Part shown: in pieces, positions 1 to 64,000 of the stretch
Layout: each line of letters opens with the position of its first letter
How positions within the stretch are numbered: the stretch's first letter is position 1
DNA from: Nereocystis luetkeana
Lineage: Eukaryota > Sar > Phaeophyceae > Laminariales > Laminariaceae
Direction: 5' to 3'
Length of the DNA: 64,000 nucleotides
NCBI GenBank assembly: GCA_031213475.1
Contig: JARUPZ010000002.1
Location: 12,162,951-12,226,950, forward strand
Notes under the pieces: generated by a model
Databases searched by the model: none
The model's input: the letters and a program-made list of their open reading frames with translations, nothing else
What the model was told of the DNA's origin: nothing
Translations under genes and position numbers: made by a program

Positions 1-239
1 AAAATAAAAAAAGGGATTCAATTGTTGAGAGCGCCTTGCAGCGTGGGTAGGCACAATTCGATGCGAGTCGACGAGGGAAGAAAAGGCTGAAATCTTCTCG
101 CGATAAAAAATGTAGGCACGTACCGTAGCGGGAAGGGGGGAGAAGAGCCTGCTATGTGACCCCGGATCTGAGTTATGAGTTGGAAGGAGAGAGAGAAGAA
201 GATGTTGGAAGATAATGAATGGGATGAGAAAAAATAAAA
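1..239 (+). mobile_element. tRNA-derived SINE, copy 1 (5' head cut off by window edge)
   Basis: The body matches two other copies in the window (25355-25687 minus and 28958-29312 plus), starting at the shared GGATTCAATTGTTGAGAGCG and ending in an AAAATAAAATAAAA tail. The tRNA-like head lies outside the window. The AG-rich segment GGAAGGAGAGAGAGAAGAAG near the tail is shared by all copies. Open frames across this stretch are by-products of the repeat and not genes. Confidence 0.75.
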
Positions 240-1868
240 TAAAATAAAAATACAAGCCATAGGTGCCGTACGTACTAATACACGCATGCTCTCGTGGACC
301 GTTTGCTCGGTTAGGTGATAACGGAAACTAACAATGTCGAGCCTTCCGCTGTTTGGGCGTACATAACCATCCTTTAGAACGATGAACCCCTGGACAACAA
401 CGTGCATTGTCGGCTGGCAAACATGGAACTTTCGAGAAATCCACGTATATTGTGACGACTGTGGTGTAGTTTGTGACCACAGGAAAAATCTCTCTCTAGG
501 ATCAAATAAAGGGCACGGACACTGGTTGTGCTGGATGTCGACGGGTAGAAAGAATGGTTTAAGGTGAAGAACACATACACAATACGTGCAGAGTACGAGT
601 CGAACACATACGGCCGCATTACCTTGTTCATCCCGACTGCTGTAAAGTATGTATATCATCTTCATTCAGCATACCGAGCTGGTATCACATCACACTGGAT
701 ACGGCAGGCACGACGCACCATTCCGTCCAAGAGCAGAGAGAGATAGCAGTGCGACACCAACGAATAAATAAAACCTATCAACCTAGTGGCACCGGGCATA
801 TTACTACTGGTAGTTACAAACCACCCGGCACTAGATTATCGACTACCAGGATGTCGACACAGCAGTTTGTGTCACAGAATCGGGGATCACTCACATAAAT
901 AGTTGCAATCCCGTGATCACAGCGCCCGAATATTGGGGGATGCGTGAACAGTTACTTGATAGTATCATGCACGAATATTTGAAAACCGTGAAAACAGGCG
1001 TTTTTTTTACATTCGTGCCGAAAGGACCTCGGAACGCTGGCCTCTATCCGGAGCGCTTTGCCTGTAGCAAGGGTGACTGCTCTTCCAGAGCAAATACATG
1101 CATCCTAAGCGGTGGATACGAGATACACAACAATGCAAATCAAACTGAGGAGAGAAAACCAGGTAGTTTCCGATAGGAAAACAAAGCCCCTCCCCAGCGC
1201 GCATACTCACGCGCCGTCTTAGTCGCTGACGCAGTGAACGGAGAATCAAACGAGCTTGACTTTGTTCAAGTATCTGACATGGTTCCCAATGACTATTGGG
1301 CATCTTCACCGTTTGAGTACTGCACTGCTGTACATGTACATAAGGTTGACCCTAATTTCCAAGTGCTTCGTCCCCGCATGGGGTGGGCAGTTCTATAAAG
1401 GCGAGGCCACATATGCCCAATGCCCAAACTAAAGGTTCCCTTCATTTGCGAACGCGATCGTGAAGTGGTTGAGCGTACCACGCACCTGTTGTGTCGTCCG
1501 TCTCCAAGCATCGGGCGATCCGCCTGATCGGAGAAGAACGGTTGTAGGAATTCTAGATAGATTGCATGACTAATGCTGGAAAACATGATTTACGCATGGT
1601 GTAACCGAGCAGGATACCTCTATTTGACTCTCCAACATTAGTGGCCCAGTGTTGGAGACGCGAAGCGAAAGGTGGGATTGGGATGGCAATAGGCAGTAGG
1701 TAGTTTCCGTGCTGGGGGGGTGGTTGTCACCACCTTTCTACAACTACTTTCACGAAAACCGTTATACAAGGGGTACGATCTTGAAATGGTGGTGGATGAA
1801 TGACGTTTGAGGACTCATGAATTAGTTTTAGCACGAAAGGGTCTCACCAGTGGGCACTGTTCGGGCTG
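240..1868. other. No gene recognised
   Basis: Short open frames only, none with a recognisable domain or exon-like splice borders. No repeat shared with the rest of the window was seen. Confidence 0.5.
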
Positions 1869-2310
1869 GGGGGGTGGCGTGAAGGTGGCGTGAACGTCAG
1901 TGCCTTCAAACGGCTTACTTACGCGGAGTCACGATAGTACCTTCAAGCGTGGCGTGAACGTCAGTCCCTTCAAACGACTTACTTACTCGGAGGCACGTCA
2001 GTGCCTTCAAACGACTTACTTACTCGGAGGCACGTCAGTGAAGGTGGCGTGAACGTCAGTGCCCTCAAACGACTTACTTACTCGGAGTCATGTCTGTACC
2101 TTCAAACGTGGCGTGAACGTCAGCGCCTTCAAACGACTTACTTACTCGGAATCACGTCAGTACCTTCAAACGTGGCGTGAATGTCAGGGCCTTCAAACGA
2201 CTTGCTTGCTCGGAGTCACATCAGTACTTGAGGGGGTGGCGTGAACGTCTGAACCTTCAAACGACTTACTTTCTTGGAGTCAAACGTCAGTATCTTCAAA
2301 AGACCACACT
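1869..2310. repeat. Minisatellite, ~63 bp unit
   Basis: About six to seven imperfect tandem copies of a unit containing GGCGTGAACGTCAGTGCCTT, then CAAACGACTTACTTACTCGG and AGTCACGTCAGTACCTTCAA. Some copies are shortened around 1985-2045. The open frames over it reflect the repeat period being divisible by three in places, so they are not evidence of coding. Confidence 0.85.
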
Positions 2311-4315
2311 AGGGGTGCACCAAACGTTCCTGAGCGAAGTTTCACACAAAGCTTGCAAAGATGAGTTTCGACGAAATCCTCGATTGCACAGCTGGTCTTG
2401 GGATATTGGCAGCCAAACTCAAGATCTTCCATGAGCGGCCGAACCACGTGAGGCTCGAATTCGTCCAATTTCGTGGCGGAGAGGCAGCAGATGTTCTGGA
2501 GGCTGAGAGGGATACTCAAGAGACAGCAGGGGGAAAAGAGCCCCAGAAGAGCGCGGGACGACGCGGCAACTCAGAGGAGTTCCTCGGGTGAGCAGACGCT
2601 GGGGGGATAACAGGGTCTTGATCAAGGAAGCGGCCAGCAAACGCGGAAGGGAAGGCATCCACGCGAATCGGGCGCACGAGCATTGGACCGGGGGGTAGCG
2701 AATCACTTCCGTCGAGCAGCCCGGTCTGAGCTATCAAGCGTCTATGAGAGGACGCCGGATCAGGGGTCGGGTAGGTTTGTGTGTACCCCGTTACATAAGC
2801 GGCAAAGGATGCTAAAGCATCCTACCATTTTCAAGTTAGATGCACGGAGCCGCAGTCGCAGTCGTGACCGCCGTATCAGCCACCACCGCCGTAGCAGGAG
2901 TGCCACGCAGGAGCGCAACCGCAGTAGCAGCAACCGAGCACGGCAACGGGAACCCGCAGGACGGGGGGGCGATCCGGTCCACCACCTCCGCCGCCGCGGA
3001 GGGAGCGCAAACAGCCGGCCCAGCAGGAGAAGGAGGAAGAGGTGGAACAGCATCAGGCGCAGCAACTGTGTCATCAGCAGCAGCAGCAACTGCAGCCGCC
3101 GCAGAAGCCGAAACAGCAGCAGTGACCGTCAGAAGGAGAAGCGGAAGGCGTTGGAGCCGCGTCACGAGCATCGGGGATGTCCGTACGTGGCCGAAGCTCG
3201 TTAATCGTCGAACGGATAAGGCAGGACGCGGCAGCCGGTTCGTCGGGGATATGGAGGAGGAGTTGCCCACGCTGTTACCGGGTAGTGGCCGGGATACCCG
3301 CTGTGCACCGACGATAGTTATGCGTCGGGCAGGGGGGGTGTTGCAGCGCTACGGGCTTCAGGAGCCGCCCAGGTGGGCGACAGGGTATTCTGTGATGTAC
3401 GTTGACTAACCTGACCAGTGACGCACGGAGGGTGCATCGTGTAAGGCAGCGATAAAGCCGTAGGATGGCTCGCTGTCATATCGATGTAGGTATACAATGG
3501 AGTGTCCCCGGCGGGGGAGGCCATTGTCTGGGTCATGGAAACCCCGTATCGGCTGTAATGGTCGATACGGGTGCTCTCTGGCCCTACCTGGGGTTAGTCA
3601 ATCCCACCAAAGAACGAAAGAAACAAGTAAAACCATATCCTGTTCACACACCGTGCATGAGTCTTGCCCACCACGTTCATGTCAGTTGCCCATAACGTGC
3701 ATGCCAGTTAATCCCACGTCGCATTCGCTGAGCAATACCAACACTCAACTCTCGTGGCGTCTGGCCACCCCGTGGCCAGAGGGGATTTAGGAGCGAGGTA
3801 CGGAGGAAATCCCCATGAGGACTCTCTCAACGAACGACAACAGCTGGCTATCGAGGTGAGACCGAGCCGATAGCGGCACACAAGAGGAGGCAGCTGTAAC
3901 AATTTAGCAAGAAAAGGGGTTTGTAAGGAGCACCTTTTCCAGGTCATATCGGTGCCTACCCAGGTCGCGATCTCGCGCAGAGTGCACCGATATAAGCTCG
4001 CCCTGCGAGACCGCCAGGCCGCCAGGCCGCCAGGGGGAGAAGGGAGGAGGAGGGAGGACTACTTCCCATGGCGTGGGGGTGGAATATAGATGCGTAGTAG
4101 GACGCATGACGTATAGATACATAGTAGGTAAAATATCTCGGTAAATGGTGGGGGTGCATATTCAAGTGAGTATACGCAGGGAAGGAGAATTGGTTAGATG
4201 AAGTTAGTGGTATTCGATTAATTATGTCAGCTTTTTCATTCTGAATGAATAACGCCCTGTACATTGTCAGAAGGCAAATAAATAAGAATAATAATAAAAA
4301 ATATTCTACAAGGTA
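2311..4315. other. No gene supported; low-complexity open frames
   Basis: An open frame at 2361-2591 (plus) and long Arg/Ser- or Ala-rich frames at 2683-3409 were examined. They lack recognisable domains, and several frames stay open at once because of GC-rich CAG/CCG repeats. At 3550-3585 a plus-strand frame reads VSAVMVDTGA, which resembles a retropepsin active site but stands alone. Confidence 0.4.
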
Positions 4316-4800
4316 TGTACGTGGTGGACACAGCGTGCTCTCATGTCTTGTGGCCAAGCAGTCACGAGCACACGAGCAATCAGCAGAAGCAGCAGCAGCA
4401 GCAGCAACACTCAGCAGCACTCGAGCAACACTCGATTCGAGCAGCACTCGTACGTCTGTTGTTGCTGTTCTTGTACTGCTGCGTACTACTCGAGTAGTAC
4501 TCGAGCGTACGAGGATGATGAGTACCTGGTAGATGAGTAGGTTTCCAAGCCTATACTGTTGCCCCGCAAAAAAAAGGACGCGGGACCACGATCACTCGAT
4601 TGCTCAAGCGCAACGAGCACGAGACAAAAACCAGCACGGCGTGGCCAAGTAGTCACGGGCTCACGAGCACTCAGCAGCAGCAAGACCAGCAGCAGGACCA
4701 GCACCAGCAGCACCAGCAGCAAGCAGCAGCAGCACCCAGCGGCACTCGAGCAACACTCGCCCCGAGCAGCACTCATGCGCCTGGTGTTGCTGTTGTTTTA
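4316..4800. repeat. Diverged tandem duplication of a CAG/GCA-rich block
   Basis: Block 4330-4470 and block 4640-4795 share GTGGCCAAG(C/T)AGTCACG, runs of CAGCAG, CACTCGAGCAACACTCG and a terminal TTGCTGTT. The glutamine/serine-rich open frames here come from the triplet repeats. Confidence 0.6.
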
Positions 4801-4892
4801 CCTGGTAGGTTGGTTTTAGTATCTACTGTATCTCGGTGCGATTCATTATTTATCGGATCTTTACACCACGTATTGCGTTGCCTGTAATAATA

Positions 4893-5330
4893 CTACTGTC
4901 ACAGTGATCCCGTCGCCCGCCCCGCGTGAAGCCCGGTGCTCCCCGTGACCCTCGTTCGCCAGCTCGACAATGTTGGTGCTCAGAAGGCGTACGTTTCTGT
5001 GTATAGTTCAGCTTGGTTCGCAAAAATAAGCACCACTTGAACCCTTGCTATCCCGAACGACCCTTACGGACTCGTATACTCAAGTCTAATTTTTCAGATG
5101 GAGGCCAGACAGAGCCCATTCATGCTTCCCTTGTGTCTCGAGGCACACACGACGCCTAGCCACGAAAATGGCGACCGCGCTCCTTGGCAACCGCCCCTCT
5201 ACCCGCCAGCATCCGCCGACACCCGCGACGGCGCCGGCCTCGCCCGCGTTGCCGTGCTTCGACTACACACACGCACACGAAACGAAAGAAGAAATAAGGG
5301 AAAAATAACTGAAAGTGCAAAAAAAAAATC
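4893..5330 (+). repeat. Dispersed repeat family X, copy A
   Basis: Shares long blocks with copy B (21390-22250, minus) and copy C (23658-24350, plus), for example CTCGTTCGCCAGCTCGACAA, GTGTCTCGAGGCACAC and ACCCGCGACGGCGCCGG. It carries a conserved ~40 bp core near 4950-4990 which, read on the minus strand, resembles a short coding exon (see findings). No terminal repeats or target duplications were recognised for this copy. Confidence 0.65.
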
Positions 5331-5596
5331 AGCGAGCCGGTGAAAAAAAGCGAAAGAGAGCTTGCAAAACAGCTGAAAAAACAAAACCGACGTTTTTCTT
5401 TTTCCGAGTTTTTTTTTAATATTTATTCCCGGGAAAAAAAGTGTGGCACGAGAAGCAAGCATGCAAAGAAAGCAAAGCACGCGAAGAAAGCAAACATCGT
5501 AGAAGCGACAAAAAATCGTGGTAGACTCCCGCTGAGCGTGAGGCAGGTGCTTATAATCAAGTGATTTAAAGAAAATAAATGAGAAACGTAAGTAGT

Positions 5597-5679
5597 ATGT
5601 TTATGTTTATGTATGTATGTGTGTATGTATGTATGTATGTATGTATGTATGTATGTATGTATGTATGTATGTATGTATG

Positions 5680-5711
<32 letters not shown>

Positions 5712-5822
5712 TGTATGTATGTATGTATGTATGTATGTATGCATGTATGTATGTATGTATGTATGTATGTATGTATGTATGTATGTATGTATGTATGTAT
5801 GTATGTATATGTATGTATATAT
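5597..5822. repeat. (GTAT)n tetranucleotide microsatellite
   Basis: Over 50 nearly uninterrupted GTAT units with rare GCAT/GTATAT variants. It opens all frames on both strands (Tyr/Val/Cys/Met repeats), so those open frames are not genes. Confidence 0.97.
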
Positions 5823-8800
5823 AACTATGTAGTCCACAGGGTCAACAGGCAAATACAAGGATAATATCTACCTGGTAAGTACTATTAACGACCTGTCTTG
5901 TGTGCGGAAAGTATCCACATGTCTTGACGGGAATAAAACATTTATCGGGAGGATATCTTGGAAGGAAAACCAGGGTTTTTCTTGCGAGGCACGAGCCTTG
6001 CTCTCGGCCTCTCATCGTGCTCGAAAGGAATGAAGGTGCTCTTCTTCTATCTTTCTTCCATCTCTATGCATTCAACACACACGTGGTGAGTATCAACGAC
6101 GAGTACCTGCTCATTATATATTATTAGGCAAAGCTATAGCAAGGTATACAAAGTGTCCCGATCTTGACGGTTTCATGCGAAGAACACGCACAACGCACCA
6201 CGCACCGAACACAAACAAACTCAATATTAAAGACACAACACACAATAAATGCACGCATCGTCAGTCACCGTCACAATGTCTGTATAATACTCGTACGTAT
6301 GTAAAGCTAAAGAAGTGATGTTATGTTGTAGGGTGATGTAGTTTTTTACGTTGTCTGCGTATATATCTATCAACAATGTCGTTTGTTAAGGTCCTGCCGA
6401 CGACGCCACTTGTTAAGATCCAGGCGGGACACTTTTCATAGTGTGGCACATCGTACAGCACACAGCACAGCTCTGCATCCCTGGACAGATCTGCCTATTA
6501 ATTCGGTACTTGTTGGTACTCACGTGTGTTGTTTGCCTATAGAGATAGAAGAAGAGCAGCTGTATTCCTTTCGGGCGCGGTGGAGACTGAGACCAAGCTC
6601 GTGCGTCTCTGGAAAACCCCTGGTTTTCCACCTAAGATACACCTTCAAAGTACTACAAATACTATCCCAGTGCTTTAACCCAGGTAATTACCGGGCTTTC
6701 AACCTCGTTCAAGGCAGTATCACAACACGTTGTCTGCAATTAGTCGGAGTTAGTGTGGACAAAATGTTCCTATGCCCCGTGCCCGGGAACGCGCCGGGGC
6801 GTTTCGACCCCGGATTTCGCCGTCGGAGTGGGGGCTGGGGGGGTGGGGGCTGGGGTACGCGCAGGGTGAAACCAGCCCTCTCGCGCCGGGCCGGCGTGCA
6901 CTCATCGGGGTACGAAGGATATGTTCCCCCCCTCCCCCCCACCCCCCTTCCCCCCCTCTCCTGCCCCCGTCTCCCCCCAGGAGAAAATAGTAGCAAGACG
7001 ACGAACAATTTGGATATAAACTGCGCGGCAGCTACTGAAGTACTTCTGGACGCAGAACACGGGGGGGGGGGCGGAGGAGCCGCGTTGAAGGAGGCGTACT
7101 GCTGTAGCAACGGCATCTAGGGCGGTGAAGAAAGTGATAGAACCTGCAAAAATGTGGTGCTGACCGTTTTCCTGTGCATGGCTGACATGCCCGGCGACTA
7201 CGACGAGTACTATTAATCTATTAATACTTCTCGGTTTGCTGTGTGTGCAGTCCCTGTTCTTTGATTGTTACTTATGTTGCCCTATTCCTTGCCGAGTCGA
7301 TGGTTACCCCCGCGCTGCTCTGTCTGACACGCTTTGCTGCGCTGTACTGCCCTATATTGTTCAATGTTGCCGTTTGTTCTGCTTGGGCTCTTTATTTCTG
7401 TTCTCCTTATTGTTTGGTATTCTTGTTGGTCCGCTGGTAAGACATATTGGACTCTGCGAGACATATGGGACTCTGTTAGACGTATATACTGGGGCTCTGC
7501 TTCTCTGCAACAGCAACCAACAAATTTGTTCCCTCGGAATTCTGCATCTGCCCATCCATGGGCATTTCTCGCGAATTGTTGGGTTGGCAAGCGTTACGGG
7601 ATGGTGCCTACCAGGTGTACCACAGTCCGCAGTATAGTAACACCGGCCCCACGCGTACTACGAGCGGTGCTGCACGTGCTCTTTCGTGCGTGTTTCTTCT
7701 CCCGTCGGGGACGCTTCTCTTGAGCCTTTTAGGACTGCAGCCCCGTTTTGGGGGCAAACTACCTAGAAATCAAGTGGTTTGTCCCCAAAACGGGAACGCA
7801 GTTCTAAACGGGTTGAGCCCATTTGGTTACCACGCGGGCTATAACGAGATGGCAGGGAAGTGAGCCACGTAATCATGTGAGAGTACCCCCATCACCATCA
7901 TCACAATCATCAGCCTCGTCAATAGCGGTACCCAGCGTATCCTCTCAGTGGGGCGTTCCCGTCTTCACGCCCTTTTTCGGGGTCAAAACACTTGGAATTA
8001 GCTTGGAATCACATTTGCAGCAGGCAGCCGCCGCGCCATCGAGAGCGGATGCGAGGGTGGTATTTTTACCGGTCGAAACTCGCCTCGAAAAAACAAGTGC
8101 AGGAAAAACTTGCAGACGGAACTTGCGACCCTTGATGAAAATATATGGTACGTGCACCAAAAAGATCTACTGATTGGCGTAATAATACTTTGGACCATAA
8201 CGTTCCATTTTTTTCTCATCATTCCAACACTTCCTGGAACTATCCCGTACCAGGGTACTGCTTGAGCTACGTCTAACAAACTAGAAGTGGACTAGTCACG
8301 TACAGTGCCTACGGTGCCGGTTCTTTTCGGTCTTTACGCCAATAATAACCGACAAAAAGAATACACAGAACAAGTACACAAAAACATAGTTGCGCATGAT
8401 TCGCCGCGAGTGCCCCAGCAGCATCTTCGACACGATGAAACGAGTTTGTTTGCCACCCGCTATCCTTGCTAATCCGTGCAACAACTGATCTGTAGTTATC
8501 CCTGTCTGTTCCACACACATTTTTCTAAAAAAACAAGAAACACACGAAAGGGAAAGTGTGGCTTTCGTGAGGCTCTCGTGAGACGAGAAAGCCTCCCCGA
8601 GGCTTTCGAGAGGCTTCGTACGTATCGCAAAAGCTTTGGTGAGGCTTTCGTGTACGTATCGCGGCATCCCGGCATCAAAAGACAAAAAAAATGCCGGCGC
8701 ATTAGCCTGACGCACGCCGTTCTTCCTCGGCCTGACCTGACCTGATGTACGAGATGTTTCTATTTTTGCACCCTATACCTATATAGCGTATGCATGCATC

Positions 8801-9044
8801 TCTCTAGGCAAACCGCCCCATTCCCTTACCGTCCCCCAACTCGAACCGCCTACTTAAGCCTACCCGTTGCCATGTCAACATATGTATGTATACTATCAGC
8901 AATGCTGCTTATGTAGCAGGTCAATTCGTCCATGCCGCACCCTCGAGAGCCCTCACTTGCGAGGTCAACCCGCCCATGTCGTCGCCGTTGTCGGGAAGCT
9001 GCTGCTGAGCTTGGGGGGTAGTCTCGGGGGCCTGTTTTTTCGGC
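5823..9044. other. No gene recognised
   Basis: GC-rich, simple-sequence and AT-rich patches alternate, with poly-C/G tracts at 6925-6980 and 7060-7075. Frames at 6383-7120 and 7236-7723 have no domain I know and cross simple sequence. A hairpin repeat lies at 7725-7815. A cluster of short imperfect palindromes based on GAGGCTTTCGTG lies at 8560-8660. Confidence 0.4.
7725..7815. mobile_element. Hairpin MITE family M2, copy 1
   Basis: Inverted arms: left CAGCCCCGTTTTGGGGGCAA, right TTTGTCCCCAAAACGGGAAC, with outer arms CCTTTTAGGACTGCAG and CGCAGTTCTAAACGGG. The same arms recur at 31024-31120 and 50888-50976, which makes it a family and not a chance hairpin. No coding content. Confidence 0.7.
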
Positions 9045-9137
9045 GACTAACCCCGCGCGCACCCGGAGCCAAGGTTCTATGCTGTTTTCGACCTTCGTTC
9101 AGTAACCCCGCATCCGGCGCCAAGCTTCTATGCTGTT
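9045..9137 (-). repeat. 51-bp tandem duplication of the U-box gene's terminal coding sequence
   Basis: On the minus strand the last codons and stop (AACAGCATAGAAGCTTGG, then GCGCCGGATGCGGGGTTACTGA) are followed 51 bp downstream by a diverged copy (AACAGCATAGAACCTTGG, then CTCCGGGTGCGCGCGGGGTTAG). The second copy is beyond the stop codon and would lie in the 3' UTR. Confidence 0.75.
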
Positions 9138-9812
9138 CCGAAGGGCATGGTTGGGCACAACCATCGTGCTGTTGAGGCGCGCGTTGGACATGGGGCTGGT
9201 GTCGTGATTCATCAGCCACGCCTCCAGCGCCCCCCGCTCGTACGAGTGGCCGTCTTCACACACCACGGGATCGATCATCACCTGCCGAACCAGGAAGATA
9301 CATGACCGGTGTTCATCATCAAATTTTCTCGCGACGGAGATAAGGAGGAGATACTGCTGTAACTTCAGAGGGAAGACGGACACACGGACGAACGAGGAGC
9401 GGCACCCGGCCCACCGTGACCACCCAGCTCGTGGGACATTTTGCACTATAGAACAACCCGCGCATACACCAACATTTGCCTGTTATTATTCGGTTTGGCA
9501 AGTGATGCGGTGATGGTACTTGTATACCATACACAGCCCGTAGCACCGTTTCTTTTTTTTTTGCTGCGGTGCACCGGGTAGGTGTTAATTTTTTGGCGCG
9601 TTCTTGTTCCGACGGAGCGCTTCGTTTCGTTGTGGCCACGGGCTAGATTCGATGCAAATACGAGGGAAATGAACTGTGCCAATGTGATAATATCATCACT
9701 CATCAATGACATCGTCATCGTGATCAATATCATCAACAGCATATTCTCCCCAACACCATCATCTCATCAACATCATGATAATTTCACCGTCATCATCATC
9801 ATCATCATCATC

Positions 9813-9843
<31 letters not shown>

Positions 9844-12800
9844 CCATCATCATCATCATCGTCATCATCATCATCACCAGCATCATCGTCACGATCATCA
9901 TCATCATCATCATCATCATCAACACCATCACCACTACATTATCATCATCACCATCATCAATCTACAGAGTCAGACGCCGCGCTCGCCGCCACGTGTTCGA
10001 AACCGCACGCGCACCCGTACGCCCAGCGGGATTTTTTGTCCGAACTATTCGTGTCCGATAACTCTGCTCAACCCTCGAGAGACTTTCAGAGGGGGAAGGG
10101 GGAAACAGTTACGACAAAAGGTGACGATTATAGCACCCGGCCACCTCGTATGATAGGCACAGATAATACACATTGAGGTCCGAGTCACTGCAATGGTTGA
10201 TGCAAGGAGTCGTACGGTACGGGCGTAGCATGACCCTGCCTGCCTACCCGTACTGCTGCTGGGCGCTCACGCTGCTCGTACATGGCTGATATCCCCAAAG
10301 TTGTTAACCATTGTTTTGGTCGCTATCGCCAGATCCCAAAGGCGTCAAGCACTCTTCGAGCCCGCCTCCAACCAAAAAATCGCACAAAAGAGACGGCGTT
10401 TACCGATACACACCACATGCCCCGTGCCCCCGAGCGCAGCGGACAAAAAAAAAAGTACGCTGACAAAAAAGTGTGCCCCGCCCGCCACGGCGGAGGGATT
10501 TGGTCAGTCTGATTCAGTCTGATTCAGTTAGACGAGTGTGGTTTCGTTTTTACGACCAAAGTTGGTTCGGTTTGACCAAATCTGGGTTGGTTTAACTACC
10601 AGCTTGGGTTGCACCAAATTTGGTTTTGGCTTTTGACAAAAAATTGGTTTTGGTTTTAGACCAAATTTGGTTCGGTTCCATCAAACTTAGTTTGGGGTCC
10701 AACCATCTCTCTGTTTTTTTGTTAAACCACAAAAATCGGATTCGTTCAACCAGTTCAGTTGAGTCCCACCAGCAGCATGGATGGATGCCTACTGTCAGGA
10801 TATCTGTAGTGCAAGAACGACTCAACAGGATATTGGGTTTTGTACTGTATGGCATGGCGGTTTGCTTGGATATGAAACCGTCAGTACAGGCAGCTTCGAC
10901 GCGCCTGTGCTGTGAGATAATAATTCACTCTGTTTTTACTCTACCCGGACCTCTGCCCAGCGCTAGCTACTGCATGCTCTTCTGCAGCACCGCCGTCACT
11001 ACTGCATGCTCTACTGCTGTAGTATCGACAGGTTATGAGCCTCGCGGTGGCGGTGATTCAGAGTCAACAATGTGCTCCCCTTTCCGAAAAGGGTAATGGG
11101 GAGCCCAACCAATATCACGGTTGGATTACGCTACAGCGGTCGCTGATGTACGAGGACGGGCTCGGCAAAGTGATGGCGTCGAGACTGCACCCGCAGCCCT
11201 GGAGGAAGCAGCTACCCAGCTGCAGAAGACACAACACGCAAAAGAGTGTCGCCGCTTCGACGAAAAGAATGGTAAGCTTTTCACTCGAATGATTCTCGCC
11301 AGGGCGGATTGCCGAGACGGGTATGCCAGTGTTGCCGCTCAAGTTGTTCAGGCTTACGCACCGGTAGGAACGGCCGAGTTTGGCAATGGTCGCGGTGCAG
11401 TGATGGCACTGAAGGCAAAACACCGCCTTGATGGCGAGGCGAGAATGCAGGAGCTGCACGATCAGCTCGCGAATTTACAAGTAACCGAGGCGGAGAAATA
11501 TGATCCTGCACGAGTAATTCAGGAATTGCGCCGCATTTGTGTCGAACTGGGAGCGCTCGGTGATGTTGTAGTCCCCGCTCGCAAGACGCACGCATTCTTC
11601 AGAGCACTCCCTGATGAGAAGTACGGATCGCGAAAGACAGTACTGATTTGTGACAGGCAGCGTGATGGCAGCGCCTCGAAATTCGAAGATATAGCAGCTC
11701 GAGCAACATCTTGCCATGCCATGCAAATTCGTGGAAAGGTTACCGCTAAAGATGAAAGTGCGGGCCGAGACGAAAATGATGCAGGCAGTAACGAAAGCGC
11801 GCTGAATACAACAGTGCGCGAGGAACCTCGAACCTCCCGTAGAAACAGCGGTCGAGGTCATGGAAGAGGACGTCGTGGAAATGGTAACACCAATAGCTCC
11901 GCGACAGATTACAACAACAACGGCGGTTACACGTCTACGAACTCGAATGGAAACACGTCTGATGACAGCAATCACACTTCTGGCCGAGGAGGACGTGAGC
12001 GTGGCCGAAATGACGGCAACAACCGACACGGCCGATATATAGTACTGCCGTAACTCCACTGTGCACGGATGGCACGATTGCCCACTTCGCTTATCGCACC
12101 AGAGAAGCGACGACACCCAGCATGCTAGTGCTGCACAGGTCGGTGGTACTGTAGGAGGAAATAATGTGTCCCTCGCTTGGTGCACCCAGGAAGATATCGC
12201 ATTCCCGGCGGTGATGGAAATTGGATCCACGACGCCCCTTGGTAATACAGCAGCAGTGTTCGTCGATAGAGCAGCCTCACACCATATGGTGCCCGCCGAA
12301 TCTTGGATTTGCCAACACGTGACCAACAAGATCGACTGCGACGTACGTGTAAAAGGATCGTGCGGCCTCTCTAGTGCAACGTCGAAGGGTACTCTCGCAT
12401 TTCGTGCACAGAATGACCGAGGTGAGTTGGTACCGATCCACCTAGAAGTGTTAATTGTTCCCGATCTAGGAGCGAGTGTGTTTTCGGTCGGAGCACTCCA
12501 AGAAAAAGGAGTTAAGCTCGATCTACTGTCTAATCCTCCGGTTCTACGCCACGGTAACGCCGCGTTTCCCATTTCAACGAAAGTTCCGCGGATGTTCGTA
12601 CTCCATATATTTCTGGATGGGCAAGAGGAATCACAGTTCACATGCCCCACGACGGTGGACACGGACACGTGGCAACGAAGGATAAGTCCCTGCCGCCCTC
12701 ACGCTTTGAAACAGCCAGCAGAGGAGCTTACAGCAGGGGAGAGTTATATTGACAGTCCGGGGCCGGAACATCCCGTAAAATTGGATCTAAGCGAGATGAC

Positions 12801-15800
12801 TCGCAAACGCACCAGACGTTGGACCTGGGAGCCGCGAAGTTCGTTGTAGGTACGAAAATAAAACCAAACGTTATCGCAGGCACATTTATGTTTGACACAG
12901 GAAATGACTACCGGGACGGTGCTGGAAACGTACGGGATCACTGATACATGTCCGACGAAAACGCCTGCTGAAGTGAGCCCCGCGCGAGCGCCTGCTGAAG
13001 TGAGACCTGCGCGCATTGTGGAAGACCCAGTTTTGTCAATAGAGGACATCGCGCTATTTACGTCTGCCACAGGATCTATTTCTTCTCTTAACAGGTACAC
13101 GACGATTGAGCTAGATTACAGCGAAGACGCAGGGGAAGACGACGACTTGACTGCACGCAGATCTTGCGGGTTATATGAAAAAGGAATACTCTACGATGGG
13201 AGTCGCTGCGCGCTTGGCAGGAGCGCCTGTAGACTGACAGAATAGCTGAATTTGGCTGTTATTGTGTTGATGTCAGTCTACTGTGTAGAATAATCTGATA
13301 ATGTACGTAGTTGATGCAACGTACAAGCGATCAAAAGGCTGACATACGTGCTCACGAAGAGTTTGCATGCGCTGGCGTTTGTTTCAAGCCGCCTCATGCT
13401 ATTATGTGAATGAACGCCCCCCCCTTTCGAAATCAGGCATCACGCCTGAAAGGGTTTACTGGAACTCGTAAGAAGGAGCTTAATGGGGGGTTACACTGCT
13501 GTCATATCATGCAGTAGTAGTTGTTGACGGTATTTATTTGTGTTATGAAGATCGAAAGGGCAGTCCTACTGTACTCATTGTGGAGAGTTGGATTACGTGA
13601 ATAGGAATTGGTATGAAGTACCTCTTGAGAGGACATGTCAGGATATCTGTAGTGCAAGAACGACTCAACAGGATATTGGGTTTTGTACTGTATGGCAAGG
13701 CGGTTTACTTGGATATGAAACCATCAGTACAGGCAGCTTCGACGCGCCTGTGCTGTGAGATAATAATTCACTCTGTTTTTACTCTACCCGAACCTCTGCT
13801 CAGCGCTAGCTACTACATGCTCTTCTGCAGCAGCGCCGTCACTACTGCATGCTCTACTGCTGTACTATCGACACCTACCTCTAGGGTCAGCGGGCAGATG
13901 AAGTCCCCCGGCACGCCAGCGTCCTCGTCGAGAACATCGGTGGCGGGGGGCGCGCTTGGAGCGCTCGGCGCGCTTCCCTGTCGATACGCCGCCATGGGCG
14001 GCGTGACACCGCCAACCCCTCCACCGGTGACAGAGGCAGCCGCCGCTGACCCGCCGTTTCCTAAGCCGCCTACTCGGTGTCCCACAGCCGCCAAGTACCG
14101 AAGACATAAACCGGTGGCGTTCAACAGTGTGCAAGTGTGTGGCGGGGTGGGGGAGGAAGGGAGAGGGGGGAGGGAGAGGGGGGGGGGAGAGGGGGGGAGA
14201 AAAGGGAGAAGAGGGGGGAGGGGGTGAACTCATATTATGCATGGCCGTAGTTGTATGATCATAGGGGAGGAGAGGGGGCAGGGGGGGGGGAGGAGCCGGG
14301 TGGGGCTCGGCACTTCGGGTACGTCACACGGACAGTTGACAAAGACCGTTTCGGAAGTCGTTCAAACGCACCACGACGTATTCTTATACTATGTTAGATC
14401 CGCTCTTCGAGGTCCACGGCTGCCGTGGCGTCTTGTTCGCGTGCCACGCCACGCGCGCTCCCGCAAAAGTCTTCACCACCGTACATATCTACGTTACACG
14501 AAGAAGAGCATTCCATTCTCTCACGGCCCGAGTACTTCTTGCAGGCAGGGTACACACCTCCGACTTTCGCTTCGAGACACCGTCCACCGTACCCTATCAT
14601 GAAATCGTTTCTCCCGCTGCAAACAGATACTACCGGTAACGGCCACTAGTGACTTCCTCCAGCCGTGATTCCGATTTGGCCCAGCCTCGAAAAGAAAGGG
14701 GAAAATGGTTGAAATAAGCCATATATTACTGCAGTATCACTCTAAAGCCTGAACCGAAAAAACAAATACGAATCCCTACCCCGTCAGCCTAGGAAAACTT
14801 CCCGGAATGAGGTCGTAACGAGGACTCCGTGCGCGCTATATATCGATTATCAACCATGTGGTCGCAGCTGGGTCAAAGTCACATACACTGATTGAAGTAC
14901 GAGAAAAAAAATCTCTTCGCAGCAGGATTACGAAGTCCAAATGAAACCACGCGCTTCGCGTTTGGTGCAAGCAATGCCTGCCTGGTCGGTGAAAACCTGA
15001 CGAGCACCGTCCCGGCATTGTAGGAATGCGAGGGTCTATGGCCATACGATTACGGTCATGCATGATAATGAGTGCCAACGGTCCTCCGTCTCGAAAGGGA
15101 TCCGTGGTCAATCATCAAATGACTAAGGCAAGCAACAAGTGAGTACGCCCCCCCCCCCCCGCCCCCTCCCCTCTGGAATTGCCTACACCGGAAAATAAAT
15201 TAACTCATTGAAGCTGTCATCCATATGCAAGTCCGCCTCACAAGCGGGTCTTAGTAGGATGCAGCTCACCCTTCATGCCACTCGCCGGACACCTCACGGC
15301 GCTTCGCGCTTGGTGCAAGCAATATCTGCCTGGTCGGTGAAAACCCGACATGCTCCGTCCCGGCATTGTAGGGATGCGAGGGTCTATGGTCATACGACTA
15401 CGGCCATGCATGAGATCGAGTACATCTCTTCTATCGAGTACCCCCCCCCCCCCCCCCCCCCCCCCCCGGCCCCCGTCCCCCCCGGCCCCGCCCGCTGCGG
15501 CACACCGATCTGAGAGCCCAGACACTACAGAACATCACCAGAGAGCCTTTGCGTCGCACGCGCAACGAAAACGAAGAAAGCCGGCGTAGCTCACTCACCC
15601 GGCATGAGTCCCAGGGCGCGAATCGCTCGGTACTGGTCGGGCACCTCGGCGAGCGCGGACAGCGCCAGGGCCTCCGCACCCCCGCCCCTCAAGCGACGGT
15701 GCTCCACGAAACGGAAGTTGTCGAACCGCCTGGGAAGTCAAAAAAAAAAAAAAAGTCGGTCGGTCGGGAGCATGCGAGCACGAAAGCACGCACAAACGTT

Positions 15801-18800
15801 ATCGTTTGCGACGAGACCGAAAGAGAAGGACGTGATATCAGCGGGACCAAGAGCATGACGGCACTACGCCCGGCAGGCGAAAGCACGGGGGCGTGTTGGA
15901 ACACAAATACAAAACACACACACGAAGAAAAAAAAATATGGCCAGAAAACGGTAAACGGGGGGTGTCACGCGCCATTTACCGGTTTGGGTAGCGCCAATC
16001 CGCCACACAGAAAGTACCTTGCTTGTGTCGGCAGCGTTCAATGGCTATAAGCCACCGCTATGCTAGTGTGCCGTGATCTGGCCACAAACCCTACGGTACA
16101 CCGACTCTCTTGACATGCTCAGGTGTCACCGTTTGGTGGCATACGGTTCGCCGTTCTGCGGGGTAAAGGACGCCGACCGCTCACGCCGATCAGACCCGGG
16201 CAACGTCAACTCCGTCAACCATAAGAGCCAAAAAAATGACAACAGTATTTCAGGCCTGCGGTAAAACTAACTCCTCACCAGGGTTGGTAATTTCGGCTTT
16301 TGTTCTTTATCATCACTCGGGGTGGTTCCTGCCGTGAGGGGGGGGTGTACTCGATGGGAGATATGTACTCGATCTCATGCATGGCTGTAGTCGTATGACC
16401 ATAAGCGGTGGAGGGGGGGGGGGTGTACTCCTTATCATGCATGGCCGTAGTCGTATGACCATAGACCCTCGCATCCTTACAATGCCGGGACGGAGCACGT
16501 CGGGTTTTCACCGACCAGGCAGACATTGCGAAGCGCCGTGAGGTGTTCGGCGGGTCGCATGAAGGGTGAGCTGCATCCTACTAAGGACCACTTTAGAGGC
16601 GGGTTTTCTTGCATATGGATGACAGCATCCATGAATTGATGTAAGTTCTGGTGTGGGCACTTCCAAAAACAGCAATGGGTTCACTATGTAACTGCCTCGT
16701 GGGTGCCTCACCATATACACACTACGTGATACGATCATCCCCCTTGTGCGGAGTAAAGGTTCTCCCCGCACAAAAAAGATCTAACTTGACCGCCAGCGGT
16801 GGCAACCGCCAAATCCCCCCCCCAAAAAAACGGTACCTTGGCTGTCCAGCTCACGAAGTGAGAGGCGTGTTTTACAGCGTTGTCGCCAACCGATGCCAAC
16901 CCAACCAATATTTACCAGGTATATAATATAAGGCGAAGGGGGGGTGTACTCATTGTCATGCATGACCGAAGTCGTATGACCATAGACCTTCGCATCCCTG
17001 CAATGCCGGGACGGAGCACGTCGGGTTTTCACAGACCAGGCAGGCGTTGCTTGGGGGGAGGGAGGGGGGGGGGGGGGTGGTATCCAACGAGCCCCGGTGA
17101 TCACTGGCGCATTTTTCTTCGAGTTTCGCTCTATTTTATCACCGGAGATGGCTTCTCGTGGGGGGTGGGGTGACGTCGATAAGGGGGGATAGTACAGCAG
17201 TAGTCCGAACTAAAAAAAATGTTGGTACATCTAGGTGTGTACCAGGTATATCCGACAGCACACAACCAACAAAAGCCCTGTCGGAGGTCGAGAACACACA
17301 GCAGCGAGTGAAATTGGGGGGCCACATGGATGGGTCGGTGTGGCTTGTTGCGGGCACCCTGAGCACTAAACGGACGCAGGGTTCCAGGGGCCTCGGCGCG
17401 GCCGATCGCCGAAGGGGCCACAATGTGCTGCTGCCTATGGTCCCTCCTCCCTCGCTTTCTCGATGGTTGCAGGGAGAGCGTATAGATGTGTACTCGCACA
17501 CCACTCCGGGAGGAAATAGAAGGACCGCTTTGTATGCATATTAGTGTAAAAACGACCCTTATATTTCCGTCCAGATCGGTCGGCCAAACGGTTTTCTACC
17601 ATTTCCGAGCAGTACCAGTCAGGACGGAAACGGTAAGAATCGTTTGGTCTTCATATGTATACCCCAGCTGTCGTCACATTTCTTAGGGTTAGGATATTTA
17701 CGTAATACATAGCTGCGGGGGGGGGGGGGGGGCATCTATATAGGCAGCCAAAGGGCTCCGACATACTATGTTTGTTGTATGGTGTTGGTAACCCCCTCTT
17801 ATCTATCCGCCTCAAGATTCAAGAGGAAACCCACCTGCCGGACAGGCGGTTGTCGAACTCTCGGCAAGTGTCCCAAGGCCCCTCCCCCACCCCGATCATG
17901 ATGATGCTCAGGGGATACGAGCTCGCCCGTCGGATGGCCTTTATCGTCTCGTGCTCTTGGGTCACCTGGGGGGGGGCGAAGCGAAAAACAGCAGCAGGCG
18001 TTTGAGTGAAGGCATGACAGATGTCCCGGGAAAAGGGGATAGGGAGGGGGAGAGGGAGAGGGAGAGGGAGAGGGAGAGGGAGAGGGAGAGACAGAGGAAT
18101 ACGAGACCACGGACGCAGCGGCATTTCCCAGCATTCACTTCGACCGAAACCGTCGGCGCAGAAACCCAAGGCACAAGATCCATCGCACCAGTGCATACAC
18201 CGGCAAAGTCTATATAATACCGCATAGAGACGAGAGCCAATCGGCCATCCCAGCAAGGGTCACCGACGATATCAAACGCCTCCACTATGACCTCCGAGGC
18301 CGGCAAAGTCACCTGCCCGTCAGCGATGATGACGAGGCAGTGGTACTGCCGCCCGCTGTCCTCCACGATCTCGAGGGCCTTGCGGATCAGGGGGGCGAAA
18401 GAAGTCGGGCCCGACAGCGACACCGCGGGCGCGATGCTGGCGTAGCGGTCGAGAGTCTGCTCCAGGTCGGCGCACGGCCCCTTGTCCGCCATGAAGCAGA
18501 ACACCGACTCGTCCTTCGTGCTCTCGTCGCCGAAGCCGTAGCACCACACTTTATTCGACCGGTTCAGCGGGCCCAGGCCGCGCCCGACAGCTTGCAGGAC
18601 ATCCTTGAATACATAGCCGTGTGCAACAAAAAACAAAACAAACGAAACATAAACACACGTACAGACACACACACATACACACGCACATACACGCGCAAGG
18701 GCGCCATTGCGTGGGGGGAGGCAGCGGGGGAAGGCGGCACCAGTGGGCGTGAGGGTGGGTGGGTGGGCGAGTGGGTGGGTGTGTGCGTCGATGCTGTGCT

Positions 18801-20888
18801 TTGCCCGGCACAGAGGTACGGACAGCTTGCTGCTCTCTGACAACATAGCAAGGAGAACGCCAGACAGAGTCTCAGAGGTCAGCCGGCGGCAGCAACGCCT
18901 CGCCCAAAAGCATGCGGAGCAGTCGCGTCCTGGGCGAGAACCGCCGACAGAGACAACCCCTGCGGGCTGGCGGGTGCGCACGTGAGCAAGCGTCCAGAAC
19001 CCCTGCGTTGAAAACAGAGAACTGTTGACGTGTACGTCGAAGCCTGGCGTCACGTACTGGTACCAGGAATGCCCTGTGTACACTATCGGTGCCAAGGTGA
19101 GGAAATGAGGTGCCTTACTTGCGTCGACGCCTAATGCTACGTATGTAACGTTTGGTGCCGAGGTAACGCGTAGAGGCACTAACTAACCTGGTAGGGATTG
19201 GGGCCAGGACCGGTCACGTCGTGCATGCTCCGCTTCCCGTAGTGCTTCTGTCCCGTCCTGCCAAAGCAATCAGTCACGACGCCCCAAGACACAAATGTAT
19301 AAACTTATATCTCTGCAGGTCGTTTGCAACGCTTGCATACACATGCATGTATGTACATATACCAGGAACCAGCACGTTGTATGGGACATCGAAGCATATC
19401 GCGCCAAATAAACTCCAGCGCGGTTTTTCGTTTCGAAAACGACCGCGTGTACTCTCGTGGCTAGCGCACTCGTTGGTGAGACCTTCATCGTCGACTTACT
19501 GCTGTAGTACCGGTATCTCTTACGAGTATTACGCAACCATGCTATTCGTAGATGCGGTGAACGAAAGATGGAGCGCGCAGCAGCATCGAGAGAAGTGGGG
19601 GAGGAGGAGGAGGAGGAGGAGGAAGAAGAGGAGCGGGGGGGGGGGGGTGGTAGTGCTGCCCGGGACCATGCCGCCAGGGAAGCGCATGGCAGGCAACGGC
19701 AGTGTGAAATAAGGCTATGCGGCCAGCATACGGGAAGGACAAGCGGAAGTACTGCAACACCCACGCTGGAAATTGGCAGTTACCAATGAACAACCCTACA
19801 TCTACGGAATGCCCTTCACCGCACCTCCTGCTGCTGTAGTGTACGACATGACCTCTTATATCTCTCACACTGTAACGACATCACGGTTCGTTGCGTGCGG
19901 AAGGGTTTTTTCCGTGGCATCCCACCTACTAATGTTCGACTACAGCAGCATAATTAACATAAAGCTATCCGAAAAATGCACAGCGACATCCCAACATGTC
20001 GAATTAGACAGACCGTCCTGCTCGACGATTGGCGAAAATATTCAATCTCTTAGCCTTCACCTGCAGGAGAGCATTGCATTCCGTCGACAGTACGTGATAA
20101 TAATCCTCCGCGACTGGCTGTCAAGGATACTCAGATGCTACGATAGATGCTCAAACCATTCTCGTTCTTTGTTTGTTTGAATATCACACACTGTTTTCAC
20201 CCAAGAAATTGCAAAAACTCCAAATTTCCTAGAAATCTCGCTAAAATGTCGGGCTCTCGACCCTGTCGTCCTGTCTCGCCTCCCTTCGCCTGCTGTACAG
20301 CCTACGGCTCTGCAAGTACTGGAGCTAAAAAAAACCCGACAGCTCCGTTGAAAAAACGCCTTCCTGGTACATTACCGGTATAGGGTATGCCTGGTATTAA
20401 TATTACGGGGGACCTAATATTGTTGGTGAAAATGGTTAAATATATAGTTTTTTATGTATACCATAGAAACTATTAACTATGGCCCCCCGTAATAGTAGTC
20501 TCTATACCTGGTACCTGGTAAACCAAACGGCACTAGCCGGGTCTCAGGGCCGATACCTTCAACCACGCGCGGAATGCTGAACGGTTGACTGCGATTAGAT
20601 TGGGCATCGTGCAATCAACTGCCGTCATATTCGTATACCAGGTGCTACCGCTGCAAGTGCCTGGTACGTGATAACTTCCTTTCTTAGATGGAATATGTAT
20701 ATTATACATGGAGCTCACGCCAATGCATCTGGTCAACTTCCTCCCCCTCTCCATCGCAGGCTCACTGCTAGCTCCTTTCGCAGAACAACAGCGCTCACCA
20801 TTCGTTTGAGCGCGTGAAGTCGACTCCCACGATGAGCCCCGCGTTGCTTACTCCAGCGTCTTTGAGCTCTCCCACCAGCTCGTCCAAA
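9099..20888 (-). CDS. Copine-type vWA plus U-box E3 ubiquitin ligase (RGLG-like); seven exons seen
   Basis: Exons on the minus strand: 20888-20799, 19257-19188, 18603-18313, 17965-17835, 15729-15599, 14069-13879 and 9281-9099. All junctions are in phase with GT donors and AG acceptors. The first five exons form a copine/RGLG vWA domain with the MIDAS motif DFTRSN, then YGFGDE, SGPTSFAP, IIADGQ, GVGEGPWD and the tail SALAEVPDQY. The sixth holds a Gly/Ala/Pro/Ser-rich linker and GDFICPLTLE. The seventh completes a U-box (VMIDPVVCEDGHSYER, VVPNHALRNSI) and stops. Plant RGLG ligases end in a RING; here a U-box takes that place. Predicted role: E2-dependent ubiquitin transfer, with the vWA domain binding substrate or partner. 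The true 5' end is upstream; exon 28159-28400 is a phase-compatible candidate. The acceptor of exon 6 (GAGTAG) is the weakest call. Its fifth intron piece and last intron are full of repeats, and the last one contains an LTR retrotransposon. Confidence 0.85.
9775..9960. repeat. (ATC)n triplet microsatellite
   Basis: Long run of ATC/ATCATCGTC units giving poly-Ile, poly-Ser and poly-His frames. It lies in the last intron of the copine-U-box gene. Confidence 0.95.
10501..10765. repeat. Degenerate TTGGTTT/ACCAAA low-complexity tract
   Basis: Repeated short words TTGGTTTGACCAAA, TTTGGTTTTGG and AACCAAAT alternate irregularly, preceded by two copies of GATTCAGTCT. It abuts the LTR element on its left. 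No function is recognisable. Confidence 0.6.
10788..10792. repeat. Target-site duplication, left (CCTAC)
   Basis: Exact match to 13874-13878 across the LTR element. On the minus strand it reads GTAGG, a copy of the host gene's splice donor. Confidence 0.9.
10793..11030 (+). repeat. 5' LTR
   Basis: 238 bp, TG...CA ends with short inverted tips TGTC/GACA. It should hold the element's promoter. It contains the word CTACTGCTGTA, which is over-represented across the window. Confidence 0.93.
11031..11041 (+). promoter_or_regulatory. Putative primer-binding site of the LTR element
   Basis: GGTTATGAGCC starts immediately after the 5' LTR, where a tRNA primer site belongs. It loosely resembles the initiator-Met tRNA half-site used by many copia elements (TGGTATCAGAGC). 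Position is the main support. Confidence 0.45.
11035..12053 (+). pseudogene. Copia-type gag, frameshifted
   Basis: The N-terminal part (11035-~11200, frame 1) reads NGEPNQYHGWITLQRSL and EDGLGKVM, the layout of a copia gag N-terminus. The rest (about 11200-12053) continues in another frame through KLFTRMILAR, ELHDQLANLQVTEAEKYDPA and a charged Gly/Asn/Arg-rich tail. The second frame has no ATG of its own after the stop at 11094, so a frameshift near 11200 has broken the gene. A zinc-knuckle-like CRNSTVHGWHDC follows at about 12048-12085 in the protease frame. Confidence 0.7.
12061..12849 (+). pseudogene. Copia-type protease / pre-integrase remnant
   Basis: Reads FVDRAASHHMVPAESW where active copia proteases have D-S/T-G-A-S-x-H, so the catalytic triad motif is altered to DRAAS. 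It is followed by VLIVPDLGASVFSVGAL and TWQRRISP, which match the protease C-terminus and the start of the gag-pre-integrase domain. It stops at 12849 with no integrase core or reverse transcriptase after it. Upstream, a TAG at about 12040-12042 separates it from gag. Confidence 0.7.
12850..13635 (+). other. Non-coding or unrecognised 3' interior of the LTR element
   Basis: Contains one open frame (12892-13245, 117 aa, acidic, no known domain). No clear polypurine tract precedes the 3' LTR; the nearest purine run is GAGAGGA at 13627-13633. Confidence 0.5.
13636..13873 (+). repeat. 3' LTR
   Basis: Same length as the 5' LTR and nearly identical. Its last base is followed directly by CCTAC, the right target duplication, which is also the reverse complement of the exon 6 splice donor GTAGG. 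Confidence 0.93.
13874..13878 (-). promoter_or_regulatory. 5' splice site of copine-U-box exon 6, coinciding with the right target-site duplication
   Basis: The minus strand reads CTAGAG|GTAGG and then TGTC, the LTR end. The five donor bases are exactly the duplicated target. The donor GT survives because integration duplicated it; from the sixth intron base on, the sequence is LTR. Confidence 0.8.
14140..14230. repeat. GGGGAGA/poly-G purine tract
   Basis: Almost pure G/A on the plus strand. On the minus strand it is a polypyrimidine stretch upstream of exon 6's acceptor. Confidence 0.8.
14951..15177 (+). repeat. Poly-C-ended repeat family P, copy 1 (truncated)
   Basis: Matches other copies from CGCGCTTCGCG through TGGTCGGTGAAAACC, CCCGGCATTGTAGGAATGCG and GGTCATGCATGATAATGAGT, ending at a C-rich run at 15149-15177. 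It lies between exons 5 and 6 of the copine-U-box gene. Confidence 0.75.
15173..15471 (+). repeat. Poly-C-ended repeat family P, copy 2
   Basis: Starts with GCCTACACCGGAAAATAAAT, runs through AGTAGGATGCAGCTCACCCT and GACATGCTCCGTCCCGGCAT to CATGCATGAGATCGAGTACA, and ends with ~28 C. It lies between exons 5 and 6 of the copine-U-box gene, close to the end of exon 5. Confidence 0.85.
16335..16925 (-). repeat. Poly-C-ended repeat family P, copy 3 (near full length)
   Basis: Reverse-oriented, about 590 bp. It shows two tandem CATGCATGG...CGTATGACCATA ends each with a poly-G (poly-C on the minus strand) tract, then the body, then the far end GGTTGGGTTGGCATCGGTTG (minus strand) shared with the copy at 39811. 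Confidence 0.85.
16935..17080 (-). repeat. Poly-C-ended repeat family P, copy 4 (truncated)
   Basis: Only the poly-C-proximal half is present, from GGGGGGGTGTACTC to CAGACCAGGCAGGCGTTGC, followed by another G-rich run. It is adjacent to copy 3 in the same orientation. Confidence 0.8.
18040..18091. repeat. (GGGAGA)n microsatellite in the copine-U-box gene
   Basis: Eight or so units, located in the intron between exons 3 and 4. On the coding (minus) strand this is a (TCTCCC)n pyrimidine tract upstream of the exon 4 acceptor and may serve as part of its polypyrimidine tract. Confidence 0.9.
20403..20492. mobile_element. MITE family M1 (TA target, TTACGGGGG ends), copy 1
   Basis: Flanked by TA on both sides. 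Ends TTACGGGGGACC and GGCCCCCCGTAA; the interior AATATTGTTGGTGAAAATGG matches the other copies. Looks like a Stowaway/mariner-type non-autonomous element. The inner part of one arm is shortened. Confidence 0.8.
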
Positions 20889-21389
20889 CTGCAGCATCGT
20901 ATTTTTGTTCGGCGCAGCGGTGGAGGTAACTAACAGCAGTAGGTGGGGGTGTAATGCATCATGCAAAGTCAAGACCACGGGGGTGGGGGGGGGGGCACGA
21001 GAGGCCATCACGGAGTCAAGTATTATCAGAGTCGCCTGATCCGTACTCGACAGCGCTGGCGTTACGCGATACGCGCATCGCCCTTACTTTTTGGAACATT
21101 TAGCTGCGAACACTCGTACTCTACTGTACAGCATCATTCACGAAGGATATAGGCCGGCCGCAACAGCTATAGGTAGTGTAGCAGGTATTACACAGTACCT
21201 GGTACAAAAAAGTTCACAACAACAGAGTGTTCATACCTGAAGTGAGAAACGGATCAGCATCAGCAGCAGCAGCAGTGCAATAGCAAACATCGAACAATCT
21301 TGGGGGAGTGGAAACTTGAAACGGCCGAAACTTATCTTACATAACTGTAACTTACAAATGTATAAATGTAGAACTAGTTATAGATATCT

Positions 21390-22250
21390 CATTCTCTGAG
21401 CGTGCTCGGTTGGTACATCCCTGGCCTCTCAGAGCTCCCACTTCGAAATCGCCTCCTTTCATTGCTTGCCGGACCTTTCCAGCGGTTCTTTGTTTTCTCC
21501 ATTTCTCTTGGTACTTTCGGTTATTTTTCCTTTTTGATTGTTTCGCTTCATGCGCGTGCGTGTATTCGGAGCACTACACCGGGGGCGAGCCCGGCGCCGT
21601 CGCAGGTATCAGCGGGTGCTGGCGGGTAGAGGGGGGTTGCAAGGAGCGCGGTCGCCGTTTTCGTGCCTAGGCGTTGCGTGTGCCTCGAGACACGAGGGAA
21701 GCATGAATGGGCTCTGTCTGGCCTTCTGGTGTGGTTCCGGTTATACGATGTACGAGTATATAAGGGTCGTTTTGATAGGTGAAATAAAATTTAAGCGGTG
21801 CTTATTTTTGCGACAAAAATGAAAATCACAGAGAGAGCGACTCAGTCTGAGCACCAACTTTGTCGAGCTGGCGAACGAGGGCCACGGTAAGCACCGGGCT
21901 TCATGCGAGGCGGGCGACGGGGCTCACTGTGGCAGAGAGGGAGGAAAGCTTTACCCGGACCGAATCGGTTGCGAGATGGTCGCGAGAGGGGCGGGCGGCG
22001 TACGAGGCTGAGAGAGAAGCTCTGCTGTTCGATGTTTTTCTTTTTCTTTTTTTGATCGGTGTAAGGTGTTCCACTCAGGCAGGAAATTATTACACGAGAG
22101 GGGACGGGGATTTTTTTTCTTTTCCGAAATTTTCGGTTTCATTAATTTTCGTTGTTTTTGCTGTGCTGCTGTGCCGTGCTGTGCCTTCTCTTTCGTACAT
22201 AGGAGTACAGACATACAGCATATCTAAAGAACATAAGTACCCTACCTAGG
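21390..22250 (-). repeat. Dispersed repeat family X, copy B
   Basis: Reverse-complement relative of copies A and C. It has an extra ~170-bp insert relative to copy C (about 21915-22090). It carries the exon-like core at 21858-21893 on the plus strand followed by GTAAGC. Confidence 0.75.
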
Positions 22251-22257
22251 GTATGCA

Positions 22258-22505
22258 CTAGAGCTGGGTACCCATATCCAGAAAGTTGATATATTCACCG
22301 GCTATGGATATGATATTTCATACCTGGTAGCAATATCATATATATTTTTCCAAAAAGTTGATATATATAGCAACTGATATCAAGTCCAATATCCGTCCAA
22401 ATCCAGAACATCATGGCTCCTGGTTGGATATGATATGATATCTTGGAATACATCCTAGTAAAAGGTGTGCTATATCTGATACCATGGTATATCATGTGAT
22501 ACATC
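22258..22505 (+). repeat. GATAT-rich repeat family Y, copy 1
   Basis: Begins AGAGCTGGGTACCCATATCC and is dominated by short palindromes such as GATATC and TATGGATATGATAT. A diverged copy in the opposite orientation lies at 24366-24583. Both adjoin a family X copy. Confidence 0.65.
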
Positions 22506-23657
22506 TGAATAATTCAATAAAACAATTGAAAAAAGGCAGCTAAACAATCTGATGGACCGCAAATAATGTAACGATTTTCCCACGACGAGAATGTTTAGAA
22601 TGTTTGACGAACGGTCACTTAATGTACCGCATAACGACATGATGGCCTGACGGCGGCAGGAAGGCTCGGGTCAGCGCCTGAGCAGACGGAGCAGCGGCTA
22701 CTACAGTAGCTCCTGAACAGGCGTTGAATCCGAGCTCAACCTGCTATTGGTTGACGAGCTACCAAATGGATACAGTAAGATTCGAACACGGCTGGTTCAT
22801 TGGTCAAACCAAACATCTACTGTAAGTAGATGTGTACAGTCCGTAGGTGTTCGCGACGTGGCATTTTTAGCGGGAATTGACATGAGGTTGGGAATTGCTG
22901 TGGATTGGCTTCTTCGGCTAACGGGCGGTACGTTAATTTATTCTCGTGTCTTGTCGCAGGATGTAGTTTGCTTCTCGTGGTGTGGCCGTTCGCCAGGGAG
23001 CGAAGATTGCTGTGACCATTTTCTGGCTTGTTTCCCGTTTTGTCCGAGGTGTTTTTTTTTACTCGCCTGTAGAATATGAGCAACTGTTTTTTTTTATTGT
23101 AGGGGCGGGGTTACCGTGAGGTGGCAACCCTGGCGGAGGATCGTGACACTCCATGTGCGCCAAAAGTTATGACTTATACAAGACGCGTCAATTATGTGCT
23201 GCCTTATTCTCTGGTGCCGTTGTATGACATCGACGTGCTGCGGTATACACGTGTGTGTACCGGTATATACCAGGTACTATCATACCAGTATCAACATCAG
23301 CACAAGCACAGTGTTAGTACCATGTGCATCGTATCAAATGTGCGGTGTAGCCTGCAGTACCCTGGCATAGCTTTCCTCGGTATCTACAGCGTAGATATGT
23401 TTTACAAGGCGCTTCGCTCCGCGGGCGGCCTACGCCGCCCGCTACGCTCGCTCAGGAAGGAAAAAAGTACATCAAATTATGCGAAGCGAACAGAGGTCCA
23501 CGATTGAATTTAGTTTTATTAAGGATCGTAATTGCAAACCGGCGACTTGATAATGCAAAGAGTCCCGCCGCCATGCTTCAGGAAAAAACAGCTCCGACGT
23601 CAGCTCGGACGCCACATAATACGCTTCGCGTCGCGGATGTCGTACGTACGTAAATAC

Positions 23658-24350
23658 CCCAGGTAGGGTACTACTGCTGTACTTATTTTCTTATTTTGAT
23701 ATGCTCTATGTCTGTACTCGTATGTACGAAGAAAGCGAAAGCACAGCACAGCACAGCACAGCAGCAAAAACAATGAAAATGAAACCGAAAATTCGGAAAG
23801 AAAAAATAATCCCCCTCCCCTTCGCCCGCCTCGCGTGAAGTCCGGTACTCACCGTGGCCTCCGTTCGCCAGCTCGATAACGTTGGTATTCAAACTGCATA
23901 CCTCCTTCTTTCAAATCCAGCGTGGTCGCAAGAGTAAGCACCGCTTGAACACTATCTTGCAATCCCGAACGACCTTTATAACTCGTACATACTCTATCAA
24001 AAATCACAAACGGAAGCCAGACAAAGCCCGTTCATGCATCCCTCGTGTCTCGAGGCACACGCGACGCCTAGGCACGAAAGCGGCGACCGCGCTCCTTGCA
24101 ACCCCCCTTCTACCCGCCTGCACCCACTGACACCCGCGACGGTGCCGGGCTCTCCCGCGGTGCCGTACTCGGAGTACACGCACGCACACGAAATGAAAGA
24201 AGAAAAAAGTAAGAAAGGACCGAGAATGCCAAGAGAAATGGAGAAAACAAAGGACTGCTGGAAAGGTCCGGCAAGTAATGAAAGGAGGCGGTTTGGAAGT
24301 GGGAGCTATGAGAGGCCAGGGATGTACCAACCGAGCACGGTCAGGGGTTG
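23658..24350 (+). repeat. Dispersed repeat family X, copy C (inside the TIR element)
   Basis: Aligned to copy B over nearly its whole length, including CAGCACAGCACAG, CTCGAGGCACACGCGACGCC and GAGAGGCCAGGGATGTACCA. Confidence 0.75.
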
Positions 24351-24365
24351 AGATCCAAGTATGTA

Positions 24366-24583
24366 GTTCTATATCAGCGATATGTCACGTGATATACCCG
24401 ATATATAGTGATATACCCAGAAATATCTCAAACATGTCCGATATATATCCGATATCCCAATAAATGCCACTTGATATGGATACGATATGATATATCCAAA
24501 ATCCGGACACATCCGGCTTTTCAAGGGTGAACATATCCATATCATATTCATCCCTGGTTTCGACCGGATACCCAGCTCTATTA
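24366..24583 (-). repeat. GATAT-rich repeat family Y, copy 2
   Basis: On the minus strand it begins AGAGCTGGGTATCCGGTCG and continues in GATAT palindromes, mirroring copy 1. Confidence 0.65.
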
Positions 24584-25309
24584 ATAGCATGCACGTACGT
24601 ACGACATGTGAGCGAGCGTAGCGGGCGGACCGCCCGCGACGCGAAGCGTATGTAGCTTCCGAGCTGTTTTCTCCTGAGGCACGGTGGCGGGACTCTTCGC
24701 ATTATCAAGTCGCCAGTTTGCAACTATAAATACAATGGCAAAAAACTATTCATATATTCATTCATGGACTTCTGTCCGCTTCGCATAATTATTTTAAGCA
24801 CCTGGTACTTTTTTTTCCTTCCTGAGCGAGCAAAGCGGGTGACGTAGGCCGCCCGCGGAGCGAAGCGCCTTGTACGTACACACATACTTAGCATACTAGG
24901 GGGTAAGAGGCCCTACCGCCCCCACGGCGGTAGCTACAGGGCTACAGCAGTGACGGAAAATTACCTGTCTCACGCGAGGAAAATGGTTGACAATAAAACC
25001 GTAACCGTCGTAGCGAAATACAACCATGTTCATGTCAAAACAGGAACAAAAAACAGTCAAACTTGGATACCGGGTATCGGGCATACATCGCGCAGCTTGC
25101 AAAGAAAGGTAGAGTATCAACCACTCAAGCATGCGTACTCTCACAGCTCACGACGTTGTTTGCAACAGTTTTCCCCCCTCGGCCCGATCAATCGACTTGC
25201 ACAGATGATGATCTAGATATTTGAAGGCAGATAGATCATCTATTCCCGGTTGTGTATGATCTACCACAAAAGCTCGTGCTGCCGGCTGGGACCCGAACAA
25301 TCTGCATCA

Positions 25310-25311
<2 letters not shown>

Positions 25312-25354
<43 letters not shown>
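25312..25354. repeat. (TA)n microsatellite
   Basis: About 20 uninterrupted TA units at the tail end of SINE copy 2. It may have grown from the SINE's A/T-rich tail. Confidence 0.95.
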
Positions 25355-25359
<5 letters not shown>

Positions 25360-25687
25360 TCATCCCATTTATTATCTTCGCACATCTTCTTCTCTCTCTC
25401 CTTCCAACTCGTAACTCAGATCCGGGGTCACATAGCAGGCTCTTCCCGCTCCCTTCCCGCTACGGTACGTGCCTTCATTTTTATCGCGAGAAGATTTCAG
25501 CCTTTTCTTCCCTCGTCGACTCGCATCGAATTGTGCCTACCCACGCTGCAAGGCGCTCTCAACAATTGAATCCTTTTTATTTTTTATTTTTGCAAATAAA
25601 GTCAAAGGCCCGACCCACCTGGGGCTCGAACCCAGGACTCAAACAAGTAGAATTCGAGGTTAACCACTTGAACCACCGGGGCGACCG
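25355..25687 (-). mobile_element. tRNA-derived SINE, copy 2 (with head)
   Basis: On the minus strand it starts GGTCGCCCCGGTGGTTCAAG. It contains an RNA polymerase III A box (TGGTTCAAGTGG, 25664-25675) and a B box within a perfect T-arm (CTGGGTTCGAGCCCCAG), then a body shared with copies 1 and 3 and an A/T-rich tail. Confidence 0.88.
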
Positions 25688-25713
25688 GCCACTATACCAG
25701 GTATACAGTAGGA

Positions 25714-25818
25714 TACGGGGGACCATAGTAAATAGGACCAAATATTGTTAGTAAAAATAGCTAAATATGTAGGTTTTTTGTGTGTACCGTAGGTCCTATT
25801 TACTATGGTCCCCCGTAA
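25714..25818. mobile_element. MITE family M1, copy 2
   Basis: Near-perfect 27-bp inverted ends (TACGGGGGACCATAGTAAAT and its complement) around the conserved interior AATATTGTTAGTAAAAATAG. It sits next to SINE copy 2. Confidence 0.85.
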
Positions 25819-26329
25819 TAGTAGTAGCACGTGTTTTCTGGTTTGGATCTGTAACGCGCAGGTCCTGCAAAATCTCTCACTAAGGCTGGTGAGGAACTGC
25901 TGTGTGATAGATGATCTACTGCTGTAGATAGATAGATCATTACCTGTCCGACGTGTGAACAATTTCATTCTAAAAAGAAACTTTGAAACTACTCTACTGT
26001 TCGTAAACTGGAGAGCTTTGAACGTGGGGTATATTTAACAACAGGTATTATTAACACTGCTGTACCCTGGTGTGCCTCTGCGCTCGCTTTTTTACGGTCC
26101 AGCTTAATTAACTCGGGTGGGAGGTTACGAGGTTATATATACCCCCAGCGACGTAGAGGACGGGCGGTGGTCACATCTATGTATATCTCGTTGTCCCCCA
26201 TGTTGCTTGCTTTATGTTGATGACACTTGGGGGTTCCGCACTCCCACTGCCCGTGGTTTTCCATGTGGTTTCTCAACAGCGGTCGGATGACGCGCTTTTA
26301 GGACAGCAGTATGATATTGCACAGATGGT

Positions 26330-27010
26330 CACCGTATACTAAAAACTCGGAGTATTGAGTACATTTCGAACTCCGGGCACTGAGAGTAGTGCAGCATTGG
26401 CGACCTAAATACTGCGAGTTCTGGGAGTACGAGCAGTACTGAATGCCAAGTACTGCGAGTACTGGGAGTATAGTACAGAACTTCGAGTACAAGCAGTACC
26501 CGTAGTACAAACATCCGAAATACTTGGGCTACACAGAGTATCAAGAGTATGGAACCCGTATTGAACCCGTGAACATTTCGAGCACTCGCAATATATACTC
26601 CCGAAAAACTGCCAGTATTCTAAGTACCCCAGTTGCCGCCCCCGAAAGCAACTTGCTCCAACTCCCACTCGTGGGGCCATCTGTGAATGATTTCTGTAAA
26701 AAAAAGGGGATGAAATTATCGATTCGGTGAGCAAATGGTCGGACTCCATTCTCCGAGTATACCGCGCATATTGAGATTATTTTGGTACTCCGAGCTCTCG
26801 GATTAATAGCACCAACGTACGAATACCTCCAACACTTCGCAGCACCCGCAGTACAGAACCCCGAAATACTTGAGTACAGCAGTATTCCACAGCAGTACGA
26901 TTTCAACCCCGAAATACTGCGAGTATGGCCGTATCCGCAGTGCAGAACCTCGAAATACTGCGAGTACTCGCAGTATCCCGCAGTACCGGTACATAAAAGC
27001 CCAAATACCA
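26330..27010. repeat. Region of dispersed AGTACTGCGAGTA-like words
   Basis: Dozens of imperfect 8-12-bp words (GAAATACT, GCGAGTACT, GCAGTAC, CGAGTACTGGGAGTA) are scattered irregularly, with a gap at about 26640-26750 that lacks them. It is not a simple tandem array. Open frames rich in Tyr/Cys/Ser are by-products. Confidence 0.6.
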
Positions 27011-27574
27011 CGAGTAACAACGAACTACATACCTGACGTACTTTCTCTCGGAAATACTTTACTTTACTCCCAGGTACTGACCGCTGTGAGCATCTGTGCA
27101 GGACTGCCAGTCTCGAGTTGAATAGAGCACGTGGCTGGGAACAGCATCATACATGGGTACGTACGGGTATACCAGGTACGAACGAGCACGGACGTTAGAT
27201 CGGTTGCTCCTGGCCTATACCAGCACTATTGCTGCTGCTGTGTTGTTGATGTTGTTGCCACCACCCTGCTGCTTCTGATATATATTTTTCCAAGTCAAAC
27301 TACGTACGATCGTACGTAGCCATACCAAGTACACACCACAGGTGGTGGAATACGTACAGCAGTAGATGTTCGTTCGTTTGGGTTCAGCACAAGTCCGTAG
27401 TCACCCACAGCATGATGCATCCCAGACTTGACTACTGCAGGTATTGAGGTCACGCCTCATTACGTGTTACACCACCAATCACTGTTGTAGTATTCATAGT
27501 GAGCCTCACGCCAGCTATGAGTATGTGCAATAGATAGCTACGCCAGCTGAGAGTTCTCGACTCTCAGCACCCAA

Positions 27575-27578
27575 ATAT

Positions 27579-27610
<32 letters not shown>
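27575..27610. repeat. (AGC)n triplet microsatellite
   Basis: Eleven or so uninterrupted AGC units between non-coding sequence. Confidence 0.9.
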
Positions 27611-27612
<2 letters not shown>

Positions 27613-28158
27613 TCAACGCTGCAACGTTCGTTCAGACTTGCCAGCTTTGCCATCAGTTGCCAAGTGCCTAAAGGACTCCTCAGCTCCTCGGCCATGATAC
27701 AGCAGCAGCAAAGCAGCACAACAACTGTAACGGCTGTCAGTACGTATCATACGAAGATGACAGCGTTTTACGGAGTTGGTGCTGAAGGGAGACACCAGTA
27801 GCGCCACTGTCCACCTAATAGAGTGGAAATTTTACGTCAGCAAGCCGCAGCCTCGCATAGCAGTACTCGCCCATTCGTACTACTGCTGTACGACTGGCTG
27901 CTCGTAGCTTGTACTGCTGTACCACGCCGAGACAGACCAATCAACCAACGAATCGCACACAGCAGTGTGAAACGGTCCGCTCACGGGTGCGTATTCGGCC
28001 CACATGTGTGTGTAAAAAGTCAAGTTCAAAGAGGCGGAGCAATCGACGAGTGGGGTCACCCAGCCCCATCATTGGTTAGGTGTTTGAGCGAGCAAGAGCC
28101 GGATGCCCGTACTCTCAACAACCACTGCAAGCCGAGTACGAGTGTTCCCTTTGCTTGC

Positions 28159-28400
28159 CTGGAGAAGCTCGGGGCGGCCGCGGGGCCGAAGCCGAAGCCC
28201 AGGCCCTCAAACCAGCCCGTGTTGCCGTTCTTTCTTTTCCTGAAAGCCAGTATGATCCAAGCTGTTGCCAACAGCAGGATGATCACAGCCACCCTGAAGT
28301 CATCGTCGCGCCAGGAGGTGTTGTTCCCGTACGCTGGCAAACCGGGACTGCCGTTCGCCGTGCGCGGTCCTCCTGGTCCTCGACCGTGCCTTGGTCCCAT
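28159..28400 (-). CDS. Candidate first exon of the copine-U-box gene, encoding a membrane anchor
   Basis: The minus-strand frame starts with ATG at 28400. Residues 36-53 are a strongly hydrophobic segment (FRVAVIILLLATAWIILAF) followed by RKRKNG, a signal-anchor layout that would leave the C-terminal side in the cytosol. Third codon positions are mostly C/G, as in the other genes here. At 28159 the frame meets TCCAG|GCAAGC, a good GC-type donor leaving phase 2. The next copine exon (20888) needs exactly one more base; the join gives SFS-S-LDEL, resembling the F-x-S-L-D-E start of the plant RGLG vWA domain. With it the protein would be 442 residues. If not joined, it is an unrecognised small membrane protein whose frame runs to 28056. 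The 7.3-kb intron implied is full of repeats. Confidence 0.5.
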
Positions 28401-28957
28401 GTCTGATCTGCACGTTCAGTCAGCGGTCTCGGTTCCTGCGTCTGATCACGTCTGATCGATCTTCGTTCGCCGGTCACACAGCACTGCCCACTGCCGCAAA
28501 TGTGCCCCTTCTCGAGTACGCCTCCGAGTTATTGTTAAAATCCTAAGTCGACCTTCTTCGACTCACAAACCAACTTCGCTGAGGATAACACATTGCTGTG
28601 GGGCCATGAACAACCCTGCGGGTTCGCCTTCTTCGTGGTCAGCCTCTAAACTGAGCTCATGGTTGTCACAGGACCAGAAGATTGATCCTGAGGTGCAGTG
28701 CAACACACAACATGCACACATATTTTGATTTTTTGAAAGTTCCATTCCAGCACAGGAGCAGTTTCGGGGGTTCCTGTGGGTAAGACCGTAGGTAGGCACG
28801 ACGTGCGGGACTTCGAACTGACCATCAAGGCAGTGACTGCCAGCGAGATCACCCACTTTGCTGCCAAGTGATCAGTATTCAAAGCGCCCCAGTTGGAGAG
28901 AGACAGCGAGATATAATATTTTTTGGCCGCAGCAGTCTGACAATCAATCATCATGGC

Positions 28958-29312
28958 GGTCGCCCCGGTGGTTCAAGTGGTTTACCTCGAAATCTACTTG
29001 TGTTTGAGTCCTGGGTTCGAGCCCCAGGTGGGTCGGACATTTGACTTTATTTGCGAAAATAAAAAATAAAAAGGATTCAATTGTTGAGAGCGCCTTGTAG
29101 CGTGGGTAGGCACAATTCGATGCGAGTCGACGAGGGAAGAAAAGGCTGAAATCTTCTCGCGACAAAAATGAAGGCACGTACCGTAGCGGGAAGGGAGCGG
29201 GAAGAGCCTGCTATGTGACCCCGGATCTGAGTTACGAGTTGGAAGGAGAGAGAGAAGAAGATGTGCGAAGATAATAAATGGGATGAGCAAAAAAATAAAA
29301 TAATTTTTTTTT
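28958..29312 (+). mobile_element. tRNA-derived SINE, copy 3 (most complete)
   Basis: Head GGTCGCCCCGGTGG, A box at 28969-28980, B box/T-arm at 29011-29027, body from about 29070, and tail AAAAAAATAAAATAA. The T-arm pairs CTGGG with CCCAG around TTCGAGC, as in a tRNA. It is nearly identical to copies 1 and 2 in the body. Confidence 0.9.
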
Positions 29313-30775
29313 GAGAAATGGATCGTAGCCAAAATATGGGACACATTCAAGATTCGCCACGCACTTGTGAATGAAGCAGGCAGGGTCAAGAGCTGCAGAA
29401 CAATGTGCGCAAGGCAATGAGAGCCCAGGTACTCTTATTACATGGAGAGTTTTACGAGTACGTTCTACCAACCCGATTTTACTGCTGTGTGTTGCCACTG
29501 GTACGAGTATACGATAGACCTTTCGCTGCTCAAGTACTCATCTCCCTCGATACAAGTGTGGGTGGGACCTGTCGAAAAATGTTCGTTTTACTGGACTTGA
29601 CCGCTGGAGATCTGGACGCGTGCACCGCACCGCACCGCACCGCACCCGCAGGCGATAGACGCTTTAGCCCTGTGCGACGTGAATGGGCGAATGTTCCTAG
29701 AGATGGACGAGGAGGACCTGACGGAGTCTGACGAGCTAGGCCTTGATGTGAGCAGACGCGGCTCTCCGCTGTACTCGTACTCGTAAAAGCTGCCACCACT
29801 ACAACAATGACCACGCAGCGGTCGCTGCAAGTCCAGGGAGTGCCTGTCATACAAAGCAGGTATCCTGAACGTAACCTCACCGGATAGCATTTCTTACCAA
29901 CGACAGAGTGGGCGTTTGCACAGGCTGTGCTTATGTACTATGGTAGCAGTAACCTGCTGGGCTTCATTCGAGACGAGCAGCTGTGACGTGCGCAGCAGCG
30001 CACAGCATGTACATCCGGTCCGGGTGACAACAAACAAACTGCGACAACTCCGACAGCCCGTCCTTCTGTATGTACATAAATATCGGCCAAACTTGATGGG
30101 GTGCTTGCTCGCCGCGGGTGTGCCAGCTGCGCGCTTGGCTGAAAGATATATCATGGTAGTCGTCTAGTCTAGACGATGAGCCCTCTTGCATGCCCGGCTA
30201 CGTTCACCAAAGATGCCATCATAGGAGACCGGTCTGCATGGGCGCGTCAAGGCGTCATTTTACCTTTTCATACCGGTTAAAGCGTAGGGGACGGTCAGTC
30301 AAGGGGTCAAACCGCGGTCTCCTACTGATAAAAAAATTGGCATTACCCTCGAAAAGGCTCTGTCTGCTCTTCAATGGCATCAGGGTCGATTTGCCACAAG
30401 AGAAATTTGCTCGCTTGTGCTCTTGACGTGCGGCGGCGGCCGCGGCGTCGCGTTGGGACCGGGAGCTGCTCGTCTTCGTTCCAAGGAGATACACGCGCAG
30501 CTCATCACAAGGGTCCCCCACTCTGGTCAAACTCCGCGCATTGAGCATTTGGCAACGCGCAGACCAAAGGTGTTCACTGCTACTACAGGAGGATTACACC
30601 AGTCAAACCATCGAGGGTCTAGGACGGTATATGCTTTGTATCTGGTACTACCTTAATACCTGGTATTCGATAAGCGGATGCTGACCATATGCTGGCCGTC
30701 TTGAATCTTACCAGGTACGACTGTACCTTCACCCTCGCCGTCAGTCAACTAACAATCTACTCTGCGTGCACACTA

Positions 30776-30880
30776 TTACAGGGGACCATAGTGGATAGGA
30801 CCAAATATTGTTAGTAAAAATAGATAAATATACAGGTTTTTGTGTGTACCATAGGTCGTATACACTACGGTCCCCCGTAA
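30776..30880. mobile_element. MITE family M1, copy 3
   Basis: TA flanks on both sides. Ends TTACAGGGGACCATAGT and CGGTCCCCCGTAA, with the shared interior AATATTGTTAGTAAAAATAG and TTTTTGTGTGTACC. Confidence 0.85.
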
Positions 30881-31023
30881 TAATACATACGGGTACAAGG
30901 CCCAGCCCAAAAGCCGCTCCCAAGGAGTGCACCAGTTAGACCCCGGCATCCACTGGCTTGCACGCATACAGACGATACGGGCATACAGAAGGTGTACATG
31001 TATGTATGTATCGCGTGTTCACC

Positions 31024-31120
31024 CTTCTACTTATAGGGCAAACTGCATTCCCGTTTTGGGGTCGAACCACTCGAAATGTAAGCAGTTTGTCCCCAAAATG
31101 AGACTGCAGGGCTAGAAGAG
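31024..31120. mobile_element. Hairpin MITE family M2, copy 2
   Basis: Left arm ATTCCCGTTTTGGGG, right arm GTTTGTCCCCAAAATGAGAC, and outer arms CTTCTA and TAGAAG. Same architecture as the copies at 7.7 and 50.9 kb. Confidence 0.65.
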
Positions 31121-31289
31121 ATTACGTGGCAATGCATTAATTAATTCCTCCAATGTCGCACGTTTCATCATCCAGATTTTCAATTTTGCATCATTTGACA
31201 GACGCACAGGCAGCTGTAGCAGGTGGATTAGCCCCCCCCCCCCCCCCCCGCGCGCGCGTGACCTCCCGTGCACCATCCGCCCTCGTCAG

Positions 31290-33052
31290 ATGCAAAATAT
31301 CCACGCCTTTTTGAGGCTCCAGGCCCAACTGGAGGCCCTCGAACTCTCCCTAAACGGTGAGAACCCCCCTGCGCCCGGCGCCTCCGTGCTCCCTACAAAA
31401 CCGCCCCCCGTCACCGCCGCCTCCGCGGTGGTGGGGGCATCTGCCGAAGGGGCCGGGGCTTTCCGAGGGAGTTCCACCTGCTCGGAGTCCTGGTCGCTGC
31501 CCTGTATTTCTGTCGACGCGGATGGCAACAGCTACTTTAGCGATAAGACGGTGGCTTTGGGCGCGGGGACGGGATCGGGGATCGGGGCTTTGTCGGAGCT
31601 GATACCCAGCGCAGGTGAGAGAGAGAGACGAGACTTGATTGGTCAACACAAGATATGTTATTAGCAACAGCAGCGTGTATGATGTATCGAAATGTAACAA
31701 TTCGTTTTCGTTGTTTTCGTTCGTGCGTTATTTTTTGTTTCTTGATCATTTGTGCGAGGTAAAGAACCTTTACTCCGCACAAGGGAATTGATTGCATCAC
31801 GTAGTGTTCTAGGTAAGGCACCCAAGAGGCAGTTACATAGTACTCCCATTGCTGTCTCTGGAAATGCCTACACCGGAAAATAAATTATCCCATTGAAGCT
31901 GTCATCCATATGCAAGTCCGCCTCACAAGCGGTTCTTAGTAGGATGCAGCTCACCCTTCACGCGATTCGCCAGACACCTCACGGCGCTTCGCGCTTGGTG
32001 CAAGCACTGCCTGGTCGGTGAAAACCCGACATGCTCCGTCCCGGCATTGTAGGGATGCGAGGGTCTATGGTCATACAACTACGGCCATGCATGAGATCGA
32101 GTACATCTCTCCTATCGAGTACACCCCCTATGGTCATACGACTACGGCCATGCATGAGATCGAGTACAGCTCTCCTATCGAGTACACCCCCCCACCCCCG
32201 CGCGCGTTTTTGTTTTTGATCCGCGTTTCAACTTTTGTCAACAGGCGTCAAGTTTCGGGAAACGCCGGGAGATTACGACTTCGATTTTCACACTGCTCCC
32301 GCGAAGCAGTTTATCGTCAGCCTGGACGCGGGGGTAGATATCGAGGTCACCGACGGCACGCGGAGAATTTTCCCGGCGGGGACCGTGATGTTTGTCGAAG
32401 ACACCTGGGGAAAGGTACGATATGTTGTTCTTCTTGTATGGTGGTTGTCGTTCTCACGTTAACTCCGTCTTGGGGACTACAGAGAGAGGTGGGAAAAATT
32501 ACGCTAAAAAATGGACGATAATTCAGCGACGGCAAACTGCGTGATTGGGAGGGTGATACAAAATTGGCGTTTCGAGTTACAATGCAAGGAGTCGTATGTA
32601 CCGCATGAGGTCGTTGTTTTCGTCGCTGTGTCGGCCCCCCACAGTGGTCAAGGTCGTCGCCATAATCTATTATTAGCCCGTTGTCACAAGACGGGCTCTA
32701 ATGTCTACTCTACGTACAGAGAGAATATGTACGTGTTGATGGTTGTGTCGCGTTGTACCGAGTCTCTAACGCGGTTTCTTTATGATATCCGCGCTGCGTG
32801 GCGAAAGAGTGCACACGGTCTGGTCCCGCCCTTTTTTACTATCCGCTGTCTCGAGCGCTCGAGTGTGCGCAATGTACCCCCTCGACGCTCTCTGATGAAT
32901 GAAGTGCACGTGCCTCTTCGCAGTGTACCCATCCATCCTCCTCCCGTCCGTGCTTTTTTTTGTGTTTTTTTTAGGGCCATCGTTCTCGCGCTGTGAACGG
33001 CAAGCCGCGAAAATCGCTCTTCGTGATCGTGCCCAAAGACTTCAGCTTGTGA
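31290..33052 (+). CDS. Small single-cupin-domain protein, three exons
   Basis: Exons 31290-31614, 32245-32414 and 32975-33052, with donors GCAG|GTGAGA and AAAG|GTACGA, acceptors CAACAG and TTTTAG, and phases 1 and 0; 190 residues. The N-terminal ~75 residues are Ala/Pro/Ser-rich. Then come ISVDADGNSYF and the cupin barrel: VKFRETPGDYDFDFH, QFIVSLDAGVDIEV, DGTRRIFPAGTVMFVEDT and GKGHRSR, ending SLFVIVPKDFSL. This H..P..QF / D.G / PAGT...EDT.GKGH pattern belongs to an uncharacterised cupin-2 family common in bacteria and eukaryotes. Its conserved His residues suggest metal binding, but no substrate can be named. The start codon is the first in-frame ATG and could be preceded by more exons. Intron 1 contains a poly-C-ended repeat. 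No organelle signal is obvious. Confidence 0.85.
31748..32198 (+). repeat. Poly-C-ended repeat family P, copy 5
   Basis: Inside cupin intron 1. From GTGCGAGGTAAAGAACCTTT to the C-rich end. The terminal unit (TATGGTCATAC...CGAGTACA) is duplicated in tandem at 32067-32122 and 32127-32181. Confidence 0.85.
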
Positions 33053-36000
33053 CGTCGCTTCGCCCGAACCGTGATCTGCTTCCATCAATAGTTAGTAACT
33101 GTTCGAGGTTTCATAGTGCAAAATCAGAGTTATGTATTGCTAATGTTGCCTGTTGGCGGCGGATGATGGTGTCGGCCGGATCGGTTTCCCGATGCCAAAC
33201 GGAGAAAGGCTTCTCGCCGGCGGATCCAACGCTTGTGGGACCCACGTGTAGCGACCTCCAAAGAGATGTGGTACATATCATCCGTCTAACAAGCTCCTAG
33301 CTTCCTGCAGTCAAGCTGCGCACGTGTCGCTCAGGGATATAAATAGCTGTTGCGCTGGCGCAACATTTTGGTCGAAATAGCCATTTTCCGCAACAACCGC
33401 GGAGGGCCTGGTTCCGCAACGTTTTTCGCCGGAGGCCCAAAAAAAAACTGCGGGCTTTTTCGTTAGGCGAAGAAAAATTGAAGCATTGTTTTTCAAATTC
33501 CCCTTTGACGAAAAAAAATAGAGCCCCCTCGAATTCGCCGCAGACGAATTTTGTTTTTGAGGCCCTTTTTCTATTTCGCCTTTAGTAGAGCAAGATAAAA
33601 TTAGGTGCTGTGACCCCGATACACGCCTTTTCGAGAATCGGGAGGCGTTAAAACGCACTTTGTTAGTTGTTTTTCGGGAATATATTCGCGCATATATCGC
33701 AATTTTTTGGCCTCCGGGGGGGCCGTTGCGCGCAACCGGCCTTGCGTCGCCTGTTGCGCGCAGCGCAACTGACATCGGACCACTATTTGTATCCCTGGTA
33801 TCGTACATTACAGCGCAGGATATGTACGTGCTACTTTCCCTAGGCTGCACTTTGATCGCATTCCCTACCACGAGCAGCCGCCAGCCCGGGATCTGCTTCC
33901 ATAATGCGTGGCCCGACGATTTAGACACGTTTCCCACCTCTCAAGAGCACCTATCATTCAAATTGGATTTTCCCACGAATGGTGGGCTCAAGGCACGTTT
34001 TTATGAGAAGCGTAGTATCAGCCGTCGACATGGAACTCGAGTGATTTGGGGCTTATCTCGTCTACTACTGTAGTAGTTGTGCACGCATGATCGTGATCAC
34101 GTGCTGACGAAATCGTGGAAGAGATGTTGAAATATAAAACGACCAGAATTTCTCCGATTGTTGTGCAGCCAATCTGAGAGGTCAACCAACACACGGCACG
34201 CCAGGAAATGGGGTTCGGCCCACGCTGAGCGTGTAGGCGGGTGATAGCTATCGGTGTCCGTTATCATAAGGGGGTCAAATCAACTGCCCAGATCAGAAGC
34301 CGCAAGATAGAAAATGTATTTTTTCAGTATATGGTCATGTGCCTGGACCTCACGATAGGTGTGACGGGACAGACGGGAAAAATTTCTTCTCATTTACTGA
34401 TAGTTGAGACCCCCGCGTACCTCCGCACCATATGGAGAAGTTGCACTCATTCGTACCTCTTCTGGCAAAACAAGCCTCGGGGGATAACATGAAAACCTAT
34501 GAATACCTCAAGCTATGGGTGTTGACCGCGCTTCGACACCGCGAGAATCTGAATCCCCAGTCAGACATGAGACGGTCGGTTAGAAACGCGCCGGAAAACT
34601 CTTCACGTATCCCCGTGTTCATCTGTGTCCGTGCAGTTTTGACAGAAAACGCCAAGCAGCGCGCTGGTTGTCGTGGGTACGTCGCTCTTATCTGTGCAGT
34701 ACGAGGGGCATTCGAAGTCCCGTATCTAGAGCCGTCGTGTGCGAGCACGCCTCGAGAAAGTCAAGACTTTCACGGCCAAGGAATTGCGCATTAGCCAGCC
34801 ACAAACGTCCAGGGTTCTCATGCTTATTTTATATTTTGTCACCGTGAACAGCGATAGCGCACTGCTTGCTTGCTGTGAATGGACCGCAGTCCGACGGACG
34901 GGTTTTTGACATCGATCCAAGAACAGCGCGATGATAGTTGAATTCGACAAGATACTCCTCATCAATACTCATAATTCCGCGACGACTTGTTTGTTGGCAC
35001 ACCATATTTCAACAATATCAGGGTGTCGAGATTGCCATCAACCAGGGTGTATGATGCCACTGGCTTTGGCACTCGTATATCGCCTTGACATTACTTTTTA
35101 CTGCGTGCGTTGCACACGCCTTCCTGGTGAGACAATAGTTGTGACTGACGCTACTACTGTAGAGTATAGAGTGGCCGCTCTGATGCCTGCTTGAAAACAA
35201 AATGTGCGTTTCGTTGAGGACGTGGGCATCAAGGACCATCGATCGAGAGCGATGTCAACGTGACGGGAGACAACGTACACAGCACACGTACGACACGTAG
35301 TCACGGTCGTTATATGTACACGACTTGAATAGCCGCGAAAAACGCATAAATGCGCGATGCTCCGCATCAAAAATAAAAAAAAACGCATGTGCGATGCTCC
35401 GCATCAAGCCTCAACCCCAGTTCTCGCAACTCTTTTGAAATATCACATAAATCAATGACGGGAAATTCAAGTTTGACAGGGCAGTCATGTTCTTATTATG
35501 TAGTCTCCCCCGTGCCTCCAGGATGAGAAAAGTAACCGCCGAAGGACGGAAACAGATGCTAGCCAATCAGCATGCAGCGACATTGCGCAACTCCAACAGA
35601 GCAGCCGCGACCACGACCTCGCGAGGTACTGCCAGGAAACCCCGAAAACAACAAGGCGAGGCTTGCTCAACTCGGCCCGGCTATAAACTCCCTCCTTCCC
35701 TCCCGTGCGTGCGGCTTCGACTCATAAAACCTCTCGAAAGCGGTTGGCTCAGAACATACGGAACTGCTTCCGCACCGACACCGCCTGCGAGGATTGAACA
35801 CCGGGCGAGATAACGAGGGATTGCAAGGAGCAATTTAAGCGAACAGGTTTGATTGAAGCAACTATTCCAATTTGAGCCCACTCAATTGATAGCGCCGACT
35901 CCGGGCAAACAAAACGAGCAAAAGGGAAAGAGGTGAACTGTTTTTGGCACATCAGCGGTTAAATGTTCTTGTTTGATAGTCATACGCCTGGCCAGCGGCC

Positions 36001-36431
36001 GCCACACATCACGGCTATCCTGTGAAAGTGACCGTAGGGTGGGTTGAAGCCCCGAACAAGCGCCTCGTTCAGAGTTCACGACGCAGTTCTCTGTTTTGTC
36101 GGTCGATGGCTGTCGAGGACTCGGAATCTCTCGCCGCTTCGAACCAGCCACTAAGCTGTTTTTTTTCGAGACGATACACTGCCCCAAACTTATTTTTTCG
36201 GGCTTTTTCCAAATTTTGGAACTATTGGTTTGAAGAATCGTACTCGTTGCAAGGTGGTTTTCCACATAATCTCGCGGGGGTCTTTGAAAACGATAACTTT
36301 TAATGATAACTTTGCCTTCCCATTTTGGTCGGTCTGAGATCGAGAAATTCCTCACAACTAATATTTTCAAGCTTATGGTGTGATCCGTCGATCGCACAAG
36401 ATAGAATTAGGAAAGGGTGGATCAATTGCAT
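33053..36431. other. Intergenic; no gene recognised
   Basis: Contains a fold-back structure at 33349-33769. The rest is unique-looking sequence with short open frames and no splice-bounded coding segment I can identify. Confidence 0.5.
33349..33769. mobile_element. Putative fold-back element
   Basis: Palindromes GTTGCGCTGGCGCAAC (left end) and GTTGCGCGCAGCGCAAC (right end). Inside them, CGGAGGCCCAAAAAA is mirrored by TTTTTTGGCCTCCG, so the order of the blocks is inverted across the segment. There is no coding content and no second copy in the window. Confidence 0.45.
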
Positions 36432-39400
36432 TTAGTTGTCCCTCACCGTGTTGATGCACGCCTCGTGCTCGAGGACGTTGAAGCGCACCGTCTTGGAGAG
36501 AGGCCGGCACTGTCCGATCGTGACGATGTCTCCCTCCTTCACGTTTTGCCAGCAGGGCGCGCAGTGCACCGTCATGTTCTTGTGGCGCTTCTCGAACCTT
36601 GGTTCAAGAACACACACAAAGCGCACACACCAACGAACAGAGTGGAGGGGAAAAAACAACGACAGCGAATAGAGAGGCGTTTTTTTAGGGAACGGGGCAC
36701 ATGGAGTAAAAATGTTTGGGCCTCGCAGAGGAAAGGACGGTAGTGAAACCCGTTAACACCGACCCGAACATGATGGCTTGAGAACTCATGACTCGAATCG
36801 ATCCCAATTTAAACATGAACACAAACGCCTCCCTAGACCAAAGCAAATACCACGATATACCGGTAGGGTTGTCCGAGTCGAAGGACGGACGCCCCGCACC
36901 AGGCTTTCGCCTTCCATTGCCGCTTTGTAACCCATGCCCAGCAACCAAAATAGCGACTACCGCGGTAGAATCAACCATCGAGGAAGAGCGCGCAGCAATT
37001 CGAGCATGCACCAGCGTACTTGCACGCGTGTTGTACAGCTCCTTACACGCAGCCCGGACACATTTGCCCTACGAGTAGCAAATCGGGCTCTCATTTGTGT
37101 GGCCGGTGCTGTCAATTAATCGTAGTCACTTCAAGACAACTTTCCCCCTCTAGAGTCCCAAAGAAGAGGCAAAACTTACAAGAAACCCCGCTCCACTTTG
37201 TGGGCAGCGTGACCAGTAACGAGGCGGTGGCCTGACGCATCAACATCTATTCTACGTCACCGGGAAGAGCGGACAAGATAGTGATGACGCATTCTCGGGC
37301 AGGCAGACAGGCGGTTCAACCTCACAAAAAAGGCAAAACGCAACCCGGCACCTGCTATACACTTATGTTAACAGACGGCGCGGAGCTCTTTTTACTATTT
37401 ACCCCTCCTCTAGGCGCACTTTTTTTACGGGATAATATTCATTTCTCACCGGCGGTACTTGGAGATGTAGTGCAGGTAGTCACGGCGGATGACGATAGTG
37501 TTCGTCATCTTGCCGGCGGAGATAACAAGGCCCTTTGACGACAAGAAGAAACACATACACACACAAAGAAGCACGAGAACGCGATCGCGGAGGAGGATCT
37601 GCAGGGTCACACAAAAGTTCACGCTCCCGGAACGACAACGTATGTACCGATAAAGCGTGGGAAACACCTCCGCACGAAAAAACGTACGCGAATCACTGCC
37701 ATGATGATTCAGGTTGCATCCTAAATACAGATCCGTCGAACACGGTTCATAGTATATACTTCGTATGCTGTGAGTCGTAGACAGCTCAATATGTAGTCTA
37801 CAGTAGATGGACAAATTCACAGGGGATAAAAATAATGAGCATGTCAGACAACACCATTTCGTACCGACCGCTCCCCGGCTATCCAGTCTGCCTACGCATC
37901 TGGTTGGAACGAAGGTGCAGACCGCACCAGATCATACATTCATACAGATTGTCACGTGGTAAGTGCACGTGCGATGGGGGAAAGGGGGGGGGGGGAGAGG
38001 GTTTATTTTCTCGCTATGACGAGGATGCGACCGCGAATGGTCACGTCGTCGGTGAAGGGACATCAAACTTAGCAGAGAACGGAAGAAACAACTTTGTACA
38101 CGCCTGTTTTGTTGGGGAAGAGGGGGCAGGGGATGCGGCCGCGGGTTGACACGTCGCCGGTGGAAGGGCATAACCGCAACACAACACGAACTTTTCACAT
38201 TGCGTGAGCATGCGCGGTCGGGGAGAGGGGGGGGAAGGCAGGTGTGTACTGTAAGTTTTTTCTCTCGCCTTAAGGATGCGGCCGCGGATGGACACGTCGC
38301 CGGTGAAGGGGCACTTCTTGTCGACGTAGTTGCCCTCCTTGGCGAGCTTGGGGGTCTTGAAGCCAAGGCCGACGTTCTTCACGAAACGCATGCCCTTGCC
38401 CTGCGAGGCGAGGGACACAACAGCAGAAGGGACCGCACCGCATGGCGACGGGTTTGGTAGAGCGGATGCAGGGAGTGGAAGAAGGGCATAGACAGGGGGA
38501 GACACACGTCAGCACCTGCTCCAGCCATTGAACGATTTCACAAATCATCACGCAAGGACGGAAAAATAGACACAAAATATACCAGGCACCTGGTGCCATA
38601 TTATACTATTAATATTAATAGTATTAATAACTATAATATATACCTGGTACGAGACAACGAAAATGTGAATAGAAGGTCCTTCGTGGGTGAAGAGAGGGAG
38701 GCGGACGGAGACTCTCACAAAATCCAACAAAGGCAGCCGGTGACGAAGAATGTCGACGAGGCAAGCAGCAACAGTTTCTTACAGCAGGGTTACGCAGCAG
38801 GTCGGCTCCAGTCTGCGGTACATTTTGCGGGGTGCCCTTGATTAGGCGTAGCTAGGATTCAAGTTGCTATTATATGTGGGAGGGGGTGGGGGCGGCAGCG
38901 AGGCGATAACCAGGTTGCCGGGAAGGGGAGAGGGGGTGCGAAACGAGAAACAAGAGGCTCGGACAAAAAGCACGTTGTCTTCAACCAGCCGAGGCTGATC
39001 TGAAACTCTAGTCCGTTTACTTCACTTCGTCATGGCCGAGTTTCTCCAGCACCACCCCCGGCCGAACAATACTACTTCGTCTCGTACCAAGTACACACAC
39101 AAGAAGAGCTCCTGCAATCTATATTCGCGCAGCACGAGTTGTGCTCAATCGCAGAAAGAGGAGGCCGAAAGCTTTGAAACCAGAAAGAAAGAAAGAGGGG
39201 GGCTACAGGGAGGAACTCAATGGCTCGGACACAAAGCACGTTGTCTTCAAACAGCCGGGGCTGATCTGAAACTCTAGTCCGTTTACTCTACTTCGTCATG
39301 GCCGAGTTCCTCCAACCCCACCCCGGCGCAAAAGGTATTCCCCAACGCTAAAGGGTTCCCGTGATCATGTTCGCGCAGAGAGTCGTGGTATTCCGAGCGG

Positions 39401-42400
39401 AAAGGCGGTGAGTTGTGGAGCAGCGACACCGAAAAAAAAAAAAAAACAGAGGGGGAACATGGGAAGAGGAACAAGAGGCTCGGACAAAAAGAGCGTTGTC
39501 TTCAAACAGCCGGGGCTAATCTGAAACTTTAGTCCGTATACTTTACTTTGTCATGGCCGATTTCCTTCAAGCAATCCCGTAAAACTTTGGAAAAGGTTGT
39601 GTATATTCGAGCAGCAAAAGTAAAATCAAACCATTCAAAGCAAGGCGATTGGTGGTAGGTACAGCCGAAGCCGCAAAGTTGATGGAAGTCAGGAGAGATA
39701 GATAAAGACAATGGGAGGAAGAACAAGAGGCTCGGACAAAAAGCGCGTTGTCTTCAAACAGCCGAGGCTGATCTGAAACTCTAGTCCGTTTACTTTACTT
39801 CGTCATAGCCCCCCCCCCCCCCCCTCCCCCAATATTACATAGGTTGGGTTGGCGTCGATTGGCAACGACACTGTAAAACATGCCGCTCAGCCAGACATCC
39901 AGGGTACCGTTTTTTTTGCGGTCGCCCACAGCTGGTTGTCGAGTTAGATCATTTGTGCGAGGTAAAGAACCTTTACTCCGCACAAGGGAATTGATCGTAT
40001 CACGTAGTGTTCAAGGTAAGGCACCCAAGAGGCAGTTACATAGTACTCCCATTGCTGTCTCTGGAAATGCCTACACCGAAAATTAAAATAACCCATTCAA
40101 GCTGTCATCCATATGCAAGTTCGCCTCACAAGCGGTTCTTAGTAGGATGCAGATCGCCCTTCATGCGACTCGCCAGACACCTCACGGCGCTTCGCGCTTG
40201 GTGCAAGCAATGTCTGCCTGGTCGGTGAAAACCCGACATGCTCCGTCCCGGCATTGTAGGGATGCGAGGGTCTACGACTACAGCCATGCATGAGATCGAG
40301 TACATCTCTCCTATCGAGTACCCCCCCCCCCTGTCCCCATGATATCGAGCACCCCCCCCCTCTCCCCTCGCCAACGGACTAGATCTCAAAGAAAAATGAG
40401 CCAAGGTGAGGACTTTGTCATCATCATCAAGGCGCGTTACAGATTTCGAGCAGCGCGGGGTTTTGTTGTCAAAGAGTAGGGCAGCTAAACGTGGAGCAGC
40501 GAAACGACATGCCCAGAAGAGTTAAATTAATTACCGGAAGTCAAACGGAGTACGAGTGCAACCATGAGGCTCAGAGAGAAAGCATGATAAAACACAGAAA
40601 AACAACCGAGACTGATAGTCCGTTCATTTTGCTCGTCATGGCCCGAGTCTCTCCAATACCCCCCAGAGCTTATACGAAAAAAAGTTCTTAAAGGGAGCGA
40701 CTGACTGGATGTGCAGAACCCAGGAGCGTTGAAGGTAAACGTTGTCGGCAAGAGAGCAATCGAAATGACGGAGGGGTAGGGGGGGGGGGGGGCGGGGGCG
40801 GGAGGAACAATAATAGAGGCTCGGACAAGAAGCACGTTGTCTTCAAACAGCCGGGGCTGGTCTGAAACTCTAGTCCGTTTACTTTACTTCGTCATCGCCA
40901 CGTTCCTGACCCAGCGCACCCACACCCTCAGCACAACAACGCCTGGCGCTCTCTTCCTTTTGTGCCAGCAGGAGAAGGGGGCTGTGCGTTACACGGTCGC
41001 GATCCCTCTATACGTTGTGCCGCTAGCCCGCTCTATTATACAGTAGTGTGCTGTGAACTCGCTTTGGCAAAGATGAAACACTCCATTTGGGCGTCAGTCG
41101 GAGTAGTGCCGGCTGCCGCTATCTATATCACTAGTGCCGGTATTGTTGGCTGGCGCATACTGTACCGGCACTATACAGGGACAACAACGGTGAAAGAACA
41201 ACCCTTTGTGCGCCACCAGAAGGGGTTGCGTCGTACAAACAGCGAGACTCGTGCAGATGGAGCAGCGGGATGAGTACTATTAGTATATATCCTAAGGTGA
41301 CATTTCTGTGTCTCTACAGTCTGTGACCATATACTTTGGTGCCTGTCCAGGACACATAATCAGGACGGACACTGGGTGTACCCGACGCAGTTGTGTTCAT
41401 TGGCCAAGAAGATACAAACATCGCCGGGAGGAGGAACGGGGACATAACCCAACAGGGGAGGCTCGGACACAAAGCGCGTTGTCTTCAAACAGCCGAGGCT
41501 GATCTGAAACTCTAGTCCGTTTACTTTACTTCGTCACAGCCGAATTCCCTTCATACTTCCCTCGGTCGAGTCTACATGGCGCGCTAAACTGAGCCGTGCA
41601 GGAGGTTTATATTTTTCAGAGCAGGGCGGCCGCGGGATGAGCAGCGAAACGAAAACAACTGAAGCAGCGATTTCAAGGATGTCGTTAACAAAAGCAGGAA
41701 AGGGTAACAAAGGGCTCGGGCGAAAAGCACGTTGTCTTCAAACAGCCGAGACTGATCTGAAACTCTAGTCCGTTTACTTTACTTGGTCATAGCCCCCCGT
41801 TCCCTCCCCAACGCCCAGTCGTCCGTCTGTATGCCGCTTGTTAGCCTGTCCTGTGACCAACACAGCCAGGCTTGGCACCGCGGTAACCCAGAATGTGTAT
41901 ATACCCTAATAAATACAAAAATACTCCCGTGAGGAGGTGCCATACAAATCAGCCAAGTACACTAGTGAGGCAGAAGTTGTTTCCGATTGGCATCCATCCC
42001 GACAGGAGATGGAATACGTAGCGGCGCAAGCGAAGCAAAACATTCTCCAAGTCGGGAGGGGATAGAGGAGGGGGACAAAAAGAGCTCGGACAGAAAGCAC
42101 GCTGTCTTCAAACAGCCGAGGCTGATCTGAAACTCTAGTCCGTTTACTTTACTTCGTCATTGCTTCGCCCCCCTTCCTCTCCCCTCGTAGCGCCCGGCAA
42201 TTTCTTGTCGGTGGAATTTGGTTATTTTTTTAGCATGCGAATGGGGGTATAGACCAAGGCAAGGCAAAACAAGGCGAGAAGGATGTGTACCCGGGGGTGA
42301 CGGAGAGGAGGAACAAGAGGCTCGGGACAAAGGGCACGTTGTCTTCAACCAGCCGAGGCTAATCTGAAGCTACTTCACTGTGTCAGCGCCACGTCCGTTC

Positions 42401-45400
42401 CTTCCCACAAACTACATTGGATCCTATACCAGTACGAGAGTTTACTCGTTCGACCCTGCCATAATACGCGAGTACGAGCCCACAAAGACTTCGAGCCTAC
42501 CGACGCTTCCTCGTGTCATTTCTGGCAAGCGCTACACGGCTCCACATGCACATGTCGTGCTGCCTCACGTTTTCTTACCAGGTAGCAGTGACATGTCACA
42601 CGGGGTGAAGTATACCAAATAGGCGCTTCAAAGAGACACGGAGCACCTCACAAGGACTCTCAAGACAAACTGTTACGGTTCCAACACCCTACAGGAGGCT
42701 GGTAAGCCACGCAAGTACTCAACAGTAGGGCGTGTTTTTCGATTGCCATCGGCGATGCGCGTTTGCTCTCTGCCCGTCCCAACAAAACGAGAAAAAGGCC
42801 ACAAAGCTGTACCAGGTATTTGTCATCGCAGTTAGTGCCGTAATCGCAGATATGATATCCCCACTCTAACCCGACATTCGCCAAATAAACAGCGGTAAGT
42901 TGCGTTATTTTATTTTTTTCTGTAAAGATGGAGTTGAAAAAAAAAAAGTCAATTACGTACGAACTTACAGCCAGCACTACAAGACTTGTGCGAGACAGCA
43001 GATTGCGACGTAGGGCTCGGACAGCCAAGGGTGTATCTTCAGGCAGCTTTAACTGATCTCAGAAACTCTAGTCCGTTATATTTCGTCACCGCCCAGGCGA
43101 TCTCTTCTTTGCCACCGCGGCAATTCTTTGCCTTATCTACGAGTACATGGTTTTTACCTACGAGTGCACTTGCAGCGCATACCACATCTATATACCTGGT
43201 ACAGATCTACCTGTATGATCAGGTACAGATAGTGCCATGTCATATCTTAGGAGTACGAGCATGCACTCCGCACATGTGGTTGATCACACGTGGGATGCAT
43301 ATCTGAATGTGTGTACGAAACATATTACACTATACGATCGTGCGTGTATTTGTATTCTATGTTTCAGCGACAGGAAAGGGAGAGTCTGGACTCGGACAGC
43401 CAAGGGTTGAATCTTCAAAACAGCTTGCGCTGATCAGAGACTCCACAAGTCCATTCCAGTTTTTCGTCACCGTCAAGACTCGTCCCATCTCATCCCATCC
43501 GATCACCGCGCTGCGGATGCGTTGGTGCTTTACTTAATCAAGACTATACTTCGTACATACATGTTGTATGAAACAAGCGCCTCCAACCCCGCCCGGAAGC
43601 GCCAGAGAACGTAACCAACCGTCACGTGAAAAAAAACGTTCAAACCATAACTCCATCCGTGCGAGGCGTTCTTGGGGGAAACTGAATCGCGTGACGTACT
43701 CCTCGTAAGTATATCGTACGAGGTATCATATTACAGCACTTGTGGTGTATCTGGTAAATCGTAAGGGATTATATACGAAATTGCAGGTATAGGTTTCCAC
43801 GGCCGGAACTGATTATTACGGGAAAAGAGACATTTGTCGGGGAAACAATATTAGTGGCGTACCAGTAAATACTGACCTGCGGGTTTGCCAAAGCCTGCGA
43901 CGGCGTGATGAAGAACGGGGCCACGTCAAAGCTGGGCAACTGTTAAGCGACGTCTCTCTCTATAGATAACGTCATGAACAAGTCACACCAGCGGAGGATC
44001 AGCCGGTGCGATCGTCACCCGCCCCATAGAAACGAGGAGCACGTCCCTCCCCCCCCCCCTTCTTCACCCTGTCCTCTCTACACAGAGCTGAGCCGACTTA
44101 CTACAAATAAGTCGTCAATTAGTGATTAGTTGGCCAGGCAATAAAGTTAGCTGCGTATATATAATAGTGGCATAATTACTTGTGGAGTCCTGCGTCTTTC
44201 AGCATTCGACTGGCGTATTTTCGGCTCAACGTGTGTTGTATTACACCACATCATCAATCGTGCTCAAAGTTACTTTGTAGTTGGCTTGCTTCGCCACCCA
44301 GACTCACACCCCATCTCCCGAGCTTCACCAGAGTATTGCCACTCTGTTATACCCCTTCTCACACAACAACCCTGCACTTCGGCAGTGCGAACGAATGCCA
44401 AGTTCATGCTCAGCCCCAGGAACTGTTCAACGCACTGCAGGACACAGGACTCGTCACTATCGACACGCATTCCCCATCCGAACCTCGGACGAGGAGCGCC
44501 TTGCTTCCTATAAATCGATTGCGGTGGGTGCGTCGACAAATTTACACACACAAATTTATACCAGGGGAGAGTCTGGACTCGGACAGCCAAGGGTTGAATC
44601 TTCACGACAGCTTGCGCTGGTCAAGAGACTCCTATGAGTCCATTCCAGTTTTTCGTCACCGTCAAGACCCCCTCCCATCCCATCACGGCGCTGGTCATGC
44701 GTTGGCGCCGCCATCATACACACGATATACGACAACACGTCAACGCACAATACGTATCATGCAAGAGGCCGAGGGAACGTTTGGTACTGTACTCTCGTAC
44801 TGCTCTCGCTGCTGTGTATGTACCGGCGATGCACACTATACTGCGATGATTATCCTCGTCGCTAGGTAGGGGAAGCGCTTGCAGCGGGGACACCTACGGT
44901 ACATTTACATACTCCGTTCCCCTCGCTGCCTCGGCAAGGAATGCTGCGAGGCATGCCCTATCAGGCAAATAGCGAGTGGGGTGGGTCTTTCTGGCGGGTG
45001 TAAGGCCGGACTCACCCTCAAGGAGTGATACCTTCTTGCTGCTGCCTGTGGCCGCGAGGCTCAGGCGGCAGTAGAGTTGGGTCGTACGTGGTGCGTCAGG
45101 CACGGAGACCTACGATTCGCGCGTCTTTTTTAGGCAGCTGCGGCAGAGCAGCAATGCTCAATCGGGGTGTCCGTGCGCGGAGGCAGGCGCCACCACAGGC
45201 CACACTACGCCACAGTCTATTGCGCCGGTAGGAGGCTGGATTCGACGACGAGGGAGGAGGGAGACTGAGCGTCGACGTGCGGGGAAGAGACGGATTGACC
45301 TCCCCCTGCGCGAGAATTTTTACTTTCCAGATCAGAACCGCAAGTGCGAGGAGCATTTTGTTTTTCAGGATGACGGAGAAAGGGAATCGACTGGAAGGGA

Positions 45401-47763
45401 ATGGCAACGAGTGCACGCGCAGAGGAGCGGGTGGATTGGGCAAAGGCGATGACGCGGCCATGAAGAGCGGCAGGAAGACGGTGCACGGAGACCCATGATC
45501 TGCGCGCACACTATCATCACGACAGAAGCAGTCATAGTTTGTTTTTTCCTGGTACAAGGTATTGTTTTTCACGAGGCAGAAAAGTATCTACCGGTACTTG
45601 TTATTAACGTCGTCACTGGTCTTTGTAGTTTCACGAGTTGTATACCCTTCATGGGGAATAACCTACGCAATTATCAGGGGCGTGGTATCATAACTGTGCT
45701 GCACCTTTTTGTGTCAGACAGTCCAGGAATAGATGGCGATCGTTGATATTCGTGTGGTAGTAAGGTTCGATTGCTCCTTTTTTCACTGCATATCCGCGAG
45801 TCTTCACTCTGACAGCACTCCAGATAGCAGGCAGGTGTGTTCCTCTTTCGTTTTCACGACTACCGTGCGTTTCGTACGGTGCAGGCAGCACTTCAGACAG
45901 CATCCGCTGTAGTCAGCAGCCACGAGTTGGTTAGTGGTGGGAACGGGGGTACTCTATGTTATAGTTGAGAGGATATACCCGCGGCCATGTTAGTTCAGTT
46001 TGCACATTGGTTTTAGCTCGTGTGCGCTTTCTTCGTCTCGTGTATTTTGAGGCAGCCGAATTTTCGTTTTTTTTTCGTTTTTCGGATCTTCCTATTAATA
46101 GGGCTCCAGGACCTTTGTGTGACCACGGACTCCTTCGTCAGGAAGTTAATGTGAGAACAACAACAACAACAACAACAATACTCCCTGTTTTCGGGGAGGT
46201 GCTGTATTCCTACTTGAGTACAAAGTACAAAGACTTACCTACAGGTGTGCCTTTTTTCTGTTTACGTACGTACTGCAATCAAGATATGATTAGGTTCGCC
46301 TCGGTTTGTGTAACATGCTCATCCTGACGTACATCGCCTCGCTCCTCAACGTTGGGAGTCCAGCCTACACCTAACGATCAACACTAGCACTTTCACGAAG
46401 CAAAAGTAGCAGTATTCGGACGACAAGGTATTAGTACTGCAGCAGTAACGGAGGCGTTTTTACTTCAATGGTAAGTACCAGATATCGATTATCGTACAAC
46501 ATACCTTGGCGACCTTCTTGCCGAGCACACGCTTCGCTCCCACGAAGACGGCATCCTGCTTCTGGTACGCCTTCTCGTGCTGTTATATCGGCAAAAGTAC
46601 AAAAATACAAAGAGCGAAAAACAAAGACAACGGCAAAGGCAGCCAAGATTAGTGAAAAGTGCCAGGTGCCAGGTACATGACAGTTTATGTCGTGTCAACA
46701 GACGTGAAAGGGGGGAAGTGCGAGGAGCAGGAAGTAATCGATCGAGGTTCTTCATCACCCAACACAGGCGGTTGTCAGCTTGACGTCGCTTCTTGTACCA
46801 GGTATACATGACCGTACGCAGCACAGCTGCCGCGTTTTCATTGCGGGCAGAGGCAGCATGATTTGGTTGGGTTCCGTCAAATGGAACATCAGCGCACAAA
46901 GCTCTCCCTCTGTATCCCTTACTCTGTAGCAGGGGCTAAACTCACTATCGGAGCTTCGGAACGTGTCCCTAGAGATACGAACGAGTACTACGGTACATGA
47001 TGCTGATCTTCCTGGTGTCTGACAGTAGATGCAAGTATTTTGTGCGGTACTACGCTCACAGCAAGTACAACCCATTTGTGTGATGCTGTCTACTTCATAT
47101 ACCCGCCATGGAAGCAGCAAGAAGCAACATCAGCCGTCGACGCGAAGACTTGCTCGAGATAACGGCGGTATAAATACCATACACGCGAGGTACTTTACTC
47201 CTGGAGGAGAGAGTTTACTGCCGTTGATCGACCAGAATACAACAGTGACCGCCGTGATCGAATCGGAGATGAACTATCGTGCGCTGGCTTCCTGTCACCC
47301 CTCTGCTTTCAGGGCAACCACCAAGTCTACACCAACATCCAACATCCTGTCTCATCACCTGCGGGATTCGCGAAGAGCTGGGAGGCGTGGGGCTATGGAT
47401 ATATACCAGGTACAAGGTACAAGGTGCGCCGTTTTGACTCCCGAACACCCAGAGAAACAACCCCAAAAAACGCTCTGGTGCTTCGGTTTCCAAGAAACGT
47501 GCAAAAAGGCTTCGCACGTTTGAATCGTATCCCTCACGCCACCGCCAAAGCGGAATCTCAGCGGGGTTCATTCACCACGTCGTCAAGCCTGCGACGTGTA
47601 CGGGATTGGTGTCTTGCAATCTAGGCACCGCTCTCCGGCTACATGTGTAGCGTCCATCCATTCCCTCTCCAAACACCATGCCACTACGTACCAACACCCC
47701 ACCCCTACTCCCAAGTAGTGATGGTCACACCTGTTCAGCCTCCCGGTAGTCCTGGAGTCCCAT
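36432..47763 (-). CDS. RPS11: Cytosolic 40S ribosomal protein uS17 (RPS11), five exons
   Basis: Exons 47763-47731, 46579-46505, 38400-38269, 37532-37450 and 36597-36432, giving 162 residues (human RPS11 has 158). Recognised blocks in order: [102 protein letters not shown], then a short family-divergent tail. It binds 18S rRNA in the small subunit body. All junctions are in phase. Introns 1, 2 and 4 are GT-AG; intron 3 uses AAG|GCGAGA, a GC donor, since no GT is available. Intron 2 is 8.1 kb and carries 13 snoRNA-like units on the same strand, so the gene probably serves as a snoRNA host. Exon 1 (11 codons, [11 protein letters not shown]) is short but has a clean donor and fits the phase. The gene is divergent from the DNA glycosylase gene. 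Confidence 0.95.
38021..38066 (-). pseudogene. Decayed duplicate of the end of RPS11 exon 3 (distal copy)
   Basis: On the minus strand it would encode [14 protein letters not shown], a near match of the exon's [14 protein letters not shown]. It sits in intron 3 about 240 bp downstream of the real exon end. Confidence 0.75.
38128..38172 (-). pseudogene. Decayed duplicate of the end of RPS11 exon 3 (proximal copy)
   Basis: On the minus strand it would encode [13 protein letters not shown]. Together with the distal copy it shows the exon-intron border was triplicated in tandem with a period of roughly 105-140 bp. The flanking pyrimidine-rich sequence is also partly shared. Confidence 0.75.
38956..39037 (-). 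ncRNA. Intronic box C/D snoRNA-like unit a
   Basis: Sense (minus) layout: stem GGC, spacer C, box C ATGACGA, guide 1 containing CGGACTAGAGT, D' CAGA, hairpin loop, C' TGAAGA, box D CCGA, stem GCC. Guide 1 is complementary to ACTCTAGTCCG of large-subunit rRNA. This is the copy nearest exon 3 of RPS11. Confidence 0.75.
39222..39303 (-). ncRNA. Intronic box C/D snoRNA-like unit b
   Basis: Same boxes as unit a and intact guide 1. It differs at a few positions outside the boxes, for example CAGCCCCGGCTG in the central hairpin. Confidence 0.75.
39477..39558 (-). ncRNA. Intronic box C/D snoRNA-like unit c (decaying)
   Basis: Box C has become ATGACAA and guide 1 has one change (CGGACTAAAGT), which breaks the rRNA match. 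Stem and box D are intact. Confidence 0.55.
39729..39810 (-). ncRNA. Intronic box C/D snoRNA-like unit d
   Basis: All boxes and guide 1 intact; stem GGC/GCC with spacer T. Its 5' end (higher coordinate) directly abuts the poly-C tract that starts repeat copy 6. Confidence 0.75.
39811..40370 (+). repeat. Poly-C-ended repeat family P, copy 6 (near full length)
   Basis: Begins in a C-rich run, then AGGTTGGGTTGGCGTCGATT. It passes through ATTTGTGCGAGGTAAAGAAC and the shared body and ends in a C tract at 40319-40332 plus a partial second terminus. It separates snoRNA-like units d and e. Confidence 0.85.
40568..40643 (-). pseudogene. snoRNA-like unit e (degenerate)
   Basis: The stem, box C ATGACGA and a box D of the canonical form CTGA are present. 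About ten bases covering D' and the end of guide 1 are missing and the 3' half is heavily changed. Confidence 0.55.
40818..40899 (-). ncRNA. Intronic box C/D snoRNA-like unit f
   Basis: Stem GGC/GCC with spacer G, box C ATGACGA, guide 1 intact, D' CAGA, C' TGAAGA, box D CCGA. Confidence 0.72.
41460..41541 (-). ncRNA. Intronic box C/D snoRNA-like unit g
   Basis: Stem GGC/GCC with spacer T, box C in the other purine form GTGACGA, guide 1 intact, box D CCGA. Confidence 0.72.
41713..41794 (-). ncRNA. Intronic box C/D snoRNA-like unit h
   Basis: Guide 1 is intact but box C reads ATGACCA, which loses the second GA and may impair function. Box D CCGA retained. Confidence 0.6.
42083..42163 (-). ncRNA. 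Intronic box C/D snoRNA-like unit i
   Basis: Guide 1 and boxes are intact. The stem is AGC/GCT instead of GGC/GCC, so both partners changed together and the outer pair is kept as A-U. Confidence 0.75.
42319..42390 (-). pseudogene. snoRNA-like unit j (truncated)
   Basis: Lacks the guide 1 segment, and box C is degenerate (CTGACACA). The 3' half with C' and box D CCGA is still recognisable. Confidence 0.55.
43014..43093 (-). ncRNA. Intronic box C/D snoRNA-like unit k, double guide
   Basis: Stem GGC/GCC, box C GTGACGA, guide 1 with CGGACTAGAGT, canonical D' CTGA, C' TGAAGA, guide 2 with CCCTTGGCTGT, box D CCGA. Guide 2 is complementary to ACAGCCAAGGG, which lies roughly 60-70 nt upstream of the guide 1 site in large-subunit rRNA. 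It is the only copy with both guides. Confidence 0.82.
43388..43474 (-). ncRNA. Intronic box C/D snoRNA-like unit l
   Basis: Stem GAC/GTC (compensatory relative to unit k), box C GTGACGA, D' CTGA, C' TGAAGA, guide 2 intact, box D CCGA. Guide 1 is replaced by GGACTTGTGGAGTCT, which no longer fits the first rRNA site. Confidence 0.75.
44575..44663 (-). ncRNA. Intronic box C/D snoRNA-like unit m
   Basis: Closest relative of unit l: stem GAC/GTC, box C GTGACGA, guide 2 and box D intact, D' altered to CTTGA, and a different first guide (GGACTCATAGGAGTC). It is the first unit transcribed in the RPS11 intron. Confidence 0.72.
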
Positions 47764-48399
47764 GGTGTCTGACAGGCGGACCGACGCAGCAAGCAAACAA
47801 AGAAAACGAGGTGTGAGCGCGAAGGGAAGCAATCGGAGCGATTCCGAGGCCAAACTTCTCAGCAAGCCTCCACCCAACTCTCTCGGTCTACTTGTGGACG
47901 AGCTGTGTACCACAGCGGCAGAGGCACTACCGAGTATATGGTGGGAGACGAAAATAGGTGGATCGCAGGTGGGGACGTCTTGGCGTGCAAATAAGCTCCG
48001 TGGTTGCCATTTTTCTCGCAGCTCTCTCGTCCGTAACCAGATAACGACAGCACCCCAATTTATTCCCCTCAACTACGGTGGAAAGCCTCAAGCCCCGCTC
48101 ACCGGAGGTGCAAGGAAGCCGATGCCCTGCCAATGGGCCTTACTACCTACCATCCACGAACTTATTTCCACAGAGGCGTTATCATGTCGGGGATAACTGT
48201 ATTTGGAATTCCGCCGCATTTTGTTTTGTCGCTGGCCGGCGGATCACACAACAGCAGACACAAGGGCATTCGGCTATCTGGCTGCAGGCTGTTGTTGGTA
48301 CTTATACGCCTGAGCGTGCCACGAGTGCCTACCCTGCCACCCTACCACCCAACCCTTTCTGATTATCTGCGGATGCGCTCGCTGTATTTGGGAAACACG
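47764..48399. promoter_or_regulatory. Shared upstream region of RPS11 (minus) and the DNA glycosylase (plus)
   Basis: 636 bp between two start codons pointing away from each other, so it probably holds both promoters. A pyrimidine-rich stretch (CGTTTTCTTTGTTTGCTTGC on the minus strand) precedes the RPS11 ATG, compatible with a ribosomal-protein leader. No TATA box was identified with confidence. Confidence 0.5.
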
Positions 48400-51300
48400 A
48401 TGTCTTCTTCAAGTGCGAATCCTAACCCTTTTGCCAGATTTGCCCTGGCAGCAACAGAAACAGGTATTAGAAGGGGTGCTGCCTCGAGCTTGGCGCCTGC
48501 CCGACCTGTAGAGAGCTCGCCTGCGAAGAAGATACGCACCGCCCTGGATGGAAAGCCTCGTGATCGACCGGAGCCGCCGAAGGGACTCCAGGAGAAGTAT
48601 AGGTACGAGCGAGCCTTGGTATTTGTATTGTACGTTACGATCATCCAGAGAGCTGGGCTTTCGTGGCCGAACCTTTCAGGCTTCTCCGCGACCATCGTCG
48701 ATGTACACGAGAGCGGAAGACTACTACCTCGTGCACTATTACAGCAGTACCACCCCCCTTCTGCACGAGAGCGCAACGTTTCTCAGTGCTCAATGCCCAG
48801 TGCACCAACAGGCTAGCGGTCTGACCTCGCGCGGGGTACTTTGTGCAGCCGTTGGAAAGGGCGCTTTTTGAACGAGAAATATCCCACATCGCGATCATGA
48901 TACAGCCAACAGCCATTCGTACCGCCATATTACGAATTCGCAGCGAGCAGCAAAGACGTTCGTGAGGAGACCCGGCTTTGACCCTTTGACTGACCACCCC
49001 ATTGTACTAAAGGCCAAAGACTATCAGGTGCGAGGTAGCACGTGGAGGTAGCAAGGCCTTGACGGCCCCAAAAAGACCAGTCTCCCATCAGAGCTCTTTG
49101 GCCAGCAGTATCATGATCCCGAACTCTTCCCCTGCAGCAGTACTCGCAGTGGTGTAAAAATACTCTGTACGGTGGGACTGCCTCTGGTTCTTTTATGAGA
49201 ATCTTTCCGATCGCTACAAAATGCTCCGGTTTCATCCACCCTCCAGGTCACCGGGCGAGCCCGAATGGCCGCTCCGTCTGATAGTCGTCGGCCACAACCC
49301 GAGCGAAAAGGCGTGGGAACTCGGCCACTACTACGCGAACCCCTCCAATCGCATGTGGAAACTTCTCTCGGCGGCCGGCATCGTTCCCCCCGGACTCGTG
49401 GCTTCCGACGACGACGATTGCCCCATCAAGTGCGGCGTCGGCTTCACGGATGTGGTGAGGAGGTTTCGTTTTGATGTACCTGTGGCCTGTGGTATAGACT
49501 CGTTTTTTTGCTGTTTGCTCGCTGGTTTGTTGTGTGTTTAGTCTTCGTGTTGATGCAGTCACATCGAAGCCATGCGCTTCTACAGCAGTACTAGTGTCTC
49601 AGCAGTGGCGGTGTATTACGTGCTTGCGGAAGATCTAGGTTCCGTGGTCACAAGAAGGCGCAACAAGGAGTCTTCTTTAGCTCTCGCACAGCCTGCAAGC
49701 GGGGAGTCGCCGTCCACAGCGACATGGATGGCAGCTTTTTTGCATGATCAGCCTGAAAATCAGTGCTTGGTTTATAGGTAGTCTACCTGGTACCTGGGAT
49801 AAATGAGACGAAAACGTACCTTGTACGCGCGAATACTATATCCCTGGCTAGCTGTAAGGCTTAACGTACGAGGAGGTTTCTTCTCAAAGCTGCGTTAGAA
49901 CCCAGATACGATCGCCTGGTGAAGCGTGTTCGGCCTATCTTTTATCTTCACATCCAGAATAGATACACCAATACTTGATTAGGCCGGCCTGACCGAGATA
50001 GATGTCGTAGGTTGTTGCTACACCAGCGATCATGGGCGTCGAGAATTGCAACATAAATACCGGTACCTGCGTTCGTTCATGAAGAATGACCTTGACACAT
50101 GTGAAACTGTATGCACCTGATGTGCCACATACAATATATAAAAGCAACACCAACCCAATCAGCCTGACAGCATTCGTTACCATGCACGGTTGGCATTCTC
50201 CTCTCCTCGCGACTCATCCTCTCAGCGCTGTCTACTGTGTTTTTCGCGTCAACAGGGTTTCTCGCACCCCGGCACGGTCTCCAGCGAGTTTAAGAGAACG
50301 GAGCTGCATGCCTGGCGACAAGATTTTCACGATCGTTTGAGCGCGCACGCAGAGCGCGCAGCGGCGACGGTTGCCAGCGTCAAGGCGGTGGCAGCATATG
50401 CGGCGCCGTCGATAGCAGCGGCAGTAGCTGTGAAAACGGAACCAGCAGCAGCCGTGAAAACGGAGCCAGCAGCAGTAGTGGGAACGGAACCAGCAGCAGC
50501 AGCAGCGGAAACGAAGCCAGTAGCAGCAATGAAAACGGAGCCCACAGCCACTGCAACCCTTGCGGGCAGGGTTCCGCGCGACGCGGGGGTTACCGTTTCC
50601 GTCGAAGACGGATGTCCTAAGATCGTCGCTTTCGCGGGGAAGCGACAGGTACCGCACCGCCGATTTTCGTGCGTCGACCAGGTGTTGTTGCTGGGCCTTA
50701 TGTTGTGCTTGGGCGAAAGTTTTTGCCGCGGAGAAGCCGAACCTACTGTGGTTGGTCGAAAGCGCGTTCTCCCTGCTCTTGCTTGAACAACCCATCACGG
50801 CACAATCGTAACGACGCGTGGGATAAAAGGGGGTATTGATGTAAGACTTTTTGGCCCGAAATATCTCTGACTGGCCGTGCTCCTTCACCCTTTTAAACAA
50901 CAGTCCCGTTTTGGGGGCAAACCAGTCAAATTCCAAGTAGTTTGTCCTTAAAACGGGATTGTGGTTCTAAAAGGGTTAACCCAATGTCGCTGGACTACCT
51001 ATACTGTTTTTTATTTACAATATGTTTCGTGATTATCCACTGTAATCTTCGGGACTGTTCATTGACGTTGCGCTTTTCCCGTCTCTCAAAAACAGTTTTT
51101 TGGGTGATTTACCAATAGTACAGAGCTTCTCAAGTGGGGAGCCCCAGAAAATTCTCAGAAAAATCAGGTACTACCCCTAGCGTAGCAGGCGTCTCATCTC
51201 CGCCCCATCCCCCACGTCGCCAACAATCCACCGATCTTGTATAAATTAAATATTCACGCGCGCCGCCTCCTCTCTCCGTGCCCTTGGTGTTTTGCCGTAT

Positions 51301-51642
51301 GTTTTGCTACATCGGTGGGTTGGCGCCTGCCGGGCACCTTCGGCACACCAGTGGGAGGAGCTGTTCTTCGATGCGAGCGCGCAAGACAGGGTTCAGACAA
51401 AGGGGGGCAAGGCCGGGCAGTTTCGATTCGGCCTGCAGCCCGCCACGCTCCGCCCACCCGGCTGGCCGTTCCCCGCGCAAGCGACCGACGTGTTTGTGTT
51501 GCCGAGCAGCAGCGGAGCCGCGGCGATGACAAACGAAGCGCGGGAGGGTCCGTACCGCGCGCTGGGTGATCATCTGTCGCGAACGGGACCGTGGGCGTGG
51601 CGAGACGAAGCATCAAGGCTTCGAGTGAAGGCCCAGCGTTAG
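48400..51642 (+). CDS. TDG/MUG-type mismatch-specific uracil/thymine-DNA glycosylase, four exons
   Basis: Exons 48400-48602, 49247-49454, 50256-50648 and 51352-51642, with phases 2, 0 and 0 and GT-AG introns; 364 residues. The enzyme family removes U or T from G:U/G:T mismatches. Motif 1 is LIVVGHNPSEKAW (residues 79-91), with Asn85 in the place of the family's catalytic Asn. It is followed by ANPSNRMWKLLSAAG, CGVGFTDV, KRTELHAW and PKIVAFAGKRQ. Motif 2 is VFVLPSSSGAAA (near 316-327), closer to TDG (PSSSAR) than to bacterial MUG (NPSG). A 60-residue Ala-rich insert (about 175-240) contains repeated KTEP units and interrupts the domain between strands. The N-terminal ~65 residues are disordered and basic with PAKKIRTA, a possible nuclear signal. 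The start is the second in-frame ATG; one at 48373 would add nine residues. Confidence 0.9.
50888..50976. mobile_element. Hairpin MITE family M2, copy 3 (inside glycosylase intron 3)
   Basis: CCCTTTTAAACAACAGTCCC, GTTTTGGGGGCAAAC, a short loop, then GTTTGTCCTTAAAACGGGAT and GGTTCTAAAAGGG. Terminal arms about 35 bp. Confidence 0.75.
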
Positions 51643-53360
51643 GCGGTGATGCGATGAACATGGTAGTTCGTTGCACCACTGTTGTTAAATAGTTGTTCAT
51701 CTACTATACATATTGAGTAGTATTTTCAAGTGTCAGGCAAGTTTTCATGTGACTAGTGTTTTATCGGTTGCATCCGAAAGAGCGTTTTTTTGTTTGTGCA
51801 TTATGCGCGCAAGCCACAGAGGCGACCAACGCCCTCTTTTAGTATTTGTTCATCCTTGCAGTTAAAATGCTAGGCAAACGTTCACATGTGTTCATGTTTG
51901 ACGCTGTGGGTTGCATCAGTTGCAGGGCGTTTTCGCCGGTGTTTTAACTTCTCGAATCCGCAATCAGTGTATTCGTCGTGTAAAGTTTTGATTCACACGG
52001 TAGTGGAATAAGTGATATGGGGCAGAAACGGGCAACGATCTGCTCTACTGCTGTACATTACGTAGCCTCTGATCTAAGGCTTGCACTGCACGCGTAGCAA
52101 AGCTCGAGGTCAAAGCGGAAACTCCGGCTTCGAAGAGCAGGCGGCGGTCGATGTGAGAGTTAAAAAAGTGCTATCCAAGAACACCTGAGCCCTGTCTGCT
52201 GACACTGCATACTGTGCTGTAATGTTGTATGGGTTGGTCAGTATCGCAGTGACCTCGGAGGGGAAATTTTATGGCAAAAGAAGCGCGAAACCTTCACAGA
52301 TTTTTCAAGAGACTATTTTTTTTCAACCCGAAAGGTCGAGGAGCGGGGGAAGGCGAACAAGAAACGCTTGTACTGCTCGTGGGATTTTAGGTGTGTGGTC
52401 GTGTGGGTGGGTCAACATCAAAAGAAGGACGACGAGGTCAGTGGACAGAAATAAGTCACCGGCCAGCCACGTGTTTTCAAGTGGTGAGCTTCCACCGTCT
52501 CATATTTCTACCCACATCGCTTCGACGTTTTGACAACGTCCGAGTGAGTCGGCGTCATACGCGCGGTCCCGACGGCATGCCTTCACTGCAAAAACCGCAC
52601 CCGGACGCCGCGACAACACATGCTCCCCGGTAAACTCAATTTTCAAAATTCTGAACAAACACCTGAGTTATCTCAGTCCTCCTCAGTGCCCGCTTGCTCT
52701 GTGCCTAGAGCTATTCCGTGTTCCTCGCGGCTGGCATGCCCCCGGTGGTCTTGGACCTGCTGAACAGCACATTTGTCGCTTAAGGCCTGTTGTTCACGAA
52801 TCGCCTTGAAAGACAGAACGGATGTTCAGTCTGCGCGTGCGCACACTTCGATGGGGAGGAGCCCCCTATATTTTTTATATGTAAATGTAAATACACCTTG
52901 CGGGAGAGCATGCGCGAGCTTTCTCGCACTGCTCCAGAAACGCCGCTAAAACCCATCTACTGCTGTACACAGAAAGCACTCATCCCCTTGCCCCCCAACC
53001 AAACAAAAAGTGCGCGGATAGCTACATGATCTACTCGCTGCACTCGAAAAGTGAGTACTGCAGCAACAGTTGTGTACGCGACAGTCGTCGGCGATGGCCC
53101 TCTTTCGTCCACACCTGCTAACTGTTGGTGTACGTCGACGGCCACCGCACCCGGCTAAAAACGTTACAAACACAACCATCGCAGCGCGCCTTATGGAGAC
53201 ACCAAGCCGTAGACGATCAACACTCCTATTTATACCAGGTATGCTACCGTGAAGTATCGCAAATCAATTCTGATGACATTCCAGTCGACTGGGGCAGATA
53301 CCATGTACGAAGGTAAAAAATGAGACAGTGGGCAACCCCAAAAACGGATAGCAACAGCTA
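51643..53360. other. Intergenic between two convergent genes; no gene recognised
   Basis: Lies between the stop codons of the glycosylase and carrier genes and presumably holds both 3' UTRs. It contains two TACTGCTGTAC words (about 52045 and 52958) but no repeat element or coding segment I can identify. Confidence 0.55.
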
Positions 53361-56300
53361 CTATGCCAAAGCCTTGAGCACCTCCTCGTACACAAAAAAT
53401 GTGATCGCGGAAGCGGGCGCAGCTCTGACCGCGTGCGCCACGCAACCCTTGAAAAATCCTCGCGCGCCCTCCTTTCGAGCTATCGTGGTCGCGCAATGCC
53501 AAGTCCCGCGATAGCGAGACGTGCCGGCTTGCATCTCTTCGGTGGTACCTCGCTGCTGCAGCCGCGACTTGATGACCTGCGGGTACATGGACAGGCAAAG
53601 ATCGTCGTCGTACGATGAACCAAGAACCAAGACAGTACGACACGACACGCCGCTATGTAGAGAGGCAGAAACAAAGGAGCATAGGCGAGTCGTCCTGGAA
53701 GAGTCTCATACAAGCTCAGCACAAAAGACAAACTCGTATATATATCCGGCAACTTTCCAACTAATATGGGTGAGTGTACAGTAGCGTAATCCACCGGGGG
53801 TCGAGGCACTTCCTCCGAAGGCAACTGGCGTTCGCTGTGCTTCTGACATCAATCGTGACAGCAGAAAGAACCGTCGACGCCTACAGTACGCGCTGGTGAC
53901 AGATAACACGCTTGCCAAAAACAATGAAACAGCGAAGAGAAAAAAATCGAGTAGCCTGGACGGAAGGTAGTACCGAAGCTGCGAGGACGGACGGTAGTAG
54001 TGGGGCAATCAGGTCAGGACCCACGTTGCACCTCTGCTCACGCCAGCATACGACCAAGCAGCAGCGGTGCCGCCCAACGGAACAAAAGAACACCGTCAAA
54101 TAACTACCTGGTTCGTACGTACCAAGCGAACGTCAAGCCACGCCAACCACAGTCACCAACAGCAATAGTATTGTGGTACAATAGCATGGTGAAGGGATTT
54201 CTCACCTGCGTCGGGTACGTCACCAAGGTGGAACAAAACTTCGAGGCGCCTCCCATGGCGAGCGACTCGAGCGGCGTCTGCGTCAGGCAGATAAAAGCGG
54301 GAGTTTGGGAGGTCATGTAGAGGTGCGCACTCGTTCGCCTCGCGCTCCGACGGAGGCGTCGACCACCCCCGGTGGGATCGGTTCGGTGCCGCAAAAGCGA
54401 GCACAGGCTCCAACCCTACACAACCCTTGCACACGTGTGCGGCATCCCTCATGAAAAAATCACGAGAATTTTCGCAAGCAAGCTCGGTAGACTACGCAAG
54501 TTGGCAAAATGTTTTGTAAGGTCAATGGTATTTCTAAAACGCACATAACAGCGAGCGCCCATGTCGATGCAAAAACACGTAGCATCTTCTGACGTTGCCC
54601 AAGGAGGGATAGTTCCCAAGTCCGTTTTTTTTTCGTGATACGGTAGGTAATAAACCCTGCATTGGAAACATTGGTTCACCAAAAAGGAAAGGGGCGTTTC
54701 CGTTTTGTTGCATTGCAAGCACTAATCTCAAACACGATGTTCACTACTATTAATAGCGCACTTGTTAAAAAACAAAACGCGTTGCAGGCGTACCACGACT
54801 TATCACACCACGGTATGTACCGCTTCCCTCGTACGCGGCCGAGCGAGTCTAGAAAAACACAGACCGCCTCACGTTTTCGCTGTTCTTCGGGACTCTCGCT
54901 TTCAGCCACTCGTAGACGGCGAACTGCACTGCCCCCTGGCCGCACAGCAGCAGCGCGGGCACCGCCCCACTGTAGAGCGCCAGCGCTCCTTCCTCGCGAA
55001 CGATCGTTCTCACCGCATCTGTTTTGAGTATCGTAAGCGACAAAGCATTATGACATATCGGCAGTATACATGTATGTCATCATGACACATCATGGCGGTC
55101 GAGAGTTGACATGCCTCAGTCTACCTGCCCACACTCCTCAAATATGGCGAGCGAATGCAACTTCATGATGCGTCCTCCATCGACCGTGAAATATGCGCGC
55201 GAGCTCTCGGGACGGTCGCTCAAGGCTTCCGAAGCGGCTCACACGCAGCTCAGCACAAGCCCACAACCAGGTACCCGTCCGCGAAAAGAAAGCCGGCCAA
55301 ACACAACGACGCAAAGGTGAACATGGGGCTACCAGTAGCGTCCTAACAGACGGTATCTCTGTCACGCGAAGCATCCGCACCGAATGCAGACCTCTCGCGT
55401 GCACGCAAGAGGCACTGCCATCCACAACGGTGCAATACACAGTGAACCAAGAGGGTGGGTTGAGGCGTCTCACCCACCAACCCTGCGTAAGGACGCACGG
55501 TACCAGGCTTCGCGGTGTTGTCCTGCAGCTGCATCCTCGTCTTGATCATCCAGACAGGGTTGGTGGCGAACACCATTATCGCTCCCGCCACGTACCCAGC
55601 TCCGAGATGGTGCATGGGGCCCAGCTCGGCTCCGTCAACCCTCCTTCCCAGAAACCTCTGCCCAGACGGAAAAACAAAGGTTGCACCAAGCGTTCATCAG
55701 CGTGAGTCGGTATCTCTTCAACAGTTATCCCTTCCTGCACTAAACGTGAGCTAGTTACAGGGTTTGCGCCTCCACAGTGAGGTAAAACATCCACGCGATG
55801 TGACCACGGGCAAACAAGCGTGCTTGGCTGCTGTACACCCTTGCTTTGGGCCCACGGCTTATTAAGTCAAGCGGAGATGTCCAACCGATAGCATTCTCCA
55901 CGAGAGTCAGACTAGCACTTATCCGACAACAGCAGTGTTTGCTGGCCGTGGCCGACCCTCGATTTTGGTCGGTGGCTCTCGGTGTTCGTTGGCGAGGGAT
56001 CAAGGTGCTTGGTGAGTCCTGCCGGCTGCTAGCTACATACCCAGGATCAGTTGGAAGGGTTCAGGTCCAAGAGGGATCAGGTCGGGGTAGCATCAGGACG
56101 CCAAGCGAGAAGCAGAGGGTAAAAACATGCGTGTGTGTTGACCAGTGAAACATCCAGAAACATCCCTATTTCACGATGGTTGGCACGGTTGAATGACTGG
56201 TAAAGCCTGCTGTTCTTCATGTGTAGAGTCAGGATGTTGGACGTGCACCATAATCACGTTTCCACAAGTTAGCGCTGCTGGCTTATGGACACGTGATCAT

Positions 56301-58425
56301 GGTGCACATCTCGCAATAACACAATCTGGGGTTCGACCGGCTGCCAAGGACTGAATTTTAGGTGTAACGCAAGGGTTGCAACCCCTTGCGAGTCCTTGAG
56401 TACGGCGAATATCGAACGCAGGGTAACCAAAGAGAGCGTCAAGATGCTTACTTTCTGCTGTGTCGAACTCGAAACCGCGAAGGCGGTCCGATCGATTGCG
56501 CGAAGAAAAATAAAAAGCGCTCTTTGGTAACCCTCTAGTACTGCACTTCCTGTGCATAAACCAAAATATTATTCTAGTTGCGAGTGCTTTGACCCCACGA
56601 TGGGAGTGCAGTCCCTGAGGGGATAAGGGGGAGCGCACCCGGACCACAAAAATCAGAGGTTACTACATGTCGAGTAGCAGGTACAGCACAACAGCAGTGG
56701 TGATTCCCCACTATATACGGACGGATCAAGCGTTTGGAACGCCGGAAAAAAGTGTTGCCGCCGTCGTCGTCGCCGCCGCACCTTAATATTCTCGTAAGAG
56801 TAGAAGAACCCACCCCAGGCGACAGCATTCCCAAGCAGCGCCGGGCCCAAACCCTGCCGCGCCAACGCAGTGACGACAAAAGAAGCGCAGGGGTTGCACT
56901 CAGCGCGCAAGTTTTCCCATCAAGAACAGTTTTGCTGATACGTTTTCCATGCACGATTGGTGCGTGCTGGCTCTAGAGCCTCGTAGCTCCATCTTCGTAT
57001 ACTATTAATACTCACACATGTGACACTGGTCGCTGGTCGCAGACGAACGGCACTTTGAGTTGGTTGATCGTTCTCATCGACCACTGATCGGTGACGATTA
57101 TAAGTGCTACTGCTGCAGGCTATTGCTGAGGTGTTGATGCACCGGAACAGGCTCGAACCACACGTCAGCAGCAGCAGCAGCAGCAGTTGTGAATATCAAT
57201 ATTCCCACCTGATAGAGCGCTTTTGCCCCCTCTTCTTTGACGATGGTGCGAAAGGCCGCTCCAACCGACTTGTATGGCGACGGCCCCTTGTCATACACCT
57301 GGCCAGCAGACACAATCACGACAAATACCAGCGCGAAATTAAACGATCAAATATCCTAACAGCGGCAGCACAAGCAACTCCTTGGTATCCCGTGGCATGT
57401 TCTCAGTACATACCTGGTACAGCATACACCAGGTTATAGTTTGTCCAATGCGACCCAGGAACTCCGCCCAGCCGACGCACGCTGAACGTTTCCCTCATGC
57501 TTGAAAGCTTCAAAGTGCGGGTATAAAAAATCTACCAGCAGTGCCAGGCACTCTGTACCGTTAGGTCTCAAGATTGGCTATATTTCAGTACTATGAATAC
57601 TATCCTACTACCGCCTGTTCCTCACGAGTTAGAAGGTGCGGGGCACCATCGGACACCAGGCATACTGCTGTCGTGCTATGATATTATACGTGATGCTCTC
57701 GGACAGTGTGTGTACTCGTATCGTATTGGGTCAGGTGTACCTACCTGTCAATAATATCATAGCGGTCTTGGGGAATGAACTTACCGTCATAAAAGTAGAG
57801 GGACGGGGGATCCGAAAGAACCGGTGCCTCGAAAAAAACCAAAACTGAATTAAACAAGCAAGGCAAGGGGTTTATCTCGTGGAGAGGACGGGTTTCTTCC
57901 GCATGTCCCAAATTGGATGTCGGCTGGCTGGCGCTGGTGTTGGTGCCTTTGTGGGTCAGTGGTCAATACAACCCGTCTGCGGTGTTTGTGCGCACAAACG
58001 CAAGTAGCCGCACTTAAACGTCAACTTTGACTCTGATGACTCGAACCAAAGTGGAGGCAGAGGTGCTACACCACAAACTGCTGTACGTACGTACTCTGTC
58101 TATCCGTCAACGGAAGCACAGACAGAGTTTTTCGCAAGGTCAGGCTTTACAAACGAGTGAGCAATTCACGGCCTCGACCTCGCACCACTACTGTCGTCAC
58201 CTGATATCTAGTCTTGACGAGATCTAGGGGGTAGAGAGCGGCGGTCGTCACCAACCCGGCCGACGTCCCGGCAATGAGATGGTGAGTGCTGTAGCGACGC
58301 TGCTTCCTCTTCAGCTCTCGCTTTGCGAACATCTCTGTCACACGGTCTTGGAACGAGTGCGGTAGACTCTTCTCGGCGCGATTCCGGCCTGGTGGTTGCG
58401 CTGTAGACGGCGTCGCTTCAGCCAT
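53361..58425 (-). CDS. Mitochondrial carrier of the SLC25A32 (folate/FAD) type, seven exons
   Basis: Exons 58425-58201, 57298-57209, 56853-56782, 55657-55474, 55018-54873, 54277-54206 and 53576-53361, all in phase with GT-AG introns; 334 residues. Three carrier repeats are visible: YPLDLVKTRYQ (65-75) with KEEGAKALYQG; ATNPVWMIKTRMQLQ (160-174) with REEGALALYSG; and TYPTQVIKSRLQQR with RKEGARGFFKG. The tryptophan in NPVW of repeat 2, YPTQV instead of Px[DE] in repeat 3, AVAWGGFFYSYE, GQGAVQFAVYEWLK and GGASKFCSTL all match the SLC25A32/FLX1 group, which carries FAD or folate across the inner mitochondrial membrane. The exact substrate is an inference. The donor at 55474 was chosen over an alternative at 55513 because it restores the usual spacing YAGLVDAVRTIVREEG. 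The N-terminal 45 residues are hydrophilic and basic. Confidence 0.92.
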
Positions 58426-58668
58426 GGTGGCGCCTGATGTACAAAACTCGTTCTGTTCACCGCACCTTGGCCTGCGGAAACCAAAGAATACGCTGGCTGG
58501 ACTGGTGTGCGAAGTTGGTGTATCTCCACTTATCCCCGGCTTCCCTTATCTTCTCGCTTTCTTATGCCGGGGAAACCCAAAAATGCGGTGGGTTTTGCAT
58601 TTTTGCAACGCATGTCAAAGGTGACACCAAAAGTACAAGCAGCCAGCTCGTGCTTGCCGGCCGACAAG
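58426..58668. promoter_or_regulatory. Compact divergent upstream region of the carrier and TPR genes
   Basis: Only 243 bp separate the two chosen start codons, so the genes probably share a bidirectional promoter. In-frame ATGs at 58507, 58564 and 58612 exist upstream of the TPR start chosen here, so part of this may be coding. Confidence 0.5.
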
Positions 58669-61600
58669 ATGACCGTGCCAGCATTCCTGGCTCACACAAC
58701 TCTCCCGAAAGCCTCCAGCCGTGTCGCACCTGCGTTTTGGCATCATGGCGCTCCCAGCGCTGTCGCTGGACATATACATACGCGCAACCTTCCCACAAGC
58801 AGAAGAAGAGTCTGGGCACTGAGGCTATCCGACAATTTTGTTGACGCAGGGGCGGAAGAAAATGCTGCCGTGGTCGGGGTGAGGTGGGAGGAGCCTACCC
58901 TGGAGGAGACGTTCGATGCAATCGACGACGTGATGATGGATAGGTTGCCCGGAGAGGGTAAGTAAGCCTTCCAGTGCGGATGGTCGTTTATGCCCTACTC
59001 GTCAGGGCTCGGCAGTTTGGTTCGGTCTGATCCAGCATGCTTGAGCCTTACACCCAGAGCAGCAATTCCCAGCCGAGGACCTTTAACAATCTGGGAGAAG
59101 GGATCTTTAGGTTGGTCCAGTTGGCCCACGACTATGTTCCACCCGGAGCCATGGTTGCCTGCCTTACGAGTGTTGTCTGCATGTGCCAGGCAACGTACGT
59201 ACGTTGTACAGAGCAGATGCAGCTACTGCTGCTTCGTTTGCGCATTTCTTCCTTGCACCGCGTCGACGTCGCGCCATCCCGTGCGCACCCGTCGAGTAGG
59301 TCATTTATCGCGATGTCACCTCACCATCTTATTGTCGTGCATGTGCTCAAGAAACCAACGAAAGCAAACCGCGCTTACGTGAGCGTAGAGGATACCCGTA
59401 GCAGATACCTGAGTTGCAGAGCTCTACTACCAGATAAATGATACCTGGTAGAGGTAAATGATACCTGGTAGATGATGAGGCAAAACGCAAAACTATAAGT
59501 TTAAATCTACACATGGCACAATAGCATTCGCCTGTTGCCTGTCATGGTTTAATACCCTCAGCGAAACGAGTTTGCGTTGGTCCCGCTGCACGAAGGCAGG
59601 GCGAGACAAGGTCAAGGTGTTTGGAGCCTGGCTTGACGCGGACGTAGCCGGAAGAAAAGCGGGGCAAGGCAACCGAGCAGCAGGACTGGTAGCGCGTGCT
59701 GAGCGGGGAGACCAGCTGACGAACCGGGAGAAAGCTGAGGTATCGTACTCACAAACAAGCGGAGGTGGTGGTGTGAGAAACTCGACCAAATGTATTGCTT
59801 TTCCGTTGTGATAGACGGCGATATCAGAGCTCGATGGCAGCCATGACCATGACCATCAGCCCCGCCGCATCTCCGTGTCATGTGGTATTGTAGTTGATGC
59901 GCAGTGCTCTTGCTTACCCCGCGGGTGGTTGTATTTCTTACGAACTACCATGTTTGAGGTACCCGCAAAAGGTGGGGAATCCTTATGTGTTTCGCCAAGA
60001 AGAGTGCAACTCAAGAGAAAGGAATATATTCCACTCGCGGCAGACGAAGGCGTCACGCAGCTTGCAAAACTGAGTAACGATCAATTTTTAGTCAAACTCA
60101 AACCTGACGTATCTGTAGACTATTAATATTAACAGTTGTTCAGTAGAAACACCAGGAAACACTCACCCGCCAAACCAGCGCCCTTGCCGTGATTTGCTTC
60201 ATGTCCACGATAGAGCGACCTAAAATTCGCGTCGCTCGCCTCGTTCACATTTCGTCCTCGAAAACAAAACGAGCAGGTCATCTACGAGGACGCCATCTCC
60301 GTCATGCGGGGGGGCGACTACGACGCGTCGTTCACCCTTCTCGAGGAGGCCGTTTCTTTGGCGGGGGCGGACTCGCGGAGAGGTGGCGAGTTCAAGCTGT
60401 GGGCGGTGCAGGCGTTGCAGGGCGTGGGGAGGAACAAGCAGGCGGTGGCACTGCTCGAAAGCCTCAAGGCTCACCGAGACTTGGACGTCCGAAAGGTGGA
60501 ATACAAGGGCTTATCCGGCTGGTGGCGGGGGATTACCCCCTGTTTTGTCGAGAGCACGAGGGCGGGGACTTTGAAGATTCTGAAAAAAGTGAAAAACCCC
60601 GAAACATCGAAACATCTAAGAGGAAGTTTTCTAGCATTTCTTTTGGGTGTCAACGAGAATCACATTTGTTGTTCTGGTTTTCGCTGACATTTCCGGGGCG
60701 TGCACCGCTTCTATTCATGTCGATCGCGATCGTACGCAAGGTCAGCCAAGAGCTGCTTTACATCGCCAAAGCCCCTCAGCTAAAACTCGGCGAAGACGAC
60801 TTCGTCCAATTTCCTGACGTTTCTCATATGACGGAAACTTTCGACAAGACCAAGTGGAAGGTAAGGCGGGTGTGGTGTACAATACGATCAATTACTGCTG
60901 TGTATACCGGGATCGGTCCGTCTTAGGAAGGGTCCATCGTTTTTGGGTGCATCCATTGTATATCACGCTACAGGATGCCCCCGCGTAGGTTGGCTCAATG
61001 CGTAACATTCCGCAAGCAGCAATTTGCCGTCTGAGGGCTGAGACGCCTGGGCCGAGGCGTAAGTAGCGCATGGCCCACGGTGCTGGCACAGTGGCCTCTG
61101 GGAAGAGACGCGCGAAAATTGCTTCACGATATGGCTACCATAGCACCGCAGGTGCGATGGCCCTTGTTGCCAAATATGCGTTTGACAGGAGACTGCCGAT
61201 AGACACCTTGGCTGGCTGCCCCCAACACTAACCCACAACAGTAGTACATTGGGTCCAAGGGGCGCTTGGACGCGCCCAAAATGTCCTAGCTTTATTGCTC
61301 GTCGGAGGCGACCCCGCCCCCACGCGGTTGTCCCTGTCGCGGGCAACTCGATCTGGCCGCATTTAGCCGTAGGGTCTCCGATTTCGTTCGTTGTTTAAAT
61401 TCGCGTGAGAGAGTTTCATTGCAGCTCTGCTCGAAGGCATCTCATCTAATGTGCTCATTCATGGATTAAAATTCGACCGCCCCCGCCTCTAACACGCCCC
61501 CGCCACTGGTTGGGGCATACACAAACGTACGATACTATTAATAACAAAGAAATAACATATTCGTAGGTCATGCAATGCGTTACGACTATTACGAGGGAAC

Positions 61601-62047
61601 ATATTTTATAGTAGTCGTAATTCAGAACCAAATATGATTGGTAACTAATTGAAGAGTGCTTTGTTTCTTTTCATCCCATCGTGTGTTTTGATCACTATCG
61701 CCTCCCGTAGTACCGGTATTTCCAGACAGTAATTAATTTCCACCTTCGAGGGAGACGGTATGTAACGTAAAGTGTACACGGGATTGGATCTGCTCACCTC
61801 CTGGCTTGCTCTTAACACCCCCTTCCCCCCCTCCCCCCCCACACACACACTCTCCCGCTCCTCTCCTACGTAATGCGCCTGGTAGGAGATCGGGAAGCCT
61901 AAAGTGGTTCCTTGGAAAAAAGAGAAGAAAGATTACCTGGGTTACTACGTGGGGAGTGACACTGGCCAGGCACCTGGTAACGACCCCGTTATGCTCGTGG
62001 CGTGCGTGGGCGCCATCTTGGCCCTGTCGTTTGTCTTCTTGGGTTGA
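58669..62047 (+). CDS. TPR-like protein with C-terminal membrane segment, probably plastid, five exons
   Basis: Exons 58669-58957, 59600-59739, 60277-60495, 60741-60860 and 61886-62047, phases 1, 0, 0 and 0; 309 residues. The central part YEDAISVMRGGDYDASFTLL to RRGGEFKLWAVQALQGVGR and KQAVALLESL is a TPR-like helical repeat. It is followed by ELLYIAKAPQLKLGEDDFV and FPDV, a signature I know from cyanobacterial and plant plastid TPR proteins. The C-terminus is a charged linker (PKVVPWKKEKKDY) and a hydrophobic segment PVMLVACVGAILALSFVF at the very end, a tail anchor. The N-terminus contains SSRVAPAFW, loosely like the A-F cleavage site of heterokont plastid presequences, but no strong signal peptide. 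The join of exon 1 to exon 2 (AGAGG|GTAAGT to GGCAG|GG) is the least certain. Function unknown; membrane-associated assembly or scaffold role is a guess. Confidence 0.8.
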
Positions 62048-63213
62048 CCGAATTTGTCTGAATTTTTCGGTATATCGAAGATCGACCGTTTCGGAGATGT
62101 GAAGGAAGGTCATCTCTTTGAGGGGTATAGTTTTGGCGGGGGGTGGGGGGTCGAAAGCTCTCACGGTGGGGACAATAACCCCCACCTCAAGCTTTCCTGT
62201 CTTGCCTCATTGCCTCAGACTTGAGTAGGTCTCCACTCCGACTGACCTAGTGCGTTGTGTTTGGCGTCGCAACTCGACAAGCAGTTGAAGGGGAGCGAAC
62301 CCTCAATTTTTCTTGTGTCGCATTTTCTTGGCTGAACTAGTACTACCACCAAGCGGGGTGCCGTGGGAGCATTCCTGTTAGTGCCTCCAACGCAGGTAAT
62401 TGTTGTATATACGAAGTACAAGCGATACACCGAGTTTATGCGCAGGCCACTGTGATGCGAGCGAACTCGCGGGGATTCATGAGGCAGCCCGATCTTGAGT
62501 GGGTTGCTCGGACCGAGCATTTGGTTGTGCTCACACCAGGACGACATTGTTTACCGTCCGACACAGCAAACGATGTTGTCAAGTGCACAAGACGCCCCTT
62601 CTGCGTTGTTTTCGATGGCAAGTTCAAGCCTGTATCATATCAAAACGAGCACAGCAGGTGCTAACAGATAACATCAGAATGAACGACCACATTACTGTAG
62701 GACAATAACTCCAACTTCTCATGTGTGGGCAAACAAGCGTGAACAAAATATAAACCGTTTAGGCAAAAAACAGGCCCTGAGGAAATATTGCTGTTTCTCT
62801 CGCATGTGGTTGGTTATTGTGCGGTCTCCCCGCTCCTTTTCTCTGTATGCATGCGCCAGCAGCGGGGACGCGTTCACGGGCGCGGCTGAAATAGCGTGCC
62901 TCCTCCTCCTCCCCTGCACAACGGGTGGCCCAACCGAACCGAAACCGAATCGAAGGGCGACATACATCTTATCATAGGTGGTTTGAACTTCAAGCTTAGC
63001 TGAGTCCGTCTGCTGTTTCTACTGTTGTAAAACTAGAATACGATTACGGAAGCGTGAATTCCTTCCACACCAACTGCAAACAAGGCCAGTGGAGGCCCCG
63101 ATGCGTCCACTATATATCCGTGTACAGCCTGACTCTAAAAAGTTGCAAGCAAGAACACGCAAAACTCCTCCACTGGGGGAGCCCAGATCCTAAAACCAAC
63201 TACCGGACAACGG

Positions 63214-63433
63214 CCCATTTACACGTGCATTACCTCGACTAAACTAAGGTACAAGAGGGATCGAGAATCTTAATTCGGTTACCCGATGCGATGTCGGACT
63301 ATATTGAGAATGCCTAAACTGCGTCCATTTACACGTGCATTACTTTGACTAAAAAAGAGTGCAAGAGGGATCGAGAGTCTTGATCCGTCCGTGTCACGCG
63401 ATATCGGACAATATTGAGAATGCCTAGAATGCC
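63214..63433. repeat. Tandem dimer, ~110-bp unit
   Basis: Both units start CCATTTACACGTGCATTAC and contain CAAGAGGGATCGAGA and ATATTGAGAATGCCTA. A third, very short remnant (ATTGAGAATTGCCTA) follows at about 63448. Confidence 0.85.
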
Positions 63434-63902
63434 CGCTCAATCATACATTGAGAATTGCCTATAACGGTCTGGTTGACTTGATAACAACGCGACCCTAAAC
63501 ACCGCATGCGGTAGCCCCGTGGCACGGAGGGTGCGCTATCTGACGCCAACATCGAGCACGTAAAAAAACGCAGGCAGGGAGCGAGCAGGACCGAAATAAG
63601 CTAGCAATCGCGATCAGGTTGCGTCTATCTAAAAAATAACGGCGAAATACAGACAGATCGGACAGACGCGCACAGATATGGGAGGACGCCAACAACTATA
63701 AATAACATGCAGCCAATAAGACAACTTTACAAAACAAAATCCCCCTAACAACACCTTCACGACAACGGCGCAGCTCGAGCCGACGAGGAGTAGTTTATGT
63801 ATATACCCCTAACGCAGCGAGCAGCGACCACCGTCAAACACGGCTCGTCATGAGGGTATATACATCGAATCCCGGGTTTTTCTTGCGCGACCTCACGCAG
63901 CA

Positions 63903-63975
63903 AGATATCGCCCCCCCCGTCTATGGTCATACGACTACGGCCATGCATGATATCGAGTCCCCCCCCCCCCCCCTC
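63903..63975 (+). repeat. Poly-C-ended repeat family P, copy 7 (terminal fragment)
   Basis: Only the terminal unit GTCTATGGTCATACGACTAC, GGCCATGCATGATATCGAGT and the final C tract are present, preceded by its own C run. Confidence 0.75.
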
Positions 63976-64000
63976 CCGATACACACCAGAAAACAAATAA

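Follow-up and report, generated by a model that had tools for sequence, protein, structure and literature searches.

Thirteen related units in an intron of RPS11

The analysed window, a stretch of 64 kb that very probably comes from a brown alga, contains on its minus strand the ribosomal protein gene RPS11 (uS17). Exon 2 (46505..46579) and exon 3 (38269..38400) were read by eye and the joined exons were checked by Pfam, which recovered Ribosomal_S17_N with an E-value of 1.7e-31 and a partial second domain, Ribosomal_S17, at 24.4 bits against a cut-off of 25.9. Between these exons lies intron 2 (38401..46504, minus strand, 8104 nt, GTATGT..CGCAG, GT..AG), which hosts all members of an array of short repeated units, named a to m. 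Run over the 64-kb window, a sequence-only model made from the 13 units gave 13 matches (E 9.8e-28 to 9.8e-12), every one of them on the minus strand, and nothing further at E<=10 that could be a 14th unit. Since this model was built from the units it recovers, it measures their coherence and the missing 14th member and is not independent proof. The initial annotation had described 13 related units in one orientation, that of RPS11, within a single intron, and the model and the intron ends confirm this description.

The same annotation had proposed a covariance-model search. A default Rfam scan of the array gave no match, and a lax scan placed the plant snoZ157 family (RF00333) on 11 of the 13 units, with the position and strand as expected (E 3.8e-8 to 0.34). 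Every match remained below the gathering score of 55 bits, with 48.1 as the best. Homology to RF00333 is argued via E-values and shared guides, not via the curated cut-off. Two other C/D families appeared on unit k in the lax scan (E 0.73 and 0.31) and were taken as chance. Inspection by eye also led us to discard a hammerhead ribozyme and a U4-like k-turn, for which the Rfam scans were the only tool applied.

All units lie on the minus strand. Eight of them (a–d and f–i), here called the main units, carry a predicted guide for an rRNA uridine (U guide) before box D': a (38956..39037; RF00333 E 0.17), b (39222..39303; E 0.34), which has a long external stem, c (39477..39558; E 0.17), in which the guide has one mismatch, d (39729..39810; E 1.9e-4), f (40818..40899; E 0.0014), g (41460..41541; E 0.0049), h (41713..41794; E 0.049) and i (42083..42164; E 0.011). 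Unit k (43014..43093; E 8.5e-7) resembles SnoR37 and combines the U guide with a predicted guide for a cytidine (C guide). Units l (43389..43474; E 3.8e-8) and m (44576..44663; E 6e-5) have the C guide only, and an insertion interrupts their D' guide. The two units without an RF00333 match are decayed, e (40568..40643) with a truncated guide and j (42319..42394) without a D' guide. What had been annotated before was thereby extended by the rRNA targets, the family, the unit with two guides and the decay of e and j.

Boxes, terminal stem and flanking stems

The box pattern ascribed to good copies held for most of the array, with box C reading TGACGA in 10/13 units and box D reading CCGA in 12/13. 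It did not hold for c (TGACAA), h (TGACCA) and e (box D CTGA), nor for e and j as decayed copies. Boxes C and D of the array are both shifted (UGAC.., CCGA), close to the consensus RUGAUGA/CUGA; four U14-like genes of the same genome have CUGA, unlike the CCGA of the array. By eye, a terminal stem beside the boxes is present in all 13 units, and 12 of them could be aligned over it (j is misaligned), with double changes at two of the three stem pairs. Covariation of this stem had been claimed and was compared with shuffles. Pairing in 96.7% of cells, three pairs changed on both sides and a covariation score of 0.271 were each reached by 0/500 shuffles. The number of pair types, however, was no better than in shuffles (177/500). 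The stem reads AGC/GCT in unit i, and the GAC/GTC stem shared by l and m is probably a single inherited event.

A k-turn core was not clearly visible in predicted folds of single units. Outside the terminal stem, the flanks of a unit pair better with each other than swapped flanks do, indicating unit-specific pairing. This signal falls with flank length: at 15 nt it was reached by 0/20000 permutations, and p was 0.0011 at 20 nt, 0.004 at 25 nt, 0.008 at 30 nt and 0.055 at 40 nt. Without unit l, the corresponding values from 15 to 40 nt were 0, 0.002, 0.010, 0.016 and 0.081.

Predicted guides and their rRNA targets

Guide targets were read on large subunit (LSU) rRNA of other eukaryotes, not on the organism's own LSU, which a single DNA query did not find. 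An exact guide precedes D' in 8 of the 13 units (a, b, d, f–i and k) and fits the LSU uridine known as Um2422 in Arabidopsis, Um3925 in human and Um2421 in yeast. Three units (k, l and m) carry an exact guide ahead of D, which fits the cytidine Cm2366 of Arabidopsis, Cm3869 of human. Only k has both in exact form, while l, m and seven main units keep one each. The predicted guides for LSU pairing are CGGACTAGAGT and CCCTTGGCTGT, the latter being the D guide of unit m. Directly 5' of D' or D, they place experimentally mapped 2'-O-methylation sites at position +5.

Over 11 Watson-Crick nucleotides, the U site of LSU contig L001 is matched in 8/13 units and the C site of L013 in 3/13; these matches are selected ones, L001 having been fetched with a pattern containing the U site and L010–L018 with a pattern containing the C site. 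In contigs not selected for the U site, that site showed one G-U pair (L013, L018), two G-U pairs (L015, L016) or a mismatch (L011, L010). The distance from target C to target U is 56 nt in five LSUs (L010, L011, L013, L015, L016) and 57 nt in L018, and the mapped site pairs are likewise 56 nt apart in Arabidopsis (2366/2422), human (3869/3925) and O. tauri (2208/2264). In register 0 the right letter was found at 10 of 10 Arabidopsis sites (2322 to 2422) in all five LSUs, and none of the 12 other registers tested exceeded 6 of 10 sites. When unit k was shuffled 2000 times, 4 of the shuffled sequences matched one or the other 40-nt target over 11 nt.

The rRNA of L016 was scanned as well, with unit j and the D' guide of k left out; shuffled guides scored 11 in 1/400 and 6/400. 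Among the D guides of the main units, that of h matched best (11 nt with one G-U) and that of a matched the same place over 9 nt with one G-U, which we take as chance and which may be a weak second target. The D guides of b and g reached 9 nt elsewhere, and those of c, d, f and i had no target in the rRNA of L016. The D' guides of a, b, d and f–i paired at the expected U site over 9 nt with one G-U, no further because L016 reads ACTCTAGTTTG there. The D' guide of c matched another place, and a 10-nt match with one G-U in the D' region of m was taken as chance. For the alga itself, the prediction is LSU methylation at two sites separated by 56 nt, one at the U of GACUCUAG and the other at the C of ACAGCC.

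The guide letters could instead belong to some other structured RNA, in which CGGAC in the guide pairs with GTCCG in the box D region. By eye, the letters permit this in 8/13 units, and it occurs in 3/13 predicted folds (b, g and i). However, the letters of e, h and j rule out the full form, and RF00333 similarity together with two rRNA targets accounts for the same letters, so that we give such an RNA hardly any credence. Box C/D snoRNA-like identity, as first annotated, is supported at the level of prediction by RF00333 similarity, by guides at two mapped +5 sites 56 nt apart and by constraint on the D' guide.

A predicted two-target snoRNA and its copies

Constrained cores between strongly diverged spacers had been reported from the letters, and the anchored comparison bears this out. 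Core identity among the eight main units is 91.6%, whereas four 50-nt flanking bins show 47–51%, the level of shuffled sequence. Spacer-against-spacer BLAST gave two matches, one at E 9.6e-5 that covers 36 nt upstream of l and m, the other at E 0.015, and ten shuffled spacer sets gave one in total. Alignments of the whole intron with itself extend to 671 nt at 70%; because spacers alone give only these two matches, the long alignments are carried by the cores.

Most of the units might be pseudogenes, with one or a few at work (k, perhaps d) and the others copies yet to decay. The decayed units e and j, the altered box C of c and h and the lack of a D guide in the main units are in line with this. 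On the other hand, flanks and spacers have drifted to shuffled identity while the cores remain 92% identical; hence these are old copies in which the core was maintained. Moreover, minor letters in the main units amount to 1/136 in the D' guide vs 10/80 in the D guide segment. We therefore regard widespread decay as unlikely. High core identity within one array could also stem from gene conversion and not from selection on each unit. Yet conversion tracts would all need to end close to the 3-bp stem, whichever the unit, and to spare the D guide, and two guide classes coexist, which makes it an improbable source of the likeness. Edges near the RNA ends and spacers with almost nothing in common would suit repeated insertion of a snoRNA-derived element, transposable or retroposed. 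Against this, all 13 units share one orientation and one intron, and 5 of 12 spacers measure 170–184 nt, as expected of tandem duplication. A genome query with unit d matched the eight main units only; as k, l, m, e and j escaped it, diverged copies elsewhere could escape it too. A mobile origin thus appears very improbable.

We conclude that the units are very probably SnoR37/snoZ157 (SNORD52, snR78) box C/D snoRNA genes in the RPS11 intron, that their guides very probably direct LSU methylation, and that a two-guide unit was probably copied and its jobs divided. This is based on computed RF00333 similarity, guide complementarity, target register, constraint pattern and flank pairing, and we infer transcription, excision, methylation and the order of events. 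Each unit would be released around its k-turn core, probably aided by the unit-specific flanking stems. The D' guide would bring fibrillarin to the uridine of the LSU that corresponds to Arabidopsis U2422, and in k, l and m the D guide would bring it to the cytidine that corresponds to C2366. Both guides are found in k, the C guide in l and m, the U guide in a, b, d and f–i, a mismatch in c and decay in e and j; therefore, a two-target snoRNA seems to have been multiplied and its jobs divided in one intron. A unit like k would have been copied in tandem, after which l and m would have kept the C guide and a–d and f–i the U guide (c with one mismatch), while e and j decayed. More tentatively, the intron could possibly hold all stages of this division (k undivided, l and m C-only, a, b, d and f–i U-only, c fading, e and j dead), share a coordinated k-turn switch from U-U to C-C, and use copy number to dose one rRNA methylation over the other.

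The plant family RF00333 (snoZ157/R69/R10) has the same order of box C, GGACUAGAGUUU guide, D', hairpin, C', ACCCUUGGCUGU guide and box D. It differs in its consensus UGAUGA/CUGA, against UGACGA/CCGA in the array, and in its D guide, which is missing from 10/13 array units. Mammalian SNORD115/116 likewise repeat a single C/D family many times in tandem, but there each intron of the long non-coding host contains a single copy, and rRNA targets are mostly lacking. Arabidopsis SnoR37 is described as one snoRNA assigned to both 25S C2366 and U2422 (PMC8053127), whereas the RPS11 intron holds 13 related units, of which k alone has both guides. According to the passages on these members, the same U is assigned or predicted for human SNORD52, yeast snR78, Neurospora CD5 and GtNM-R6 of the Guillardia nucleomorph, and the same C for human SNORD53; CD5 pairs its U guide with another site, Am856. 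These passages describe no array of the SnoR37/SNORD52/SNORD53/snR78/CD5/GtNM-R6 family. Intronic clusters in rice, Drosophila and the Plasmodium S27a intron, as far as the passages on them go, likewise have several snoRNAs per intron, two in S27a vs 13 units here. For Ectocarpus, the prediction of snoRNA loci by two programs is reported (PMC4513859). Among the matches listed no title concerned this array or brown-algal snoRNA genes, most subscription journals lying outside the search. The family itself is a known one. Its copy number in one intron and the sharing out of guide jobs among copies look unusual; the novelty is one of arrangement, not of kind.

The array would make the splitting of a double-guide snoRNA into single-guide paralogues testable at one locus. 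Such a split is one of two possibilities raised for fungal CD5/snR72/snR78 in the relevant passage of PMC2780460. The locus would also allow tests of how many snoRNAs leave one intron, of the need for flanking stems and of 15.5K recruitment by a C-C k-turn.

RPS11 intron 2 and family assignment of its units

The host gene was identified as RPS11 (uS17) by a Pfam Ribosomal_S17_N match on the joined exons (E 1.7e-31); a second S17 domain is partial and lies slightly below the Pfam cut-off. Its intron 2 (46504-38401, minus strand, 8104 nt, GT..AG ends) carries 13 units, a to m counted from the intron 3' end, every one in RPS11 sense. A sequence model built on these very units recovered the same 13, and no further one, in the 64-kb window at E up to 10. 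From stem to stem, the cores of the eight main units (a-d and f-i) share 91.6% identity, while the 50-nt bins on both sides of it are 47-51% identical, which is shuffle level. Comparing spacers with each other by BLAST gave two matches, a 36-nt stretch upstream of both l and m and a marginal one. Five of the 12 spacers measure 170-184 nt and a sixth 154 nt, lengths that tandem duplication of a unit of about 250 nt, followed by full spacer divergence, would give.

The default Rfam scan returned no match. Under lax filter settings, 11 of the 13 units matched the plant box C/D snoRNA RF00333 (snoZ157/R69/R10), all under its gathering score of 55 bits; the decayed units e and j did not match. The strongest matches are l (E 3.8e-8), k (8.5e-7), m (6e-5) and d (1.9e-4), followed by f (0.0014), g (0.0049), i (0.011) and h (0.049); c (0.17), a (0.17) and b (0.34) would be insufficient alone. 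The four alignments shown run in the order box C, first guide, D', hairpin, C', second guide, box D.

Several other features were seen around the array. An AT-rich inverted repeat (38598-38639) lies close to the intron 3' end. By eye, the exon 3 donor (38268) seems to be GC rather than GT, and the end of exon 3 seems to recur in intron 3 (38010-38170, minus) as two decayed copies. The plus strand of the spacer between e and d contains AACGGACTAGA, part of the D' guide (40373-40383), which is either a remnant or chance. The window also has a copine-like reading frame, whose first five matches are Ectocarpus (79% identity over 25% of the query), Scytosiphon (77%), one unnamed protein, Ascophyllum (71%) and Discosporangium (54%); this single gene points to a brown alga as the source.

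Guides and predicted LSU targets

Eight of the 13 units (k, i, h, g, f, d, b, a) carry the D' guide, CGGACTAGAGT, in exact form; c shows a single mismatch, and e, j, l and m have lost it. The D guide, CCCTTGGCTGT, is present in exact form in three of 13: k, l and m. The +5 rule points the D' guide to the U of (G/U)ACU and the D guide to the C of ACAGC, the two predicted targets.

Targets were read on LSU-bearing contigs of other eukaryotes. The D-guide complement ACAGCCAAGGG occurs in 9/9 contigs fetched, and hence selected, by a pattern containing most of it; flanking letters mark eight as LSU-like, and Rfam (LSU_rRNA_eukarya) confirmed L016. The exact D'-guide complement ACTCTAGTCCG was found in L001, itself fetched by a pattern containing ACTCTAGTCCG. 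Contigs fetched without selecting for this sequence have, at the U site, ACTCTAGTCTG (L013, L018), ACTCTAGTTTG (L015, L016) or ACTCTAGTCAG (L011), or have diverged there (L010), so that an exact D' fit to the alga's own LSU is putative. These LSU pieces (L001, L010-L016 and L018; L016 recognized by Rfam, the others by eye) sit within records with viral or bacterial labels, which look like mis-binned or chimeric contigs.

The target C and U lie 56 nt apart in L010, L011, L013, L015 and L016, and 57 in L018. Mapped 2'-O-methyl pairs are also 56 apart: Cm2366/Um2422 in Arabidopsis, Cm3869/Um3925 in human and Cm2208/Um2264 in O. tauri. With the target U set to Arabidopsis 2422, ten sites from 2322 to 2422 carry the right base in 5/5 LSUs, compared with at most 6/10 sites in the twelve other registers tested; when the count was extended to 14 sites beginning at 2257, the same register gave 12, 10, 13, 14 and 13 right. 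In 4/2000 trials a shuffled unit k matched one or other 40-nt target over 11 nt, a count taken before requiring the match to adjoin a box. SNORD52, snR78 and others are assigned to the same LSU U. One snoRNA of Arabidopsis, SnoR37, has both sites (C2366 and U2422) assigned to it, whereas here unit k alone has both guides.

In the eight main units, minor letters are rare in the D' guide with its box (1/136), the C' segment (1/96) and box D with the stem (1/56). They are more frequent in the segment between box C and the guide (3/88), the D'-C' loop (7/112), the stem with box C (9/88) and the D guide segment (10/80). The U guide is thus conserved, and the second guide drifts. In l and m an insertion, folding as a predicted hairpin in m, breaks the D' guide, and the C guide is exact. 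The economical reading would be a two-guide ancestor whose duties were then split among copies, a direction that is inferred. Similarity to RF00333 in 11/13 units, the target register and this constraint pattern together bear out the box C/D snoRNA-like character first proposed.

Boxes and flanks

Of the boxes initially annotated, the UGAC start of box C stands in 13/13 units; CCGA as box D holds in 12/13 and fails in e, which has CTGA. In the standard k-turn pairing, UGAC with CCGA would replace a U-U apposition by C-C. A further consequence of CCGA is complementarity between the box D region and the D' guide (CGGAC/GTCCG); 3/13 predicted folds contain this pairing.

Purine content is 67% in the 30-nt upstream flanks of the units, 24% in the 30-nt downstream flanks and 48% in the intron. 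With the terminal stem left out, a unit's own flanks pair better than swapped ones (15 nt, -11.6 vs -8.5 kcal/mol, 0/20000 permutations; p = 0.0011 at 20 nt, 0.008 at 30 nt and 0.055 at 40 nt). Leaving out unit l gave 0, 0.002, 0.016 and 0.081 at these four lengths. External stems are known to hold the two ends of intronic C/D snoRNAs close to each other. For many RNAs to leave a single intron, either cuts within it or stems of this kind would be required.

Other snoRNA-like genes of the genome

The window belongs to contig 2 in an assembly of 465 Mb and 1987 contigs. A search of this assembly with unit d found eight matches, the eight main units; since k, l, m, e and j escaped it, it says little on diverged copies elsewhere. 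Three U14 (SNORD14-like) genes stand in tandem within 1.3 kb on a piece of contig 23 (L023:5090-6365); relative to the first, the 125-nt copies have 91% and 98% identity, with Rfam scores under the cut-off. Judged by sequence, this trio is a putative second snoRNA array of the genome, so tandem snoRNA copies would not be unique to RPS11. A single U14-like gene on a piece of contig 11 (L024:4881-4993), also below the Rfam cut-off, is flanked by exons of an SPB1 homologue, with FtsJ pieces upstream and Spb1 DUF3381 downstream: a predicted rRNA methyltransferase gene that would be host to a guide RNA. All four U14-like genes have CTGA as box D, so CCGA is not a general rule in this genome.

Two-copy repeats near the U14-like genes (L023:6587-7308, 55 nt at 80%; L024:5900-6698, 133 nt at 92%) may be other small RNA genes. 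Rfam MIR5048 scores 77 bits (E 1.6e-15) on L024:531-858 (minus), against a gathering score of 160.

The literature matches listed, with most subscription journals outside their scope, contain no description of such an array. Very probably it is an expanded, partly subdivided set of a known, ancient snoRNA family; what is unusual is how many copies share one intron, how the guides are partitioned and that the boxes are shifted.
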